In this document: positions 1-64,000 of the stretch, piece after piece
How the letters are laid out: every line of letters begins with the position of its first letter
How positions within the stretch are numbered: position 1 is the stretch's first letter
Assembly (NCBI GenBank): GCA_944390045.1
Contig: CALXOO010000007.1
Span: 1-64,000, forward strand
Source: an uncultured Spirochaetales bacterium
GTDB taxonomy: Bacteria; Spirochaetota; Spirochaetia; Sphaerochaetales; Sphaerochaetaceae
DNA length: 64,000 bases
Direction of reading: 5' to 3'
The notes under the pieces: generated by a model
Database searches by the model: none
Told to the model about the DNA's origin: nothing
Seen by the model: only the letters and a program-made list of their open reading frames with translations
Program-made: the position numbers and the translations under genes

Positions 1-119
1 GTAATATACGGAGATATAAGGAAATGAAGAATCTTTGAGAACACCGCTTGACAAGAGGTCACATCATATCAGTTCACGGCTTTCTCAAAAGGGGCAGATA
101 GGATTCGTCTTCTGAGGAA

Positions 120-138
120 GGGCAGTATGATGCTGCCC
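120..138 (-). terminator. hairpin after the alcohol dehydrogenase
   Basis: Six-base-pair stem (GGGCAG/CTGCCC at 120-125 and 133-138) with a 7-base loop, 14 bases past the stop of the minus-strand gene. The downstream tract on that strand is TTCCTC rather than a pure T run, so it is a weak terminator candidate. I see nothing else in bases 1-119. Confidence 0.4.
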
Positions 139-152
139 CTCCGTAACCTCTG

Positions 153-1334
153 TCACCTGGCCAGCGTGTAGATATCCCGGATCATCTTTCCGTCAAGCTT
201 GCGGAAGGCTCCGATCGTGCGCTTTCCGAAGAAGGTGCACTTCAGTGCAAGCTGGTCAATGTCCCCGTCTGTCAAATTTACTCCCAGCCCGCTGATGCGC
301 ACAGGCATTCCAATGCTCCTGTAGAATGCCTCGACTGCCTCTACCGTCAGCTCTGCATCTCTGTCAGCTTGTCCGCTGTCCGTGACATTGAACACGTTGT
401 AGCCGAGTTTTGCGATCCTTGCCGGGTCTGTGCCGATGTTGTATCTGGCCCAGGACGGCCAGATGGCCGCAAGTCCTGCTCCGTGAGCCACGTCGAACAT
501 GCCGGAAAGCTCATGCTCCAGCTGGTGGCAGGCCCAGTCTCCCCTTGTGTCGTTTCCAACTGCCATAAGACCGTTGTGAGAAAGAGAGCTTGCCCACATC
601 AGCGTGGCCCTGGCCTGGTAATCATCCGGCTTTTCCAGAGCTCTGATGCCTGCCTCCTTCACGCTTCTCAGCAGGCTGAAAGCCAGTTCATCGGTCAGTG
701 TGAGAGAGTTCCCGCCAGTGAAGTACCGCTCCATGGTGTGCATCATGATGTCCACTGTTGCGCAGGCTGTCTGATAGGAGGGCAGGGTGTATGTAAGGGC
801 AGGATTGAGCAGTGCGAAGCGCAGCCTGCATACATCGCTGTTGCAGCCTCTCTTCAGCCATCCGTCCTCATTGGTGATCACGCTCGAGTCGCTCATCTCG
901 CTTCCGGCTGCCGCCATTGTGAGTATGCATCCGACAGGAAGACTGGCCTTCGGGGTGGCTTTCTGGCTGTAGAAATCCCAGACATCTCCGTCGTATGCAG
1001 CTCCGTATCCGATGCACTTGGCGCTGTCTATCACGGAGCCGCCTCCGACTGCCAGTATGAAGTCGATCTTTTCCCTGTGGCAGAGCCCGATGCCCTCTCT
1101 CACCAGCGAGAGGCGCGGATTGGGAACCACTCCTCCCAGCCTGGTGCTCCTGATTCCTGCCTCGTCCAGGCGTCTCTCGACTCCTTCAATGAGACCATTT
1201 CTGACGACTCTGTCCGATCCATAGTGGATCAGGACATTCCTGGCGCCCTCTCTGATCAGCTCTGTGGCGGCGGCTTCCTCCGCCCCGATTCCGAATGTCA
1301 CTCTGGTCGGAGTGAAATAAGAACTCAGTACCAT
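153..1334 (-). CDS. iron-containing alcohol dehydrogenase (group III, YqhD/BdhA type)
   Basis: 393 residues, the usual length for NAD(P)H-dependent Fe-alcohol dehydrogenases that reduce aldehydes or butanal-type substrates in fermentation. Visible signatures are GGGSVIDSAK near residue 97 (nucleotide-binding loop) and metal-ligand regions DIMMHTMERYF and HQLEHELSGMFDVAHGAG with the expected Asp and His residues. The protein is cytoplasmic with no signal sequence. The start ATG follows an AAAGGAAAT ribosome site and overlaps the stop of the upstream gene by 10 bases (ATGGTACTGA), implying translational coupling to the receiver/PEP-synthase-like protein. The exact substrate cannot be read from the sequence. 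Confidence 0.9.
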   Translation of the reverse strand: MVLSSYFTPTRVTFGIGAEEAAATELIREGARNVLIHYGSDRVVRNGLIEGVERRLDEAGIRSTRLGGVVPNPRLSLVREGIGLCHREKIDFILAVGGGSVIDSAKCIGYGAAYDGDVWDFYSQKATPKASLPVGCILTMAAAGSEMSDSSVITNEDGWLKRGCNSDVCRLRFALLNPALTYTLPSYQTACATVDIMMHTMERYFTGGNSLTLTDELAFSLLRSVKEAGIRALEKPDDYQARATLMWASSLSHNGLMAVGNDTRGDWACHQLEHELSGMFDVAHGAGLAAIWPSWARYNIGTDPARIAKLGYNVFNVTDSGQADRDAELTVEAVEAFYRSIGMPVRISGLGVNLTDGDIDQLALKCTFFGKRTIGAFRKLDGKMIRDIYTLAR

Positions 1335-4270
1335 GCTTCAATTTCCTTTCTGTGCAGTGCGATGACAGCCTCTTTCTCAAGGCCGTTGGCCCTTATGTCG
1401 AGGTCCTCATCAGCCCTGTAGTGTAGGAAGTGAGGACTTTCATTTACAAGGGGGAGTCTGGAGAGGGCGTCGAAATCGAGCTTTCCCTCTCCATAGACCG
1501 GGTTGACTGTCAGATAGATGCAGCCCAGGCTGGTCATGTTCTGGAAGAAATGAGTGCCCTGGCTGGGCTCCACCTGCATGTCTGGCAGTCCCGTTTCCAC
1601 TATGACACGGGCGTGGGAGATGTCCGACCAGGCGCAGGGAATTCCGAGCCAGCGGTCTGTGGAGCCGAGCCTTCCTGCCACGATAAGCACGTAGTCAGCA
1701 TCTCCTGATGAGGCATTGAGACTGGCGAGTTCCCTGGCCATCTGGCCTGTCTCGCTGGCCTTGAAGGCCTCTGGTTTTATCGTGATGATGTCCCTGATAC
1801 CCTCTGCTGCTCCGTTTCCCATTACCGAGCGCGAGTAGACCAGACAGCTGCTGATGTCCTCCTTTGTGATCTCCACATCGCTTTCAGTGAATGCGCTGGC
1901 AATCGGTCTGATCTGCAGGATTGAGAAGTCCGGCTTTTTCTCCCCGCTGCGTTCGGTGTTCACTGCGATTTCTATCTCAACAGGCGTGTCCATGCTTTTT
2001 GCGCCAAGCTTGAGGATGCGGTCTATGACTGCGGCAAGGGGGAACATGTCGTACTTCAGCATTCCGTTGAATGTGATGATCTTCTGTCCTTCCGCCATGG
2101 ATGACTCGCTGAGCGTGTAGGTCACCGGATCGAGTGTGGATGCTATGTACTTCAGACTCTTCGGGTACTTCTCCGCTTCCGAGACAGGGAGGAGGACCAG
2201 GTTGTCCAGGTTCTTCTCCGGATTGAATTCTGCCTCCATGTCAAGCGCGTAGAAGGAATCCTGGCCGGATGCATTGCCGTTCAGGTCGTCTGACGGCTTT
2301 TTGGGCTTGGCCGGACAGAAACGGAAGGCTGAGCCGTCATCAACGACACTCTTTCCGAAACCGAAAGAGATCATGCCCACGCCGTCCTCGCTCTTCTGTC
2401 CCCCGACCGGGTAGTAGTTGAGTGAGCGCGCGACTCCAGAGACATTCGGAAAGTACCAGCGTCCGTGGCGGGACCCTGTGACCTGTTGCAGGATGACGGC
2501 CATCTTCTCCTCCTCGACCATGTGGCCTGTCATCTTCAGATATTCTCTTGCGCGCTGGAAGAAGACGGAGGCCCAGACTGTCCTTATCGCGTTCTCCAGT
2601 TCCGCAAGCCGCTTTCCGTCACTTCCGCAGTTGCTTATCATGCAGGTCTGGTAGACTCCGGCGAAGGGCTCGCTGTGACTGTCTTCCAGCAGAGAGGAGG
2701 AGCGTACCGACAGCGGCTGCACGACGACTTTGAGGAATTCCCTGAGACAGGCCGTGAGCTCCTGTGGCAGCGGTGCCGAGAGGAAGAGCGAGAGCACTTC
2801 ACTGTCTGAAAGGCTGGTGAGTGTCGAAAGGTCGAAGTCATTCATCGAGAGGAATTCATCATACATCTGTGTCGAGACGACAACTGTCTTCGGAATTGAC
2901 AGATATATTCCGGGAAAGTCGTCCTGAACATGATTCGCAAGCATTTCCGCCGCGATGAAGGCCAGGCCGCGCCCCTTTCCTCCCAGCGAGCCGTTTCCGA
3001 TTCTGGAGAAGAAGGATGTGTCATCATAGCTGTCCGGACTGAACTGGGCGATCGCTCCCCTGGTCCTCTGTGTCCTGTATGCCTTGATCGCGTTATAGAG
3101 GCGGTTGCGCAGGTCTTCTATCTGGTCCTCGCTTGTTATGTTTATGTCCTCGATCATGGCAGCCAGCTGATACATGCTCTGTGCCCTGAGCCAGCGGGAG
3201 AAGTCATTGCGCCTGGAGTGGTACCACAGGCTCTGTGCCGGTATCGAGCGGATCGCGTTCTGCACCTCCTTCATCGTCCTTGCGGACAGCAGGATCTCTC
3301 CCGTTGCGGGGTTGATGAAGTTGAAGGGGCCGAAGTTGTAGTACTTCACGAAATGCTCTTCAAGAGAGGAGAGGAGGCTGGGGGAGTGCTTCCAGATAAA
3401 GTCCGCGCCCAGCTGCCGCGCATCCTCTGCGTTCGCCATGTCGGTCGACTGGATGAGTATCGGTATGTCTCTGTCCCCGCTTCTTATCTCCCTGGCCAGG
3501 CGCAGGCCGCTTCCTTCTCTCTCTCCGCGCCAGGGGAAGTTCACGTCGCTTATTATTCCGAGGACATTTTTCTTGTATCTGCGGTAGAACTCCATGCCGG
3601 CCTCGCCTGTGCGTGCCAGGACGATCTTGGGCCTTCCCCTCATCCTCAGTGTCTTGCCCCATTCATTGAGTGCCTCCAGAATGCTCAGCCTAGTCTGCTT
3701 TATCAGCGAGGTGTACATCACCGGAAGGTAGGAGGAGATGAACCTGATGGAGTCCTCTATCAGGATGATGACCTGAACATCGGCGACTGAGGTGTCATGC
3801 TCCAGGTTCAGGGAGTCCTCGATCAGTTTCACCATCGCGAGGAACAGTGTCGCATCCCCCTGCCAGTAGAATATCTGGTCTATCGCGGAGCAGGCGTCCT
3901 CCTTCAGTGCCTTCATCCTCCTGTGGTCCGGAGAGGGAGCCAGCACGATGACCGGCATGCCGGGCTTGACCTCCTTGATCTTCTGGGCCAGACTCTCAAC
4001 CTTTCCGCTGTGGAAGTCCACCATGGTGATCACCAGGTCAAAAGGCAGCCTTCCTATGAGCTGCAGCGCTTCCTGCGTGCTTGATGTATGTGTGATCTTA
4101 GGCGGGGTGGAAAGGCCGAGCTCCATGTATTCCTTGTAGAGTTCTTCCTCGACTCTGCCGTCCTCCTCAAGCATGAAGCGGTCATAGTCGGAACAGATCA
4201 GGAGCACATTGTAAATGTGCCGCAGCATCAGGGATGAGAAGGGTATCCAGGTCTGGTCTAGATTGTACAT
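1325..4270 (-). CDS. two receiver-like domains fused to a PEP-synthase-type ATP-grasp domain
   Basis: 981 residues. Residues about 18-150 resemble a CheY-like receiver, but the phospho-acceptor position (DLVITM) holds Met83 instead of Asp, so it is a pseudo-receiver. Residues about 165-310 form a second receiver with its key residues intact: IED at 171-173, Asp242 in ISDVNFP and the Lys of IWKHSP. From about residue 420 the sequence matches the N-terminal ATP-grasp domain of pyruvate phosphate dikinase/PEP synthase (NGSLGGKGRGLAF; SVRSSSLLEDS; PFAGVYQT). The swivelling His domain and the PEP-binding barrel are missing, so it cannot be a complete PEP synthase. It may be a phosphotransferase or signalling protein controlled by the receiver. 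It is translationally coupled to the downstream alcohol dehydrogenase. The start ATG has no Shine-Dalgarno sequence; a promoter -10 box lies 11 bases upstream. Confidence 0.75.
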   Translation of the reverse strand: MYNLDQTWIPFSSLMLRHIYNVLLICSDYDRFMLEEDGRVEEELYKEYMELGLSTPPKITHTSSTQEALQLIGRLPFDLVITMVDFHSGKVESLAQKIKEVKPGMPVIVLAPSPDHRRMKALKEDACSAIDQIFYWQGDATLFLAMVKLIEDSLNLEHDTSVADVQVIILIEDSIRFISSYLPVMYTSLIKQTRLSILEALNEWGKTLRMRGRPKIVLARTGEAGMEFYRRYKKNVLGIISDVNFPWRGEREGSGLRLAREIRSGDRDIPILIQSTDMANAEDARQLGADFIWKHSPSLLSSLEEHFVKYYNFGPFNFINPATGEILLSARTMKEVQNAIRSIPAQSLWYHSRRNDFSRWLRAQSMYQLAAMIEDINITSEDQIEDLRNRLYNAIKAYRTQRTRGAIAQFSPDSYDDTSFFSRIGNGSLGGKGRGLAFIAAEMLANHVQDDFPGIYLSIPKTVVVSTQMYDEFLSMNDFDLSTLTSLSDSEVLSLFLSAPLPQELTACLREFLKVVVQPLSVRSSSLLEDSHSEPFAGVYQTCMISNCGSDGKRLAELENAIRTVWASVFFQRAREYLKMTGHMVEEEKMAVILQQVTGSRHGRWYFPNVSGVARSLNYYPVGGQKSEDGVGMISFGFGKSVVDDGSAFRFCPAKPKKPSDDLNGNASGQDSFYALDMEAEFNPEKNLDNLVLLPVSEAEKYPKSLKYIASTLDPVTYTLSESSMAEGQKIITFNGMLKYDMFPLAAVIDRILKLGAKSMDTPVEIEIAVNTERSGEKKPDFSILQIRPIASAFTESDVEITKEDISSCLVYSRSVMGNGAAEGIRDIITIKPEAFKASETGQMARELASLNASSGDADYVLIVAGRLGSTDRWLGIPCAWSDISHARVIVETGLPDMQVEPSQGTHFFQNMTSLGCIYLTVNPVYGEGKLDFDALSRLPLVNESPHFLHYRADEDLDIRANGLEKEAVIALHRKEIEAWY

Positions 4271-4281
4271 GTATCCATGAT

Positions 4282-4310
4282 AGCATAGGCCACTCTATTT
4301 TCGCTGTTAA
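4282..4310 (-). promoter_or_regulatory. promoter of the receiver/PEP-synthase-like gene, near-leaderless
   Basis: Minus-strand TTAACA (4305-4310) and TATGCT (4282-4287) with a 17-base spacer. Only 11 bases separate the -10 box from the ATG at 4270 and there is no ribosome binding site, so the 5' leader would be about 5 bases. The rest of 4311-4494 is AT-rich and holds no gene I can support. Confidence 0.45.
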
Positions 4311-4494
4311 TGGTGACTTATCGAACTATAATTTGGTTTACATGTATTTGCTGGTAGAGAACAGAAAGATGGACATTATTGTGACAATTCTGTAGTCACA
4401 ATAAACGTACGATGAAAAGAATTTGGCGTTTACCCATAAGAAGACTCAGTGTTATTTCTATAGAATGCGTCGTTTTTTGAGCTTGTTTGTGTGT

Positions 4495-5166
4495 TTACTC
4501 TGTCTTGATTTTCTTACTTTTAGAGCTGCCTTCGATGTTCCTTAGATGCATATAGACGGTATTCTTTGAAATTCCCAGCATTTCTGCGACTTTTAAAACA
4601 GCATCTTTCACATTAAAAACACCTTTGTCATATAGTATTCCGATTATTTCTTTATTCTTGTTCGTACTTGTGATGGTCGTTTTTGCTGCAAGCTGTGTCC
4701 TAGCAGATTCGACAGAATAATAGACCATATTATCGATATCAGTTGTTGTGTTGTCCTTGCTGTATAATGCTTCTTTTGGGTTCAATGACCCCAGTATTGC
4801 GGAATATGGCGTGTCCATGTAAAAATTGATCTCAAGAAATCCTATAGTCTTATTCCTTGTTCCTGCAATGGATATGATAGAGGATTTGATCAGTGCTCCG
4901 TGAGAATTACGGGAAAAGAAAGTTTCAAATTTCTGACCGCCATTCCGGCTTTCTATTTCCATAAGCTTTTCCAGTGTTTCCACAGGAACTTCCACATCAT
5001 GCTCTCTATTTGAGTAATATCCGTTAATAATTCGAATTGCCGCTTTCCTTTCGTTTTCCATGCTGTGCAGAATGAATTCATACCCAGGGCCAAGAAAGCT
5101 TGCCAATCCGTCAAGCATATTCGAGTAGGATTCCAGAATCAGCTGGTCTGTCTTGGTCATTGTCAT
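4495..5166 (-). CDS. YheO/DauR-family transcriptional regulator (PAS-like plus HTH)
   Basis: 223 residues from the ATG at 5166. The N-terminal half (SYSNMLDGLASFLGPGYEF onward) resembles the YheO-type PAS domain. The C-terminal 60 residues (KGVFNVKDAVLKVAEMLGI, then SKNTVYMHLR) are the matching helix-turn-helix. Regulators of this family, such as DauR of D-arginine use, sense amino-acid-like ligands and control adjacent catabolic genes. An upstream in-frame TTG at 5187 exists, but the AGGAGG ribosome site sits between it and the ATG at 5166, at correct spacing for the ATG. The gene is divergent from the peptide/opine operon starting at 5335, so it probably controls that operon and perhaps itself. 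Confidence 0.75.
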   Translation of the reverse strand: MTMTKTDQLILESYSNMLDGLASFLGPGYEFILHSMENERKAAIRIINGYYSNREHDVEVPVETLEKLMEIESRNGGQKFETFFSRNSHGALIKSSIISIAGTRNKTIGFLEINFYMDTPYSAILGSLNPKEALYSKDNTTTDIDNMVYYSVESARTQLAAKTTITSTNKNKEIIGILYDKGVFNVKDAVLKVAEMLGISKNTVYMHLRNIEGSSKSKKIKTE

Positions 5167-5197
5167 TTCAACACCCTCCTTTAGCAAAGTCTAATAT

Positions 5198-5229
5198 CCA
5201 AACAGTATTGTTGTAAACCGATTGTTTGG
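5198..5229. promoter_or_regulatory. possible operator dyad between regulator and operon
   Basis: Inverted repeat CCAAACA (5198-5204) and TGTTTGG (5223-5229) with an 18-base centre. It lies between the regulator start and the operon promoter, 22 bases upstream of the operon -35 box, which is a reasonable place for the YheO-like regulator to bind. No second copy was seen. Confidence 0.35.
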
Positions 5230-5251
5230 CATAAGACTGAAAAAATTTTTA

Positions 5252-5280
5252 TTGACTAACCAAAAAACCTGCCTTATAAG
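5252..5280 (+). promoter_or_regulatory. promoter of the catabolic operon
   Basis: TTGACT (5252-5257), 17-base spacer, TATAAG (5275-5280): a strong housekeeping-type promoter about 55 bases ahead of the first gene, which has its own GGAGTG ribosome site. It is the only clear promoter seen before 14738. Confidence 0.65.
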
Positions 5281-5334
5281 GTAGATAGAAAAAGATTTCA
5301 GTGACTGAAAAATAATTTAGAAAAGGAGTGATTT

Positions 5335-5805
5335 ATGAGTAAGAATTTCATTGCTACATGGCCTGAAATTGGCATTAGCGTTGAATGCATGCCAAATGAA
5401 GACGGATCCAACAAGTGGATTTACGACTACTATCTCTCACAGATGCCTATCAGATTTGTTCAGTTACATGCGATGTGCACTGGTGGTGTCATGTATACAT
5501 GGTGCCAGATGAAAGATGAACTTCCAATGAAGGGTGATAATGAAGTGGTTGGAACAAGAATCGATCAGGCAGCACTTGGTACGGGACATCTCTCATATAA
5601 CATTCCAAATGGTCTTGCTGGCGGAAAGAATGGTCATATCGCATTCAACTGGGGACCAGCTTACGAGAAGATGCCGGGTTATTTCTCATTCAAAGTTGTT
5701 GAAAGGGACATTCCCAAGCTAATCCAGGCAGGGGAATGTGTCAAAGAGGCTATTTGGAGGACCAAAAAGGTTATCCATTGCGAATTGAGAGTCAAAGAAG
5801 ATTGA
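5335..5805 (+). CDS. cyclophilin-like protein resembling cucumopine synthase N-terminal domain / DUF3830
   Basis: 156 residues with no signal peptide. The opening pattern (ATWPEIGISVECMPNEDG, then a short Pro-Ile-Arg segment, then QLHAMCTGGVMYTW) matches my recollection of small cyclophilin-fold proteins related to the N-terminal half of cucumopine/mikimopine synthases and to DUF3830. Cucumopine synthase joins an amino acid with a 2-oxo acid. This protein is followed after 15 bases by a separate all-helical protein (5821-6360), so the two could be the halves of a split opine-type enzyme. Whether they make or break a conjugate cannot be told; the adjacent importer and hydrolase favour breakdown. 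It is the first gene of the operon. Family assignment is moderate. Confidence 0.5.
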   Translation: MSKNFIATWPEIGISVECMPNEDGSNKWIYDYYLSQMPIRFVQLHAMCTGGVMYTWCQMKDELPMKGDNEVVGTRIDQAALGTGHLSYNIPNGLAGGKNGHIAFNWGPAYEKMPGYFSFKVVERDIPKLIQAGECVKEAIWRTKKVIHCELRVKED

Positions 5806-5820
5806 GAAAGGGAGGAAATA

Positions 5821-6360
5821 ATGAACAAAGATGTAAAGAATGTCATAGACCTGCTCACCAAGCATGCAGAGGCAATAAAGGACGAACCATCAAGGGAAGT
5901 CATTAGACTGTATAAATATAATATTGTCCCATCAAATATGGGAGGGCTCTGGGATACTGCTTATACATGTCAAGTTCTTGCAGAGGGCGACATGAGACAG
6001 CTGAATGCATACATGCTTTTCTCTCAGATCAGGCTGAGTGAGAGTGGACAGTTCTCACTGGATCAGATGAAGGCTTTGTTTCTTGATACTGTTCCCCTTT
6101 CAGCGAACTTTCTTGCAACATGTGGTTTCGAGGAACTTTGGGATGATGTTCAGAAGGTAATGAGCATATTTGACAAAATCGAGACGATGGATGAATACAG
6201 ACAGGTTCTTGATATGTTGTGCTATTACGTTACAAACCTTCACAACTGGGTGCATTTCTTCTTCCCGTGGTATGTCGGAGATCTATTCAAAATGTGTCAT
6301 GAGAAGGATGTTAAGGAAATGCAGGCGATATGGGATTGGACAAATCAGACCGAGCATTGA
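5821..6360 (+). CDS. helical-bundle protein, cucumopine synthase C-terminal-like
   Basis: 179 residues, predicted almost entirely helical from its pattern of amphipathic segments, without signal peptide or membrane span. It contains the aromatic-rich stretch NWVHFFFPW near residue 140. The gene lies 15 bases after the cyclophilin-like gene, behind GGGAGGAAATA. Separate helical-bundle proteins of this size are known next to cyclophilin-like partners in cucumopine-synthase-related loci, which is the main reason for the call. I recognise no catalytic motif. It could alternatively be an unrelated operon-specific protein. Confidence 0.45.
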   Translation: MNKDVKNVIDLLTKHAEAIKDEPSREVIRLYKYNIVPSNMGGLWDTAYTCQVLAEGDMRQLNAYMLFSQIRLSESGQFSLDQMKALFLDTVPLSANFLATCGFEELWDDVQKVMSIFDKIETMDEYRQVLDMLCYYVTNLHNWVHFFFPWYVGDLFKMCHEKDVKEMQAIWDWTNQTEH

Positions 6361-6438
6361 TGAATTATTAGGAAATCAGGATATCCCATACGAGTAATTA
6401 CTCTGTGGGATATCCAGTAGGATAAGGTGAGCTGCGGC

Positions 6439-7623
6439 ATGACAATAGTTGAACAGGCATTATCGTTCAAGGAATATATTGCAGGTATTCACCATGAGAT
6501 TCATGAGAATCCTGAGTTAAGCCTTAGAGAATTCAGAACAACGAGACGAATTAAAGAGGAAATATCTGGGTTGGGACTTGTTGTTAAAGAATATGAACCT
6601 ACAGGGCTGCATGTCGATATAAAGGGTAACTTAGCTGATAATGGGATCATCGTTGGTCTTCGTTCTGATATAGATGCCTTGCCTGTGTGTGAAAGTGAGA
6701 CTGCTTGTCCAAGGAGCAGGAATGAAGGTGTCATGCATGCATGTGGTCATGATGCGAATTTGTCGATGTTGCTTGGTGCTGTTAGGATTCTTGCAGAAAG
6801 GCGTAATGAATTTTCAGGAACGGTACGATGCCTTTTTCAACCTGCGGAAGAAATAGGACAAGGGGGACGCCTTGTTCTGGAGCAGGGCGCTTGCAAAGAT
6901 GTTCTGATGTTTTTTGGGATGCATGTTGCAGCAGAAACACCTCTGAACGCCATAGGATTTAAAAAAGGCGTAATGGGTGCAGCAGTTGCAGAATTCACGA
7001 TTTCTATACAAGGGAAATCTGCACCAGGTTCATCTCCCGACAAGGGTCAAGATGCACTTGTAGCCGCTTGTGCTGTTGTTCAGGCTTTACAGACAATTGT
7101 ATCAAGAAGGACTGATCCACAGGACCCTGTCGTGTTGACAATAAGCTCTATGCAAGCAGGGGACCCAGAGGTTAATTTTATTCCTGATCGAGCTGAGATC
7201 AAAGGCAACTGTCGATTTTTCAGTGCTCATGTTTCAGAGAAGATTGCGCAGTGGATATCCGAGATAGCAACAAAAGCTGCTGATGCATATGGTGCTAGAG
7301 CGCACACTGAATATGAACTGAAAGTTCCTGCCCTCATTTGTTCTGATGAGGCAGTGGACATTGCAATTCACAGTGCAATAGACGTGTTGGGAAGGGATGC
7401 TCAGATGTTTGAGTTTGGTCCCGTCATGGCGAGTGAAGATTTCTCATACCTCGCAGGGGCAGTAAAAGGCGCATATCTAGAAATTGGGTGTGGCCTTGAT
7501 AGTGGAATGACGCATTCTAGGTTTTTTCATTCATCTGATAAATGTCTTCCATATGGTGCTGCCATTCTTGCGACTGAAGCTCTGACAGCTCTCAGAATGA
7601 TATCTGATAAGGGGAAAAACTAG
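6439..7623 (+). CDS. M20 family amidohydrolase (N-acyl/peptidyl amino acid hydrolase)
   Basis: 394 residues, typical of M20D (HipO/IAA-amino-acid hydrolase) enzymes that remove an acyl or amino-acid group from a conjugate using two metal ions. Metal-site motifs are present: RSDIDALP, MHACGHD, PAEE, FFGMHV and a C-terminal FFHSSDK. The dimerisation-domain motif that normally reads G-H-x-S/A-x-P-H reads APGSSPD here, so the conserved His residues are Pro and Asp, which suggests altered substrate handling. The ATG at 6439 is preferred over the GTG at 6427 because AAGGTGA lies 8-9 bases before it. The stop is directly followed by the ATG of the permease gene. Its likely role is to release a free amino acid from the imported conjugate. 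Confidence 0.8.
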   Translation: MTIVEQALSFKEYIAGIHHEIHENPELSLREFRTTRRIKEEISGLGLVVKEYEPTGLHVDIKGNLADNGIIVGLRSDIDALPVCESETACPRSRNEGVMHACGHDANLSMLLGAVRILAERRNEFSGTVRCLFQPAEEIGQGGRLVLEQGACKDVLMFFGMHVAAETPLNAIGFKKGVMGAAVAEFTISIQGKSAPGSSPDKGQDALVAACAVVQALQTIVSRRTDPQDPVVLTISSMQAGDPEVNFIPDRAEIKGNCRFFSAHVSEKIAQWISEIATKAADAYGARAHTEYELKVPALICSDEAVDIAIHSAIDVLGRDAQMFEFGPVMASEDFSYLAGAVKGAYLEIGCGLDSGMTHSRFFHSSDKCLPYGAAILATEALTALRMISDKGKN

Positions 7624-8589
7624 ATGGCGAAATATATTTTGAAGCGTCTATTGATTTCTATACCAGTTTTTATCGGTATCACATTTCTAGTCTTTCTTTT
7701 GGCAAACCTTGCACCAGGAAGCCCGGTTGATCTTCTGAGTGCGGCAAATGGTATGACTCAGGAACAGCTGGATGCATATAGAACATATCTTGGTCTAGAT
7801 AAGCCTCTTGTTTATCGCTATGGCATTTGGATCCTAGACTTCTTTAGAGGAGATATGGGCACTTCAACGGCGTTTAATCAATCTGTATCCGCCTTGATCC
7901 TAGGAAGGCTTCCAGCAACGTTGATTCTAACTCTTTCTGCTCAGCTTATTGCGATGGTGATAGGCATTCCTCTTGGAATGGTTTCAGCAAGCAAACCCCA
8001 TTCGGTTTGGGATAGCATATCAAGTTTTATCTCTTTTATAGGATCATCAATTCCTAATTTTTTCATTGCGCTTGTAGCTATATATGTATTCGCTGTGAAT
8101 CTTGGTCTGTTACCAGCATTCGGTATGTATTCGGGTACGACATTTACTTCGCTGGGGGATCTTCTTTGGCACCTTATTCTGCCGTCAAGCATGATTGCAC
8201 TCTCTTTGATAGGGAATTTCATTAAGCAGACAAAAGGGGCGGTTCTTGAAGTGTTGAATGAAGATTATATAAAGACAGCAAAGGCAAAAGGAATCGGAAA
8301 ATTCCGAGTAACAATAAAACATGTCCTCAGAAATTCCATGACGCCTGTTGTGGCAGAGATAAGTACTGGTATTCCTTTCCTTATTGCTGGAGCAGTGACA
8401 ATCGAAAAGATTTTCTCTTGGCCTGGTCTTGGTAGCCTGATGATCACGGGCATCAACAACCGTGACTACAATCTTATTACTGGTATAACAGCGGTTATAG
8501 CAATAATAGTCTTGGTGTGTAATATTCTTCTGGACATTCTCTATACGTGGCTTGATCCGAGAATAGATTTCAAAACGATGGACAAATAA
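7624..8589 (+). CDS. Opp/Dpp-type ABC transporter permease 1 (OppB/DppB)
   Basis: 321 residues, six hydrophobic segments, with the N-terminal signature KYILKRLLISIPVFIGITF and the ATP-partner coupling helix around EDYIKTAKAKGIGK near residue 217. It forms the inner-membrane channel with the next gene for import of peptides or similar compounds. The ATG directly abuts the amidohydrolase stop, so the two are coupled. Substrate is not determined by sequence; the context suggests an amino-acid conjugate. Confidence 0.9.
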   Translation: MAKYILKRLLISIPVFIGITFLVFLLANLAPGSPVDLLSAANGMTQEQLDAYRTYLGLDKPLVYRYGIWILDFFRGDMGTSTAFNQSVSALILGRLPATLILTLSAQLIAMVIGIPLGMVSASKPHSVWDSISSFISFIGSSIPNFFIALVAIYVFAVNLGLLPAFGMYSGTTFTSLGDLLWHLILPSSMIALSLIGNFIKQTKGAVLEVLNEDYIKTAKAKGIGKFRVTIKHVLRNSMTPVVAEISTGIPFLIAGAVTIEKIFSWPGLGSLMITGINNRDYNLITGITAVIAIIVLVCNILLDILYTWLDPRIDFKTMDK

Positions 8590-8602
8590 GCGGGGTATAA
8601 AA

Positions 8603-9478
8603 ATGGACAAAACCGCTGTACAGAAAAAAAGAAGCCGCGAGAATGGATTCTTCTATAACTTTCTCAGACGTCCGCTAGCAATGTTCGGGCTGACTATACT
8701 CTTGCTGGAAATCATATTGATCTTCCTGTTACCTGTCATGCTTGAGCTAGACCCATACTACATGGATACGCCCAATGTGAATAATGCGCCATCAAGTGAA
8801 TATATTCTTGGCACTGATACTCTTGGTAGGGACTGTCTGGCAAGATTATGTGAAGGTGGAAAAACATCAATCATCGTAGGTACTGTCGCTGTCTCGATCA
8901 GCATAGCTATAGGCGTACCTCTGGGAATGATAGCTGGGTATTATAGAGGTGCTGCTGAGATGATTATCATGCGTTTAGCAGATATCTTCATGTCTCTTCC
9001 AACGATGATTCTTGTTCTGGTCCTAGTAGCCGTCTTTAATCCTTCATTGGCTGTAATTATAGTCGTTATCGGTATTGTTGGGTGGACTGGAGTAGGTAAG
9101 CTGGTTTATGCAGCCACACTATCTGTCAGAAATAAAGAGTTCATTGATGCAGCAAAGGCTATTGGAACAAGCGATTTCGTAATTTTATGCAAGGAAGTTT
9201 TGCCTAATGTTATGACTCCGATCTGGATGACTCTTGCTTTCAGAATATCTGCTGCAATTTTGACGGAGTCATCTCTGAGCTTCCTTGGCGCTGGTGTACA
9301 GCCTCCGCAGCCCTCATGGGGGAATATCATAGCCGCTGCTGAGCAGTTTGTAGTTCTTGCTACAAGGCCTTGGCAATGGATTCCTGCAGGCGTCTGTCTT
9401 TTCATTACAGTCGTAGCATTCAACTTGATTGGGGAAGGAATTAGGGATGTCATGGATCCTCGCACGAGGAAGAGATGA
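8603..9478 (+). CDS. Opp/Dpp-type ABC transporter permease 2 (OppC/DppC)
   Basis: 291 residues. It has the OppC-type N-terminal cytoplasmic leader, first span (FGLTILLLEIILIFLLPVM) and periplasmic LGTDTLGRD loop, the coupling helix EFIDAAKAIGTSDF, and the diagnostic C-terminal pattern FNLIGEGIRDVMDPR. It pairs with the preceding permease. The gap is 13 bases, within one transcript. A fossil of a different OppC gene with the same C-terminal pattern exists at 53.6 kb. Confidence 0.9.
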   Translation: MDKTAVQKKRSRENGFFYNFLRRPLAMFGLTILLLEIILIFLLPVMLELDPYYMDTPNVNNAPSSEYILGTDTLGRDCLARLCEGGKTSIIVGTVAVSISIAIGVPLGMIAGYYRGAAEMIIMRLADIFMSLPTMILVLVLVAVFNPSLAVIIVVIGIVGWTGVGKLVYAATLSVRNKEFIDAAKAIGTSDFVILCKEVLPNVMTPIWMTLAFRISAAILTESSLSFLGAGVQPPQPSWGNIIAAAEQFVVLATRPWQWIPAGVCLFITVVAFNLIGEGIRDVMDPRTRKR

Positions 9479-9488
9479 GGGGGTCATA

Positions 9489-10460
9489 ATGGGGAAGCAA
9501 CTTGAAGTAAAGTCTTTAACGGTTGGATTCAGATCGGGACGCGAAGTACACAACGCTGTCAGCAATGTGACATATTATTTAAACAGAGGTGAAACCCTGT
9601 GTATTGTGGGTGAATCTGGATGCGGGAAGAGTGTCTCTGTTTCTTCTATTCTCCGTCTTTTGCCTGAGAGCTCTACTGTAATATCGGGAGAAATCCTTTT
9701 TGGCGGGATTGATCTTCTGCAGGCAGAAGAAAAGACACTGGATCAAATCCGTGGCGATAAGATATCGATGATTTTTCAGGAGCCAATGACGAGCCTGAAT
9801 CCATCAATGACAATAGGCCGGCAATTAATAGAAAGCGTTAATGCACATGAAAGAGTTCCTAAGGAAAAGGCTTTGGATTTGTGCAAGAGAATGTTGACAG
9901 AGGTCGGGATTCATGATGCAGAAAGATGTATGAACGCATATCCGCATGAGTTTTCAGGGGGTATGCGCCAGCGAGTCATGATTGCAATGGCGATGATCTG
10001 TAAACCAGAAATATTAATTGCTGATGAGCCTACGACGGCCCTTGATGTCACGGTACAAGCACAGATTCTTTCGCTTATGCGCAAATTGAAGAATGAATAT
10101 GGAACTTCCATTATTTTCATCACGCACGATATGGGTGTAGTTGCAGAGATGGCAGATGATGTTATTGTCATGTATGCTGGAGAAATTGTCGAGAAGAGCA
10201 GTGTCACAGAACTGTTTACAAACCCAAAACACCCATATACGAAGGGTTTACTTGCCTCTCTGCCACACATTGGAGAAAAGCAAAACCGTTTATACAGCAT
10301 AGAAGGGACAGTTCCTTCTTTGGCTAATATGCCTGCTGGTTGCCGCTTTAAACAGAGATGCAAAGAGAAGTGTGATGCCTGTAATGTTCATCCTGATCTA
10401 TACAAGTCTGGAGAAGGCTATGTTCGTTGTGTGCTTTACAGCAGAGGAGATGACCTATGA
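9489..10460 (+). CDS. Opp/Dpp-type ABC transporter ATPase 1 (OppD/DppD)
   Basis: 323 residues from the ATG at 9489, which has GAGGGGG about 8 bases upstream; an in-frame start at 9429 would overlap the permease by 50 bases and lacks such a site. Walker A GESGCGKS is at residues 41-48, followed by the signature FSGGMRQRV, Walker B ILIADEPTTALD, and the C-terminal oligopeptide-transporter domain with GCRFKQRCKEKC. It powers import together with the next gene. Confidence 0.92.
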   Translation: MGKQLEVKSLTVGFRSGREVHNAVSNVTYYLNRGETLCIVGESGCGKSVSVSSILRLLPESSTVISGEILFGGIDLLQAEEKTLDQIRGDKISMIFQEPMTSLNPSMTIGRQLIESVNAHERVPKEKALDLCKRMLTEVGIHDAERCMNAYPHEFSGGMRQRVMIAMAMICKPEILIADEPTTALDVTVQAQILSLMRKLKNEYGTSIIFITHDMGVVAEMADDVIVMYAGEIVEKSSVTELFTNPKHPYTKGLLASLPHIGEKQNRLYSIEGTVPSLANMPAGCRFKQRCKEKCDACNVHPDLYKSGEGYVRCVLYSRGDDL

Positions 10461-11434
10461 AGGGATGTCCAGAATATGTGCTTCAGACATTTGGTGTGAA
10501 GAAATATTTTGATGCTAGCAGGACCTTCTTTCGTCAAGCGAAACAGGTTCGTGCTGTTGATGGTGTTGATATCTGTGTCCGTCATAATGAGACAGTCGGA
10601 CTTGTTGGTGAATCTGGTTGTGGAAAGTCTACAATTGCTAGACTAGTCTTAAAACTGAAACGAGTAACAGAAGGTAAAATTTTCTTTGAAGGTGAAGACA
10701 TCACTTTCCTGAAAAAGGATGAACTAAGAGAAATAAGAAAGGATATGCAGGTCGTTTTCCAGGACCCATATTCCTCTCTTAATGGAAGGCAATCAATTTA
10801 TACTATCGTCTCTGCCCCCCTTTATAGATTCAAGATAGGTACGGCAAAGGAAAAGGAAGAGATAACAAAAGAGGTTCTTGATCGTGTAGGATTAAGGCCG
10901 TCGGACATGTTTAAGTATCCGCATCAGCTTTCTGGCGGGCAGCGGCAGAGAGTGGCGATCGCAAGAGCGATTATCCTTCATCCGAAATTTGTTGTTTGTG
11001 ATGAACCAGTATCAGCTCTTGATGTATCAGTACGCTCTCAGGTCCTTAACTTGATGAAAGATCTGCAAGATGTTTTCAAGATGTCTTATCTTTTCATTTC
11101 TCATGATTTAAGTACCGTCTACTACCTGTGTGACAGGGTTTATGTAATGTATCTTGGGAGAATTGTGGAAGAAGGTAGCAAAGAGGAGATTTTTTCGAAT
11201 CCCCTTCATCCATATACCAAAATTCTTCTCTCCGCTATTCCTCAGCCTGTAGTGGGACGAAAAAAAGATATCCTTCTTTTAGCTGGAGAGAACCCTAGTC
11301 CTATAGATATTCCTTCCGGATGCAGATTCCGGACCCGTTGTCCTTTTGCAGATGAAACATGCATGTCCTGCGATCCTGTGCTTATGGAGGTAGGCATGGA
11401 TCATAAGGTTGCTTGTTTAAAAATTAAAAAATAG
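10457..11434 (+). CDS. Opp/Dpp-type ABC transporter ATPase 2 (OppF/DppF)
   Basis: 325 residues. Walker A GESGCGKST is at residues 51-59, signature LSGGQRQRVAIARA, Walker B FVVCDEPVSALD, and the C-terminal Cys-containing domain is present (GCRFRTRCPFADETC). The start overlaps the preceding stop by ATGA, a classical coupled arrangement for the OppD/OppF heterodimer. Confidence 0.92.
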   Translation: MKGCPEYVLQTFGVKKYFDASRTFFRQAKQVRAVDGVDICVRHNETVGLVGESGCGKSTIARLVLKLKRVTEGKIFFEGEDITFLKKDELREIRKDMQVVFQDPYSSLNGRQSIYTIVSAPLYRFKIGTAKEKEEITKEVLDRVGLRPSDMFKYPHQLSGGQRQRVAIARAIILHPKFVVCDEPVSALDVSVRSQVLNLMKDLQDVFKMSYLFISHDLSTVYYLCDRVYVMYLGRIVEEGSKEEIFSNPLHPYTKILLSAIPQPVVGRKKDILLLAGENPSPIDIPSGCRFRTRCPFADETCMSCDPVLMEVGMDHKVACLKIKK

Positions 11435-11446
11435 GAGGAAATTAGG

Positions 11447-13030
11447 ATGAAGAAATTAGTCGCAATACTTCTAGTCGCGTTAGTTGTGGTTTCTTCTGTT
11501 GTGGCTGGCGGAAACGCTGAAACTTCATCGGATCAAGAACGGACTTGGACCCTTGGAGTAAGTGGCAATTGGTATACACATTGCCCATGGATGACTAATG
11601 GAGGTGGAGGTAAGACTGAATCCATTGTTAACGGGCTTATCTATGATGGACTTGTTTATGTTAATCAGCTTGGAGAGGCTAGCCCGCGTGCGGCAAAGAG
11701 CTGGGAGATGTCCGACGACTATATGACAGTGACATTCCATCTGGATGAGAGAGCCAAATGGCATGATGGAGAGCCTGTAACAGCGGATGACTGGGTGTGG
11801 ACATTCCAGATGGCAACTGATCCTGATTCTGCATTATTGGACATGGCAGATTTCAACATGATTGCCGGCACGGATGATGCGACAGGTAAGGAGGTCTCAG
11901 AGAATTCTGTTGGGGTCCGTGCAATTGACGACTATACGCTAGAAATTACATTTAAATCTCCTACAAACCTTGACACATGGTTTGTCTCATATGGTGGAGA
12001 GTACAGAGTCCTTCCAAAGCATATTCTTGAAGATTATCCTATGTCTGAGATTACGACATGCGATTTCTGGCTTAATCCAATAGGCTCTGGCCCCTGCATC
12101 TTTGTATCAGAGCAGACGAGTTCATCGATTACACTCAAAGCCAATGCTGAGTATCAGCTTGGATCTCCAGGATTTGATACTCTTATTGTTCGTTCCATTG
12201 ATTCTGCAAATGTTGAGACTTCTTTCCTTGCCCATGAGATTGACGCATATGCATCACCGTTGACGTATGAGGGTACTCAAGTTCTTGCAGTTGATCCTAC
12301 GATTAAAATTACAAGAGGAGAAACAGCGGATCTCATGTACTTGATGTGCGTGAATAATAGAGTTGTTGATTCTGTTGATGCAAGGCTGGCAATTAATTAT
12401 GCAATCAATAAGCAGGAAATTATTGATGTGCTTTTCAGCGGACAGGGAGTACCTCTGGAATCATGTATAGCTCCTGGATCACCTTATTTCAACGATGCAC
12501 AGGAAACTATATATGATCCGGAGCTTGCCAAGGAACTTCTAAAAAAATCAGGTTGGCAGCAGTCAGGTCCTTTAACGCTTGCAACAACCGCTGAGAGGGA
12601 GAATATTGCCGTCATGGTTGAGAGTTATCTTGAAGCAATTGGCCTTGATATCAATATTCTGGTGTGCGATTCAGGAACACTTTATGGCGGACTCTTTGAT
12701 GAGACTATCCCTATGGGAATGGCGTCTCTGCCTTTGACAGCAGATCCAATGGCAACTGATCAGATGTATGACTATACACGCCCTGGATACTATAACGTCA
12801 CAGATCCGCACTTCCTTGAGTTGCAGAATGAAATAGATAGTGAGATGGATCAGTCCAAGAGAATCGAACTGATCAAGGAATGGCAGGAATATGGATGGGC
12901 TGTACAGCCTGCAACCTTCCTGTGTGCTACATACTCGTATTATGCTGAGTCTGGGCATATCTCTGGTTTCGAAGTTGGTGGAAGAGAGTACGGGACTATT
13001 CCTGTTTGGAAGATATCTGTGAATCAATAA
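11447..13030 (+). CDS. family 5 extracellular solute-binding protein (OppA/DppA)
   Basis: 527 residues, a normal length for oligopeptide-type binding proteins. The first 25 residues form a Sec signal peptide (KKLVAILLVALVVVSSVVAG) without a lipobox Cys, so the protein is probably periplasmic rather than a lipoprotein. The family pattern SPRAAKSWEMSDDYMTVTFHL appears here as short matching segments near residues 80-100, followed by KWHDGEPVTADDWVWTF. It delivers the substrate to the importer encoded just upstream and starts 12 bases after the ATPase gene behind AGGAGGAAATT. Its position as the last transport gene is unusual, as binding proteins often come first. Confidence 0.9.
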   Translation: MKKLVAILLVALVVVSSVVAGGNAETSSDQERTWTLGVSGNWYTHCPWMTNGGGGKTESIVNGLIYDGLVYVNQLGEASPRAAKSWEMSDDYMTVTFHLDERAKWHDGEPVTADDWVWTFQMATDPDSALLDMADFNMIAGTDDATGKEVSENSVGVRAIDDYTLEITFKSPTNLDTWFVSYGGEYRVLPKHILEDYPMSEITTCDFWLNPIGSGPCIFVSEQTSSSITLKANAEYQLGSPGFDTLIVRSIDSANVETSFLAHEIDAYASPLTYEGTQVLAVDPTIKITRGETADLMYLMCVNNRVVDSVDARLAINYAINKQEIIDVLFSGQGVPLESCIAPGSPYFNDAQETIYDPELAKELLKKSGWQQSGPLTLATTAERENIAVMVESYLEAIGLDINILVCDSGTLYGGLFDETIPMGMASLPLTADPMATDQMYDYTRPGYYNVTDPHFLELQNEIDSEMDQSKRIELIKEWQEYGWAVQPATFLCATYSYYAESGHISGFEVGGREYGTIPVWKISVNQ

Positions 13031-13106
13031 TTGTTTTTCTTGTCCGTTGGCCGGCATGGCCGATGGACATCATATGAAGATTGGATAGAAAAAGGGAGGA
13101 AAAAAG

Positions 13107-14738
13107 ATGTCTAAGAAGTATCCAATTGGAACAGAAACACCCAAATCAGTTTCCTATGTTACAAGGAATATACCGAAAGTCACGGTAGAGCAGAGAGAAA
13201 AAGCTCTCATGGCAACCCATTATAATGAATTTGCGTTTCCAGCAGGCTTACTTACAGTCGACATGTTGTCTGATTCTGGTACTACCAGTATGACTGATCT
13301 TCAGTGGAGCGCATTGTTCCTTGGAGACGAATCATATGGTCGAAACAAAGGATACTATGTTCTTCTTGACGCATTTCGGGATGTGTTTGAACGAGGGGAT
13401 GCGCAAAAGAAATCAATAGACCTCATTAGAACCGGATGTGAGGACATCGACAAGCTTCTTGATGAACTTTATCTTTGCGAATATGAAGGTGGACTTTTCA
13501 ATGGTGGTGCAGCCCAGCTGGAACGTCCAAATACTTTCCTAGTTCCGCAGGGAAGGTGTGCAGAGTCGTTACTTTTTTCTATAGTGAGTAAGATTCTGAA
13601 TGACCGTTATCCAGGAAAGAGTTTTACAATCCCTTCTAATGGGCACTTCGATACGACAGAAGGAAACATAAAGCAGATGGGATCGATTCCAAGGAATCTC
13701 TATGACAAAGATCTTCTCTGGGAAGTCCCTGAAGGCGGAAAATATAAAACGAATCCATTTAAGGGTAATATGGATACGAGGAAGCTTGAAGCGCTGATCA
13801 ACCAGCTTGGACCAGAGAACGTACCTCTTGTTTATGCAACAATAACGAATAATACGGTATGTGGACAGCCTGTATCGATGGCAAATCTTCGCGAGACCAG
13901 CCGGATTGCACATGCTTACAATATCCCATTCATGTTAGATGCTGCTCGGTGGGCAGAGAATGCATACTTTATAAAGAAATATGAAGATGGATACTCACAG
14001 AAAAGTATATTCGAGATTGCCAAAGAGATGTTCTCTTACTGTGATGGTTTCACTGCTTCTTTGAAGAAGGACGGGCACTCAAATATGGGTGGTGTGTGTG
14101 CATTTAGGGATAGAGGATATTTCTGGAGGAATTTCTCAGATTTTAATCCTGATGGCTCAGTCAAAACAGATGTTGGCATTCTCCTTAAAGTTAAACAGAT
14201 TTCTTCATATGGCAATGATTCTTATGGAGCAATGTCCGGGCGCGATATTATGGCTCTGACTGTTGGCTTATATGAGGCCGGACGTTACGATTATTTGGAG
14301 TCTCGTGTTGAACAGTGCGAATACCTTGCTCAGGGGTTCTATAATGCGGGTGTGCCTGTCGTACTTCCTGCTGGAGGACATGGTGTTTATATAAATGTCG
14401 ACAAGTTCTTTGACGGAAAGAGAGGACATGATTCATTTGCAGGGGAGGGCCTTAGTCTTGAACTGATCAGGCGTTACGGGATTAGAGTCTCCGAACTAGG
14501 AGATTACTCTATGGAATATGATCTCAAGACGCCAGAGCAGCAGGCTGAAGTATGCAATGTCGTAAGATTCGCAATCAACAGATGTCAGCTTTCAAGAGAG
14601 CATCTTGATTATGTGATTTCGGCTGTTTCTGAGCTTTACAAGGACAGGGAAAGTATTCCCAATATGAGAATTGTTTCTGGGCACACTCTCCCGATGCGGC
14701 ATTTCCACGCGTTCTTGGAACCATATCCTGCAAATTAA
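13107..14738 (+). CDS. tryptophanase/tyrosine phenol-lyase family beta-eliminating lyase, extended
   Basis: 543 residues, about 70 more than classical TnaA or Tpl. Core motifs are visible: LLTVDMLSDSGTTSM, a variant PxGRxAE (VPQGRCAESLL), the PLP-binding segment SLKKDGHSNMGG with the Schiff-base Lys at residue 320/321, and MRHFHA near the C-terminus. The last matches the TnaA form with His rather than the Phe of Tpl. The extra length lies mainly between the YGRNKGYYVL region and the GR motif. The reaction expected from the family is amino acid to pyruvate, ammonia and an aromatic leaving group. It is the last gene of the operon, downstream of importer and hydrolase, so it probably degrades the released amino acid. 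Preferred substrate is uncertain. Confidence 0.85.
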   Translation: MSKKYPIGTETPKSVSYVTRNIPKVTVEQREKALMATHYNEFAFPAGLLTVDMLSDSGTTSMTDLQWSALFLGDESYGRNKGYYVLLDAFRDVFERGDAQKKSIDLIRTGCEDIDKLLDELYLCEYEGGLFNGGAAQLERPNTFLVPQGRCAESLLFSIVSKILNDRYPGKSFTIPSNGHFDTTEGNIKQMGSIPRNLYDKDLLWEVPEGGKYKTNPFKGNMDTRKLEALINQLGPENVPLVYATITNNTVCGQPVSMANLRETSRIAHAYNIPFMLDAARWAENAYFIKKYEDGYSQKSIFEIAKEMFSYCDGFTASLKKDGHSNMGGVCAFRDRGYFWRNFSDFNPDGSVKTDVGILLKVKQISSYGNDSYGAMSGRDIMALTVGLYEAGRYDYLESRVEQCEYLAQGFYNAGVPVVLPAGGHGVYINVDKFFDGKRGHDSFAGEGLSLELIRRYGIRVSELGDYSMEYDLKTPEQQAEVCNVVRFAINRCQLSREHLDYVISAVSELYKDRESIPNMRIVSGHTLPMRHFHAFLEPYPAN

Positions 14739-14761
14739 GAATGCTTTATTCTGTTTCTCCT

Positions 14762-14787
14762 GGGGCTGCTGGAATTCTGGCAGTCCC
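14762..14787 (+). terminator. hairpin at the end of the catabolic operon
   Basis: Eleven-base-pair stem (14762-14772 with 14777-14787, including three G-T pairs) and an AATT loop, 23 bases after the lyase stop. The following tract TGCTTGTTAA is not a strong T run. The rest of 14788-14966 is AT-rich with nothing I can name. Confidence 0.5.
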
Positions 14788-14966
14788 TGCTTGTTAAGAT
14801 GAAACCACAAGCATATAAATTTAATTACATATTAGACAATATGACTAAAATACTCGGCAATTAACCAAAGATTTTGATCAGCAAAGTTTAGTAACAGTCC
14901 TGGTTGACATACTGAGGCATGTTCTTCCCCCTGCGTTAATTTGTTCAGCGGCATGGCTGTGACCAT

Positions 14967-14995
14967 TTACAACTGCTTTTCCGGTAAGTTAGAAT
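14967..14995 (+). promoter_or_regulatory. promoter of the repeat lipoprotein
   Basis: TTACAA (14967-14972), 17-base spacer, TAGAAT (14990-14995), then a 26-base gap containing GAGGGGGAT before the ATG at 15022. Confidence 0.5.
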
Positions 14996-15021
14996 TCCTT
15001 TAAAAGAGTGAGGGGGATAAT

Positions 15022-16233
15022 ATGAGAAAAATCACTATTATCGTATTGGCACTTGCCCTGGTGCTGCTTGCGTCATGTGAGTCATTCCGTGCCGATTATT
15101 ATGTTGACGGCACCTATTACGCCAGTCAGGACGAGAGCCACTTCGGAGAGCCGTGGACGCCGTCCCTTCCGCAGGACAGGATCTTCAGCGGTTGGGGCCT
15201 GGAAGGCGGAAGCGAGCCGTATACGGACTGGACCCAGCTCCCTGAGGGTGAGGTCAGGTTCGACGCCATCATCACAGATATTGACTATATCGAATTCTAT
15301 GTCGGTGACAGCCTGTACGAAAGGCAGCTGGTGACGCAGTTCGCAGAGCCGGAAGCTCCTGAGGCTCCAGATGGAAAGTCATTTGCCGGATGGGCACTGC
15401 CGGACAGTTCCGAGCTGGTTGAAGACTGGTCGGCGACACCTGAGGATGTCCTGCGCCTCAATGCCGTGTTCATGGACAACTATGATTTCTATGTCAACGG
15501 AAAACTGTGGAAGAGCGTCGCTCCATGGGACTACGCTGATCCCGGCATTCCAGAGGAGAGCTTATATCCTGTGGAGAAATCCTTTGGCGGCTGGACTGTT
15601 GAGGGCAGCAGCACTCCGGTGACTGACTGGACGGTCGTACCTGAGGAGCACAGGCTGAACGCGGTTCTTGTCGATGACTACCTTTTCTATGTCAACGGAG
15701 AGCTGTGGAAGGACGTATCTCCCTGGAATTTCGGCGACCCGGGTACCCCTGAGGACAAGCTCATTCCCCGCGGCTATGTCTTCGAGGGCTGGCTGTCGGC
15801 TCCTGACTACACTCCATACTCCGACTGGAAGGCTGTTCCCGGCAACGGAGTGCTCCGCTTTGATGCCCTCCTTTCCGAGAACACCGTCGCCTCTGCCATC
15901 GGGGATAACAACGTCAAGCTGAGTTACAGCCCCCACAGGGAGATAGAGGTTCTGGGGCCCGTCTTCATTGAGGAGCCCTATGAGATCGTGAGAGGAGGAG
16001 TGAAGGTCGGAGGAATAGGCTACAGCGACATCATGAAGGCGGCGCTCGAGCTCTATCCGGGAGCTGACCAGGTCATAGACATTGTCGTCGACTACTCCAC
16101 GATGCACTACACGCTCCAGAGCGACGGATCCGGCCAGGTGGAGCGTGCGCTGGCTGAGGACTACGCAGAGGCCTCATCAGATTCCTATTTCAGGGTTGCG
16201 ACCTATACAGGAATCGCGATAGATATTCTGTAG
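15022..16233 (+). CDS. lipoprotein with four InlB-like B-repeats
   Basis: 403 residues. The signal peptide ends in the lipobox LLASC with the lipidated Cys at residue 19, so it is membrane-anchored and facing outward. Four tandem repeats of 64-66 residues begin at about residues 26, 92, 156 and 222, each opening with a YV-D/N-G hairpin and carrying an FxGW motif (residues 55, 121, 188, 254). This is the pattern of the InlB B-repeat/bacterial surface-repeat families. Residues about 290-403 form a different, non-repeated domain (IRGGVKVGG-like segment, then DQVIDIVVDYS). Such repeats usually occur in surface or adhesive proteins; the function here is unknown. It has its own promoter and terminator. 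Confidence 0.75.
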   Translation: MRKITIIVLALALVLLASCESFRADYYVDGTYYASQDESHFGEPWTPSLPQDRIFSGWGLEGGSEPYTDWTQLPEGEVRFDAIITDIDYIEFYVGDSLYERQLVTQFAEPEAPEAPDGKSFAGWALPDSSELVEDWSATPEDVLRLNAVFMDNYDFYVNGKLWKSVAPWDYADPGIPEESLYPVEKSFGGWTVEGSSTPVTDWTVVPEEHRLNAVLVDDYLFYVNGELWKDVSPWNFGDPGTPEDKLIPRGYVFEGWLSAPDYTPYSDWKAVPGNGVLRFDALLSENTVASAIGDNNVKLSYSPHREIEVLGPVFIEEPYEIVRGGVKVGGIGYSDIMKAALELYPGADQVIDIVVDYSTMHYTLQSDGSGQVERALAEDYAEASSDSYFRVATYTGIAIDIL

Positions 16234-16255
16234 CATACAGCTGGCAGCATTCACG

Positions 16256-16286
16256 GCGCCCGGAAATCCTGGGCGCTTTTGTTTTG
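16256..16286 (+). terminator. Rho-independent terminator
   Basis: GCGCCC (16256-16261) pairs with GGGCGC (16271-16276) and is followed by TTTTGTTTT, 22 bases after the lipoprotein stop. Confidence 0.8.
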
Positions 16287-16365
16287 GTTTTCCGCTGTAT
16301 TGTCCTGATAAATATGAGTGATTTGCAGTTTTTGATCTTCATTTTTATGAAAGCTCAAGTTTTCG

Positions 16366-16394
16366 TTGACAGCTTCTGAAAAGGGGCCTTAAGC
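16366..16394 (+). promoter_or_regulatory. promoter of gdhA
   Basis: Perfect TTGACA (16366-16371), 17-base spacer and a weaker TTAAGC (16389-16394). The ribosome site AAGGAGA and a GTG start follow. Confidence 0.5.
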
Positions 16395-16417
16395 TTGATG
16401 TGCAAGGAGATGAAGAC

Positions 16418-17755
16418 GTGTACGATGTAGATTCTTTCATTGCTGAACTTGAGCGCAGGAATCCCTCTCAGGAGGAATTCATCCAGGCGGCCAGGGAGGT
16501 TGTCTCCAATGTCATCGATGTGGTCAACGACAATCCCCAGTATATCAGGAACAAGATTCTGGAACGCATCACTGAGCCTGACAGGGTGATCTCCTTCAAG
16601 GTGGAGTGGGAGGATGACAACGGCGAGATTCAGGTCAACAAAGGCTACCGTGTCCAGTTCAACAACGCGCTGGGACCCTACAAGGGCGGACTGCGTTTCC
16701 ACTCATCAGTCACGCTTGGGGGACTGAAGTTCCTCGGTTTCGAGCAGATCTTCAAGAATGCCCTGACCAGTCTGCCAATGGGAGGAGGCAAGGGAGGAAG
16801 CGACTTCTCTGCCCGGGGCCGGAGCGACGCGGAGATTCTCCGCTTCTGCCGTTCCTTCATGACGGAACTCTATAAATACATCGGACCAGATACTGATGTT
16901 CCTGCGGGGGATATCGGAGTCGGCGCCAGGGAAATAGGCTTCCTCTATGGTCAGTACAAGAGAATTGTCGGTGAGAACACCGGAGTGCTCACCGGAAAGA
17001 CGCTGGGCTGGGGCGGCTCTCTGGTCAGGCCCGAGGCGACAGGCTTCGGTACAATGTACTTTGCTGATGAGATGCTCCGTCAGGCCGGTGACACGCTTGC
17101 TGGCAAGCGCATAGCCGTATCCGGCTTTGGAAATGTCGCCTGGGGCGCAGTGCTCAAGGCCGCAGAACTTGGTGCGAAGGTCGTCACCATCTCAGGACCG
17201 GACGGCTACATCCTGGACGAGGAAGGAGTCAGCACGCCTGAGAAAGCCGCCTTCATGCTGCAGCTCAGGGCCAGCAACAATGATGTCGTCAAGCCATATG
17301 CAGACAAGTTCCACTGCCAGTTCGTTCCCGGAAGGAAACCCTGGGAGGTGCCGGTCGACATGGCCTTCCCCTGCGCCATACAGAATGAGCTGGATCTTGA
17401 GGATGCCAGGACCCTGGTCTCGAATGGATGCAGATATGTTGTCGAGACTTCGAACATGGGTGTGACGGCCCAGGCCATGGACTATCTGCTCGAGAAGGAG
17501 ATTCCGCTTGCACCGGGCAAGGCGGCCAACGCCGGCGGTGTCGCGGTCAGCGGACTTGAGATGAGCCAGAACGCACAGCATCTCTACTGGACGCGTCAGG
17601 AGGTCGACTCCAGACTGCGCCACATCATGAGCCAGATCCACAGTGCCTGCGTCAAGGACGGCAGGCAGGATGACGGATACATAAACTATGTGAAGGGGGC
17701 GAACATAGCGGGATTCAGAAAGGTCGCCGACGCCATGTGCCAGCAGGGCTACTGA
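16418..17755 (+). CDS. gdhA: NADP-type glutamate dehydrogenase
   Basis: 445 residues from the GTG at 16418, matching the usual 445-450 residues of hexameric GdhA; AGGAGA lies 7 bases before this GTG, whereas the GTG at 16400 has no such site. It interconverts 2-oxoglutarate plus ammonia and glutamate in the cytoplasm. Motifs: GPYKGGLRFH near residue 87, catalytic-Lys segment LPMGGGKGGSDF at 119-130, DVPAGDIGVG, and the Rossmann segment SGFGNVAWGA. It is a single gene with its own promoter and a bidirectional terminator shared with the converging nitroreductase. Confidence 0.95.
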   Translation: MYDVDSFIAELERRNPSQEEFIQAAREVVSNVIDVVNDNPQYIRNKILERITEPDRVISFKVEWEDDNGEIQVNKGYRVQFNNALGPYKGGLRFHSSVTLGGLKFLGFEQIFKNALTSLPMGGGKGGSDFSARGRSDAEILRFCRSFMTELYKYIGPDTDVPAGDIGVGAREIGFLYGQYKRIVGENTGVLTGKTLGWGGSLVRPEATGFGTMYFADEMLRQAGDTLAGKRIAVSGFGNVAWGAVLKAAELGAKVVTISGPDGYILDEEGVSTPEKAAFMLQLRASNNDVVKPYADKFHCQFVPGRKPWEVPVDMAFPCAIQNELDLEDARTLVSNGCRYVVETSNMGVTAQAMDYLLEKEIPLAPGKAANAGGVAVSGLEMSQNAQHLYWTRQEVDSRLRHIMSQIHSACVKDGRQDDGYINYVKGANIAGFRKVADAMCQQGY

Positions 17756-17780
17756 CCCCGGAATTCCTTCTCCTTTGTGG

Positions 17781-17810
17781 CGGGATTGCCATTGGCAGTC
17801 CCGTTTTTTT
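17781..17810. terminator. terminator between gdhA and nitroreductase
   Basis: Ten-base-pair stem (17781-17790 with 17794-17803) and an ATT loop, followed by seven Ts on the plus strand. It serves gdhA and may also stop the converging minus-strand gene. Confidence 0.9.
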
Positions 17811-18561
17811 ATTCGGCAAGCCAGGGAGCGAGGAACACGCGTGCGCTGCGGTTCATCTCCTTCATGAAATCCGATGAGTACTTCCTCTTGTAATAGCGGT
17901 CCGCATAGGTCTCGCTCTCATGTTCAGGATTGCTGTACTCATTCTGGGCGCGGTACATGCGGTCAAGTCTTTCCCTGTCCAGCTCAGGATACTCATCGAC
18001 GAAGTAGAAGTCGTCGTTCTCCGGCCTCGGCAGGAGAGGGGACGTGATCTCCTTTTTGGGATAGCCGAGGACAAGCATGCAGGCCGGAGCCGCATAGTCC
18101 GGCAGTCTGAAGGCCTTTCTGACTTCTTCATAGTTCTCTATTATGTCGCCGATATAGCAGGAGCGCAGGCCCAGGGACTCGGCAGCCAGGACACAGGTCT
18201 GTGCCGCCGCCATCGCATCCTGCATGCCCAGATGGAAATCGCCGGGACCTGGCTTTCTCATGCTGATGCCGCTTTTCTCCTCGCTTCCGCTGAACCTGAA
18301 ATACTCCAGGAACTTGTGAGTGTCAGAAAGGAAAATGTAGACAAGAGGTGCCTTCGCTATGAAATCCTGCCCGTCGCAGGTTCTTGCAAGCAGGGCTTTC
18401 TTGTGCGGATCCTGAACCCTGATCATTGACCAGAGCTGCATATTACCTCCGCTTGGCGCCCTCAGCGTCATGGTCAGCAGTCTGTCCTCCACTTCTTTTC
18501 CGACAGGTCTGTCATCGAAATTCCTGTAGCTTCTGCGTTTCATTATTGTCTCATCAAGCAT
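17809..18561 (-). CDS. nitroreductase-family FMN oxidoreductase
   Basis: 250 residues, typical of NfsA/FrxA-like flavoproteins that reduce nitro compounds or quinones with NAD(P)H. The N-terminal KRRSYRNF and the segment RAPSGGNMQLW are FMN contacts; AAESLGLRSCYIGDI is the usual middle motif. No signal peptide. GGAGGTTAATC precedes the ATG. It stands alone and converges on gdhA. Physiological substrate unknown. Confidence 0.85.
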   Translation of the reverse strand: MLDETIMKRRSYRNFDDRPVGKEVEDRLLTMTLRAPSGGNMQLWSMIRVQDPHKKALLARTCDGQDFIAKAPLVYIFLSDTHKFLEYFRFSGSEEKSGISMRKPGPGDFHLGMQDAMAAAQTCVLAAESLGLRSCYIGDIIENYEEVRKAFRLPDYAAPACMLVLGYPKKEITSPLLPRPENDDFYFVDEYPELDRERLDRMYRAQNEYSNPEHESETYADRYYKRKYSSDFMKEMNRSARVFLAPWLAE

Positions 18562-18589
18562 GATTAACCTCCGCTGTCACCAGACGATC

Positions 18590-18619
18590 TTAACCCGGAA
18601 CGCTGTCCTGTGCTAGACT
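18590..18619 (+). promoter_or_regulatory. promoter of the GNAT gene, leaderless type
   Basis: TTAACC (18590-18595), 18-base spacer, TAGACT (18614-18619), then only 7 bases to the ATG at 18627, so transcription would start at or beside the ATG. Confidence 0.5.
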
Positions 18620-18626
18620 GTGCGCC

Positions 18627-19145
18627 ATGGAAGAGACTCGCCGCTTTGAACTTGTCAGGGCACAGGATTGTGATGCGGACACATGCATGGCCGTGCTCAG
18701 TGAGGGCAGGGCCTTCCAGCAGGAACAGGGCTTTGTCCAGTGGAGTGACAGATACCCTGCGCTGCAGGATGTCGTGAGTGACATTTCCCTTGGCACCGGC
18801 TTCAAGCTCATCGACGGCGGACGTATTGCCGCTTATGTCTGCCTTGATCCATTCGGGGAGGAGGCCTACAAACACATAAAGGGGGCCTGGCACACCTCTG
18901 ATCCATACATCGTCATCCGCAGGATCTCATTTGCCAGGGACTACGCTGGCCGGGGGCTGTCCGGAATGCTTTTCGCTCTCATAGATGAAGTATGCTGCAG
19001 CAGCGGACTGAGTAACATCAGAGTGAATACCGCAAAGGAGAACGGAAGGATGCAGAAGGCCCTTTCCCGCAGTGGATACAGTTACTGCGGAACTGTCGTG
19101 ATGATGGGCATAGAGCGCCTGGCATACGACCGGATCCTTGCCTGA
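18627..19145 (+). CDS. GNAT-family N-acetyltransferase
   Basis: 172 residues. It follows the GNAT fold: N-terminal beta strand, VIRRISFARDYAGRGLSGMLF (acetyl-CoA-binding motif A, shown in part) and a C-terminal segment with KENGRMQKALSRSGY. It would transfer an acetyl group from acetyl-CoA to an amine; substrate unknown. There is no ribosome binding site before the ATG and the promoter -10 box is 7 bases upstream. It is divergent from the nitroreductase. Confidence 0.8.
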   Translation: MEETRRFELVRAQDCDADTCMAVLSEGRAFQQEQGFVQWSDRYPALQDVVSDISLGTGFKLIDGGRIAAYVCLDPFGEEAYKHIKGAWHTSDPYIVIRRISFARDYAGRGLSGMLFALIDEVCCSSGLSNIRVNTAKENGRMQKALSRSGYSYCGTVVMMGIERLAYDRILA

Positions 19146-19149
19146 GGCC

Positions 19150-19195
19150 GGCTTTTTGCAATTCCCGTCCGGCATTGGGAAAAAGCCTTTCTTTC
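19150..19195 (+). terminator. terminator after the GNAT gene
   Basis: GGCTTTTT (19150-19157) pairs with AAAAAGCC (19180-19187), followed by TTTCTTT. Confidence 0.65.
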
Positions 19196-19228
19196 ACGGT
19201 TTTCGGAACAACATTCCACTTCGATATC

Positions 19229-19257
19229 TTGCAAGCTGAAACCACTAGAGGTATTAT
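19229..19257 (+). promoter_or_regulatory. promoter of nifJ
   Basis: TTGCAA (19229-19234), 17-base spacer, TATTAT (19252-19257). An ATG at 19263 opens a 25-codon frame ending at 19340 that overlaps the nifJ start in another frame; it may be a leader peptide or chance. Confidence 0.55.
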
Positions 19258-19311
19258 TACTAATGGCTATTCAGCCGAAAACTGAAAATCCAAACGCGTA
19301 TGGAGAAAAAG

Positions 19312-22854
<3,543 letters not shown>

Positions 22855-22875
22855 CGGAATCACAGCCTGAGACAC

Positions 22876-22911
22876 TCCTCCCCGGGACAGAAAACCGGGG
22901 AGGAATTTTTT
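22876..22911 (+). terminator. terminator of nifJ
   Basis: Ten-base-pair stem TCCTCCCCGG/CCGGGGAGGA (22876-22885, 22895-22904) followed by ATTTTTTT. Confidence 0.92.
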
Positions 22912-23020
22912 TGTCTTTCTTGAAAAAGGATGGCCTCAGAATCCGGAAACCGGACATACAGGCATCAGCAACGGTTTAATCATGCTCTGCCGGAATCAGT
23001 ATTCCGAAATTACGTAAAAG

Positions 23021-23058
23021 TTGACAACAAAAAAAAATAGCTTACTTTTTTGTTGTGT
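23021..23058 (+). promoter_or_regulatory. promoter region with dyad ahead of the lipoprotein array
   Basis: TTGACA at 23021-23026 with a weak -10 (TACTTT near 23043-23048). An 11-base-pair dyad (ACAACAAAAAA with TTTTTTGTTGT) spans about 23024-23056 and overlaps the promoter. A related arrangement, TTGACA at 26790 plus an imperfect dyad, precedes the third family-1 gene. The remaining DNA of 22912-23020 holds nothing I can identify. Confidence 0.4.
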
Positions 23059-23065
23059 GTTGAGG

Positions 23066-23280
23066 AAAAAAGGGGAACATTCTGAAAACACGTCCGCCTT
23101 TATCCTGCAGCACGCAAGAAAAGTAAAGGTGGTAAAGCATGAAAAAACTACTTGTCATTTTATCAGCAATGCTGATGATCGTTGCTGTCTCATGCAGCAA
23201 TGACACCCTGGTCGCACCCTCTGCGGGCCTTGATGGAACAGACATCACCATCACAGTTCCCACAGTGGATGAGGACAGCG
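23066..23280 (+). repeat. direct repeat, copy 1 (leader and start of lipoprotein gene)
   Basis: The leader and first third of the coding region of the gene at 23139 are nearly the same as 26831-27045, with an offset of 3765 bases. In the leader only occasional single-base differences are seen; similarity fades past about 23280. It marks recent duplication or conversion. Confidence 0.8.
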
Positions 23281-23966
23281 CGCTTCCTGATGAATACAGC
23301 GAAATTGTCGGAGTTATAATGCGGGAAATAGGATCTTCTCTGACTCCATCAGTGAGTGACGAAAAGACATTTGAAAGCGGATATGACTACCAGGGCAATA
23401 AAATCTACTCATATGAGGATGGTGTCTATACAATCGGCGTGGACTGTGAGGTTCTGAAGACCGGAGATGAAGTCGAATATGTAGAAGGATCATCGTCGTA
23501 TATAACAGTCAACGGCACAGAGTATCTCAGCACATCTGACCAGGGCGCTGCTTATATCAGTGCTTACGATACCATCATGCACGATCTGCTCAAGACATCT
23601 GTGACTTCAACACAGAATTCGTCTGTCTACAGAAGAGTAAAGTTGAATGGCCTTCCTGTTCTTGATGATGAAGGCAAGAAGACTTTCGGCGAAGATGGAA
23701 TAACTCCTGTTGAGGAGGATGTCAGGCTAACAGTCAGATGTCTGGGCAGCTCTGTAGAGACCACAACTTCGTTCAAGAACACATATAAGACCGAAAAAAT
23801 CAGTAAGACTGTATATGAGCTTGATAAGGCGGTCAGCGGCATCACTTCCGTGACAATTTACACGTCAACAACTGAATCCAGCATCCTGACAGGCGGAGAC
23901 AATAGTTTCACTTCCTCTGTCATTGAGATTACGAGAAATGGTGAGACCAGCGCATACGTCTATTGA
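23139..23966 (+). CDS. lipoprotein, array member 1 (subfamily 1)
   Basis: 275 residues. Signal peptide KKLLVILSAMLMIVAVSC with lipidated Cys at residue 19, followed by SNDT and a flexible linker. The core shared by all array members reads roughly G-x-x-x-Y-x-x-x-D-G-V-Y-x-I-G-V, then G-D-E-V, then a short I-T-V-N-G-x-E-Y strand. The C-terminal end is VIEITRNGETSAYVY. No known domain is recognised. The start has AAAGGTGG upstream. It forms a pair with the next gene, 14 bases away. Confidence 0.8.
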   Translation: MKKLLVILSAMLMIVAVSCSNDTLVAPSAGLDGTDITITVPTVDEDSALPDEYSEIVGVIMREIGSSLTPSVSDEKTFESGYDYQGNKIYSYEDGVYTIGVDCEVLKTGDEVEYVEGSSSYITVNGTEYLSTSDQGAAYISAYDTIMHDLLKTSVTSTQNSSVYRRVKLNGLPVLDDEGKKTFGEDGITPVEEDVRLTVRCLGSSVETTTSFKNTYKTEKISKTVYELDKAVSGITSVTIYTSTTESSILTGGDNSFTSSVIEITRNGETSAYVY

Positions 23967-23980
23967 TCAGGGAGGAGAAA

Positions 23981-24775
23981 ATGAAAAAAGCGATTACTAT
24001 ACTTGCACTCATACTGATGATCTTTGCTGTGTCATGTTCCAATGATACGCCGGCACCTGCAAATGAAGTTCTAGACAATGAGGATATTGCAGTTGCCAGG
24101 CCTGCTGTTCCTGATCAGGGCTTGAACCTAGAAGAACTGATGAATTTCACACCTGTCCTGACGGGAATGACGGATAGCAATATTGTTGAGAGAGCCAATT
24201 CTGAGTGGACCAATTATTACAGTGGCCAGGAGAAAGTTCTGACTTTATCTGATGGAGAGATGTACATACTTTCGGATGGCGATGTTTTCCGCCGTGGCGA
24301 CAAGGTCAGCGCTGTTACCAGCTCCTCTATTAAAGTCAATGACATTGTTTACAGCTCAAGCACGAGTACTGGAAGAGCGTATCTTGATGAGTGGATCGAT
24401 ATTTATGGATCAGTAACAAATTCTATAACTTCTTCCACTGTAGAAAAAGTCTTTGAGTTCACGGATGAAACAGGTGCGGAGCCTGTTGATTATACTGTCA
24501 CCGCAACAGGAACACAGCGATATGATGTGGATGGCAACCAGCCCACATCCAGCAGACAGCTTGATGTCAGGTTCTCTCCTGCGATCGGCGAAGTATCGAG
24601 TGTGACAATCAATATCTATACATACTGGGAGACTCCTGAAGCCGCTGAAGCAGATCCTGATCCCACCCCCGTAGAAAAGACGAATTACGTGATTACTTAT
24701 GGCGGCGCATCATATGATGCGGCGGATGGCGGCAGTGTCATCAGCGGAATCGTTGATTCTGTTTTCCTTGTATAA
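23981..24775 (+). CDS. lipoprotein, array member 2 (subfamily 2)
   Basis: 264 residues from the ATG at 23981, which has GGGAGGAG 6 bases upstream. Lipobox FAVSC with the lipidated Cys at residue 19; the mature protein starts SNDTPAPANE. It shares with subfamily 1 the core DGEMYILSDGDVFRRGDKV and IKVNDIVYSS but has its own N-terminal linker (PAVPDQG) and ends VISGIVDSVFLV. It is transcribed with member 1. Function unknown; probably a surface lipoprotein. Confidence 0.8.
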   Translation: MKKAITILALILMIFAVSCSNDTPAPANEVLDNEDIAVARPAVPDQGLNLEELMNFTPVLTGMTDSNIVERANSEWTNYYSGQEKVLTLSDGEMYILSDGDVFRRGDKVSAVTSSSIKVNDIVYSSSTSTGRAYLDEWIDIYGSVTNSITSSTVEKVFEFTDETGAEPVDYTVTATGTQRYDVDGNQPTSSRQLDVRFSPAIGEVSSVTINIYTYWETPEAAEADPDPTPVEKTNYVITYGGASYDAADGGSVISGIVDSVFLV

Positions 24776-24802
24776 CGGCTGATCTGCCGTCTCTGCATTG
24801 TC

Positions 24803-24854
24803 TGTTCCCTGATTTCTCCTGCAAGTGTTGTACTGCAGGGAGATGCAGGGAACA
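24803..24854 (+). terminator. long imperfect hairpin between lipoprotein pairs
   Basis: TGTTCCCTG (24803-24811) pairs with CAGGGAACA (24846-24854) and the inner TCTCCTGCA pairs with TGCAGGGAGA with one bulge. There is no T run afterwards, so it may be an mRNA-stability element or partial terminator. Confidence 0.4.
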
Positions 24855-24929
24855 GCAGGGCAGGTGCTGCTCAAGCCTGGCTGAAAACGGTCATCCGCTT
24901 TCCGGTCAGCAATAAGAAAAATGAGGTGA

Positions 24930-25730
24930 ATGATGAAAAGACTACTTGTGATTCTTTCTGCGCTGTTATTGATCATTGCTGTCTCATGCAGCAATGATAC
25001 CCCGGCAGCGCCTTCTGCGGGACTCGATGGAGCAGATATCTCCATCACGATTCCTTCAGTGGATGAGGATAATGTCGTACCGGATGAGTATGCTGCGGTT
25101 TATAGAAACCTGATAACAGCTGTGGGAGTCTCTGCTGATGTTGGATCATACAGCAGCTACACGAATGGTTATGATGCCGAAGGCAACAGGATCTACTCTG
25201 AGGAGAATGATGTCTATACGGTCGGCATCGCCGGTGATGTGCTCAAGGTCGGTGATGAGGTTGAGTACGAAGGAGGCGAATATATAACAGTCAATGGCCG
25301 GCAGTATAAGCGAGAATCCAAGACTGGCGCTGACTATATCAATGATTTCAATGACATGATGAACAACAGGCTCGTTGATCTCGTTTCTTCAAGAAAGGCT
25401 GATTCCACATACCGCAGGCTTGGGTTTGATATTCCTGTGCTTGATGACGAGGGGAAGATGACTGCTGATACGGAAAAAATCACGGTCACAGTCGATTGTT
25501 CTTCTCTCTGGTCTCTGTCCACCACAACATATGCCAACGGAGAAATTAAGAGAGTCGATACCATAAAGACAACTTATGATCTGAGCAAAGCAGCAAACGG
25601 GATTACTTCCATGACAATGTATGAATACAAGGTGTCACAGAGTGAGGATGGAAGCAATCCTATGGTGTCAACATATGTTCTGGAAGTCACACATGACGGT
25701 GAGACCAGTGCCTATGCGTACTACTACTGA
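24930..25730 (+). CDS. lipoprotein, array member 3 (subfamily 1)
   Basis: 266 residues; start at 24930 or the next codon 24933, behind GAGGTG. Lipobox IAVSC followed by SNDTPAAPSAGLDG, nearly the same as member 1 over the first 50 residues, then diverging. Core: EENDVYTVGIAGDVLKVGDEV and ITVNGRQYK; C-terminal LEVTHDGETSAYAYYY. It forms a second pair with the gene starting 18 bases downstream. Confidence 0.8.
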   Translation: MMKRLLVILSALLLIIAVSCSNDTPAAPSAGLDGADISITIPSVDEDNVVPDEYAAVYRNLITAVGVSADVGSYSSYTNGYDAEGNRIYSEENDVYTVGIAGDVLKVGDEVEYEGGEYITVNGRQYKRESKTGADYINDFNDMMNNRLVDLVSSRKADSTYRRLGFDIPVLDDEGKMTADTEKITVTVDCSSLWSLSTTTYANGEIKRVDTIKTTYDLSKAANGITSMTMYEYKVSQSEDGSNPMVSTYVLEVTHDGETSAYAYYY

Positions 25731-25748
25731 TGAAGGGGGAAAGAGAAC

Positions 25749-26567
25749 ATGAAGAAAGCGATTACTATACTTGCACTCATTCTGATGATCTTTGCCGTAT
25801 CCTGTTCCAATGATACGCCGGCACCTGCCAACGAGATTCCCGAGAAGACTGACCTCGTTGTCTCAAATCCAGCTGTTCCTGAGGAAGCAGTCACTTCTGA
25901 TATCCTGCAGCAATTCTCTGCTGTCATCAGTACAATCACCACAGGAGAAGCCACTAAGATCACAGAAGATTCATGGCAGAATGAATATGATGGTGACGGA
26001 GCAAAGGTCTATACAATTATCGATGGAGAGTATTTTGTAATCAATGATGGCAGATATCTCCATGCCGGTGATTCAGTGCGTGTTGATCAGGGAGCCCTGA
26101 TTGTGAATGGCGTCACGTATACAGCAGACACGACAGCCGGCAAGCAGTATATTGAGGATCTGATTGACCTGAATGGTTCTGTCGTGCGTACTGTTGCGTC
26201 AGCGGAAGTTGAGAAGGTCTTTGTCCTCACCGAACCGTCTTCTGTCGAGGGTGAGCCTGCTGCCGAGTATGTCATTACTGTCAAGGGCACTGCCACATCA
26301 GCAACTGATGATACAGAAGAGAATGGCGATATTTCTAATCTTGAGGCATATCAGATAGATCTGACTATTGCCCCTGCCTACAATGAAATCACAACTGCCA
26401 GAGTAAATGTCTATGATGTGATTGAGACGGACGAGGCGACAGATCTGAATCCGGATCCTAAGCCGTATAAGGACACGAAATATGTTCTCACTGTCGGAGA
26501 TACCTCCTACAATGCTGCACCAGGTTCTAGTCAGATTGACGCTGTTATTGGGGCCATTTTCAACTAA
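25749..26567 (+). CDS. lipoprotein, array member 4 (subfamily 2)
   Basis: 272 residues. The first 30 residues (KKAITILALILMIFAVSC, then SNDTPAPANE) are the same as member 2; the rest is a divergent paralogue with core DGEYFVINDGRYLHAGDSV and the end IDAVIGAIFN. AAGGGGGAAAGAG precedes the ATG. Function unknown. Confidence 0.8.
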   Translation: MKKAITILALILMIFAVSCSNDTPAPANEIPEKTDLVVSNPAVPEEAVTSDILQQFSAVISTITTGEATKITEDSWQNEYDGDGAKVYTIIDGEYFVINDGRYLHAGDSVRVDQGALIVNGVTYTADTTAGKQYIEDLIDLNGSVVRTVASAEVEKVFVLTEPSSVEGEPAAEYVITVKGTATSATDDTEENGDISNLEAYQIDLTIAPAYNEITTARVNVYDVIETDEATDLNPDPKPYKDTKYVLTVGDTSYNAAPGSSQIDAVIGAIFN

Positions 26568-26622
26568 CAGACCAGAAGCCGGAGATATGATTATCCCTCC
26601 GACTCTGTAGATATGTTTCCCT

Positions 26623-26660
26623 GCCCCGGGGGTGGTCTTCCGCCTCCGGGGCTCTCTTTT
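26623..26660 (+). terminator. terminator after array member 4
   Basis: Thirteen-base-pair stem (26623-26635 with 26640-26652, two G-T pairs), TCTT loop, then TCTCTTTT. Bases 26661-26789 contain no gene I can support. Confidence 0.8.
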
Positions 26661-26830
26661 ATGAATCAGCCAATGTGAGAATACCAGATGGATAATCAAG
26701 CTGAAGTTTGCCAGGGGGCAGCCGCATGCTTAAACAGGGCATCCGGTGCTGGCAGAAATCCATATGAACAATCTGGAATCACGCAAAAGTTGACAGCAGA
26801 AAAACAGGTTTACCTTTTTGTTGTGCTGAG

Positions 26831-27045
26831 AAAAAAGGGGAACATTCTGAAAACACGTCTGCCTTTATCCTGCAGCACGCAAGAAAAGTAAAGGTGGTAA
26901 AGCATGAAAAAACTACTTGTCATTTTATCAGCAATGCTGATGATTGTTGCTGTCTCATGCAGCAACGACACCCCGGCCGCACCCTCTGAGGACTTTGATA
27001 GAACAGATATCACCATCACGGTCTCCACAGTGGATGAGGACAACG
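26831..27045 (+). repeat. direct repeat, copy 2
   Basis: Second copy of the leader and gene start described at 23066-23280. The leader differs by scattered single bases only. Confidence 0.8.
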
Positions 27046-27704
27046 TTGCCCCCAAGGGATATGGGCTTATTCTGGAAAACCTGACCAATATTTCTTCTGC
27101 TCCTTCAGAATCTTCAAATTCAGGTTTCACAAATGCCTATGACGCAGAGGGTGAGAAGGTCTACGTCATGAAAGATGGCGTATATACAATCGGGGTCAAC
27201 GGCGATGTGCTCAAGATCGGCGATAAGGTCGAGTCATCATCCGGTCCCGATATAATTATTAATGGAGATGAGTATGACACTTCCACAGAGACTGGAAAGG
27301 CTTATCAGGAGGATTGGGATAGAATCCAGGAAACTGCAGTCAGGGAAGTCGGCTCAAATGAGAAAAGTCGCATATACAGAGAGTTCCCATTGACTGTTCC
27401 GGTGCTTGATGACAACGGACTGCCTACTGCTGACGAGACAGGCGCTCCCGTTACTGAGGTTGTGACTTGCACGATCGACATTTCTCTAAGGACCAGTACA
27501 ACCAAAGAGTACAATGCAGATGGATATAAGAAGACAACAGTGAAAGAGAGCACATATGATCTCAGCCAGGCTCTCAGCGGAGTCACTTCATTGACTCTGT
27601 ACACAACCGAGGTTGAGCTTTCCTCCTCAGCCGGCAGTTCTGCTACTGCTGTTCTTGAGGTCACACGTGACGGTGAGACCAGCACCTATGCGTACAACAG
27701 CTGA
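26904..27704 (+). CDS. lipoprotein, array member 5 (subfamily 1)
   Basis: 266 residues. Same signal peptide and lipobox as member 1 (VAVSC), then SNDTPAAPSEDFD. Core DGVYTIGVNGDVLKIGDKV and IIINGDEY; end LEVTRDGETSTYAYNS. Same AAAGGTGG ribosome site as member 1. Its expected subfamily-2 partner is missing downstream except for a 3' remnant at about 27795-27880. Confidence 0.8.
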   Translation: MKKLLVILSAMLMIVAVSCSNDTPAAPSEDFDRTDITITVSTVDEDNVAPKGYGLILENLTNISSAPSESSNSGFTNAYDAEGEKVYVMKDGVYTIGVNGDVLKIGDKVESSSGPDIIINGDEYDTSTETGKAYQEDWDRIQETAVREVGSNEKSRIYREFPLTVPVLDDNGLPTADETGAPVTEVVTCTIDISLRTSTTKEYNADGYKKTTVKESTYDLSQALSGVTSLTLYTTEVELSSSAGSSATAVLEVTRDGETSTYAYNS

Positions 27705-27763
27705 TATAAGGCTGGAACGACAAAAAGTAGAAAGCGATTTGTGATTTAAAAGTGGAGATGTCT

Positions 27764-27794
27764 CATGACAGCATCCCGTAAGGATGTTGTCATG
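27764..27794 (+). terminator. hairpin after array member 5
   Basis: Thirteen-base-pair stem (27764-27776 with 27782-27794, one G-T pair) and a CGTAA loop. It is followed by a short T5 tract only after 8 bases, so it could be a terminator or the scar structure at the deletion junction. Confidence 0.4.
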
Positions 27795-27880
27795 AATGCC
27801 ATTTTTAACAGACAGACCAGAAGCCGGAGATATGATTATTCCTCCGACTCTGCAGACATGTTCCATGCCCGGGGCTCTTT
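27795..27880 (+). pseudogene. 3' remnant of a deleted subfamily-2 lipoprotein gene
   Basis: The segment matches the last codons and 3' flank of array member 4 (26545-26660): GCCATTTT(C/T)AAC, then ACAGACCAGAAGCCGGAGAT and CTCCGACTCTG follow in the same order. The stop codon region reads AGA instead of TAA. The terminator stem after it is eroded. This implies member 5 once had a partner gene of which only the tail remains. Confidence 0.65.
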
Positions 27881-28482
27881 TGTCCCACGGTCTAATCCTG
27901 CTGCCAGCCGTGGAAACTCCAATGATAATAGTCTCTGGTTCCTGCTGACATGTGCACCTCAGCCGTGGACAGGCCGATGATCACAGTCGGTGTGAATGGC
28001 CTTAAGAGAAATCTCCTTTGTGGTTCAAGATCCAGCCTGAAGGCCCTGGGATGTGCATCCGGGGCATCTGCCAGAATACCGACCTGGTTCAGGTCAGATA
28101 CCGGAACTGGGAAGACCAGAGGCTGTCCGCAGCCGCTTTTGTAACTTTCCGAACATATTGTCAGCCACTGGCAGTCTTCCGGCTTCTCCGGACGTCTGGC
28201 ATTCGTCATGGCCCATTGGCAGGCCTCTTGTGCGCTTTCTCCCTGCGGCGGCCGGGGGCTGCACAAAATCTGTATGCCCCGTCTGTTGTCATCTCCCCAT
28301 TCGTTGAATCTGCATATGAACCTGAAAAGCACTTCCTGGTTCTTTCTTACTGTCTTTTTCTTCTCTTTCTGCATGCTGGCTTCACGGACACACTGAGTGT
28401 CTGATCTCCCCCCTGCAACAAAGTTAATGATTAAAGCCCTTGCGGAAAACAGCGGAATGCTTCTGACACCGGCAGAAAGACA
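27881..28482. other. intergenic stretch without a supported gene
   Basis: About 600 bases. A minus-strand frame runs 27892-28518 (208 codons; a possible internal start gives MQKEKKKTVRKNQEV) but has no ribosome site I trust, no recognisable domain, and overlaps the terminator at 28483-28502. I do not call it a gene. No RNA gene was recognised. Confidence 0.4.
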
Positions 28483-28502
28483 GAGGCCGGTTTCCCGGCC
28501 TC
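28483..28502 (-). terminator. terminator of the polysaccharide operon
   Basis: Perfect eight-base-pair stem GAGGCCGG/CCGGCCTC with a 4-base loop, followed on the minus strand by TGTCTTTCTG, 12 bases past the stop of the discoidin-like gene. Confidence 0.75.
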
Positions 28503-28514
28503 TCATGTGAATCC

Positions 28515-29294
28515 TCACTCTGCCTCTCTTCCGTAGACCTCTATCTGGATGAGGGCGGGGAAGGGGGAGGGATCATCTGCCTTGATCAGCCTGTCAAGCT
28601 CGAGCCAGGTGATGGTCTTCTCAGGGAAGGTTATCTCCTGCGGTCCGTCTTTCTTCTCAAGCGGCATCACCAGCTCGCTTCCGTCTGAGAAGGTGAAGGT
28701 CCCTTCCGTCCACCAGGCGTCATGCGGGAAATCAGCACGGGTGTACATGATGATCCTGTCTATTGTGACCGCGCGGCCGAAATCCAGCGTGAGCTTCGCC
28801 TCAGGATCCCTGTTGATGCCCCAGCTTGCCCAGGGCCACAGTCCGTGCCAGTTGCTTGCCACAATGCCGTCTATCGCATTGCGGGAAGCAAACACGGATT
28901 CTCCGCGTGTCTCGATATTCGCCCTGGAATGCGGGAAGATGGAATCGTCCTCATGACAGTCGTAGGGGTTGAGCGAGAGGTTGCGGTAGCAGTTGTACTC
29001 CCACTCATAGGCCTTCCTTGCCCAAAGGAAGTGCAGTGCGCCCTTGAAAACAGACTCCTGGTAGCAGTCGTGCTTCTGCCCGAATGGGATATTCATCACA
29101 AAGGGCTGGCCGTTCGAATAGACAGTCGCGCGTCCAAGGACAGCGTCGAACTGCAGTGTGACAAAACCTGCCTGCTCGGGAGTGAAGCGGATCTGGTCTC
29201 CCTCCTGGTATTCTTCCTTGAAGACCAGATAGGTCTCCGTTGCCTGTTCTGCCGAGGCCACTGCCCCGCCGTTTCTCAAGATTTCAATCTTCAT
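28515..29294 (-). CDS. carbohydrate-binding (discoidin/galactose-binding-like) protein
   Basis: 259 residues without a signal peptide. The C-terminal half looks like an F5/8 type C-type jelly roll: KLTLDFGRAVTIDRIIMYTR, then DGSELVMPLEKK and the closing IQIEVYG strand. The middle (residues 85-140) holds WARKAYEWEYNCYRNLSLNPYDCHED, a pattern I cannot assign. Genes like this accompany polysaccharide lyase loci. It would be the last gene of the kinase-regulator-GH88-lyase operon, but the IscB element lies between it and the lyase. Its ATG has no Shine-Dalgarno sequence now (CCCCTCC lies upstream), suggesting reduced expression. Confidence 0.6.
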   Translation of the reverse strand: MKIEILRNGGAVASAEQATETYLVFKEEYQEGDQIRFTPEQAGFVTLQFDAVLGRATVYSNGQPFVMNIPFGQKHDCYQESVFKGALHFLWARKAYEWEYNCYRNLSLNPYDCHEDDSIFPHSRANIETRGESVFASRNAIDGIVASNWHGLWPWASWGINRDPEAKLTLDFGRAVTIDRIIMYTRADFPHDAWWTEGTFTFSDGSELVMPLEKKDGPQEITFPEKTITWLELDRLIKADDPSPFPALIQIEVYGREAE

Positions 29295-29305
29295 AAAATT
29301 TTCAT

Positions 29306-29346
29306 GGAGGGGAAACCATCAGGCTCGTCCTGATGGAGAAACCTCC
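29306..29346 (-). repeat. 3' end hairpin of the IscB element
   Basis: Inner eight-base-pair stem CCATCAGG/CCTGATGG (29316-29323, 29329-29336) with a 5-base loop, and outer GGAGG/CCTCC (29306-29310, 29342-29346). It overlaps the last codons of iscB. IS200/IS605-type elements carry such imperfect hairpins near their ends as transposase recognition sites; a terminator role is also possible. Confidence 0.55.
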
Positions 29347-30578
29347 ATAACCTCCTTGTAGATAAGATTCGTATTCGCACGCTCGACGAGCGTCAAGTGC
29401 CTGTAGTGTATTCCTGCATGGACCCTTGTCCCGTCCAGGCGACGGATGTCGAAGTAGCCCGAGCTCCTCCTGCCATGTATGTAGCACAGCTGCCCTGCGT
29501 ACATGACCTTGTCGTTCAGGCCAAACCCTGCGACCTTCCTCGCCGCCTGGTTCGCCTTCCTCACGCCCTTCTTCAGCATAGTGTCCTTGTGGATCTTCCT
29601 GTTGTGACTCCTTCGCGTGACGACATGCCAGAGGACTCCGTCGCTCATGGCTGTGACGTTTCCGCTTATGACCCTCGCATCGATGAAGTGCCTCTTCTCG
29701 AGGCCATGGCTCTTCCTCCCGTGGTTCGTGACGTAGCCGTAGGTCTCTTTCACCGGGATGTCGGGATGTGTCTTCCTCACCCTGTCCAGAAGGATCCATC
29801 TCATCGTTGACATCTCCGTCGCCGCCTTGAAGCCAGGATCCTCCGACAATGTGCCCCTGTCCTTCTTCCCCTCATGCCAGGCCTTGTGGCACTCGTGGCA
29901 CAGCGTGACGAGGTTGTCAGGGCTGTTGGACCCACCATCCTTCCTCTGCCTGATGTGGTGGACCTCAAGATGGTCCCTCGAGCCGCAGCTCCTGCATCTG
30001 AAGCCGTCTCTGGCCTTCACATAGGCCTTGACGTTCTCGTAGCCCAGCTGCTCCCCCTGCTGGTACTCTTCCCCTTCGATTCCAGGATCCCTGATCTTCT
30101 GGATGTCGAAGGATGCACTCTCGATGACGATCCTCGAGGCGGGCAGGATGGAGCACAGCTTGTCGATGACGTTCTCGTGGGTCCTGACCTTCGTCTCCAT
30201 CGTAGGAGTGAGCCAGCCCTTGGGTCGTTTCCTGTTGTCGAGGCGGGCCTCTCGGTAACGTGTCTTGCGGTTCCGCCTTGCCCTCCGCTTTGACCGCCTC
30301 TCCTCCATGCTCTGCGGAACGTCGTTCCTGACCTCAACCTCGGCCTCGAGGAGCACCCTGCCTTCCGTCGTCACGCTGACTCCAATCAACGAGGAGCCGG
30401 CATCGACTCCAAGCGTGACGGCTTCCGTGTTGACTTCTCCCTCCACGAGGAAGGTGAGACGTATGATGAAGGGAGTCCTCCTCACCACCTTCGCCTTCCC
30501 ACCCTCGACCAGATGCCTCGCCTTGGCCTCGGTGCATGGCATGAGGGGAGAGCCGTCATTGTTGAGTACGTATACCAT
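29319..30578 (-). CDS. iscB: IscB RNA-guided nuclease
   Basis: 419 residues. N-terminal PLMP domain (residues 1-43, with SPLMPCTEAKA); RuvC-I LGVDAGSSLIG with Asp59; arginine-rich bridge helix about 93-118; RuvC-II IVIESASFD with Glu153; HNH insert about 185-240 with zinc-type Cys pairs (C195/C198, C227/C230) and catalytic HH at 207-208, Asn222 and His231; RuvC-III HFIDA with His297 and Asp300; then a C-terminal target-motif-interacting region. All catalytic residues are present, so the nuclease should be active. IscB is the ancestor-like relative of Cas9, guided by an omega-RNA encoded directly upstream, which fits the 380-base structured region before this gene. Confidence 0.95.
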   Translation of the reverse strand: MVYVLNNDGSPLMPCTEAKARHLVEGGKAKVVRRTPFIIRLTFLVEGEVNTEAVTLGVDAGSSLIGVSVTTEGRVLLEAEVEVRNDVPQSMEERRSKRRARRNRKTRYREARLDNRKRPKGWLTPTMETKVRTHENVIDKLCSILPASRIVIESASFDIQKIRDPGIEGEEYQQGEQLGYENVKAYVKARDGFRCRSCGSRDHLEVHHIRQRKDGGSNSPDNLVTLCHECHKAWHEGKKDRGTLSEDPGFKAATEMSTMRWILLDRVRKTHPDIPVKETYGYVTNHGRKSHGLEKRHFIDARVISGNVTAMSDGVLWHVVTRRSHNRKIHKDTMLKKGVRKANQAARKVAGFGLNDKVMYAGQLCYIHGRRSSGYFDIRRLDGTRVHAGIHYRHLTLVERANTNLIYKEVMEVSPSGRA

Positions 30579-30977
30579 GTCGTCATGCCTCCTTGCCGGC
30601 GAGTCTCAGGGGGATGTTCCAATCCTCTGCTCCCGACGCCCCTGATGCGCGTCTGGAGGAGGATGCGGAAACGTCGCCTTCTTGGCCGGCTTTCCGCTGC
30701 CGTCACGGGGCCTTGCTCCCTGTCGCCCTTCGCCCATGTTGGAGGGGGTTTGTCGTGCATGGCGCCGTCCCTACCTGACAGGACTCTTGACCATGCACCG
30801 CAGAAGCAGTGGACTAGAGCTACATCCACTGGTGCCTATATATTCCCGACCAACGTAGTTCAGAGGCTTGAGCCTCATCACTGGGGCTAGTCAACGTCAG
30901 GCATCCGGAGTCTCCTCCTCATGCCTGCAGCCTCGTGCTGCAGGTCGTTGACCAGTCTCTCCTTAATCCTTGAATCT
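30579..30977 (-). ncRNA. omega-RNA (HEARO-type) of IscB with candidate guide at its 5' end
   Basis: The interval between iscB and the lyase stop has no gene but strong minus-strand folding. Stems: 30946-30955 with 30887-30896 (10 pairs) enclosing two hairpins (about 30923-30943 and 30898-30922); GAGGC/GCCTC at 30863-30876; CAGTGGA/TCCACTG at 30807-30813 and 30825-30831; GTGCATG/CATGCAC at 30755-30761 and 30792-30798 enclosing GTCC/GGAC. IscB omega-RNAs lie immediately upstream of iscB and carry the guide at the 5' end, copied from the DNA flanking the element. Here that is the end of the lyase gene (about 30957-30977). Exact transcript ends are not visible. Confidence 0.75.
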
Positions 30978-32762
30978 TATCGTCCAACAGGCACTGCCAG
31001 TGAGTGTCACGAGCGTCCTGTAGAGCTTGTCCGGCCAGGCCTTTCTGAGCCGGGCATCGGTTATCTCGATGACTTCAACCTCTGCTCTGGCGAAGCCGCA
31101 GCTGAAGTCTATCCCGAATGACTTCCAGTTTACAGTCCCGTCTCCCGGAACAGGTTCCTCTTGGCTTATCAGGGAAAGCACAGGGGTGAGCGTGCTCTCG
31201 ATATCTTCCGTGACTGTTATGGTCTTCGCCTCTCTGTCGAAGACCGCTGTCCGCACGTATCCAGTCAGCCTCTCGTGAGCAGGGTAGGCGCCTCGCAGGT
31301 CAAAGGATGCCCCGTTCTCATCAAGACTCAGGACTCTTGCCTTATACTGGCTCCCGTCCTTCTGCTGCACGGGCGGGAAGTTGACCAGATTGTGGTAGGA
31401 GCTCTGCATGGGCCTGAGCGTATAGCGGTCCTTCGAGAAGGTCGTCTTCGTGTAGGTCTCGACTCCGATGTCCACAAGCAGCGGTCTTGTTCCCTTGTAC
31501 AGGATGATGGAGCCCACATCATTGTGATTGTGGCTCTCTGCGTTGTTGCCTCCCTTGATGGAGAAGGTGATATCTTTCTCCCGGTATATGGCCAGCTCCG
31601 TCTTGCTGAAGTACTTGAATCCGGCGCGCTGTGGCTGGATGTTCCTTCCGGCTTCCTCCATCACCTCGCGGTAGTTCGCCAGCGCAAGCAGCTTGTAGAA
31701 GAGGTTGTATGAGTTGTCATCCTCCTGCCAGCCGTACTTCATCACATCAAGCGCAGCATGATGGGCCATCGCCTCGTTGCCTGTGGCCTTTGCGAAGAGG
31801 TATTCCCGTACTGTCAGCGTGCCGGCCTTCGGCGAGCAGTCAGCATAGTTGAGGTAGAGATCCTCCGCTATGAACACATCCTCGATATAGCCTGCCATAC
31901 CTCTGACCTTGGCGCTGCCGAAGAGCGGAGAGAAGTCACGGCCGGAAGCTTTCTCAAGCAGGGTGAGCGCACCGAAGAGGGCCAGTGCGGCGGCATGGTA
32001 GTAACTCGCACCCTCGTCACAGCCTCCGTCCTCGCTGTAGCTTTCCATGAAGGAATCCAGCGTGGTGGTGGCCTGCTTGACTATCTTCATGCGGGTCTTC
32101 TCGTCCAGTTTCCTGTTTGACAGAGTCGCGATGAGCACGTTCTGAGTGCACCAGGGAGACCAGTTGTTGAGTGGTCCGCTGGCACCCATCCACCAGAAAT
32201 GATCTGTGATGTAGGGTCTGGCGATCCTCTCCTCAAGCGCGTGCCAGATGTCTTCTTCAAGCACTGGATTGAGCCTTCCGGACAGACAGCAGGCCGTAAG
32301 GGCCATGATCTCTCCTGTCTCGCAGGCGAAGAGATCCAGAATGGGACGTCCTGTCAGCGGAGTGTCCAGCTGCTCTGTGTCCCGCACATATGAGTTGTGC
32401 GGCGGAATGACCCAGGCCGGTTCACTGAGGATGGCCCAGATTCCTTCCTCGATCACCGGCATGAAGTCCTCGTCCGGGCGGGCGCACTGGGCGATGACCA
32501 GGCAGCTGAGCTTCCGCCTCTTGGCGAAGTACACATCCTCGTAGCGCATTCTGTTGCCGGTTTTCTTGAAGTCCCTGAAGAGCGAAAGCGGGATATAGTC
32601 GTCCTTCGTGAACGAAATGTCCCGTGCCTTTTTCACAATGTCATCAACCAGCGGGGCGGGGAGTGAATCCCACAGCCCCCTGCTGGAGATGCTGTACTGT
32701 GCGAAATCAAGTACTGAGGTCCTGTCCAGACCGGTCAGCACATTCTCAAGCAGCCTTTCCAT
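30963..32762 (-). CDS. heparinase II/III-family polysaccharide lyase 1
   Basis: 599 residues, no signal peptide, so probably cytoplasmic, acting on imported oligosaccharides. The N-terminal 330 residues are rich in helices (alpha/alpha toroid). The C-terminal part has the family motif NAESHNHNDVGSIILY followed by PLLVDIGVETYT and SSYHNLVNFP, the catalytic His/Tyr region of heparinase II/III lyases. It would cleave uronic-acid-containing chains by beta-elimination, giving unsaturated products for the GH88 enzyme encoded just upstream. Three bases separate it from the GH88 stop. AAGGAG follows its own stop codon. Confidence 0.88.
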   Translation of the reverse strand: MERLLENVLTGLDRTSVLDFAQYSISSRGLWDSLPAPLVDDIVKKARDISFTKDDYIPLSLFRDFKKTGNRMRYEDVYFAKRRKLSCLVIAQCARPDEDFMPVIEEGIWAILSEPAWVIPPHNSYVRDTEQLDTPLTGRPILDLFACETGEIMALTACCLSGRLNPVLEEDIWHALEERIARPYITDHFWWMGASGPLNNWSPWCTQNVLIATLSNRKLDEKTRMKIVKQATTTLDSFMESYSEDGGCDEGASYYHAAALALFGALTLLEKASGRDFSPLFGSAKVRGMAGYIEDVFIAEDLYLNYADCSPKAGTLTVREYLFAKATGNEAMAHHAALDVMKYGWQEDDNSYNLFYKLLALANYREVMEEAGRNIQPQRAGFKYFSKTELAIYREKDITFSIKGGNNAESHNHNDVGSIILYKGTRPLLVDIGVETYTKTTFSKDRYTLRPMQSSYHNLVNFPPVQQKDGSQYKARVLSLDENGASFDLRGAYPAHERLTGYVRTAVFDREAKTITVTEDIESTLTPVLSLISQEEPVPGDGTVNWKSFGIDFSCGFARAEVEVIEITDARLRKAWPDKLYRTLVTLTGSACWTIRFKD

Positions 32763-32765
32763 TCC

Positions 32766-33929
32766 TTACCACCAGCTCTTCCACTGTCCGCCGAGCCTCA
32801 CAAGGGCCTCCATCCAGTAGTAGTCGCCCCAGCTGACGCACTCGTCAACGCCTGCGGGTGTACAGGTGTTGTACGGGCTCTTCTTGCTGTATGTGCCGTG
32901 CTTGAGCAGGCCGTTGATGTGTGTCTCCTCCGGTTTGACCATGCAGGTGTCATAGAGGGCCTTGAGGAGCTCTTTTGCCAGGATCGTGTACTTCTCCGCC
33001 TTGTCATACTGTCCCAGCTTCGTATAGGAGGATGCCGCCTCCAGGAAGCCGCAGGCGACTATTGCCGATGACGAGGAGTCCCTGGGCTCATCACCGCTCG
33101 TGAAGATCAGATCCCAGTAGGGGATGTAATCCTCGGGGAGCTTGTCCATGAAGTACTTTGATACATGCTCGAACATCTCGAGATACTTCTCCTCTCCGGT
33201 GTGCCGGTAGGCCAGTGCAAGTCCGTAGACGCCCCAGGCCTGTCCGCGTGCCCAGGAGGAGTCTGCCCTGTAGCCCTGGCAGGTCTCGCCTCTCACCGGA
33301 GCTCCGGTCTCCGGATCCATGAAGAATGTGTGATAGCTGGACCAGTCCTCCCTGAATGAGTTCGCTATGCAGGTCTTCGTGTGGCGCAGCGCTATGTCGC
33401 GGTACTTCGGATCTCCGGTCTCGTCGCTTGCCCAGTAGAGCAGCGGCAGGTTGAGCAGACAGTCGATGATGTAGCGGTAATTGTCCCTGGCGCCCATCTC
33501 TCCCCAGGCCTGGAGGAACTGGCCCTTCTCATGGAAGCGGCTGATCAGGTTGTCCGCGGCCATGATTGCCGCCTGCCTTGCGTGCGCATCCTTCTTGATC
33601 ATCCAGGCTGCGACGCAGGACGGAGAGTAGAGGAAGCCCATGTCGTGGTGATCAACCATGATGTGCTTCCTGATTCTCTCGAGGAAACTCTCGGTGAAGA
33701 TTCCAGCTGCGTGCGCGAAGGTCTCGTCATCTGTCTCGAGATAGCTCAGCCAGAGCTCTCCCGGCCAGAATCCTGTAGTCCATTCGACATTGTCGATCGG
33801 TTTGTAGATTCCGTCGACACTGTTGGCATCTTGGCACTTGTAGGTGTAGTCAGGCAGATTGCGCCTCACAATTGCGACTGCGGCGTCGAGTGCCGCCCTC
33901 CTTTCCTTTTCCGTGATCTGCGCTCTCAT
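32766..33929 (-). CDS. GH88 unsaturated glucuronyl hydrolase
   Basis: 387 residues. Family hallmarks are the (alpha/alpha)6 barrel motifs VEWTTGFWPGELWLSY, DHHDMGFLYSPS, ARDNYRYIIDCLLNLPLLYW (split here) and SSWARGQAWGVYG, with the expected catalytic Asp residues. It hydrolyses the 4,5-unsaturated uronic acid left by polysaccharide lyases, as in glycosaminoglycan breakdown. The ATG at 33929 is preferred over the GTG one codon earlier; it has GGAG 7 bases before it and overlaps the regulator stop as TGATG. Confidence 0.93.
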   Translation of the reverse strand: MRAQITEKERRAALDAAVAIVRRNLPDYTYKCQDANSVDGIYKPIDNVEWTTGFWPGELWLSYLETDDETFAHAAGIFTESFLERIRKHIMVDHHDMGFLYSPSCVAAWMIKKDAHARQAAIMAADNLISRFHEKGQFLQAWGEMGARDNYRYIIDCLLNLPLLYWASDETGDPKYRDIALRHTKTCIANSFREDWSSYHTFFMDPETGAPVRGETCQGYRADSSWARGQAWGVYGLALAYRHTGEEKYLEMFEHVSKYFMDKLPEDYIPYWDLIFTSGDEPRDSSSSAIVACGFLEAASSYTKLGQYDKAEKYTILAKELLKALYDTCMVKPEETHINGLLKHGTYSKKSPYNTCTPAGVDECVSWGDYYWMEALVRLGGQWKSWW

Positions 33930-35542
33930 CACATTTCTCCTTGTCTGTTTGTGTTGTTCTGATATTGAGTCGGGCTTATGCCCGTCACTTTCTTGAATAC
34001 TTTAGAGAAGTAGAACGGAGACTCGAAGCCGAGTCTCATCGCCACCTCATAGACCATGGTGTTCGGATCTGCCAGCATGGTCTTAGCCTTTTCGATCTTT
34101 ACTGAGTTCACGTAATCGACAAAGCTCATGTTGGCATATCTGCTGAACAGGCTTGACAGATAGTTCTGGCTGTAGCCGAAGATGGATGCCACAGTGCCCA
34201 GACTGAGTTTCTTGTCCGCATTCTCCCGGATATAGGTCTGGACCTTCTGGATGGTCTGCAGCCTGTAGTCCTGCCTGCGCTCGTTGAAGATGCTGACGAA
34301 GCCCCGGCATAGGCGCTCAAGCCAGCTGATGACATCGTCAACGTCAATTGCCTGATAGAGCTGACGGTATGAGAAGATGTTCTCGCTTGCCGGGAAAATC
34401 TCCTCAAGACACTTGTGGGCATCCGGGACGAGATTGCCGGCCATGTAGAGGATGCTTCCCGCGATGTCCAGGGCATGGACCTTTGTCATGCCGGGACTGC
34501 GCAGGAGTTCTATTGTCCTGTCCGTGCACTGTCTCAGGAGCTCCGCGTTGAGCTCCCCGAAGGCTCTGGTGAATCCCTCGCTGTCGATCTCAACCGCCTC
34601 GATCCCGGCATCTCCTGTGCCCTGGTGGTCCCAGAACACGACTTCACCGGCGCGGGCCGAGGTGCCTGCAAGGCGGCGGGCCTTGAAGAAGGACTCTCCC
34701 AGCAGGTCGACATCAGGCACAAGCGGTCCGGCGGTGACCTCACAGGAGAGTGAGAAATAGTTCCTGATCCCGTCCATGCTGGCACGGAAGGCCGAGTTGA
34801 TGTAGCTGCGGTAGCCTGCGGTCTGGCTTTCCTTGAATGGAAGGATGGCCGCTATGTGTCCCAGATCCAGCTGGGTGAGATAGCACTTCGTATAGCGTCC
34901 TACTGTCTCCTCCATCAGCCGGTATGCGCTGTAGAACAGCCCGAGCGTCTTGCTCTTGTTGTCGCTTGAGATGATCTCCGGAAGGCTGATGTAGGCCACA
35001 CAGAAGGCGTCGTAATCCAGATCTATCCCTACGGCCGCGGCATCAAGGTCATGCCTGTCTATCGAGAAAAGCTGTCTCATGAAATAGCGTTCCTGCAGGA
35101 ACTGCCTCTCATTGAGCATGTGGCCGTCATTCTGTTCCCCGAGTCCCCTGATGAGGGCCAGTTTGCCGCGGGCACGGGAGAGGGCCTCCTTCAGCTGGTC
35201 CCTGTCCAGTTCAAGCTTGACTATGTAGTCGACAGCTTCCAGACTCATCGCCTTCTTGATCAGGTCAAACTCCTCGAAGCTGGTGAGGAAGATGAAGAGC
35301 GGGAGGCGGGAGGAGGGCCTGGCGGAGCGAAGGTCCTCAAGCACCTCGATTCCGGTCTTGACCGGCATCTTGATGTCGCTGATGACAAGATCCGGCTGTT
35401 TTGATTCTATCTCCTGGGACAGCAGGGCCCCGTTTCTCGCCTGTCCGACGATCTCGAATCCCTCCTGCTGCCAGTCAATCATGTCCTGCAGCCCGATGAG
35501 CACCAGCGGCTCGTCATCTGCTATGATCACACTATAGCTCAC
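33929..35542 (-). CDS. response regulator with AraC-type DNA-binding domain (YesN-like)
   Basis: 537 residues. Receiver domain 1-125 with acidic pair DD at 9-10 and phospho-acceptor Asp56 (ISDIKMP). A long middle segment of unknown fold follows, then an AraC HTH pair in the last 105 residues (LSLGTVASIFGYSQNYLSSLF, shown in part; YEVAMRLGFESPFYFSKVFK). It is the partner of the adjacent YesM-like kinase, whose stop overlaps its GTG start by 11 bases. It probably activates the divergent sugar importer and its own operon in response to extracellular oligosaccharides. Confidence 0.92.
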   Translation of the reverse strand: MSYSVIIADDEPLVLIGLQDMIDWQQEGFEIVGQARNGALLSQEIESKQPDLVISDIKMPVKTGIEVLEDLRSARPSSRLPLFIFLTSFEEFDLIKKAMSLEAVDYIVKLELDRDQLKEALSRARGKLALIRGLGEQNDGHMLNERQFLQERYFMRQLFSIDRHDLDAAAVGIDLDYDAFCVAYISLPEIISSDNKSKTLGLFYSAYRLMEETVGRYTKCYLTQLDLGHIAAILPFKESQTAGYRSYINSAFRASMDGIRNYFSLSCEVTAGPLVPDVDLLGESFFKARRLAGTSARAGEVVFWDHQGTGDAGIEAVEIDSEGFTRAFGELNAELLRQCTDRTIELLRSPGMTKVHALDIAGSILYMAGNLVPDAHKCLEEIFPASENIFSYRQLYQAIDVDDVISWLERLCRGFVSIFNERRQDYRLQTIQKVQTYIRENADKKLSLGTVASIFGYSQNYLSSLFSRYANMSFVDYVNSVKIEKAKTMLADPNTMVYEVAMRLGFESPFYFSKVFKKVTGISPTQYQNNTNRQGEM

Positions 35543-37268
35543 GCGTTACCTCGTCTTCCTTTCCTATCCTGATAAAACAGCGTGTACCAAGGCCCACCAC
35601 ACTGTCAATCGAGAAAGAGACCCGTCCGGGGTAGGTGTACTCGAGTCTCTGCCTTATATTATCCACTCCGATGTTCTTGAACACTCCGTCTCCCTTGGGC
35701 TGGCTGACGTTCTTGTCGAATCCCACGCCGTTGTCTGCCACCATGACCGTGTAATGGTCTTCCCAGGACCTGGCTATGATTGCCACGGCCCCCGTTCCCC
35801 GCGGCTCTATGCCGTGGAAGATCGCGTTCTCCACCAGAGGCTGCAGCGTGAAGCGCGGCAGCATGAGCCCGCTGCAGGCCGGGTCGATGCTGCGGTAGTA
35901 GCTGATCGTGTTCCCGTAGCGGTATTTCATGATGACCAGGTAGTCGTCAATGAAACTCAGCTCGTCGGAGAGAGGCACAGTGCTGGCATCGCGCTTCGAG
36001 ATGTTCTTCATCAGCCGTGACAGGGAGGTGACCATCTCTCCTATGCCGTCTGCGCCCTGGATGGTGGCCATCCACTTGATCGAGTTGAAGGTGTTGTAGA
36101 GGAAATGCGGATTGATCTGGCTGGAGAGCATCCTGTATTCGAGTTCAAGCTTCTTCCTCTCATCTTCGACCCGCTTGTCCATCAGGTCTGTCACCTCGCT
36201 TGACAGCTTGTTTATTCCGCGCCCGATTATGCCGAACTCGTCCCTGGTGTTCGTCCCCTCGTCCTGGGAGAAGTCGCTGTGCTGTATTCTCTCAATTCGT
36301 CTGGCAAGCCTTTTGACCGGCTTGTAGATCGCCTTGTTCAGATACAGTGAGAGCACCAGGGCCACCAGGATGACTATGATGGCGATAAGTATGATCAGCG
36401 GCTCTGCCGGAAACTGTCCGGAGCCCGTGAATGAGGGCGCATCGAAGAACTGTATCAGGGAGAAGTCGTTTTCCTGTGAGTCTATCTGGAGGATGTACTC
36501 TCCGTCTGACAGTTCCCAGATATCGGCATTGTCCATGTCCATGTAGAGTGTCTTGTCCGGTGTCGCGTACTGCAGAGTGAGGGGAATCAGAGAGCCGTCC
36601 TCCACCTTCCAAGGCCTTCCTTCCTGGATGAAGAAGATGGATGCGTCGTTCAGAGTCTGGTACGAGTAGAGGTTCGCCAGCAGCTGGTCGACCAGCACGG
36701 AGGCATATACGAAGCCGAGCGTGCGCCCGGTGTTGTAGTCGACGATGGGCCTGACGATCGCGATCACATCATAGCTGTTGTATGACAGGGCGCTGGTGAA
36801 GATTCCGCTGAAGACTCCCTCCTGCTGCACGTGGTCAAGTTCCATCAGCATGTAGTCCTGCCTGACCGGTCGCCCCATTGAGGCGGGGTTTCCCACCTGG
36901 AGGAAGTGCTCCATCGTGCTGTCCATGATGATGAACCTGTCGATGACATGGTAGGCCGGGCTTGATTGTATCATGCTCTCGAACTGGACGTAGTACTCGG
37001 TCCAGTTCTGGCCGTTGAAATTAGCCAGGACATTCTTGAGACCGGTGTCTATGGAGACGCGCGTCGTAAGTGAATCTATGTTCTCCAGGTCTTCCTCCAC
37101 GGCATTGGACACGACGGAAAGCGAGAAGGCAGTGTTCTGGCTGTAGTTCGTGAGAGCAAAGCGTGTCGCCACAACCCACATGGTGAGTGTGTACACCACA
37201 AGCAGCAGGGCCATCAGCGCGGTAGTGAGCACAATGATGCGAGTCCTGACCGAGTGTAGAACCTTCAT
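35532..37268 (-). CDS. sensor histidine kinase (YesM-like, His_kinase/LytS type)
   Basis: 578 residues from the ATG at 37268. One membrane span near residues 15-35, an extracytoplasmic sensor domain to about 285, a second span (LIILIAIIVILVALVLSLYL), a HAMP region, then the phospho-acceptor block QINPHFLYNTFNSIKW and an ATPase domain with LVENAIFHG and DNGVGF. A longer TTG-started version beginning at 37304 would contain the promoter itself: TTGTAC and GATAAT sit 7 bases before this ATG, so a leaderless start at 37268 fits best. It is the sensor for the polysaccharide locus. Confidence 0.9.
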   Translation of the reverse strand: MKVLHSVRTRIIVLTTALMALLLVVYTLTMWVVATRFALTNYSQNTAFSLSVVSNAVEEDLENIDSLTTRVSIDTGLKNVLANFNGQNWTEYYVQFESMIQSSPAYHVIDRFIIMDSTMEHFLQVGNPASMGRPVRQDYMLMELDHVQQEGVFSGIFTSALSYNSYDVIAIVRPIVDYNTGRTLGFVYASVLVDQLLANLYSYQTLNDASIFFIQEGRPWKVEDGSLIPLTLQYATPDKTLYMDMDNADIWELSDGEYILQIDSQENDFSLIQFFDAPSFTGSGQFPAEPLIILIAIIVILVALVLSLYLNKAIYKPVKRLARRIERIQHSDFSQDEGTNTRDEFGIIGRGINKLSSEVTDLMDKRVEDERKKLELEYRMLSSQINPHFLYNTFNSIKWMATIQGADGIGEMVTSLSRLMKNISKRDASTVPLSDELSFIDDYLVIMKYRYGNTISYYRSIDPACSGLMLPRFTLQPLVENAIFHGIEPRGTGAVAIIARSWEDHYTVMVADNGVGFDKNVSQPKGDGVFKNIGVDNIRQRLEYTYPGRVSFSIDSVVGLGTRCFIRIGKEDEVTREL

Positions 37269-37275
37269 GTTCTGG

Positions 37276-37304
37276 ATTATCGGGCATAAAACAGCGCAGT
37301 ACAA
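37276..37304 (-). promoter_or_regulatory. promoter of the kinase operon, leaderless type
   Basis: Minus-strand TTGTAC (37299-37304), 17-base spacer, GATAAT (37276-37281), then 7 bases to the ATG at 37268. No Shine-Dalgarno sequence. Confidence 0.65.
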
Positions 37305-37368
37305 GGTTTGTGGAAGATTTTATATTTGATATTAAGATATTACATTCAGGGCGGAAAAGTGCATAAAA

Positions 37369-37397
37369 TTGTCGATCAATTCCAAACGATTTTACAT
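37369..37397 (+). promoter_or_regulatory. possible promoter of the sugar importer operon
   Basis: TTGTCG (37369-37374), 17-base spacer, TTACAT (37392-37397), about 65 bases ahead of the gene. It is divergent from the kinase promoter, so the interval 37305-37466 is the likely target of the YesN-like regulator. Confidence 0.4.
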
Positions 37398-37466
37398 GTT
37401 GCCGGCGGGAATCCGGGTTTAGCGTGAAGTCATTGGCTGACAAGTCCAAACCTAATGGAGGTAAAT

Positions 37467-38747
37467 ATGAGAAAAGCGCTAGCTGTTCTTATGATCGCCC
37501 TTCTGGCGGTCACAAGCGTTTTCGCCAATGGTGGCAGCGAGTCCACGAGCGGCGATGGAACAACACTTACCTGGGCTGTGTGGGATTACGCCACAACTCC
37601 CTATTATGATGCACTGATCAACGGCTATGAGGCTGCCAATCCCGGTGTCAACGTCGAGGTCATCGACCTCGGATCCGCTGATTACCAGACAGCTCTTCAG
37701 ATCCAGCTCTCCGGCGGCGGAAGCGAGTTCGATGTCGTGGCGGTCAAGGATATCCCCGGTTACAACAACCTGGTCAAGGCCGGACTCCTGGCAGACCTGG
37801 CTCCTCTGGCTGAGCGCGATGGTCTCGACACATCTGTCTACGGCGGTATCGTCGAGCAGGTCTCTGTCGGCGACAGCTTCTATGAGCTGCCCTTCAGAAG
37901 CGACTTCTGGGTCATCTTCTACAACAAGGACCTCTTTGACGCGGCCGGTGTTCCCTATCCTGACAACGACATGACGTTTGAGGAGTACGATGCTCTTGCC
38001 CGCCAGATGACAAGCGGAAGCGGAGCCAGCAAGGTCTATGGCGCCCACTACCACACCTGGAGGAGCGCGATCCAGCTCTTCGGCATCCTCGACGGCCAGC
38101 ACCAGATCACTGACGGCGGCGACTACAGCTACCTCAAGCCCTACTATGAGATGGCTCTTGCCCAGCAGGCTGACGGTGTCGTCCAGGACTACGCCACACT
38201 GAAGACAAGCAACATCCATTACTCCGGCGTCTTCTATAACCAGTCTGTCGCAATGGAGAACATGGGATCCTGGTTCATCGCCACTCTGATTGCCGCGACT
38301 GAGAGCGGACAGAATGATGCCACCAACTGGGGTATCGTGAAGTACCCGCACGCTGAAGGCGTCGAGCCCGGAACCACACTCGGCACAATCACCGCCCTTG
38401 GCATCCCGACAAGCACTGACCAGCAGGAAGCTGCCTGGGACTTCGTGAAGTTCGTCTGCGGTGAGGAAGGCGCTGCCATCCTCGCTTCCACAGGAAACTT
38501 CCCCGCACTGTCCAACGATGAGATCAACAACATCATCGCATCCACACCCGGATTCCCGCAGGATGAGCAGTCCAAGGAAGCCCTGAATGTCGCACAGCTC
38601 TACCTCGAGATGCCGCTGCATGACAAGAGTGCCGAGATCGAGGTCGTCCTGAACGAGTATCATGACCAGATCATGACTGGCAACATGAGCGTCGACGAGG
38701 GACTTGCCGAGATGGGCAGAAGGGTTGATCAGGTTCTCGCGAACTGA
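37467..38747 (+). CDS. sugar ABC transporter solute-binding protein (family 1)
   Basis: 426 residues from the ATG at 37467 behind TGGAGGTAAAT. Signal peptide RKALAVLMIALLAVTSVFA, mature end NGGSES, a form common among spirochaete binding proteins. The rest follows the MalE/UgpB-like fold (LTWAVWDYATTPYYDALING; EFDVVAVKDIPGYNNLVKAG in part; PFRSDFWVIFYNKDLFDAAG; LGIPTSTDQQEAAWDFVKF). No Cys lipobox, so periplasmic. It probably binds the oligosaccharides degraded by the divergent operon. Confidence 0.9.
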   Translation: MRKALAVLMIALLAVTSVFANGGSESTSGDGTTLTWAVWDYATTPYYDALINGYEAANPGVNVEVIDLGSADYQTALQIQLSGGGSEFDVVAVKDIPGYNNLVKAGLLADLAPLAERDGLDTSVYGGIVEQVSVGDSFYELPFRSDFWVIFYNKDLFDAAGVPYPDNDMTFEEYDALARQMTSGSGASKVYGAHYHTWRSAIQLFGILDGQHQITDGGDYSYLKPYYEMALAQQADGVVQDYATLKTSNIHYSGVFYNQSVAMENMGSWFIATLIAATESGQNDATNWGIVKYPHAEGVEPGTTLGTITALGIPTSTDQQEAAWDFVKFVCGEEGAAILASTGNFPALSNDEINNIIASTPGFPQDEQSKEALNVAQLYLEMPLHDKSAEIEVVLNEYHDQIMTGNMSVDEGLAEMGRRVDQVLAN

Positions 38748-38762
38748 TCCTGGTTTGAGAGT

Positions 38763-38796
38763 GATTCAGCCGCAGGATGATAAATGCGGCTGAATC
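38763..38796 (+). terminator. intercistronic hairpin (attenuator/stabiliser)
   Basis: Perfect 12-base-pair stem GATTCAGCCGCA/TGCGGCTGAATC with a 10-base loop between the binding-protein and permease genes, followed by TGTTTTCC. Such stems usually protect the binding-protein mRNA or partly stop transcription, making more binding protein than permease. Confidence 0.7.
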
Positions 38797-38815
38797 TGTT
38801 TTCCGGGGGTTTTGC

Positions 38816-39781
38816 ATGTTGAAAAAAAAGGACGGGCCGGTCACCGGTTTCACCGCAAGTGGCCTTCCCATAGACACAAGCATCAGAATCGAGAAATCCC
38901 AGGCGGCGAAGAGGGCTGAGCTGAACAGGAACCTCGTGGCCTATTCGTTCATAGCACCGAACTTCATCGGCTTCGCGGTGTTCACCCTCGTGCCGATCGT
39001 GTTCGCCTTCGCACTTGCCTTCCTCAACTGGAACGGCAACACGGCGATGACCTGGGCCGGTCTCGACAATTTCAAGTACATCTTCACAAATGAGATGTTC
39101 CTGGCCTCACTGAGGAACACATTCGTCTATACGATAGGAACAGTGCCCCTGACACTGGTCGTGTCTCTCTTCCTGGCCATCGTACTCAATCAGAAAATCA
39201 GGGGAAGGAACTTCTTCAGGACAGTATCCTTCTTCCCCTATGTCGGCTCCCTCGTTGCCATCACGGCCGTGTGGAACATGCTTTTCAACCCGTCCATGGG
39301 GCCTGTCAACGAGATCCTCATGGCTCTTGGCGTCGATAACCCGCCGCGCTGGATAGCCGACAATGACTGGGCCATGTTCACCATCGTGCTCTTCTCCGTA
39401 TGGAAGTACATGGGTTACTACATGGTCATCTACCTTGCCGGTCTGCAGGGTATCAACAGTGAACTGTACGAGGCCGCCTCAATCGACGGCGTAAACACCT
39501 GGCAGAAGTTCTGGTATGTCACGCTTCCACAGCTGAAGAACACGACTTTCTTCATCCTGATCATGCTGACGATCCAGTGCTTCAAGGTCTACGACATCGT
39601 CTATATGCTGGCAGGTGCCGGATCCGGCGCGCTCAGCGAGGCCACGACTGTTCTCGTCTATGAAATCTACAACAGCGCATTCCGCTACTGGCAGCTGGGC
39701 GTCGCCTCCGCCGAGGCCCTGGTCCTGTTCGCGATTGTGCTTGTCGTGACAATCATCCAGTTCAGGCTGGACAAGGATTGA
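38816..39781 (+). CDS. sugar ABC transporter permease (MalF/UgpA-like)
   Basis: 321 residues from the ATG at 38816, which has CGGGGG upstream; an in-frame ATG at 38777 is in the loop of the preceding hairpin and lacks a ribosome site. Six membrane spans; the first is FIAPNFIGFAVFTLVPIVFAF. The coupling motif is EAASIDGVNTWQKFWYVTLP. It forms the channel with the next gene. Confidence 0.92.
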   Translation: MLKKKDGPVTGFTASGLPIDTSIRIEKSQAAKRAELNRNLVAYSFIAPNFIGFAVFTLVPIVFAFALAFLNWNGNTAMTWAGLDNFKYIFTNEMFLASLRNTFVYTIGTVPLTLVVSLFLAIVLNQKIRGRNFFRTVSFFPYVGSLVAITAVWNMLFNPSMGPVNEILMALGVDNPPRWIADNDWAMFTIVLFSVWKYMGYYMVIYLAGLQGINSELYEAASIDGVNTWQKFWYVTLPQLKNTTFFILIMLTIQCFKVYDIVYMLAGAGSGALSEATTVLVYEIYNSAFRYWQLGVASAEALVLFAIVLVVTIIQFRLDKD

Positions 39782-39794
39782 GGAGGGTGGAGCC

Positions 39795-40631
39795 ATGATG
39801 ATTGAATCAACCGGACAGAAAGTCCTCAAGGTCCTGCTGTATGTCTTCCTGATCATTACGGCGGCCATTATGCTGCTTCCCTTCCTGTGGATGCTCTCGG
39901 CCTCTCTCAAGGAGGACCGCGATGTGTTCACGTTCCCGATTCAGTGGATTCCTGAAGAGCCGAGGTGGGCGAACTACAGCGACATCTGGACCCGCATCCC
40001 GCTGCTGACCTACATCCTCAACACGGTCAAGCTGACCATCATCGTCACGCTTCTCCAGCTGTTCACCAGCTCTTTTGCGGCCTACGCCTTCGCAAAGCTC
40101 CGCTTCAAGGGCAGGAACGCGCTCTTCCTCGGTTACATCGCCACCATCGCGGTGCCATGGCAGGCATACATGGTTCCCCAGTTCATGATGCTGCGCGGCA
40201 TGGGACTGAACAACACCCATCTTGCCATCATCATCCTGCAGGCCTTCAGTGCCTTCGGCGTGTTCATGATGAAGCAGTTCTATGAGGGAATTCCGACAGA
40301 GCTGTGCGAGGCGGCCAGAATTGACGGCATGACTGAGTACGGAATCTATGCCAAGATCATGCTTCCGCTTGCCAAGCCCTCGCTGTCCACGCTGACGATC
40401 TTCACCTTCGTCAACACCTGGAACGACTTCCTTGGCCCCTACATCTACCTGACCAGGGACAACCTGAAGACGATCCAGCTGGGACTGAGAAGCTTCATCG
40501 GCCAGTACTCTTCTGAGTATGGACTGATCATGGCAGGTTCCGTCGTGACCATGATTCCCGTCATAGCAGTGTTCCTCGCACTGCAGAAATACTTCGTTGA
40601 GGGCGTTGCCTCCAGCGGACTCAAGGGCTGA
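39795..40631 (+). CDS. sugar ABC transporter permease (MalG/UgpE-like)
   Basis: 278 residues, or 277 if the next codon ATG is used; GGAGGGTGGA lies upstream. Six spans, with the coupling motif EAARIDGMTEYGIYAKIMLP and the C-terminal FVEGVASSGLKG. The last 120 residues closely resemble the permease half of the chimera at 43927-44682, so the two loci carry related transporters. No ATPase gene is present here; these systems often share a MsmK/UgpC-type ATPase encoded elsewhere. Confidence 0.92.
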   Translation: MMIESTGQKVLKVLLYVFLIITAAIMLLPFLWMLSASLKEDRDVFTFPIQWIPEEPRWANYSDIWTRIPLLTYILNTVKLTIIVTLLQLFTSSFAAYAFAKLRFKGRNALFLGYIATIAVPWQAYMVPQFMMLRGMGLNNTHLAIIILQAFSAFGVFMMKQFYEGIPTELCEAARIDGMTEYGIYAKIMLPLAKPSLSTLTIFTFVNTWNDFLGPYIYLTRDNLKTIQLGLRSFIGQYSSEYGLIMAGSVVTMIPVIAVFLALQKYFVEGVASSGLKG

Positions 40632-40651
40632 TCACACTGTTTTCTGCCAGG

Positions 40652-40677
40652 GGGAGGGCTGCATTGCCCTCCCTTTT
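40652..40677 (+). terminator. terminator of the sugar importer operon
   Basis: GGGAGGGC (40652-40659) pairs with GCCCTCCC (40666-40673), followed by TTTT. Confidence 0.88.
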
Positions 40678-40693
40678 CTGTCTGCAGGCACGC

Positions 40694-40724
40694 TTGTCAA
40701 ATATCTGTCCTGTGGTGCTATCAT
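40694..40724 (+). promoter_or_regulatory. promoter of the ferredoxin-flavodoxin gene, leaderless type
   Basis: TTGTCA (40694-40699) and TATCAT (40719-40724), 19-base spacer (17 if the box is read as GCTATC), then 6 bases to the ATG at 40731. No ribosome site. Confidence 0.5.
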
Positions 40725-40730
40725 GACAGC

Positions 40731-41504
40731 ATGATCTACGATGTGTACTTCTCTGCATTCAACGGGACGAACATGTGCTCGATGATGGTATCCTCTGCCT
40801 TCAGAGGGGAGTGTGCGCGCTTCAACTGGAGGAGAGAAGGTGAGAGGAAGGCCCTCTCCCTGTCACAGGAGGATGTACTTGTCTTCTCCATGCCGGTTTA
40901 CGGCGGCTTCATCCCCTCCCTCTGCGTGCCTCTGGCAGAAAGCCTGCTGGAAGGTGACGGAACACCTGCCGTGATCGTGGCGACCTTCGGCAACCGGGCC
41001 TATGACAATGCCCTGAGGCAGATGACGGGGCTGCTTGAGGCCAGGGGCTTTTATGTCGTCGCTGCCGGAGCCTTCATCTGCCGCCATTCCATCTTCTCGA
41101 CAGTCGCGCAGGACAGGCCTGACAGTGCTGACAGGGCCGAGATCGAAGCCTTCGCAGAACGTGCTGCAGAGCTTGCCGGGCACAGGACAGGAAAGATTGA
41201 GGTCCCATGCAGGGACGACAGTGATCCTTCCTCGTTCAGGGGTGTCCCCTTCCATCCGGACGGAAGGGGCAACAGATGCACCTCATGCGGAAGCTGTGTC
41301 AGGTTCTGCACTACCGGAGCAATTGACCCGCAGCATCCCTGGCAGACAGATGCCTCGAAGTGCATAGCCTGCGGTGCCTGCATAAAGATCTGTCCTGCGA
41401 AGGCCAGGGACTATCATATGGAGGGCTTCATGGAGGCGAGACTGGCCTTTGAGCATAAGTGTGCGTCCCGGCAGCCCAATGCCTGTTTCTATGCCGGTGA
41501 TTGA
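40731..41504 (+). CDS. EFR1-family protein: flavodoxin-like domain plus two [4Fe-4S] clusters
   Basis: 257 residues. Residues 1-155 form a flavodoxin-like fold with the FMN-contact pattern FSAFNGTN and VFSMPVYGG. Residues about 180-230 carry two ferredoxin motifs, CTSCGSCVRFC and CIACGACIKICP. It is a cytoplasmic electron carrier or small reductase in anaerobes, with unknown partner. It begins without a Shine-Dalgarno sequence right behind a promoter, and its end overlaps the next gene by 14 bases. Confidence 0.85.
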   Translation: MIYDVYFSAFNGTNMCSMMVSSAFRGECARFNWRREGERKALSLSQEDVLVFSMPVYGGFIPSLCVPLAESLLEGDGTPAVIVATFGNRAYDNALRQMTGLLEARGFYVVAAGAFICRHSIFSTVAQDRPDSADRAEIEAFAERAAELAGHRTGKIEVPCRDDSDPSSFRGVPFHPDGRGNRCTSCGSCVRFCTTGAIDPQHPWQTDASKCIACGACIKICPAKARDYHMEGFMEARLAFEHKCASRQPNACFYAGD

Positions 41505-41931
41505 GTCACGCATCATAGAGGGAGACAGGACTGCATTCATCCCGCTCCTGCTGGAAGGGGATGAGGACATTGCGATGCTCTCCCGCTACCTGAATGACGG
41601 AACGCTTCTGTCACTTGTCTTTGACGGGCAGCTTGCTGCCCTGGCGCTTGTCGTCGGCAATGAGCTCATGAACATCGTCGTTGAGGCATCTTGCAGGAGG
41701 ATGGGGCTCGGGTCCCGCCTCCTGAGAGAGGTGGAGGCCTTTGTGGCACAGGATCATGACTGCATCGTGCTCGGAACAGGCGATGTCTCTCCGGCAAGAG
41801 CCTTCTATCTTGCAAACGGCTACACCGAGTGTGGGGTCAGGAAGGACTTTTTCAAGGCATACGACCATCCGGTCATCGAATGCGGCAGGGTGCTCACTGA
41901 CATGGTGATGTACCGGAAGGACCTGAGATGA
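41491..41931 (+). CDS. GNAT-family N-acetyltransferase
   Basis: 146 residues from the ATG at 41491, overlapping the preceding stop. An earlier in-frame start at 41449 would add residues that do not look like GNAT. Acetyl-CoA-binding motif: CRRMGLGSRLLREVEAFV; then GTGDVSPARAFYLANGY. Substrate unknown. Transcribed together with the EFR1-type gene. Confidence 0.78.
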   Translation: MPVIESRIIEGDRTAFIPLLLEGDEDIAMLSRYLNDGTLLSLVFDGQLAALALVVGNELMNIVVEASCRRMGLGSRLLREVEAFVAQDHDCIVLGTGDVSPARAFYLANGYTECGVRKDFFKAYDHPVIECGRVLTDMVMYRKDLR

Positions 41932-41950
41932 CCCCGTCCATGATAAAGAA

Positions 41951-41977
41951 CAGGGCAGGGGAAAGTTCCCTGCCCTG
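41951..41977. terminator. hairpin between converging genes
   Basis: Perfect ten-base-pair stem CAGGGCAGGG/CCCTGCCCTG with a 7-base loop between the GNAT and lyase 2 stops. No T run on either side, so terminator strength is uncertain. Confidence 0.6.
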
Positions 41978-42003
41978 ACTGCAGTAAAATCTTAAGCCGT
42001 CTC

Positions 42004-43923
42004 TCAGTATTTCAGCACTTCAACGGCCTCTCCGTCGTGCTTCACGAAGACCCTGGCATAGGCTTCCGCATCGCCGCAGCGGCTCAGTGAGCCGTCGTAA
42101 GGCTCCTCCGCGTTGGCATAGGATACTGTCCATCTGCCGTCTTTGCCCTCGATTGTGAGGCCGACAGCATTCTGGCTGTCAAAGTCCTTTCCCGTAAGCG
42201 GCTTGAAGACAGGCTCCTTCCTGATCGTGCACTCCTCGCCGTCAAGTGTGATCACGTATGCGTTGAGCGTCTTGCCGATGCAGCTGGATGCAGCCTTCAC
42301 GCAGACAGACTCGAGCAGCTCGTTGTAGCGCTTCGACATCAGCGCACTCTGGTTTGACAGCTCCTGAGAAGTGAGCAGGTGCACTGTGGCACGGGATCCG
42401 TTTTTGGACACGGAGAAAGAATCATTTCCCATTTCAAGCGCTGCGCCCTCATCGAGGTGGAAGAGGGTCTCGACAGTATGGTTGCCCTTTCCCTGGACTG
42501 TGTCGAAGATGACGATGTATCTGCCGGCGAGCGTTACGATGCTTCTTGTGACGACTACTCCGAGCGGGAGGTAGCCCAGATGGCTTGCACTGACGAACTT
42601 CACCTTTCCGCTGACCTTCGCATCGTGGAACATTGGTTCGGCGAAGTCATGCACGACCCAGCTGTCCACCATGCTGGCCATCTCGGCATTGTCCACCAGA
42701 ATGGTGTTGTGTCCCTGTGTCCCCTTCGTGAGCCGGCGCTCCACCTTGTCGACATATGTGTAGCGTCCAGTGTCAGTCAGCAGGACTTCTCCCTTGTGGA
42801 AGAGATCGAAATGAAGCTGGTCGAAGTGTCCGTGTCCGGAACCGTGGAAGCCGCAGTGGAAGCGCACCTCCGTGTCAGCAGAAAGCGCGAGCAATGCGTT
42901 TCCGCTCTCCTTGAAGAAACATGAGCGGTCATTCTCCGGACGGGCCTCCGGGAGCTGTGTGTCCAGCGGGAATGATGCGTAGAACTCCAGATCGTTTCCG
43001 CCGCGGCCCATCCAGGCCAGATAGGGATCGCTGAAGATTACGGCCGCCTCCAGGACCATGTCCCTCATGTCTATCAGGTCGCTGTCTCCGAAGAGATAGC
43101 ATCTTCCATCCGGCCTGAGCGATCTGGCCAGTCCTGTGGCCAGGAGCCTGGTCTTGTCCCTGAGAACCTGGGGTACGGGGAAGGAGAAGCGGTCTGCGAT
43201 CAGGACGGAGTCCATTGCCGCATGCAGCACCTCCGCCTGATACATCGTGCTCTGTTCCCAGTGCATTCCGTCATCCATCGTCTGGAATGAAAGCTCCTCG
43301 GCCAGACGGTCCAGCGCTGCTGCGGCGGTTTCCGCATCATCCAGATACATGGCGGCGAGGAAGAGTCCGTGATCCTGCAGCACGCCCCAGTTCGACAGCC
43401 TGTGGAAGGCGGTGTGCACCTCCAGCAGGTATTCCACATGGTGGCGGAGCAGTTTGTGCAGCCGTCTCTTCGTCTCGTCATCCAGCGGACAGCTGTCCTC
43501 GAAGAACTCAAGGCTCCTGAGGTAGTTCTCGACCCTGATTCCGCACTCGAGGCTTCTCCAGCACAGTCTGCGGCTCTCGCCTTCCGGCGCCGTGTTGTCG
43601 CAGAAGTCCGTGAAGAGGCGGATCCAGGCATCCCTGTACTTGTCATTTCCGGTAAGGCAGAAGGCCTTTGCCAGATTCAGCAGGAAGGTGTGCCTGTTGA
43701 AGGCGAAGCACCACTCATCATCGTCGAAGGGAATGTGGTTCCAGTCGATCTTTCCGTCAAAGCGGACGGGAGTGGTGCACCTCTCCATCTCATACCTGTC
43801 CGTGAAGATGAAGGTGTTGTCGCAGGCCTTGTCTGCCAGATCCAGAAGATGGTTTTGCCAGGAGCTGTCCTGCTGGCAAAAGGCGATGTACTTTTTACAA
43901 TCGTTCAGATAGAAGCGTCTCAT
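42004..43923 (-). CDS. heparinase II/III-family polysaccharide lyase 2 (PL12-like)
   Basis: 639 residues. The N-terminal 300 residues form the helical Hepar_II/III_N-type domain (WNHIPFDDDEWCFAFNRHTF; RRLCWRSLECGIRVENYLRS; HRLSNWGVLQDHGLFLAAMY). The C-terminal beta domain has GHGHFDQLHFDLFHKGEVLL and the following TDTGRYTY. This resembles heparan-sulfate lyases of family PL12 more than lyase 1 does. No signal peptide, so intracellular. It starts 3 bases after the permease-derived end of the chimeric gene, in one operon with the WYL regulator. Confidence 0.88.
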   Translation of the reverse strand: MRRFYLNDCKKYIAFCQQDSSWQNHLLDLADKACDNTFIFTDRYEMERCTTPVRFDGKIDWNHIPFDDDEWCFAFNRHTFLLNLAKAFCLTGNDKYRDAWIRLFTDFCDNTAPEGESRRLCWRSLECGIRVENYLRSLEFFEDSCPLDDETKRRLHKLLRHHVEYLLEVHTAFHRLSNWGVLQDHGLFLAAMYLDDAETAAAALDRLAEELSFQTMDDGMHWEQSTMYQAEVLHAAMDSVLIADRFSFPVPQVLRDKTRLLATGLARSLRPDGRCYLFGDSDLIDMRDMVLEAAVIFSDPYLAWMGRGGNDLEFYASFPLDTQLPEARPENDRSCFFKESGNALLALSADTEVRFHCGFHGSGHGHFDQLHFDLFHKGEVLLTDTGRYTYVDKVERRLTKGTQGHNTILVDNAEMASMVDSWVVHDFAEPMFHDAKVSGKVKFVSASHLGYLPLGVVVTRSIVTLAGRYIVIFDTVQGKGNHTVETLFHLDEGAALEMGNDSFSVSKNGSRATVHLLTSQELSNQSALMSKRYNELLESVCVKAASSCIGKTLNAYVITLDGEECTIRKEPVFKPLTGKDFDSQNAVGLTIEGKDGRWTVSYANAEEPYDGSLSRCGDAEAYARVFVKHDGEAVEVLKY

Positions 43924-43926
43924 AGG

Positions 43927-44682
43927 TCATCCTTTCAGTCCGCTTGATGCGATGCCTTCGACGAAGAAGCGCTGGAAGGCCAGGAAGACGACCAGGACGG
44001 GAACGAGCGCGAGCACGCTGGTTGCCATGATCAGGCCGTATTCAGCCGAGTACTGTCCGACGAACATCTGGACACCAAGCTGGATAGTCTTGTTCCTGTC
44101 GCTGGTGAAGTAGATCATCGGTCCCATATAGTCATTCCAGACTGTGACGAAGCTCATGATGATCAGCGTCGCCATGGCAGGCTTTGTCAATGGTAGAACG
44201 ATTCTGCTGAATGTTCCATACTCTGATAGTCCGTCGATTCTCGCCGCCTCGAGCAGCTCGTCCGGGATGGAGATGTAGAACTGTCTCAGCAGGAAGACGC
44301 CGAACTCGCAGCGTCCCTCTTCCAGCAGAGAGACGTCGTCGAAACCGATCCTGTCACGCTGAGGATAGACATGCAGCTTGCCGACGGCCATTGTCTGCCA
44401 GCCGGCCTGCGAGAAAGCCCGTGCCATGGTGGTCGCCTCAGGCATTCTCATCGTGTCACTGTAGACTCTGTCTCCGTGTGAGCGCGGGCTGAGCCCGGTC
44501 ATCAGGCTCCGGCGGGCCGGTATGCAGACAGGGCACTCGCTGTATGCCTTGCGCATGTCCAGTCCGTTTCTTGCGAGGAAGTCAATTGTCGGTGTCTGGC
44601 TTGCGCTGTCGCCGTGACAGCCCAGCAGGACGCCGGGCCATTCGTCAGTGCAGATGAAAAGGACATTGGGCCTTGTGCTCAT
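43927..44682 (-). pseudogene. in-frame fusion of sulfatase N-terminus and sugar-ABC permease C-terminus
   Basis: 251 residues. Residues 1-124 are the start of a type I sulfatase: NVLFICTDEWPGVLLGC with metal ligands, the CxPxR formylglycine motif at Cys53 (CIPARRSLMTG), and GKLHVYPQRDRIGF. From about residue 126 the sequence is the last 125 residues of a MalG/UgpE-like permease (FGVFLLRQFYISIPDELLEA, RIDGLSEYGTFSR, ending FVEGIASSGLKG). The switch lies at about 44301-44312. Neither half is complete: the sulfatase lacks over two thirds and the permease about half of its membrane spans. The simplest reading is a deletion that removed the rest of the sulfatase, a binding protein and at least one permease. 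An assembly join error is the alternative. Confidence 0.85.
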
Positions 44683-45656
44683 TTCCCGTCTCCTTCATAT
44701 GAGGCGAGTATGTCATGCATGTACGACAGGTATTTTTTCCTGTAACTTTCCGGTTCAAGTATCGTGACAGAGGAGCCGCACTGGAAGATGCGCATCATCA
44801 GCTCAATTGAGTTCTCCGCCCTGAATGAGCAGGTGAGCCCGCCGCCTTCGTCCTGGCCGAAGCTGAATTCTGTGTGCACAAGGCCGGAGAAGGAGTTCAG
44901 CGCTGACTTCTCCCGCAGTGCGAGGGTGAGCGGTATCATGTCGACGGCATCGTAGCCTGTCTCCTGCGAGGCCGGCATCCTGAACACTTTCAGGTTGTCC
45001 GGAATCGTATAGGTCTCGTCCAGCAGCACCGCCTCACTGATCGTGGCGATATCCAGCGTGACGATATCCCTCGTGTGCCGGAGCCTGCCTGTAACCGTGA
45101 TCGGCCTGCGGTCCTGGTTCTCCTCCTCCCGGAAACCGATGAAGTAGGGGGCCAGCTCTATCTCCTCCTGCCCGCTGTCTTTCGTCAGCCTGACTATCCT
45201 GCCTGAGACCCAGGCATCTATCAGCACCTCGAGGACCTTGTTGTAGACACGTCCCCGTCCCTGTCCCCGCTGGACCTCCTGGTCTATCCTCTCGGCGACG
45301 AGCAGGATGTTGTCGCTCACCTTCGGTGCATAGGAGCGCATGTTCATCGCGATCTTCCTCAGTCCGGATGCCAGATGCGGATTCTGAATGTCAGCATTGC
45401 TTGCCAGTATTTCCGCCGACATGTTGAACGCGATGCTCTCGTAGACGGAGAGGGCTATGCTCTCGTCCTCATCTTTCTGGCGGATCTTTATCAGATTATT
45501 CTCCTCGTAGATGTCGATGTGTCTGGAAAGATCCTCGACATAGCGGGAGATCGTGGAGCGGTGGACGCCCAGACGGCGTGCGATCTCAGCCCTGCGCAGT
45601 CCTTCCGGGTGGCTTCTCAGAAGCAGTTCAAGCTGTGCGACCCTTTCTCCTTTCAA
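44679..45656 (-). CDS. WYL-domain transcriptional regulator (DeoR-like HTH)
   Basis: 325 residues if started at the TTG at 45656 (LKGERVAQLELLL). The N-terminal winged helix (GLRRAEIARRLGVHRSTISRY) is followed by a WYL-like ligand domain and C-terminal dimerisation region. The open frame extends to 45755, but a promoter (TTGCCC, 16 bases, TATAAG) and repeats of TTGCAAC/GTTGCAA lie within that extension, and AGAGGAG precedes the TTG, so the shorter form is more likely. The stop overlaps the chimera start by ATGA. It probably controls this lyase locus. Confidence 0.7.
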   Translation of the reverse strand: MKGERVAQLELLLRSHPEGLRRAEIARRLGVHRSTISRYVEDLSRHIDIYEENNLIKIRQKDEDESIALSVYESIAFNMSAEILASNADIQNPHLASGLRKIAMNMRSYAPKVSDNILLVAERIDQEVQRGQGRGRVYNKVLEVLIDAWVSGRIVRLTKDSGQEEIELAPYFIGFREEENQDRRPITVTGRLRHTRDIVTLDIATISEAVLLDETYTIPDNLKVFRMPASQETGYDAVDMIPLTLALREKSALNSFSGLVHTEFSFGQDEGGGLTCSFRAENSIELMMRIFQCGSSVTILEPESYRKKYLSYMHDILASYEGDGK

Positions 45657-45677
45657 TGTGCTTTTTTCTCCTCTTTT

Positions 45678-45738
45678 TGCAACGGTCTGCAACAAACTTA
45701 TAATACCTGCGGGGATTTGGGCAAGCTTTTGTTGCAAA
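45678..45738. promoter_or_regulatory. regulator promoter with repeated TTGCAAC/GTTGCAA half-sites
   Basis: Minus-strand -10 TATAAG (45697-45702) and -35 TTGCCC (45719-45724) with a 16-base spacer. The half-site TTGCAAC or its complement occurs at 45678-45684, about 45688-45696 (TGCAACAAA) and 45728-45738 (TTTGTTGCAAA), flanking the promoter. This is a likely autoregulatory operator; the last copy also overlaps the slyX -35 box. Confidence 0.45.
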
Positions 45739-45761
45739 TCATGCACCAGGTGCACTAGGAT
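45732..45761 (+). promoter_or_regulatory. promoter of slyX, leaderless type
   Basis: TTGCAA (45732-45737), 18-base spacer, TAGGAT (45756-45761), then 8 bases to the ATG at 45770. No Shine-Dalgarno sequence. Confidence 0.45.
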
Positions 45762-45769
45762 TCCATTCT

Positions 45770-45973
45770 ATGGAAAACGATATTGAGAGAATTGAAGTCA
45801 AGATAAGCTACCTGGAGGCGGGGCAGGAGGAGCTGAATGAGGTCATAATCCGTCAGCAGAAGGAAATCGACCAGCTGAACTATCTGGTCGAGAAGCTTAC
45901 TGAGAAGCTCAAGAGCCTGATAGAGGAAGTCGGGACGCCCAACAGACCCTCCACCAGGCCTCCTCATTACTGA
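45770..45973 (+). CDS. slyX: SlyX-family coiled-coil protein
   Basis: 67 residues, nearly all one amphipathic helix. The family pattern is clear: ISYLEAGQEELNEVIIRQQK, then a second heptad stretch, and the C-terminal RPPHY that ends many SlyX proteins. SlyX is a small cytoplasmic protein of unclear role, mostly described in proteobacteria. Its end overlaps the converging thioesterase gene by 7 bases. It seems to be expressed without a leader from the promoter just upstream. Confidence 0.75.
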   Translation: MENDIERIEVKISYLEAGQEELNEVIIRQQKEIDQLNYLVEKLTEKLKSLIEEVGTPNRPSTRPPHY

Positions 45974-46791
45974 TCGTCACAGACCAGATTGCGGCGCTTC
46001 CACTGTATCAGGGCATCGAAGACCTTTGTAGAGGCCCCGCTGTCCTCAGTGCGCATTATGTCGAACCAGAGGCTGGGCTCCTCCTGCTTCAGTCCGTCTG
46101 CCTCACGGCTTCTGACAATGACTGTCAGATTGTCATGCCTGAAGCACTGCTTGATCCAGCGCACGTCCACGAGTACTGGCTTGTACTCATCCCTGAAAGA
46201 ATCGGGCAGGGCATCAAGACACCAGCTTATGTAGCTCATGTTGTTCACATGGCGGTTCAGGTCAGTGTCCAGGTAATGTACCGCAGGGCAGCTGCGAAGA
46301 AGCACGCTCTGGTGTTCTGCATCCTCCTGCGTGAGATTCGGCAGCCGGCTTTCTCCCTGCTCCTCCTTCGCAGGCAGGCCCAGGACCGAGCCGATGTCCA
46401 TGGCCCGCATCGGACGGCCTGTCCTGAAGTCGATGACGGCCCACTTCGTCTCACATTCGAAAAGCCTCCTGCCAGAGGCATCCTCTGCCTCGATGTGCCT
46501 GGGGCAGTTGAATCCGGTGGACTCCTGCGGCCAGGTCGTGACCCTTATGTGGTCGCTGGGCCATCTCACATAGCGGCTGACCGTCATGCGTGAGCGGGCA
46601 ATGACCCAGGTGCGGTTCTCACGCTGCAGATCATAGATTCCCATACCTTTCATCGTCGCATGCATGGCGGCCGCTTCCTGCACCAGGTTCTCATAGCAGG
46701 ACAGCCTCGCCTGCGAGTGCCCGTCCACATCGGCGCAGGTCAGGCTGTAGTCCAGCACTGCCTTGTTGTCACTTCCTATCGTCATCGGCAT
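45967..46791 (-). CDS. acyl-ACP thioesterase (FatA-like)
   Basis: 274 residues from the ATG at 46791, which has AGGAGGGG 5-6 bases upstream; the longer open frame to 47046 runs antiparallel in content through rsmD and is not coding. Two hotdog domains: the first opens DYSLTCADVDGHSQARLSCY and contains the segment RENRTWVIARSRMTVSRYVRW (in part); the second has HYLDTDLNRHVNNMSYISWCL. It hydrolyses acyl-ACP to end fatty-acid synthesis. It overlaps the end of rsmD by 23 bases. Confidence 0.9.
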   Translation of the reverse strand: MPMTIGSDNKAVLDYSLTCADVDGHSQARLSCYENLVQEAAAMHATMKGMGIYDLQRENRTWVIARSRMTVSRYVRWPSDHIRVTTWPQESTGFNCPRHIEAEDASGRRLFECETKWAVIDFRTGRPMRAMDIGSVLGLPAKEEQGESRLPNLTQEDAEHQSVLLRSCPAVHYLDTDLNRHVNNMSYISWCLDALPDSFRDEYKPVLVDVRWIKQCFRHDNLTVIVRSREADGLKQEEPSLWFDIMRTEDSGASTKVFDALIQWKRRNLVCDDQ

Positions 46792-47329
46792 TTTCGCCCC
46801 TCCTGTAGAAGCGGAGTATTGAACGTCCGTACTTTCTCCTGTCTGTAAGGTGCAGGTCTCCGATTGTCTCCGGCCATGACCTGTCCTCCTCTTCGGGGAA
46901 ATGTATGATGAAGAGCCCGTCATCCTCCAGCAGACCATATTTCGACACCTTGCGTGCCAGCTCTGTCTTTCCCTCCATCCTGAACGGAGGATCCGCATAT
47001 ATGATGTCGTACCTGCGGGCACAGGAGGCAAGATAACGGTCCACATCCATCATGAAAAGGTGCTTGTCCTCCTTCACGAAGGACAGGTTCTTCCTGATCG
47101 TCTCCTCCTTTCCCCTGTCGGCCTCAACCATATGGATCGGGCTCGCACCCCGGCTGGCCGCCTCGATCGCCACGCAGCCGCTGCCGGAGAAAAGATCCAG
47201 AAATGACTGTCCGTAAAGCGGCCCGAGAATGGAGAAGAGAGACTCCCTCATCCTGTCCATCGCCGGCCGGATGACGCCCGGAGGACAGATGATGCCGCGT
47301 CTGACATATTGACCACCTGTAATTCTCAT
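46769..47329 (-). CDS. rsmD: 16S rRNA (guanine(966)-N2)-methyltransferase
   Basis: 186 residues, the standard length. N-terminal MRITGGQYVRRGI, then RPAMDRMRESLFSIL, SAM-binding FLDLFSGSGCVAIEAASRG and the catalytic DPPF motif. It methylates G966 of 16S rRNA. It lies 42 bases downstream of recG. Confidence 0.94.
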   Translation of the reverse strand: MRITGGQYVRRGIICPPGVIRPAMDRMRESLFSILGPLYGQSFLDLFSGSGCVAIEAASRGASPIHMVEADRGKEETIRKNLSFVKEDKHLFMMDVDRYLASCARRYDIIYADPPFRMEGKTELARKVSKYGLLEDDGLFIIHFPEEEDRSWPETIGDLHLTDRRKYGRSILRFYRRGENADDDRK

Positions 47330-47371
47330 AGCAGGACAAATAATAGTGAAAAAGCGGCCAAGTGTGTACTG

Positions 47372-49411
47372 TCAGGAGCCTTCGGCCGGAGAGGTGAGCA
47401 GAATGCGGAGCATCGCGTTCTCTTCTCTGAGCAGACCTCTGTCGTCACGCAGGATAGCCTCGGCGTCCTCCTTCGCCATGGCCATCAGCTCCACGTCATC
47501 GACCAGGCTGGCCACCTTGAGGCGCAGGAAGCCTGACTGCCTGCTTCCGATGAACTCTCCCGGTCCGCGGATCTGGAGATCCTTCTCCGCGATCCTGAAG
47601 CCGTCGGTTGATTCCCTCATGACCTTGAGCCGCTCCACCGCATCTCCGGTGGGCTGGCCGTAGTATACAAGGAAGCAGTAGCTCTGCAGGCTGCTTCTTC
47701 CGACCCTGCCGCGCAGCTGGTGCAGGGCAGCGAGTCCGAAGCGCTCGGCGTGTTCTATTACCATGCAGGTGGCATCTGGAATGTCTATGCCGACCTCGAC
47801 AACGGATGTCGAGACGAGGTACATCAGTTTCTTTGCCCTGAAATCGTCCAGTATCCTGATCTTCTCTTCCTCTGGCAGACGTGAGTGGATCAGGGCCGAC
47901 GGCACATCCGGGTATTTCTCCTTCAGGAAGGTGTACATGGATGTGACATCCTTGAGATCGCTTTCTCCCTCGTCATCTATGCGCGGATAGACGAAGTATG
48001 CCTGGTGACCTCTTGAGAACTCGACTGCGATGGATGCATACATCCTCTCCCTGTTCTTTTCGTCGACTATGTGCGTGACGACCGGCTTTCTTCCGGCCGG
48101 CATCGTATATATTGTCGAGATGTCCATGCTGCCGAACACCGTCATCGCGAGCGTTCTGGGAATCGGCGTGGCACTCATCATCAGCACGTGCACGTTTCGT
48201 CCCTTCTGGCTCAGCGCCTCGCGCTGTTCGACTCCGAAGCGGTGCTGTTCGTCTATGATCACCAGCGTCAGCTTCCTGAAGGCCACATCCTTCGAGAACA
48301 GGGCATGAGTCCCGACTGCCAGGTCTATGCTGCCGTCTTTCAGCGCCTTCAGGAGGTAGCCCCGTTCCTTTCCCTTCACGTCACCTGTAAGGAAGGCGAC
48401 ATTTACGCCCAGAGCGGACAGCAGCCCGGCCGCTCCTTCCGCATGCTGACGTGCGAGCAGCTCAGTGGGTGCCATGAAGGCGACCTGTCCGCCTTTCGCG
48501 ATCTCATGCAGTGCGCTGATCCAGGCGACCAGTGTCTTTCCTGAACCCACATCGCCCTGCAGGAGGCGGTTCATGTGACCATGGTCCAGATCCCTGCGGA
48601 TCTCATCCAGACACTTCTGCTGGTCGGCTGTCAGGTTGAAGCCTAGGCTGGATATCAGGCGCTTCTCAAGCTGGCTGACCGCTGCAGGGCCTTCCTGTGA
48701 GGCCGCTGCCTTTCTGGTCCTGAGCAGCCTGATCTCCATATGAAGCAGCTCGGTGTAGGCGACAGTCAGCCGGGCTCTGTCCAGATCGCTGTTGCTGGAA
48801 GGGAAGTGCAGCTGCCTGACCGCCTCATCCATCGGCATCAGACCGTGTTTCCTCACGAGGGATGCGGGGATCTCGTCATCGAAGTGAATGAACCTGACAG
48901 AGAGCAGGCTCTGCACGGCCTTTCTCACCGTTTTCTGCGTCAGGGTGCCTGAGAGGGGGTAGATGGGCAGTATCATTCCGATGCCAGCCTTCTCCTCGCT
49001 TTCTGCCAGAGTGAAGGAGGACGCGCTGTATGAGGAGCCGAGCTTTGTGACACTGGCATTTATGTACCAGCTTGTCCCGACCGGATAGGCGTTTTCCATG
49101 AATGAGCGTCCGAAACAGTGCAGATAGAGCATGCGTCCGCTTTTCAGGTCCCTCGCGCTCATTTTCAGAACTCTCTGTCCCTTGGACATGTAGTGACTGT
49201 GATCGGTGATCGCGACGACCGTATTGATGCTTCCGCCCTCCGGCCCGATGTCTGCCAGTGTCCTCATCACGGTCCTGTCATCATAGGCCCGGGGAAAGAA
49301 TGTTATGAGGTCACAGGCCTTCTCGACACCGAGCGCGGCGAAGTCTGCCGCCGTGACCTTGCCGATGCCTTTTATCCTGGTGATTGAGTAGTCCAGGTCT
49401 CTTGCAAACAC
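47372..49411 (-). CDS. recG: ATP-dependent DNA helicase RecG
   Basis: 679 residues, GTG start one base after the YggT-family stop. N-terminal wedge/OB region, then helicase motifs GDVGSGKT (Walker A), DEQHRFGV, MMSATPIPRT, STSVVEVGIDIPDA and QLRGRVGRS, and a C-terminal domain with LQIRGPGEFIGSRQSG. It remodels stalled replication forks and branched DNA. The operon order is yggT-like, recG, rsmD, thioesterase. Confidence 0.96.
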   Translation of the reverse strand: MFARDLDYSITRIKGIGKVTAADFAALGVEKACDLITFFPRAYDDRTVMRTLADIGPEGGSINTVVAITDHSHYMSKGQRVLKMSARDLKSGRMLYLHCFGRSFMENAYPVGTSWYINASVTKLGSSYSASSFTLAESEEKAGIGMILPIYPLSGTLTQKTVRKAVQSLLSVRFIHFDDEIPASLVRKHGLMPMDEAVRQLHFPSSNSDLDRARLTVAYTELLHMEIRLLRTRKAAASQEGPAAVSQLEKRLISSLGFNLTADQQKCLDEIRRDLDHGHMNRLLQGDVGSGKTLVAWISALHEIAKGGQVAFMAPTELLARQHAEGAAGLLSALGVNVAFLTGDVKGKERGYLLKALKDGSIDLAVGTHALFSKDVAFRKLTLVIIDEQHRFGVEQREALSQKGRNVHVLMMSATPIPRTLAMTVFGSMDISTIYTMPAGRKPVVTHIVDEKNRERMYASIAVEFSRGHQAYFVYPRIDDEGESDLKDVTSMYTFLKEKYPDVPSALIHSRLPEEEKIRILDDFRAKKLMYLVSTSVVEVGIDIPDATCMVIEHAERFGLAALHQLRGRVGRSSLQSYCFLVYYGQPTGDAVERLKVMRESTDGFRIAEKDLQIRGPGEFIGSRQSGFLRLKVASLVDDVELMAMAKEDAEAILRDDRGLLREENAMLRILLTSPAEGS

Positions 49412-49412
49412 G

Positions 49413-49991
49413 TCAGAATGGTATCCTTGCCGCCAGAATGATCAGCAGCTGTATGACGTAGCGCAATGCGAAGTAGGCCAGGACTGCTATTGCTGTCGCG
49501 ATGAGACACAGTGTCGTCTCCCTGACGATCCTGTGCGGGAAGAAGAGCTCCTGCACCTTCCTGATGATGTTCTCGGTCACCATTCCCATCCGGGACAGGC
49601 CCGGGGAGTGTGTGAAGGCTCCGACGGTCCTGATGATGAGCATGATGATCAGTATCATCAGGAAGATCTGCAGCGCATAGGTCCAGAAGGCGGAAAGCAT
49701 CATCTGCACCGCCCAGGACAGCCGCATCGTCCCGAAGACAGAAAAGAGGTTCAGCAGGGACTGCGCCACTGACAGCACTCCGACGGCCAGAAGGGGAGAG
49801 AAGTCGAAGTGGCCCACTATGAATTTCCTAGAACGGAAGAGGTTGAGGTAAGGGTCCACTATCATGGCGAAGTACCAGGTGAATGATCCCTGGCGCGGGT
49901 AGGGGTTGAACCAGGACAGGATTATCCTGATCCAGATGAAGAACGAGTAGAGGCTGATCAGTCGTGCCAGGAAGGCCGCTAGCTGTGTCAT
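49413..49991 (-). CDS. YggT-family membrane protein
   Basis: 192 residues with about five hydrophobic segments. It contains two YggT units: WIRIILSWFNPYPRQGSF with VDPYLNLFRSR in the first half, and an equivalent but less conserved second half ending in ELFFPHRIVRET and two more spans. The family is found in many bacteria and linked to division or osmotic response; role here unknown. Confidence 0.88.
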   Translation of the reverse strand: MTQLAAFLARLISLYSFFIWIRIILSWFNPYPRQGSFTWYFAMIVDPYLNLFRSRKFIVGHFDFSPLLAVGVLSVAQSLLNLFSVFGTMRLSWAVQMMLSAFWTYALQIFLMILIIMLIIRTVGAFTHSPGLSRMGMVTENIIRKVQELFFPHRIVRETTLCLIATAIAVLAYFALRYVIQLLIILAARIPF

Positions 49992-50003
49992 TTCTTTCTC
50001 CTT

Positions 50004-53000
50004 TTATGAAAGGTAGACATTCCTTACGATCGGAAAGGCCATCAGGTCCCTCTTCAGGCCCTTGTAATAGTCCACGCTGAAGGCGCTCCTCACATAATCT
50101 TTCTGCCTGTCATCGATGAAGACAGACACGGGCAGGCTGCCTGCGTGGGCGATCAGGAAGGTCACCACCTCCTCAAGATACTGTCCGCTCTGCGCATCAG
50201 CAAGTAGCTGTGAGTCCATTGACAGCCCGATTTTCCTTATGGCCTCGCTGGGAAGCTCCCTGGGCTCACAGATCGTGCTGATCACGAACTGCATGTCGCC
50301 GCGGTCCTTCCTGACCTCAAAGCGTCCCACGAACCCGTATATCTGGTCGTCGGCGAGCTTCTCGTCGTACCTCTCGTAGTCCTTCGGGAAGATGACAGCC
50401 TCCATCGAGCCCTGGTAGTTGGTCAGCGTCATGCTTGCCATCTTCGTGCCCCGCTTGGTCTTGATGACCCTCAGCGAGCTGATCTGGCAGATCAGTGACA
50501 GGTCACGGCCCAGTGGAAGCTCCTCAGGCCTGGAGATGTCGACCCAGACACAGCGCTCTATGTCCTCCTTGTATGAGTCGAGCGGGTGCCCGGACACATA
50601 GCGGCCGATGAGTTCCCTCTCCATGTCCAGCATCTCCCTCTGGCTCCAGGGCTGGGCCGGCTTGAACTCGTATGTGCCTAAATCCACCTCGTCGCCGAAG
50701 AGCGAGATCTGTCCGTAGGCAGTTGTCTCCCTGCAGCCCTTGTCGTATGCGATTGCCCCGTCGATGTTGGCATACAGCGTGGCCCTGTCCTCGCCGAGGC
50801 AGTCGAAACAGCCGGCCTTGATCAGGGCCTCAAGCACTCTGGAGTTGGCGATTCCGTCACTCTGACGGGACAGGAAGTCCATGAATGACTTGTACTTTCC
50901 ATTCTTCTCCCTCTCCTCGACAATAAGCTTCGTGATGTTCTCTCCGACATTCTTTATGCCGGCAAGACCATAGACGATATCGTTTCCGACTACATTGAAG
51001 TGCATGTCCGAGTCATTGATCGAGGGAGGCAGAATCCTGATTCCCATGCTGTCCGCAAGTGCGAGATAGTCCTTGAACTTGTCCGGATTCGTCATCTCAT
51101 TCGTCAGGTTTGCTGCCAGGAACTCACTGGGGTAATTGGCCTTGAGGTAGGCTGTCTGGTAGGCGACGACGGAGTAGGCGACCGCGTGGGACTTGTTGAA
51201 TCCGTACTGGGCGAAGGGCTCAAGCATCTCGAAGATCTCCTGGGCATGCTTCGGATCCCTTCCCAGTTTTCTGGCACCCTCGACGAACTTGACCTTCTCC
51301 TCAGCCAGCTTCTCGACCTTCTTCTTTCCCATGATTCGCCTGAGGATGTCGGCCTGTCCCAGCGTGTATCCTGCTATGATCTGGGCCACCTGCATGACCT
51401 GCTCCTGGTATACGATTACTCCGTATGTTGTCTTCAGCACTGGCTCAAGCTCCGGATCCGCGTACTCTATCGGCTGCAGTCCGTTCTTGCATGCGACGAA
51501 GCGGTCGATGTACTGCATGGGGCCCGGTCTGTAGAGCGCGTTCAAGGCCACCAGGTCCTCGATTGACTCCGGCTGCGCATCTCTCAGGACCTTCTGCATT
51601 CCTCCTGATTCAAACTGGAAGACACACTCGCTCTCACCCCTCTTGAGCATGTCGAAGGTCGCCTTGTCCTCCTCGTCAATTCTGCTGATGTCGAAATCAG
51701 GATCCTTCTTGTGAATCAGGTCGACCGTGTGCTTGATCAGTGTGAGTGTCTTCAGCCCTAGGAAGTCCATCTTCACCAGGCCGCATTCCTCTATCTGGTC
51801 CATCGTGTACTGGGTGGCGATGGAGCGTGTCTTCGGGTCCAGGGAGATGGGAACATAGTCAATGAGATCGGTCTTGCCTATGACGACTCCGGCGGCATGC
51901 AGCGAGGTGTGCCTCGCTCCGCCCTCAAGCCTGCGGGCCGTGTCGAAGAGCTCCGCGTAGATTCCTCCGCGGTCTATGATCTCCTTCAGACTGGGCTCCT
52001 GGTCAATGGCCTTCGCGATTGTCATCTTCGGCTCATCCGGGATGTACTTGCAGATCTGGTTCGACTCGTCATATGGAATATCCAGAACCCTGGCAACATC
52101 CTTGACGACGGCCTTGGCCTTCAGCGTTCCGAAGGTACAGATCTGTCCGACGCGGTCCTTCCCGTAGTGTTCGGTGACGTACTGTATGACCTCTCCACGT
52201 CTTTCGAAGCAGAAGTCGATGTCGAAATCAGGCATTGAGACCCTTTCCGGGTTGAGGAACCTCTCGAAAAGGAGGTTGTACTTGATCGGGTCCACGTCCG
52301 TGATGTCAACGCAGTAGGCGACCAGGCTGCCGGCACCGGAGCCACGTCCCGGGCCGACCGGGATGTCGTGAGTCTTGGCCCAGTAGATGTAATCGCGGAC
52401 TATGAGGAAGTAGCCGTCGAACTTCATCTTCAGGATGATGTCAAGTTCGTAGTCCAGCCTCTTGCGCAGGGAATCCGTGATCTGTCCGTAACGTCTCACA
52501 CAGCCCTCGTTTGCAAGGTGGGTGAGGTATTCTCCTGTATTGCTGAAGCCTTCCGGGATCTCATAGTCAGGAAGCAGCGGGCCGGGGAACTGGACTTCCA
52601 GATTGCATCTGTCGGCGATGACGCGGGTGTTCTCTATCGCTTCCGGTATGTATGAGAAGAGCTCGCGCATCTCGGCCTCGCTCTTGAAGTAGAAGTTGTC
52701 GTTGGGAAAGCGCATGCGCTTCTCATCTGTCTTCTTCGCGTTTGTTCCGATGCAAAGCAGCGTATCATGTGCATTGGCATCATCCCGGTTGATATAGTGT
52801 ATGTCGTTGGTGCATACCAGAGGAATGTCGAGCTCGCGTGCCAGCTGGATCAGCAGGGGATTGGTCCGCTTCTGCTCCTCTAGTCCGTGATCCTGAAGCT
52901 CGATATAGTAGCGGTCCTTGAACAGGTCCTTGAACCACTGTGCCCGTCTCCTGGCCTCCTGGTAGTTGTCGTGCAGCAGATTCTGGAGGATCTCACCTCC

Positions 53001-53459
53001 CAGACAGGCGGAAAGGCAGATCAGGTCCTCGCTGTGGCTTGCCAGTATCTCGTCATCGATCCTGGGCTTGTAGTAGAAACCCTGCGTGTTGGCAAGCGTG
53101 GTGAGCTCCATGAGATGGTGATAGCCGCGGTCATTCATCGCCAGCAGGATGAGGTGGTAGTTATGGTTTCTCCCCTCGCTGAAAGGGCTCTGGTCCTTCC
53201 TGTCAGCGGGGTTCATGTAGAACTCGCTGCCGATGATGGGCTTGATTCCGGCTGCCTTGCAGGCCTTGTAGAACTTCAGGGCCCCGTACATGTTTCCGTG
53301 GTCCGTTATGGCTATGGCGTCCATTCCATACTCCCGGCACTTGCCGATGTAGGCGGGAATCTGGGCCGCTCCGTCAAGCAGCGAGAAATCGGTGTGGTTG
53401 TGCAGGTGGACGAAGCCGCTCCTGACAGCCGCTGTCTGTTCCTTTATCTCTTCACTCAT
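50004..53459 (-). CDS. dnaE: DNA polymerase III alpha subunit
   Basis: 1151 residues from the ATG at 53459. N-terminal PHP domain (VHLHNHTDFSLLDGAAQ), polymerase core with PDFDIDFCFERRGEV and GPGRGSGAGSLVAY, helix-hairpin-helix region, and a C-terminal OB fold (YGFVGRFEVRKDRGDMQF). It is the replicative polymerase. The open frame extends upstream to 53570, but a promoter lies inside that extension and the PHP domain begins directly after the chosen start. Twelve bases separate it from the YggT gene downstream. Confidence 0.96.
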   Translation of the reverse strand: MSEEIKEQTAAVRSGFVHLHNHTDFSLLDGAAQIPAYIGKCREYGMDAIAITDHGNMYGALKFYKACKAAGIKPIIGSEFYMNPADRKDQSPFSEGRNHNYHLILLAMNDRGYHHLMELTTLANTQGFYYKPRIDDEILASHSEDLICLSACLGGEILQNLLHDNYQEARRRAQWFKDLFKDRYYIELQDHGLEEQKRTNPLLIQLARELDIPLVCTNDIHYINRDDANAHDTLLCIGTNAKKTDEKRMRFPNDNFYFKSEAEMRELFSYIPEAIENTRVIADRCNLEVQFPGPLLPDYEIPEGFSNTGEYLTHLANEGCVRRYGQITDSLRKRLDYELDIILKMKFDGYFLIVRDYIYWAKTHDIPVGPGRGSGAGSLVAYCVDITDVDPIKYNLLFERFLNPERVSMPDFDIDFCFERRGEVIQYVTEHYGKDRVGQICTFGTLKAKAVVKDVARVLDIPYDESNQICKYIPDEPKMTIAKAIDQEPSLKEIIDRGGIYAELFDTARRLEGGARHTSLHAAGVVIGKTDLIDYVPISLDPKTRSIATQYTMDQIEECGLVKMDFLGLKTLTLIKHTVDLIHKKDPDFDISRIDEEDKATFDMLKRGESECVFQFESGGMQKVLRDAQPESIEDLVALNALYRPGPMQYIDRFVACKNGLQPIEYADPELEPVLKTTYGVIVYQEQVMQVAQIIAGYTLGQADILRRIMGKKKVEKLAEEKVKFVEGARKLGRDPKHAQEIFEMLEPFAQYGFNKSHAVAYSVVAYQTAYLKANYPSEFLAANLTNEMTNPDKFKDYLALADSMGIRILPPSINDSDMHFNVVGNDIVYGLAGIKNVGENITKLIVEEREKNGKYKSFMDFLSRQSDGIANSRVLEALIKAGCFDCLGEDRATLYANIDGAIAYDKGCRETTAYGQISLFGDEVDLGTYEFKPAQPWSQREMLDMERELIGRYVSGHPLDSYKEDIERCVWVDISRPEELPLGRDLSLICQISSLRVIKTKRGTKMASMTLTNYQGSMEAVIFPKDYERYDEKLADDQIYGFVGRFEVRKDRGDMQFVISTICEPRELPSEAIRKIGLSMDSQLLADAQSGQYLEEVVTFLIAHAGSLPVSVFIDDRQKDYVRSAFSVDYYKGLKRDLMAFPIVRNVYLS

Positions 53460-53469
53460 ACAGATGAAT

Positions 53470-53499
53470 ATTATAAGGCAAAAGGGCAGTGTGATGCAA
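53470..53499 (-). promoter_or_regulatory. promoter of dnaE, near-leaderless
   Basis: Minus-strand TTGCAT (53494-53499), 18-base spacer, consensus TATAAT (53470-53475), then 10 bases to the ATG at 53459 without a Shine-Dalgarno sequence. Confidence 0.6.
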
Positions 53500-53596
53500 A
53501 AACAGGAAAGCCCTGGCCTCTGATCAGTCTCTGTGACCGCAGGCCGGGGATGGCCCTGATGTGACTTCACGCAATGGCCTCATATGGCATTCCTGA

Positions 53597-53728
53597 GCGT
53601 GCCAGATCATGCGCCAGGCTCCACATCTCGTCATCTTCCCAAGATTTGCGATCGCAGTGACCGTGCTCGCACTCAACCTGTTGGATGACGGACTGCGCGA
53701 TGCACTTGACCCGAAACTGAAGAACTAG
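53597..53728 (+). pseudogene. 3' fragment of an OppC/DppC-type permease gene
   Basis: In frame, the plus strand reads [20 protein letters not shown], then [15 protein letters not shown] and ALDPKLKN before a stop at 53726. This is the unmistakable last segment of peptide-ABC permeases (usually [14 protein letters not shown]). A TGA directly precedes it and nothing upstream matches, so only about 43 codons of a roughly 290-codon gene survive. It lies in an otherwise gene-free 320-base gap and is not the same sequence as the intact oppC at 8603. A minus-strand 60-codon frame over the same DNA is a shadow. Confidence 0.75.
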
Positions 53729-53742
53729 GAAGAGTGGGCTGG

Positions 53743-53773
53743 ACAACAAAAAATGGCGGACACCATGTCCGCC
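53743..53773 (-). terminator. terminator of the acyl-CoA synthetase gene
   Basis: Eight-base-pair stem GGCGGACA/TGTCCGCC (53755-53762, 53766-53773), then ATTTTTTGTTG on the minus strand. Confidence 0.88.
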
Positions 53774-53779
53774 TGTTTA

Positions 53780-55480
53780 TCATCTGACGTTCGCCCGCTT
53801 GATCTTCTGCGTGGTCGTCATGTCCATCGGCCTGTCCAGGATCGTGATCTTCTCGATCTTCTTGTAGCCGAGAAGGTTCTTGTTCACGGAGGTGACAGTG
53901 GCCTCTATGTCCTTGCGGATTTCCTCCGTGGAGAAGCCCTTTTCCTTGTAGTAGTCCCCGCTGGGGTAGATCACGGCCTCTATGGCCTCGCAGGGCACGT
54001 CCTTCTTCTGCTGGTAGCCGCGCACCATGATCTGCTCTATGTTGGCGCAGGTCTGGAAGGCATCCTCGATCTCCTCCGGGTAGACATTCTTTCCTCCCTC
54101 GGTGACGATGATGTTCTTGGCGCGGCCCTTGAGAATGAAGTAGCCCTCAGAGTCCCTGACTGCCAGGTCTCCTGTCTTCATATAGCCGTTCTCATCGAAG
54201 AGGGCCTTCGTGTTCTCCTCATCCTTGTAGTAGCCGGATGTGATGTTCGGCCCCTTGACCCTGATCTCTCCGACACCTTCCTCATTGGGTTCTGCGATGA
54301 TGATGTCCATCCGGGGCAGTGCCTTTCCTATAGAGTCGACCTTGAAGTGGTCGATCGGGTTGAGCGTCAGGACGGGAGAGGCTTCCGTGAGGCCGTAGCC
54401 CTGGAGGAAGTCCAGTCCCATCTGCTGGTAGGCCTTGAAGACCTCAGGCGAGAGCGGACCGGCTCCGCAGATGAGGAAGTTGTTGTGGTCCATGCCGATC
54501 TTGGAGAGTATCTGCCTGTTGAAGAAGCCCCTGAGGGGGTTTTTGTCGAAGTGCTTCTTGAACCAGCCGTTTATGAACATCGCACTCTTCACCACAGTGT
54601 AGGTCAGTCTGCCCTTTCCCCTTACTTCCTTCATGACGGCGGAAAGCAGCTTGTTGTACAGCAGCGGGATGCCCATGAAGATAGTGACCTTGCCGCGCTT
54701 GAGGTCGGCAAGCATCCTGGATACCACGATGCCGTGTCCGAAGATGCACTCGATTCCGAACTTGATCGCCTCCAGCATGACTGTGGTGCATGTGTAGCTG
54801 TGGTGCAGGGGAAGCAGTGCATAAGTGACGTCATTCTCATCTGCCGGCATGTCTGCGCTCGTGAGATAGACATCGCTGACAATGTTCCTGTTGGTCAGCA
54901 TGGCACCTTTCTCATTGCCTGTCGTGCCGCTGGTGAAGAGGATTGCGGCCAGAGCCGACTCATCTGAAGACTGGCAGTCTGCTGCGGCGCATCCTGTGCT
55001 GTCGGTGAAATCAGGTGCGTCAAGCGTCAGCACCCCCTTCAGTGAGGCCAGCCAGCTGTTGTCCTGCGGGATCTTGGCTATCACGTCGGCGTCTGCCACC
55101 AGGGCCACAGTATCTGCGAAGGCGCACAGCGTGCACATTCTGTCAGGCTTCATCTGGTTGTCTATGGGCACGATCGTGCAGCCCAGATAGTTGATCGCAA
55201 GATAGGCCACAGCCCAGTGTATGGAGTTCCTGCCGTTGAGGGCTACCTTGTCGCCTTTGCTGACGCCCAGGGCTGCCAGCCGGGCGGCTGCGGCACGCAC
55301 CAGGCTGTCAGCCTGGCTGAATGTGTAGCTGACCCTGCGGTCCTTGCCCTCAAAACAGGTGAAGCAGGCCCTGTCCGGAAACCTGGAGACTGTTATCGAG
55401 AACATCTGGTAGATGGTGGGCCATTCGCCTGTGAAGAATTTGCCGCGGTACTGCCGCAGTTCCTGTTCTATCTTGTCCAT
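53780..55480 (-). CDS. AMP-forming acyl-CoA/acyl-ACP synthetase
   Basis: 566 residues, adenylate-forming superfamily. P-loop LFTSGTTGNEKGAM, then QGYGLTEASP, YMKTGDLAVRDSEGYF and the C-terminal catalytic Lys region ending TTQKIKRANVR. It activates a fatty acid with ATP and joins it to CoA or ACP. No membrane span. The start is preceded by an AATATT box 7 bases upstream and no clear ribosome site, so it may also be leaderless. Bases 55487-55584 contain nothing I can identify. Confidence 0.9.
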   Translation of the reverse strand: MDKIEQELRQYRGKFFTGEWPTIYQMFSITVSRFPDRACFTCFEGKDRRVSYTFSQADSLVRAAAARLAALGVSKGDKVALNGRNSIHWAVAYLAINYLGCTIVPIDNQMKPDRMCTLCAFADTVALVADADVIAKIPQDNSWLASLKGVLTLDAPDFTDSTGCAAADCQSSDESALAAILFTSGTTGNEKGAMLTNRNIVSDVYLTSADMPADENDVTYALLPLHHSYTCTTVMLEAIKFGIECIFGHGIVVSRMLADLKRGKVTIFMGIPLLYNKLLSAVMKEVRGKGRLTYTVVKSAMFINGWFKKHFDKNPLRGFFNRQILSKIGMDHNNFLICGAGPLSPEVFKAYQQMGLDFLQGYGLTEASPVLTLNPIDHFKVDSIGKALPRMDIIIAEPNEEGVGEIRVKGPNITSGYYKDEENTKALFDENGYMKTGDLAVRDSEGYFILKGRAKNIIVTEGGKNVYPEEIEDAFQTCANIEQIMVRGYQQKKDVPCEAIEAVIYPSGDYYKEKGFSTEEIRKDIEATVTSVNKNLLGYKKIEKITILDRPMDMTTTQKIKRANVR

Positions 55481-55584
55481 AGGTAGAAATATTCCAACGA
55501 AAGTCCGGATAGGTAAAGAATGTGCACAAAAGTCTGCGAGAAAAAACAGAATGTTTTTGATGGATCCGGCATTTTCCGCGAAGG

Positions 55585-56508
55585 CTATCTGTCCTGTTGC
55601 TGGCGTTCTATGGCACCGGTGTAGCTGAGTACCTTCTCATTCATGTCCTTGATCATGTCGTGGAAGGCGCCGCGGATCCGGCTTTCCTGCAGATGGGGGA
55701 TGTCCTTGAAGTTGTCCTTGATGAAGTCCAGCACGAAGTCCTCGACCTGGCCGTAGCGGGAGATGCTCACCGGCAGGTGAAGGCTGGTGATCATGTTGTC
55801 CAGGTCCCTGTTGTAGCAGAAGCCGCGGCTGGGCAGGGTGAAGATTATCCTTGCATAGGAGACACTGTTCTGCTCGAAGCGTGCCACAAGCGCCATGGAC
55901 AGCGCATTCTCCGGATCCCTCACAGGAGATCCCATGGTCCGGAAAAACTGGTAGTCGTACTGCTGGATCGCGATCCTGACCTTGCTCAGCAGCGCGCCCT
56001 CAGGAATCGACAGGGCGCCGTTCTTGTCATAGATCCTGGACAGCTGGAACCATTTTGAGTGCATCCTCTTCTTCATGTACCGCAGTTCCACCGCGGCATC
56101 CAGTATCATGAGCGTCGAGGCCAGGGATGTCTTGAAGCGCTGTGTGCACAGGCTGCCTCCTATGGTTATCCTCTCCCTGACGGTGCGGCAGGCCGTGCTG
56201 TTGATCGTATCCAGAAGAATTCTGGGCAGGACGAGTTTTCCTGCCTGCGCGATCTCGTTTATGCTGACCATGGCCCCGAATTCAGCGTACCGGTCGTTTC
56301 TCAGGAAGTGATGGAGTTCCTCTATCTTGTCCAGCGAGATGATCTCCATGTTGCCCCTGACCGCAGGGTAGAAGTCGGCGCGGCTCATTATCTCGGTGCC
56401 GCCGGCCCAGAGGAAGAAGTCCGTGTCGCGGTAGTTCAGTATCGTGTTGTTGTATGCCGCGATGTTCTCAGGCTCATGGATGTTGGGACTTCTAAGCTCT
56501 ACGTACAT
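55585..56508 (-). CDS. FAD-binding subunit of a xanthine-dehydrogenase-like complex
   Basis: 307 residues. FAD-binding type 5 fold: DFFLWAGGTEIMSRADFYP near residue 32 and TACRTVRERITIGGSLCTQR near 105, where the usual IGGN-A-SPAAD reads IGGSLCTQRFKTS. The C-terminal half resembles the CO dehydrogenase flavoprotein end domain. It is the last gene of a three-gene operon and overlaps the iron-sulfur gene by 17 bases. It would pass electrons between the iron-sulfur subunit and NAD(P). Confidence 0.82.
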   Translation of the reverse strand: MYVELRSPNIHEPENIAAYNNTILNYRDTDFFLWAGGTEIMSRADFYPAVRGNMEIISLDKIEELHHFLRNDRYAEFGAMVSINEIAQAGKLVLPRILLDTINSTACRTVRERITIGGSLCTQRFKTSLASTLMILDAAVELRYMKKRMHSKWFQLSRIYDKNGALSIPEGALLSKVRIAIQQYDYQFFRTMGSPVRDPENALSMALVARFEQNSVSYARIIFTLPSRGFCYNRDLDNMITSLHLPVSISRYGQVEDFVLDFIKDNFKDIPHLQESRIRGAFHDMIKDMNEKVLSYTGAIERQQQDR

Positions 56509-56989
56509 TCTTCCTCTTCCTCCTGTTGAGAATACTCTCCCTGACCACTTTCAGAAAGCCGTCGCTGTCCATGCAGTCGCAGTCGATCAGGGCGGCCTCT
56601 GCAAGGACCTCCCCGCTGTCGAAGTCTCCTCCCGTCACCTCATATCGTCTCACTATGGACTCAATAAGCAGGGACCGTGCGGCGCGGCAGCGGTCGCAGG
56701 GGTAGTTCTGCATGCTGGAGTAGGCCTTTTCTATGTCCCTGTAGTCCCTGGTCTTGGAAAAACCGTCGAAGGTCGTGATCGTCTTCCCCCTGACTTCGAA
56801 GGCGGGAACCAGGCAGGAGAGCACTGCCTTGCCGTCCATCAGGACAACACACAGCCCGCACATCCTCCCGCTGCAGGCGAAGGATGTTGACTTGATCTCC
56901 AGATCATCCGAAAGGAGCAGGTTGAGCGGCTTGTCGCTTGAGACCGACAGCGTGTAGTACTTTCCGTCTACCGTGAACTCTATTCTCAT
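56492..56989 (-). CDS. [2Fe-2S] subunit of a xanthine-dehydrogenase-like complex
   Basis: 165 residues. Plant-type cluster C-x4-C-x2-C-x11-C (CSGRMCGLCVVLMDGKAVLSC region, residues about 39-59) and a second site C-x2-C-x35-C-x-C (CDRC and CDC), so both expected clusters are conserved. Domain order matches the small subunit of molybdenum hydroxylases. Its start overlaps the large-subunit stop (ATGA). Confidence 0.88.
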   Translation of the reverse strand: MRIEFTVDGKYYTLSVSSDKPLNLLLSDDLEIKSTSFACSGRMCGLCVVLMDGKAVLSCLVPAFEVRGKTITTFDGFSKTRDYRDIEKAYSSMQNYPCDRCRAARSLLIESIVRRYEVTGGDFDSGEVLAEAALIDCDCMDSDGFLKVVRESILNRRKRKNVRRA

Positions 56990-58929
56990 TCGGCTCCTCC
57001 TTCCCTGTAGGCCTTCTCTATGCCCTTCTCATCGCTGGGAAGCGTCTCCGCTATGTTGGAGAGGTTGAGCTTCAGCGCAGACAGGTAGCTTGCCCGGGTC
57101 AGGCCGTCGAGGGCAGCCTCCAGGCTTGTGAGGCCGCCTGCCTGCCAGTCCTTCCTCACGATGTTCACGCGGAAGGGCCTGAGCGGGTCATCAGAGATTC
57201 TCGCGCCGCATTCCTTCAGCGTGCCGATCACTCTGGACCTGATCATGGCGTTGAGATGCCTCGTGCTTATGTTCGAATCGCTTGCCACCGCAACCCAGGC
57301 TTCCAGTGCGATCGGGGTGAAGCTGATGTTGTCGAGCTTGGTCTCCACAATGACGGCGGCAGCCCCGCGCTGTTCGAATTCACAGGGCATGAGCTTCTCG
57401 TCGCAGTCGAAGACAAGAGAGACCGGCGGCGTGCTGCCATCCAGGTTGAGCTTCGCCGCGGCGGCGGCCAGCTGTATCGGGAAGTGCCCGCTGTGCCGGT
57501 AAAGGATATCAGGACCTGAATCCGTCATCGTCCCGTCGTTGTCCAGAATTATGACGTCGGCATGGTCGCCCAGGTCCATCTCGTGCTCAATGATCTTTTC
57601 TGCCATGTCTCCGGCCGCATCATTCTCCGGGAATGATGTCAGGAGCGTCACATTGTGCTTTTCAGTCAGCGTTATCTTTGCCTGGGCCTGACTTGTCTTG
57701 GCGAAGCTTGTCGAAAAGCCTGCGATTGAGTAGCCGCTTGCAAGCCCTATGCCCCGGTTGAATGAGAGTATGCTGAAGTCGTCGCACTGCGTGGTGTAGC
57801 TCGCCCACTTGCGGTTGAAATCGCTCATCTCGACGATGTCGTCATCCAGACGCGCCAGCTGGGACAGGTCGGCAGAGGGCATGTAGTCAGTGAATGGCCG
57901 CTTGTCGGCCATGACATATTCCTTCCACTGCGCCGGCGGGGTCTCGAAGGCCTGGGCCAGCAGCGTGCAGTGTCTCTCGGTGGAGAAGAGTGCATAGGAA
58001 TAGGCGGCTGAGGAGTAGGCGAATGAGGGAAGGGAAGGGCTGCGCTTCACTGTCACAGAGGCCTTGAAATGCTTTGTGCGGTAGTTCGGCAGGAGGCCTG
58101 CCATCATCTGCCTGATGAACTCATTGTCATCCAGCGCATAGGCGCCCAGCCAGGCGGTGGCTGTGCATTCCTCGTAAACCGGCTTTCCGTCGAGCGTGCA
58201 TCTGGTCGTCCTGTCCACTTCCAGCGCGGGACCTGCGGACCAGGCCTGACTCTTGAGCACGACCGGTATGCCGCACTTGAGAGCGGCGCACACTCCGATG
58301 CAGGCCAGAATGGCCGGCTGGATGAGATACTCGTCATGCCTGCTCTGGTAAGGCATGTTGTGGACAATGACATTTGTCTGGGGGCAGTCTGCCAGACGGG
58401 CCACATTGCGCCGGATCAGGGCCGGCCACTGTGTCGGCACCTCGATGTGGATCTTCTCTCCTTCCTGCCAGCATTCGCACACCAGAGCACTTGCCGACAC
58501 ATAGGTTTCAGCCTCGATTCTCGTCCTGGACCTGATTGTCTTGTATTCACCTTCTTCAGCAGGCTCTTCCTGCCCGACAGTCAGCGTGTCAAAGACATCG
58601 GCAGGTGCTCCGTCACCATCCTCAAGCGGGTGGCTTGTCAGCCTGACCTGTCTCGAGGCCAGCAGGACGGACTCTGTATCAGGTCCGAAGATGGCCGCCA
58701 CGGGCTGCCCCGGATAGAGGACTCTGTCCTCCGTCAGCAATGGGATGGATCCACTGAAGATGGACAGGCACGCATCCTGGGCGAAATCACTCTGGCGCAG
58801 AGTGAAATAGCGGCTGTCGAGCTCGGGCAGCGTGACACTGTCCAGCTGCACGCCGGCATCCGTGCATGTGACCAGTGTGCCATAGAACTTGTTGCTCTTG
58901 TTCTGGCTGTTGCGCATGTGTTCTGCCAT
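56986..58929 (-). CDS. divergent xanthine-dehydrogenase-like large subunit lacking molybdopterin motifs
   Basis: 647 residues, about 100 shorter than usual molybdopterin subunits. The a/b-hammerhead-like start is recognisable (LPELDSRYFTLRQSDF; DRVLYPGQPVAAIFGPD). However, the places where GGGFGGK, the R-G-x-x-x-P-Q loop, GQG and the catalytic Glu should occur read QSRHDEYLIQPAILACIGV, SSAAYSYALFS, FPENDAAGDMAE and no Glu motif. The frame is intact and coupled to two well-conserved partner genes. Thus the complex may have lost the molybdenum site, or uses a different cofactor. Start is leaderless-looking: TAGAAT (58937-58942) 7 bases before the ATG. Confidence 0.7.
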   Translation of the reverse strand: MAEHMRNSQNKSNKFYGTLVTCTDAGVQLDSVTLPELDSRYFTLRQSDFAQDACLSIFSGSIPLLTEDRVLYPGQPVAAIFGPDTESVLLASRQVRLTSHPLEDGDGAPADVFDTLTVGQEEPAEEGEYKTIRSRTRIEAETYVSASALVCECWQEGEKIHIEVPTQWPALIRRNVARLADCPQTNVIVHNMPYQSRHDEYLIQPAILACIGVCAALKCGIPVVLKSQAWSAGPALEVDRTTRCTLDGKPVYEECTATAWLGAYALDDNEFIRQMMAGLLPNYRTKHFKASVTVKRSPSLPSFAYSSAAYSYALFSTERHCTLLAQAFETPPAQWKEYVMADKRPFTDYMPSADLSQLARLDDDIVEMSDFNRKWASYTTQCDDFSILSFNRGIGLASGYSIAGFSTSFAKTSQAQAKITLTEKHNVTLLTSFPENDAAGDMAEKIIEHEMDLGDHADVIILDNDGTMTDSGPDILYRHSGHFPIQLAAAAAKLNLDGSTPPVSLVFDCDEKLMPCEFEQRGAAAVIVETKLDNISFTPIALEAWVAVASDSNISTRHLNAMIRSRVIGTLKECGARISDDPLRPFRVNIVRKDWQAGGLTSLEAALDGLTRASYLSALKLNLSNIAETLPSDEKGIEKAYREGGAE

Positions 58930-58936
58930 GGCCGGA

Positions 58937-58942
58937 ATTCTA
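58937..58942 (-). promoter_or_regulatory. -10 box of the xanthine-dehydrogenase-like operon
   Basis: Minus-strand TAGAAT 7 bases before the ATG at 58929; no convincing -35 box and no Shine-Dalgarno sequence. Confidence 0.35.
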
Positions 58943-59026
58943 ACACAAATTAGATTGCATTTTCCATATTCAGGTCTGAATCGTCCTTTCGCGGAGGCTT
59001 AGAATCGGGAGTCAGGAGAAAAAGAG

Positions 59027-60247
59027 ATGATCCATGTTATTGAAGAGGCCGAACGCTGCCTTCAGTGCAAGAAGCCGATGTGCATGACCGGCTGCCCCAT
59101 ATCCACGCAGATTCCGACGATGATACGGCTCCTGAGGGAGAATCAGGTCCGTCAGGCCGGAAAGCTGCTTTTTGACAACAACCCGCTTTCCGTCGTCTGC
59201 TCTCTGGTGTGCGACCATCAGAGACAGTGTGAGGGGCATTGCGTGCTGGCCCGCAAGGGACAGGGAATCCACATCTCATCAATCGAGAACTATATCAGCG
59301 AGACCTGTCTGGACACTGTCGAGATCGACTGCGCCCCGGACAACGGCAATATGATAGCTGTCATCGGTGCCGGACCTGCCGGCATAACGATCGCCATCGA
59401 GATGAGGAAGATGGGCTATGACGTGACCATCTTCGACTCCAGGGACAGGATAGGAGGCGTACTGCGCTACGGCATTCCGGAGTTCCGTCTCCCCAAGAGT
59501 CTTCTTGACCGGTACAAGGCCAAGCTGATGAACATGGGCATCCGCATCAGGCCCAACACGACAATAGGCGGGGCCCTGGTCATAGATGATCTCCTGCGTG
59601 ACGGATACAAGGCCATTTTCATCGGAACAGGCGTCTGGAGACCTAAAAAGCTCTCCATCCCAGGCGAAAGTCTGGGAAATGTTCATTTCGCGATAGACTT
59701 CCTGGTTAATCCCCAGGCCTACAATGTGGGGCAGCGCGTGGCCATCATCGGGGCCGGAAACACGGCCATGGACGTGGCCCGGACGATACTCCGCTTCCCC
59801 GGCTATCATGAGGTCACCATTTTCGCCAGGAGAAATGTCAGCGAGGCCTCCAGTGACGAGATAGAATACGCGATGCTCGAGGGCGCCCGCTTCGAGTACT
59901 GCATGCGTCCGGTCAGGATAGAGCGTGACGGGCCCGTCTTCGTACGTACAATCGTCGGTCCTGACGGAAACATCACTGGCGAGGAGGAGGGCGAGGTCCC
60001 CTTCCGGGCTGACACGACCTTCATCGCCATATCCCAGGGGCCGAAGAGCAAGCTTGTCGACACTACCGAGGGGCTCAAGCCAAGCAAGAACGGCCTGCTG
60101 CTGACCGATGAGAAGGGTGAGACCACGCACCCCGGCATCTTCGCCGCAGGTGATGTCGTCCTCGGTGCCAGGACTGTCGTCGAGGCCACGGCCTACGCCA
60201 AGAAGGTCGCCAGAAGCATGGATGAATATGTCAGGAGCCTGTCCTGA
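59027..60247 (+). CDS. NAD(P)-dependent FeS-flavoprotein oxidoreductase (GltD/NfnB-like)
   Basis: 406 residues. N-terminal Cys-rich domain for [4Fe-4S] clusters (CLQCKKPMCMTGCP; CSLVCDHQRQCEGHC), then two dinucleotide-binding folds (IAVIGAGPAGITIAIEM; VAIIGAGNTAMDVARTI) and the closing GIFAAGDVVLGARTVVEA. It resembles glutamate synthase small subunits and related NAD(P)H-ferredoxin-linked reductases. CAGGAGAAAAAGAG precedes the ATG. No large glutamate synthase gene is nearby. It is divergent from the xanthine-dehydrogenase-like operon and may be its electron partner, which is inference. Confidence 0.88.
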   Translation: MIHVIEEAERCLQCKKPMCMTGCPISTQIPTMIRLLRENQVRQAGKLLFDNNPLSVVCSLVCDHQRQCEGHCVLARKGQGIHISSIENYISETCLDTVEIDCAPDNGNMIAVIGAGPAGITIAIEMRKMGYDVTIFDSRDRIGGVLRYGIPEFRLPKSLLDRYKAKLMNMGIRIRPNTTIGGALVIDDLLRDGYKAIFIGTGVWRPKKLSIPGESLGNVHFAIDFLVNPQAYNVGQRVAIIGAGNTAMDVARTILRFPGYHEVTIFARRNVSEASSDEIEYAMLEGARFEYCMRPVRIERDGPVFVRTIVGPDGNITGEEEGEVPFRADTTFIAISQGPKSKLVDTTEGLKPSKNGLLLTDEKGETTHPGIFAAGDVVLGARTVVEATAYAKKVARSMDEYVRSLS

Positions 60248-60313
60248 CGAGCCGCAGCAGGCGGCGTGCTCCGCTTTCCTCCTCAGGACGTCGTAATTGT
60301 CCTCCATTCCGGC

Positions 60314-60319
60314 TATACT
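60314..60319 (+). promoter_or_regulatory. -10 box of ligA, leaderless type
   Basis: TATACT followed by 7 bases and the ATG at 60327; the -35 region is weak and no ribosome site is present. Confidence 0.4.
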
Positions 60320-60326
60320 TCAGGCC

Positions 60327-62420
60327 ATGGACGTGAAAGAGAGAATGTCACAGCTTGCCGACAGGCTGCTGGAGGCCCAGAGGGCCTATTATGTTGACGG
60401 CAGGCCCGTCATGAGCGATCTTGAATACGACGGGCTCTTTGACGAGCTCGTCAGACTGGAGCAGGAGAATCCTCAGTACAGGAGTCCCAGCAGCCCCACG
60501 CTGCGGGTCGGAAGCGACCTGACGGCAGACTTTCCGGAAGTTGCCCACACGATACCTGTCCTCTCCCTGGACAAGGCATACAGCGCAGATGAAGTCGTCT
60601 CCTGGATGGAGAAGACGATGAGGAACACCTCAAGCGAGCTGTCCTTTGTCGAGGAGGAGAAGATAGACGGGATCTCAATTGTCCTCTATTACGAGGACGG
60701 CCTCTTTGTCCGTGCCCTGACCCGCGGCAACGGATATGTCGGCAACGATGTGAGCGACAACATAAAGACGATCAGGGCAGTGCCGCTCAGGCTCACGAAG
60801 GATGTCTCCATCGCGGTACGCGGTGAGGTCTATCTTCCGAAGCGGGACTTCGAGATCCTCAAGGCATCTGATCCTGAAGTGGCGAATCCGCGCAACATGG
60901 CAGCTGGAGCCGTAAGACGGCAGAAGAGCATAGAGGCGGCAGCCATACCGCTTACCGTCTTCGTCTATGAGGGCTTCTGGACAGATGAGTCCCAGACGCC
61001 GAGAGACCACCTCTCGATACTGCGCGCTCTCAGGGATCTGGGCTTCAGGATCAACCCTCATCTGGCAGTGTTCTCATCCTCCCGTGAAAGGTCGCAAGAA
61101 CTGCTTTCCTCTGCCGGACTTGAGGCCGCGGCCCTCTCATTCTCTGATCTCGGGGCCTATCTTGAGGAGGCTGCCAGGCGGCGGAAGGATCTCGAGTATG
61201 AGATAGACGGCATGGTGACGAAGGTCAACGAGCTGGGTGTCAGGCAGTCGCTGGGCTATACGGAACACCATCCCCGCTGGGCGATAGCATATAAGTTCGA
61301 ATCGCCGCAGGCCGTCACGAAGGTGCTGGGAGTCACCGTGCAGGTCGGAAGAACCGGCAGGATCACTCCTGTGGCCGAGCTTGAGGCCGTGGCTCTGGGC
61401 GGAAGCACTGTGAGAAGGGCCACGCTTCACAACCAGGAGTATATCGACGAGCTGGAACTTGCGGTGGGCGACACCGTCTCCGTAGTGAAGCGCGGTGATG
61501 TCATCCCTGCCGTGGAGGAGGTTCTGGAGAAGAATGCTGAGGGAAACACCACTTACAGGATTCCTCCCGTCTGTCCTTCCTGTGGCAGCACTCTGGTCCA
61601 GAGAGGCGCACACCTCTTCTGCCCTGACAGGGACTGCCCTGACCAGGTCAAGGGCCGCCTGTCCTTCTTCACCGCACGTGACCAGATGGACATGGACTCC
61701 ATCGGACCCAAAGCCATAGAGAAGCTCTATGACATGGGACTTGTCAGAGACATCCCGGACCTCTACACCTGCGACTATGACAGACTTCTGGGGCAGAAGG
61801 GATACGGAGAGAAGATGATCCAGTCATTCAGGAAGGCGGTCGAGGATTCAAGAACGCGTCCGTTCACGACAGTCCTGGCCTCCCTCGGTCTGCCCGAGGT
61901 GGGGCAGAAGGGCGCTGAGATACTTGTGAAGGGCGGCTTCGACAGCATGGACAAGCTGCTTGCGGCGAGTGATGCCAGTGATATCGGGGCCTTCACGAAG
62001 ATCCCCCAGATAGGACAGCAGACCGCCGTTGCGATAATCAGTGCCCTCCAGGATCCTGACATGAGGCGCAGGATCGGACAGCTGAGGGCCTGCGGGCTTC
62101 AGTTCACCCAGCAGGAACAGGAGAACAGTCTTGAGCAGATCTTTGCCGGCCAGGTCTGGGCCGTGACGGGAAGTTTCGAGCATTTCAACCCCAGATCGCT
62201 GGCGCTGAAGGAGCTTGAAAAAAGAGGGGCTCGTACTGTATCGTCGATCACAGGAAAGACAACGCATCTCCTGCTCGGAACCGGCGGCGGATCCAAGCGG
62301 AAGACGGCAGAGGAGCTGGGTGTGAGAATCGTGGACGAGAAGGAGTTCATGGAACTTCTCGGCCGTGGCGGCAAAGAAGGCAGGGCGGCATCCGGCGGAC
62401 AGCTTTCCTTCGACTTCTGA
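60327..62420 (+). CDS. ligA: NAD-dependent DNA ligase
   Basis: 697 residues from the ATG at 60327; a longer TTG-started frame would include the -10 box. Order: Ia domain, adenylation domain with KIDG at 112-115 (Lys112), OB domain, zinc site CPSCGSTLVQRGAHLFCPD, helix-hairpin-helix repeats, and a C-terminal BRCT domain (LEQIFAGQVWAVTGSFEHF). It seals nicks in replication and repair using NAD+. Confidence 0.96.
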   Translation: MDVKERMSQLADRLLEAQRAYYVDGRPVMSDLEYDGLFDELVRLEQENPQYRSPSSPTLRVGSDLTADFPEVAHTIPVLSLDKAYSADEVVSWMEKTMRNTSSELSFVEEEKIDGISIVLYYEDGLFVRALTRGNGYVGNDVSDNIKTIRAVPLRLTKDVSIAVRGEVYLPKRDFEILKASDPEVANPRNMAAGAVRRQKSIEAAAIPLTVFVYEGFWTDESQTPRDHLSILRALRDLGFRINPHLAVFSSSRERSQELLSSAGLEAAALSFSDLGAYLEEAARRRKDLEYEIDGMVTKVNELGVRQSLGYTEHHPRWAIAYKFESPQAVTKVLGVTVQVGRTGRITPVAELEAVALGGSTVRRATLHNQEYIDELELAVGDTVSVVKRGDVIPAVEEVLEKNAEGNTTYRIPPVCPSCGSTLVQRGAHLFCPDRDCPDQVKGRLSFFTARDQMDMDSIGPKAIEKLYDMGLVRDIPDLYTCDYDRLLGQKGYGEKMIQSFRKAVEDSRTRPFTTVLASLGLPEVGQKGAEILVKGGFDSMDKLLAASDASDIGAFTKIPQIGQQTAVAIISALQDPDMRRRIGQLRACGLQFTQQEQENSLEQIFAGQVWAVTGSFEHFNPRSLALKELEKRGARTVSSITGKTTHLLLGTGGGSKRKTAEELGVRIVDEKEFMELLGRGGKEGRAASGGQLSFDF

Positions 62421-62434
62421 TTATTGGAGGTTAT

Positions 62435-63730
62435 ATGAACCAGCTTGCAATCGAACTCAATGAGATCCTTGACTCCTCCGTGGCCGGCGGCTTTCTCTCT
62501 GCCGTGGGCAGGCGGATGTATTTCCCGAAAGGAATAGTCGCCCAGAGCGATGAGGCGAAGGAGAAGGCGAAGACATACAACGCGACAGTCGGACTGGCGA
62601 CCAGCAAGGGTCAGCCGATGCATCTGAGCGACATCATGTCCATGTTCAGGGAGGGTGTCTTCAAGCCGTCCGAGATCTTCAACTATGCGCCGGGCGGCGG
62701 CGACAAGGCCCTCAGGGCGGTCTGGAAGGAGGAGATGATCAGGAAGAATCCATCCCTTGCCTCCAGACTGACCAGCGGCTGCATCGTGACAGCAGGACTG
62801 ACCCATACCATCAGCCTGATGGCGACGCTCTTCTTCGATGAGGGTGACGAGCTTGTGCTTCCGGATCTCTTCTGGGATAACTACGACCTCATTTTCTCCG
62901 ATCTGAGAGGCTGCGGCATCAGGACATTCAGCTTCTTCAGGGACGGAGGCTTCAACACACAGGGCATGAAGGAGGCCCTTCTTGCGAGTCCCGGCGATCA
63001 TGTCAGGCTCCTGCTGAACTTCCCGAACAACCCGACCGGCTACACTCCGACAGAAAGCGAGATGGAGGAGCTCGTGCGCGCCATTGTCGAGGTTGCAGAG
63101 AGCGGGAAGAAGGTACTGGTGCTCTGCGATGACGCCTACTACGGCCTCTTTTTCGAGGATGACATAGCAGGCGAGAGTCTTTTCGCCCGTCTCGCAGGCG
63201 CCCATGAGAACATCTTCGCCATCAAGGGAGACGCAGCCACCAAGGAAGACATGGTCTGGGGCTTCAGGATCGGCTTCGTGACATACGCGTCGAAGGGTTT
63301 CACGAAGGAGCATCTGGCGGCGCTTGAGAAGAAGACGCTTGGTGCGATCCGCTGCACGGTATCCAACTGCGACCGTCCCGGTCAGAGCATGCTGCTCAAG
63401 GCCTATACCGACGGTGTGAATGTCCAGAGTGACAAGCAGAGGACCAGCGACGAGATGCGCGAGCGCTACCGTGAGATACACAAGGCAGTTTCGAAGCAGC
63501 CCACGACGCTGCTCAGGGCCTATCCTTTCAACTCTGGCTACTTCATGGCCTTTGACACACAGGGGCACAGTGCCGAGGAGCTCAGGACCTATCTGCTGGA
63601 CAAGTACGGCATAGGAACGATCAACATAATGGACAGGACTCTCCGTCTGGCATACTGCTCGGTTGAGAAGGAGGATCTTGAGGATCTGGTCAACACGCTG
63701 TTCAAGGCGGCTGGAGAGCTATGGAGCTGA
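62435..63730 (+). CDS. PLP-dependent aminotransferase class I/II
   Basis: 431 residues. Motifs: NYAPGGGDKALRAVWKEEM, FPNNPTGYTPTESEMEELV, LCDDAYYGLFFED and the region AIKGDAATKEDMVWGFRIGF, where the lysine that binds PLP lies. It is a cytoplasmic fold-type I aminotransferase; amino-acid specificity is unknown. TTGGAGGTTAT precedes the ATG, 14 bases after ligA. Its stop overlaps the next start (ATGGAGCTGA). Confidence 0.88.
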   Translation: MNQLAIELNEILDSSVAGGFLSAVGRRMYFPKGIVAQSDEAKEKAKTYNATVGLATSKGQPMHLSDIMSMFREGVFKPSEIFNYAPGGGDKALRAVWKEEMIRKNPSLASRLTSGCIVTAGLTHTISLMATLFFDEGDELVLPDLFWDNYDLIFSDLRGCGIRTFSFFRDGGFNTQGMKEALLASPGDHVRLLLNFPNNPTGYTPTESEMEELVRAIVEVAESGKKVLVLCDDAYYGLFFEDDIAGESLFARLAGAHENIFAIKGDAATKEDMVWGFRIGFVTYASKGFTKEHLAALEKKTLGAIRCTVSNCDRPGQSMLLKAYTDGVNVQSDKQRTSDEMRERYREIHKAVSKQPTTLLRAYPFNSGYFMAFDTQGHSAEELRTYLLDKYGIGTINIMDRTLRLAYCSVEKEDLEDLVNTLFKAAGELWS

Positions 63731-64000
63731 AGACCCGCTTCTACCTGGTGGACGGGGAGGGCCGGAAGTTCATGGGCATCGGCGTCCTCTGGCTGCTTGA
63801 GAAGACAGATGAGCTGGGATCCTTGCGCAAGGCCGCAAAAGACATGACAATTTCCTATACCAAGGCTTACAATATGGTCAAACGACTTGAGGAGGCCATC
63901 GGCAGGGAAGTGCTTGATCGCCACAAGGGAGGTTCCAGCAGGGACGGGGCATCGCTCACTCCCTTCGGACTACGCCTTGTCAGGCTTTACAGGACCTTCC
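63721..64000 (+). CDS. ModE-like/LysR-type winged-helix regulator, truncated by window end
   Basis: The first 93 codons run to the window edge. The N-terminal winged helix matches ModE-type domains: GIGVLWLLEKTDELGSLRKA, then SYTKAYNMVKRLEEAIGREV and LTPFGLRLVRLYRTF. In ModE proteins this domain precedes molybdate-binding repeats, but single-domain relatives also exist. The start overlaps the aminotransferase stop by 10 bases. A molybdenum link to the xanthine-dehydrogenase-like operon is possible, though that operon's cofactor motifs are lost. Confidence 0.75.
   Translation, partial: MELKTRFYLVDGEGRKFMGIGVLWLLEKTDELGSLRKAAKDMTISYTKAYNMVKRLEEAIGREVLDRHKGGSSRDGASLTPFGLRLVRLYRTF

What the first reader, a model, noticed from the sequence alone, without database searches (positions are those of the whole stretch)
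29306..30958. Complete-looking IscB/omega-RNA element inserted inside a glycosaminoglycan-degradation operon
Seen: iscB with every RuvC and HNH catalytic residue, a structured non-coding region directly upstream, and a terminal hairpin overlapping its stop. The whole lies between two genes otherwise in one minus-strand operon. The downstream discoidin-like gene now lacks a ribosome site, while an unused AAGGAG sits right after the lyase TAA on the far side. Joining the flanks restores the site about 11 bases before the ATG. Known: IscB proteins are RNA-guided nucleases carried by IS200/IS605-type elements. Inference: recent insertion, apparently functional nuclease, without its own transposase.
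Basis: partly seen in the sequence, partly recalled or inferred. Interest (0 to 1): 0.8.

Follow-up and report, generated by a model that had tools for sequence, protein, structure and literature searches.

The report
IscB element inserted at a start codon
A small mobile element carrying an RNA-guided DNA-cutting enzyme (IscB) and its guide RNA has inserted exactly between a gene's ribosome-binding site and its start codon, and related elements in bacteria and archaea do the same far more often than chance, apparently because the short DNA motif the enzyme recognises is itself the start codon.

Summary
The window holds an intact iscB (NF040563, 345 bits) with an upstream HEARO/omega-RNA (RF02033, 96.5 bits) and a terminal hairpin. 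The true element is 29295-30952 (1,658 bp), shown by aligning copies in the same genome and in relatives. Eight congeners carry the two flanking genes directly adjacent with no insert. Excising the element puts AAGGAG 6 nt (not 11) before the discoidin-like gene's ATG.

The element belongs to a known kind, but its insertion site follows a rule I did not find stated in the held literature. The right end abuts ATGR in 73 of 75 mapped elements, and that ATG is usually a host gene's start codon: 49 of 75, against 11% of all ATGR sites and 24% of sites outside gene interiors (p 3e-28 and 5e-14). The displaced Shine-Dalgarno lies in the left flank, where the omega-RNA guide is encoded. The fourth motif base (A or G) tracks the nuclease's TAM-interacting loop, so the start codon appears to be the TAM. 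In several lineages the iscB stop overlaps the host start (TGATG or ATGA), suggesting translational coupling. No experiment was run, and key earlier papers could not be read.

The parts
30963..32762 (-). heparinase II/III-like lyase gene; its TAA (30963-30965) overlaps the orphaned Shine-Dalgarno
   Evidence: PF07940; syntenic in 8 congeners
30953..30969 (-). left flank GGATTAAGGAGAGACTG: predicted omega-RNA guide; holds the displaced Shine-Dalgarno AAGGAG (30959-30964)
   Evidence: lies directly 5' of HEARO position 1; guide role from known IscB biology; guide plus ATGA occurs nowhere else in the genome at up to 3 mismatches
29295..30952 (-). complete IscB/omega-RNA element, 1,658 bp
   Evidence: ends set by aligning copies in different flanks and by empty sites
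30722..30952 (-). omega-RNA scaffold (HEARO, RF02033)
   Evidence: 96.5 bits, full-length model match
29319..30578 (-). iscB, 419 aa plus stop
   Evidence: NF040563 345 bits; catalytic residues conserved
29302..29350 (-). right-end two-part hairpin (outer 9-bp and inner 8-bp stems) overlapping the iscB stop
   Evidence: z -3.7; same design in related elements
29289..29294 (-). ATGAAG: target/TAM motif, which is also the start codon and second codon of the host gene
   Evidence: element right ends abut ATGR in 73 of 75 mapped elements
28515..29294 (-). discoidin-like (F5/8 type C) host gene behind the element
   Evidence: PF24135/PF00754; 79-86% identical orthologues start at the same ATG in 8 congeners

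Best explanation
This is a non-autonomous IS200/IS605-type IscB (HEARO/OMEGA) element that sits in sense orientation exactly between a host gene's Shine-Dalgarno and its start codon. SHOWN by sequence: the borders, the empty site, the ATGR motif at the right end, and start-codon enrichment across many taxa. INFERRED: the element is moved by a Y1 TnpA acting in trans. Its omega-RNA takes its guide from the left flank (the gene's own 5' region) and uses the start codon ATGR as TAM. The IscB ribonucleoprotein therefore cuts any re-formed empty allele, so that the element is copied back, while the occupied allele is safe because GTCA, not ATGR, follows the guide. Insertion at a start codon destroys no coding sequence. 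The host gene stays translatable because iscB ends at or just before the host ATG (stop-start overlap, short termination-reinitiation distance, or an SD in the right end of some forms). Confidence is about 0.95 for the identity and borders, 0.85 that start-codon occupancy is real, 0.8 that the start codon is the TAM, and 0.4 that coupling keeps the host gene on.
For: Identity. Empty site. Borders from copies. In copy C49 the insert splits a glyoxalase-like frame, and rejoining the flanks reads through to ..GYYESCILDAEGNQIELTV*. Start-codon enrichment: 49 of 75 versus 24.2% of non-interior ATGR sites, p 5e-14; multi-copy groups alone 34 of 50, p 7e-11. Of 30 downstream frames, 27 match Pfam, 13 of them within the first ten residues, e.g. 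RecR, LigA, NadD, NtrC, an epimerase, NFACT. SD in left flank: 31 of 49 start-codon insertions versus 6 of 26 others and 16.6% background. TAM fourth base tracks TAM-interacting loop residues, switching within Sutterella and in other lineages, matching DtIsrB Q326/Q326R and the NTG-type TAMs of IsrBs (PMC9581776). Stop overlaps host start by 1 or 4 nt in 12 elements. Single-copy ligA and lepB sit behind such elements.
Against: Selection against insertions inside genes may contribute to the start-codon excess, though the 24% null partly allows for this. A third of sites are not start-like, and one lineage (Erysipelotrichaceae RD49) had 1 of 4. For single-copy elements I picked the right end by eye at an ATG. 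In the window's own family the stop is 22-24 nt from the host ATG and no SD lies in the right end, so coupling is least obvious there. No RNA, protein or cleavage data exist.
Confidence: 0.8

Rival explanations
1. Survivorship only: the element inserts at any ATGR, and those at start codons are what remains after insertions inside genes are purged; there is no adaptation to start codons.
For: ATGR alone would be the target; a few insertions do lie inside genes (L127 glyoxalase-like, L087, L113) or in other DNA.
Against: Even among ATGR sites outside gene interiors only 24% are start-like versus 65% observed. An insert between SD and ATG should itself be harmful unless translation is kept. Stop-start overlaps recur in several lineages.
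Confidence: 0.35
2. The window copy is a domesticated regulator: the guide RNA and IscB control the lyase/discoidin operon rather than serving mobility.
For: The element lies inside a catabolic operon, and its guide corresponds to the operon's own sequence.
Against: Catalytic residues are intact. The orthologous locus in 8 congeners has no element. Closely similar copies sit at unrelated genes. The guide plus ATGA target occurs nowhere else in the genome.
Confidence: 0.05
3. An ordinary, now inactive remnant: the element landed by chance and can no longer move or cut.
For: It has no transposase, and several copies in the genome are internally deleted.
Against: The window copy is full length with an open frame, a full omega-RNA and intact ends. 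Family A copies are about 87-96% identical in protein. Y1 TnpA genes are present in the genome.
Confidence: 0.12

Closest known systems
IscB / HEARO ORF with omega-RNA (e.g. OgeuIscB, PDB 7xht/7utn)
   Same: PLMP motif, split RuvC, HNH, Arg-rich bridge helix, C-terminal TAM-interacting region, HEARO RNA upstream
   Different: 419 aa against 495-496 for the OgeuIscB chains; natural motif ATGA(A/G) rather than the NTAAA TAM of OrufIscB or NWRGNA sites used for OgeuIscB variants (PMC13180657)
IsrB (e.g. DtIsrB)
   Same: experimentally measured TAMs NTG, NTGA, NTGG (PMC9581776), i.e. the start-codon set; the fourth base is set by a TAM-interacting residue, as inferred here
   Different: IsrB lacks HNH; the term 'start codon' does not occur in that paper
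HEARO elements as first described (Weinberg et al. 2009, from memory, not held)
   Same: I recall integration next to ATGA/GTGA being noted there
   Different: I could not check whether start codons, displaced SDs or stop-start overlaps were recognised
IS200/IS605 TnpB elements with TnpA
   Same: guide from flank, TAM equals the TnpA target, nuclease retains the element at its site (summarised in PMC11870625)
   Different: here the motif lies at the 3' end of the element and coincides with host start codons; no tnpA in the element

Membership tests
IscB RNA-guided nuclease | RRXRR/RuvC plus HNH architecture over the curated cut-off | tested here: met
   NF040563 345 bits against 175; PF14239, PF01844
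IscB RNA-guided nuclease | catalytic RuvC D/E/H/D and HNH residues | tested here: met
   D59, E153, H207/H208, H297, D300
IscB RNA-guided nuclease | RNA-guided DNA cleavage | not testable with these tools
   needs a plasmid interference or in vitro assay
HEARO / omega-RNA | match to RF02033 directly upstream of iscB | tested here: met
   full-length, 96.5 bits against 83
IS200/IS605 superfamily element | own Y1 transposase TnpA | tested here: not met
   none within the element; two intact Y1 TnpA elsewhere in the genome. So it is filed as a non-autonomous (TnpA-less) IscB element; an iscB+tnpA pair occurs in the same family, L042
IS200/IS605 superfamily element | no target duplication and a fixed short motif at one end | tested here: met
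   flanks rejoin without duplication in the C49 copy; ATGR at the right end in 73 of 75
IS200/IS605 superfamily element | subterminal hairpin(s) bound by TnpA | tested here: inconclusive
   right-end hairpin present and conserved in design; binding not testable

The most novel reading that the evidence does not exclude
IscB elements as a class are start-codon elements: their TAM is the translation start (ATG plus R), their guide is the gene's own SD region, and their right ends have evolved stop-start overlaps or replacement ribosome sites that keep the invaded gene translated, so they can spread through gene-dense genomes with little damage while being transcribed from host promoters.
Probability: 0.5. 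Interest if true: 0.72.

Novelty: new member of a known kind. Interest (0 to 1): 0.58.

Why it matters
IscB is the likely ancestor of Cas9, and why its elements use the TAMs they do is open. If the TAM is the start codon, this links motif choice to a survival strategy: land in the one place in a gene-dense genome where no protein is broken and a promoter is already upstream. It would also let TAMs be read from genome sequence alone: take the host start codon at the element's right end and predict the fourth base from the TAM-interacting loop. Both are directly testable.

Tried and rejected
Replacement SD in the right end as a general rule: only 8 of 75 right ends have one, four of them omega-RNA-only forms. 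Sigma-70-like promoter in the element: none found. Second target of the guide in the genome: none. TnpA beside most related iscB genes: few cases. Key papers (Weinberg 2009, Kapitonov 2016, Altae-Tran 2021, Meers 2023) could not be read, so novelty of the start-codon rule is not certain; searches for IscB or HEARO with 'start codon' or 'ATGA' in the held library gave no statement of it.

Full report
What is there. The minus strand of the window carries a lyase gene (30963-32762), an IscB element, and a discoidin-like gene (28515-29294). The iscB frame (29319-30578) matches NF040563 at 345 bits and has the RRXRR and HNH domains. Its catalytic residues align with other family members and with solved IscB chains. 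Directly upstream is a full-length HEARO RNA, RF02033, 30722-30952. A two-part hairpin, 29302-29350, overlaps the iscB stop; the stretch around it folds better than all 200 shuffles.

Exact borders. Aligning them in their different flanks fixes the left tip at GTCAAC (30952) and the right tip at the T of 29295, just before ATGAAG. In the C49 copy the two flanks rejoin to an uninterrupted glyoxalase-like reading frame with no duplication.

Empty site. In eight same-genus genomes the lyase and discoidin-like orthologues are adjacent with no element (lyase 56-68%, discoidin-like 79-86% identical); in one genome of another genus they are also adjacent. Removing the element from the window gives GGATTAAGGAGAGACTG|ATGAAGATTG: a Shine-Dalgarno 6 nt from the start codon.

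The general rule. I fetched related elements from the genus and family and from about 85,000 species' genomes, located left tips by HEARO matches and right tips by conserved ends. In 75 elements with both ends mapped, the right end abuts ATGA (58), ATGG (15) or ATAA (2). In 49 of 75 that ATG opens a frame of at least 60 codons with an in-frame stop close upstream in the rejoined site. The same test passes 11.4% of all ATGR sites in the flanks and 24.2% of those outside gene interiors; binomial p is 3e-28 and 5e-14. Restricting to groups where several copies define the end gives 34 of 50, p 7e-11. Of 30 downstream proteins checked, 27 match Pfam, 13 of them within the first ten residues, for example RecR, LigA, RecG, NadD, NtrC, an epimerase, a universal stress protein and archaeal NFACT. 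The gene's Shine-Dalgarno is found on the far, left side in 31 of 49 start-codon cases, 6 of 26 others, and 16.6% of background ATGR sites. The test is conservative: HflC-like (L089) and XerC-like (L106) starts failed it.

The start codon as TAM. Across 66 proteins, the two residues that best separate ATGA from ATGG elements lie in the loop GRRSSGYFDxR of the C-terminal TAM-interacting region (window S373 and D377). ATGA proteins mostly have S/T and D; ATGG proteins have R/D/C and N/T/S/K. The switch is seen within Sutterella, in spirochaete subfamilies C and E, and in RD49. This parallels the published DtIsrB finding that Q326 reads the fourth TAM base and Q326R admits G, and that IsrBs use NTG, NTGA or NTGG (PMC9581776). 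I did not map S373/D377 onto Q326 by structure.

Keeping the host gene on. In 12 elements the iscB stop overlaps the host start by 1 or 4 nt (TGATG or ATGA); in 3 more it lies 1-5 nt away; in most others 20-32 nt. In spirochaete family B and in L113 and L147 the iscB stop is completed by the host's own ATGA. Some omega-RNA-only forms carry a Shine-Dalgarno in the right end. ligA in G005 and lepB in Duodenibacillus sit behind such elements, and a family search found only one copy of each in its genome (G005 is 85% complete), so these genes are presumably still expressed. This last step, translational coupling, is inference.

Mobility. The element has no transposase. Two intact Y1 TnpA genes exist elsewhere in the genome, and an iscB-tnpA pair occurs in the same family (L042). 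The predicted guide followed by ATGA occurs nowhere in the genome except at its own locus, where GTCA replaces ATGA, as expected for self-protection.

Limits. Single-copy right ends were chosen by eye. Selection against gene-interrupting insertions certainly shapes the sample. Four key papers could not be read, so the start-codon rule may have been noted before. No wet-lab data.

Noticed in passing
L089:1516-1870, L091, L097:1501-1860, L099, L102 (355-420 nt): Miniature elements with omega-RNA and both ends but no iscB, several at start codons (hflC-like, rsfS, an aminotransferase gene); they would need IscB and TnpA in trans.
   Followed up: partly
L126 (718 bp element), L106 (422 bp element), L128, L127: Internally deleted iscB copies; the L126 and L106 deletions appear to join at short microhomologies (about GGAAGGCGAA; TCCCCTC).
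   Followed up: partly
L096:1539-2822 (-): IscB with HNH motif EVHN instead of EVHH, possibly impaired in the HNH nuclease; it sits before a recG-like gene.
   Followed up: no
L042 (G088:C55): iscB followed closely by a Y1 TnpA reading frame on the same strand: a likely autonomous relative.
   Followed up: partly
window 23139-27704 (+): Five tandem genes for two alternating types of short putative lipoprotein with near-identical signal peptides (SCSNDT), just beyond the operon.
   Followed up: no
L107 and L126, right ends: The TGATGG at the iscB stop opens a short frame that runs in phase into the host gene, which could add a short N-terminal extension.
   Followed up: partly
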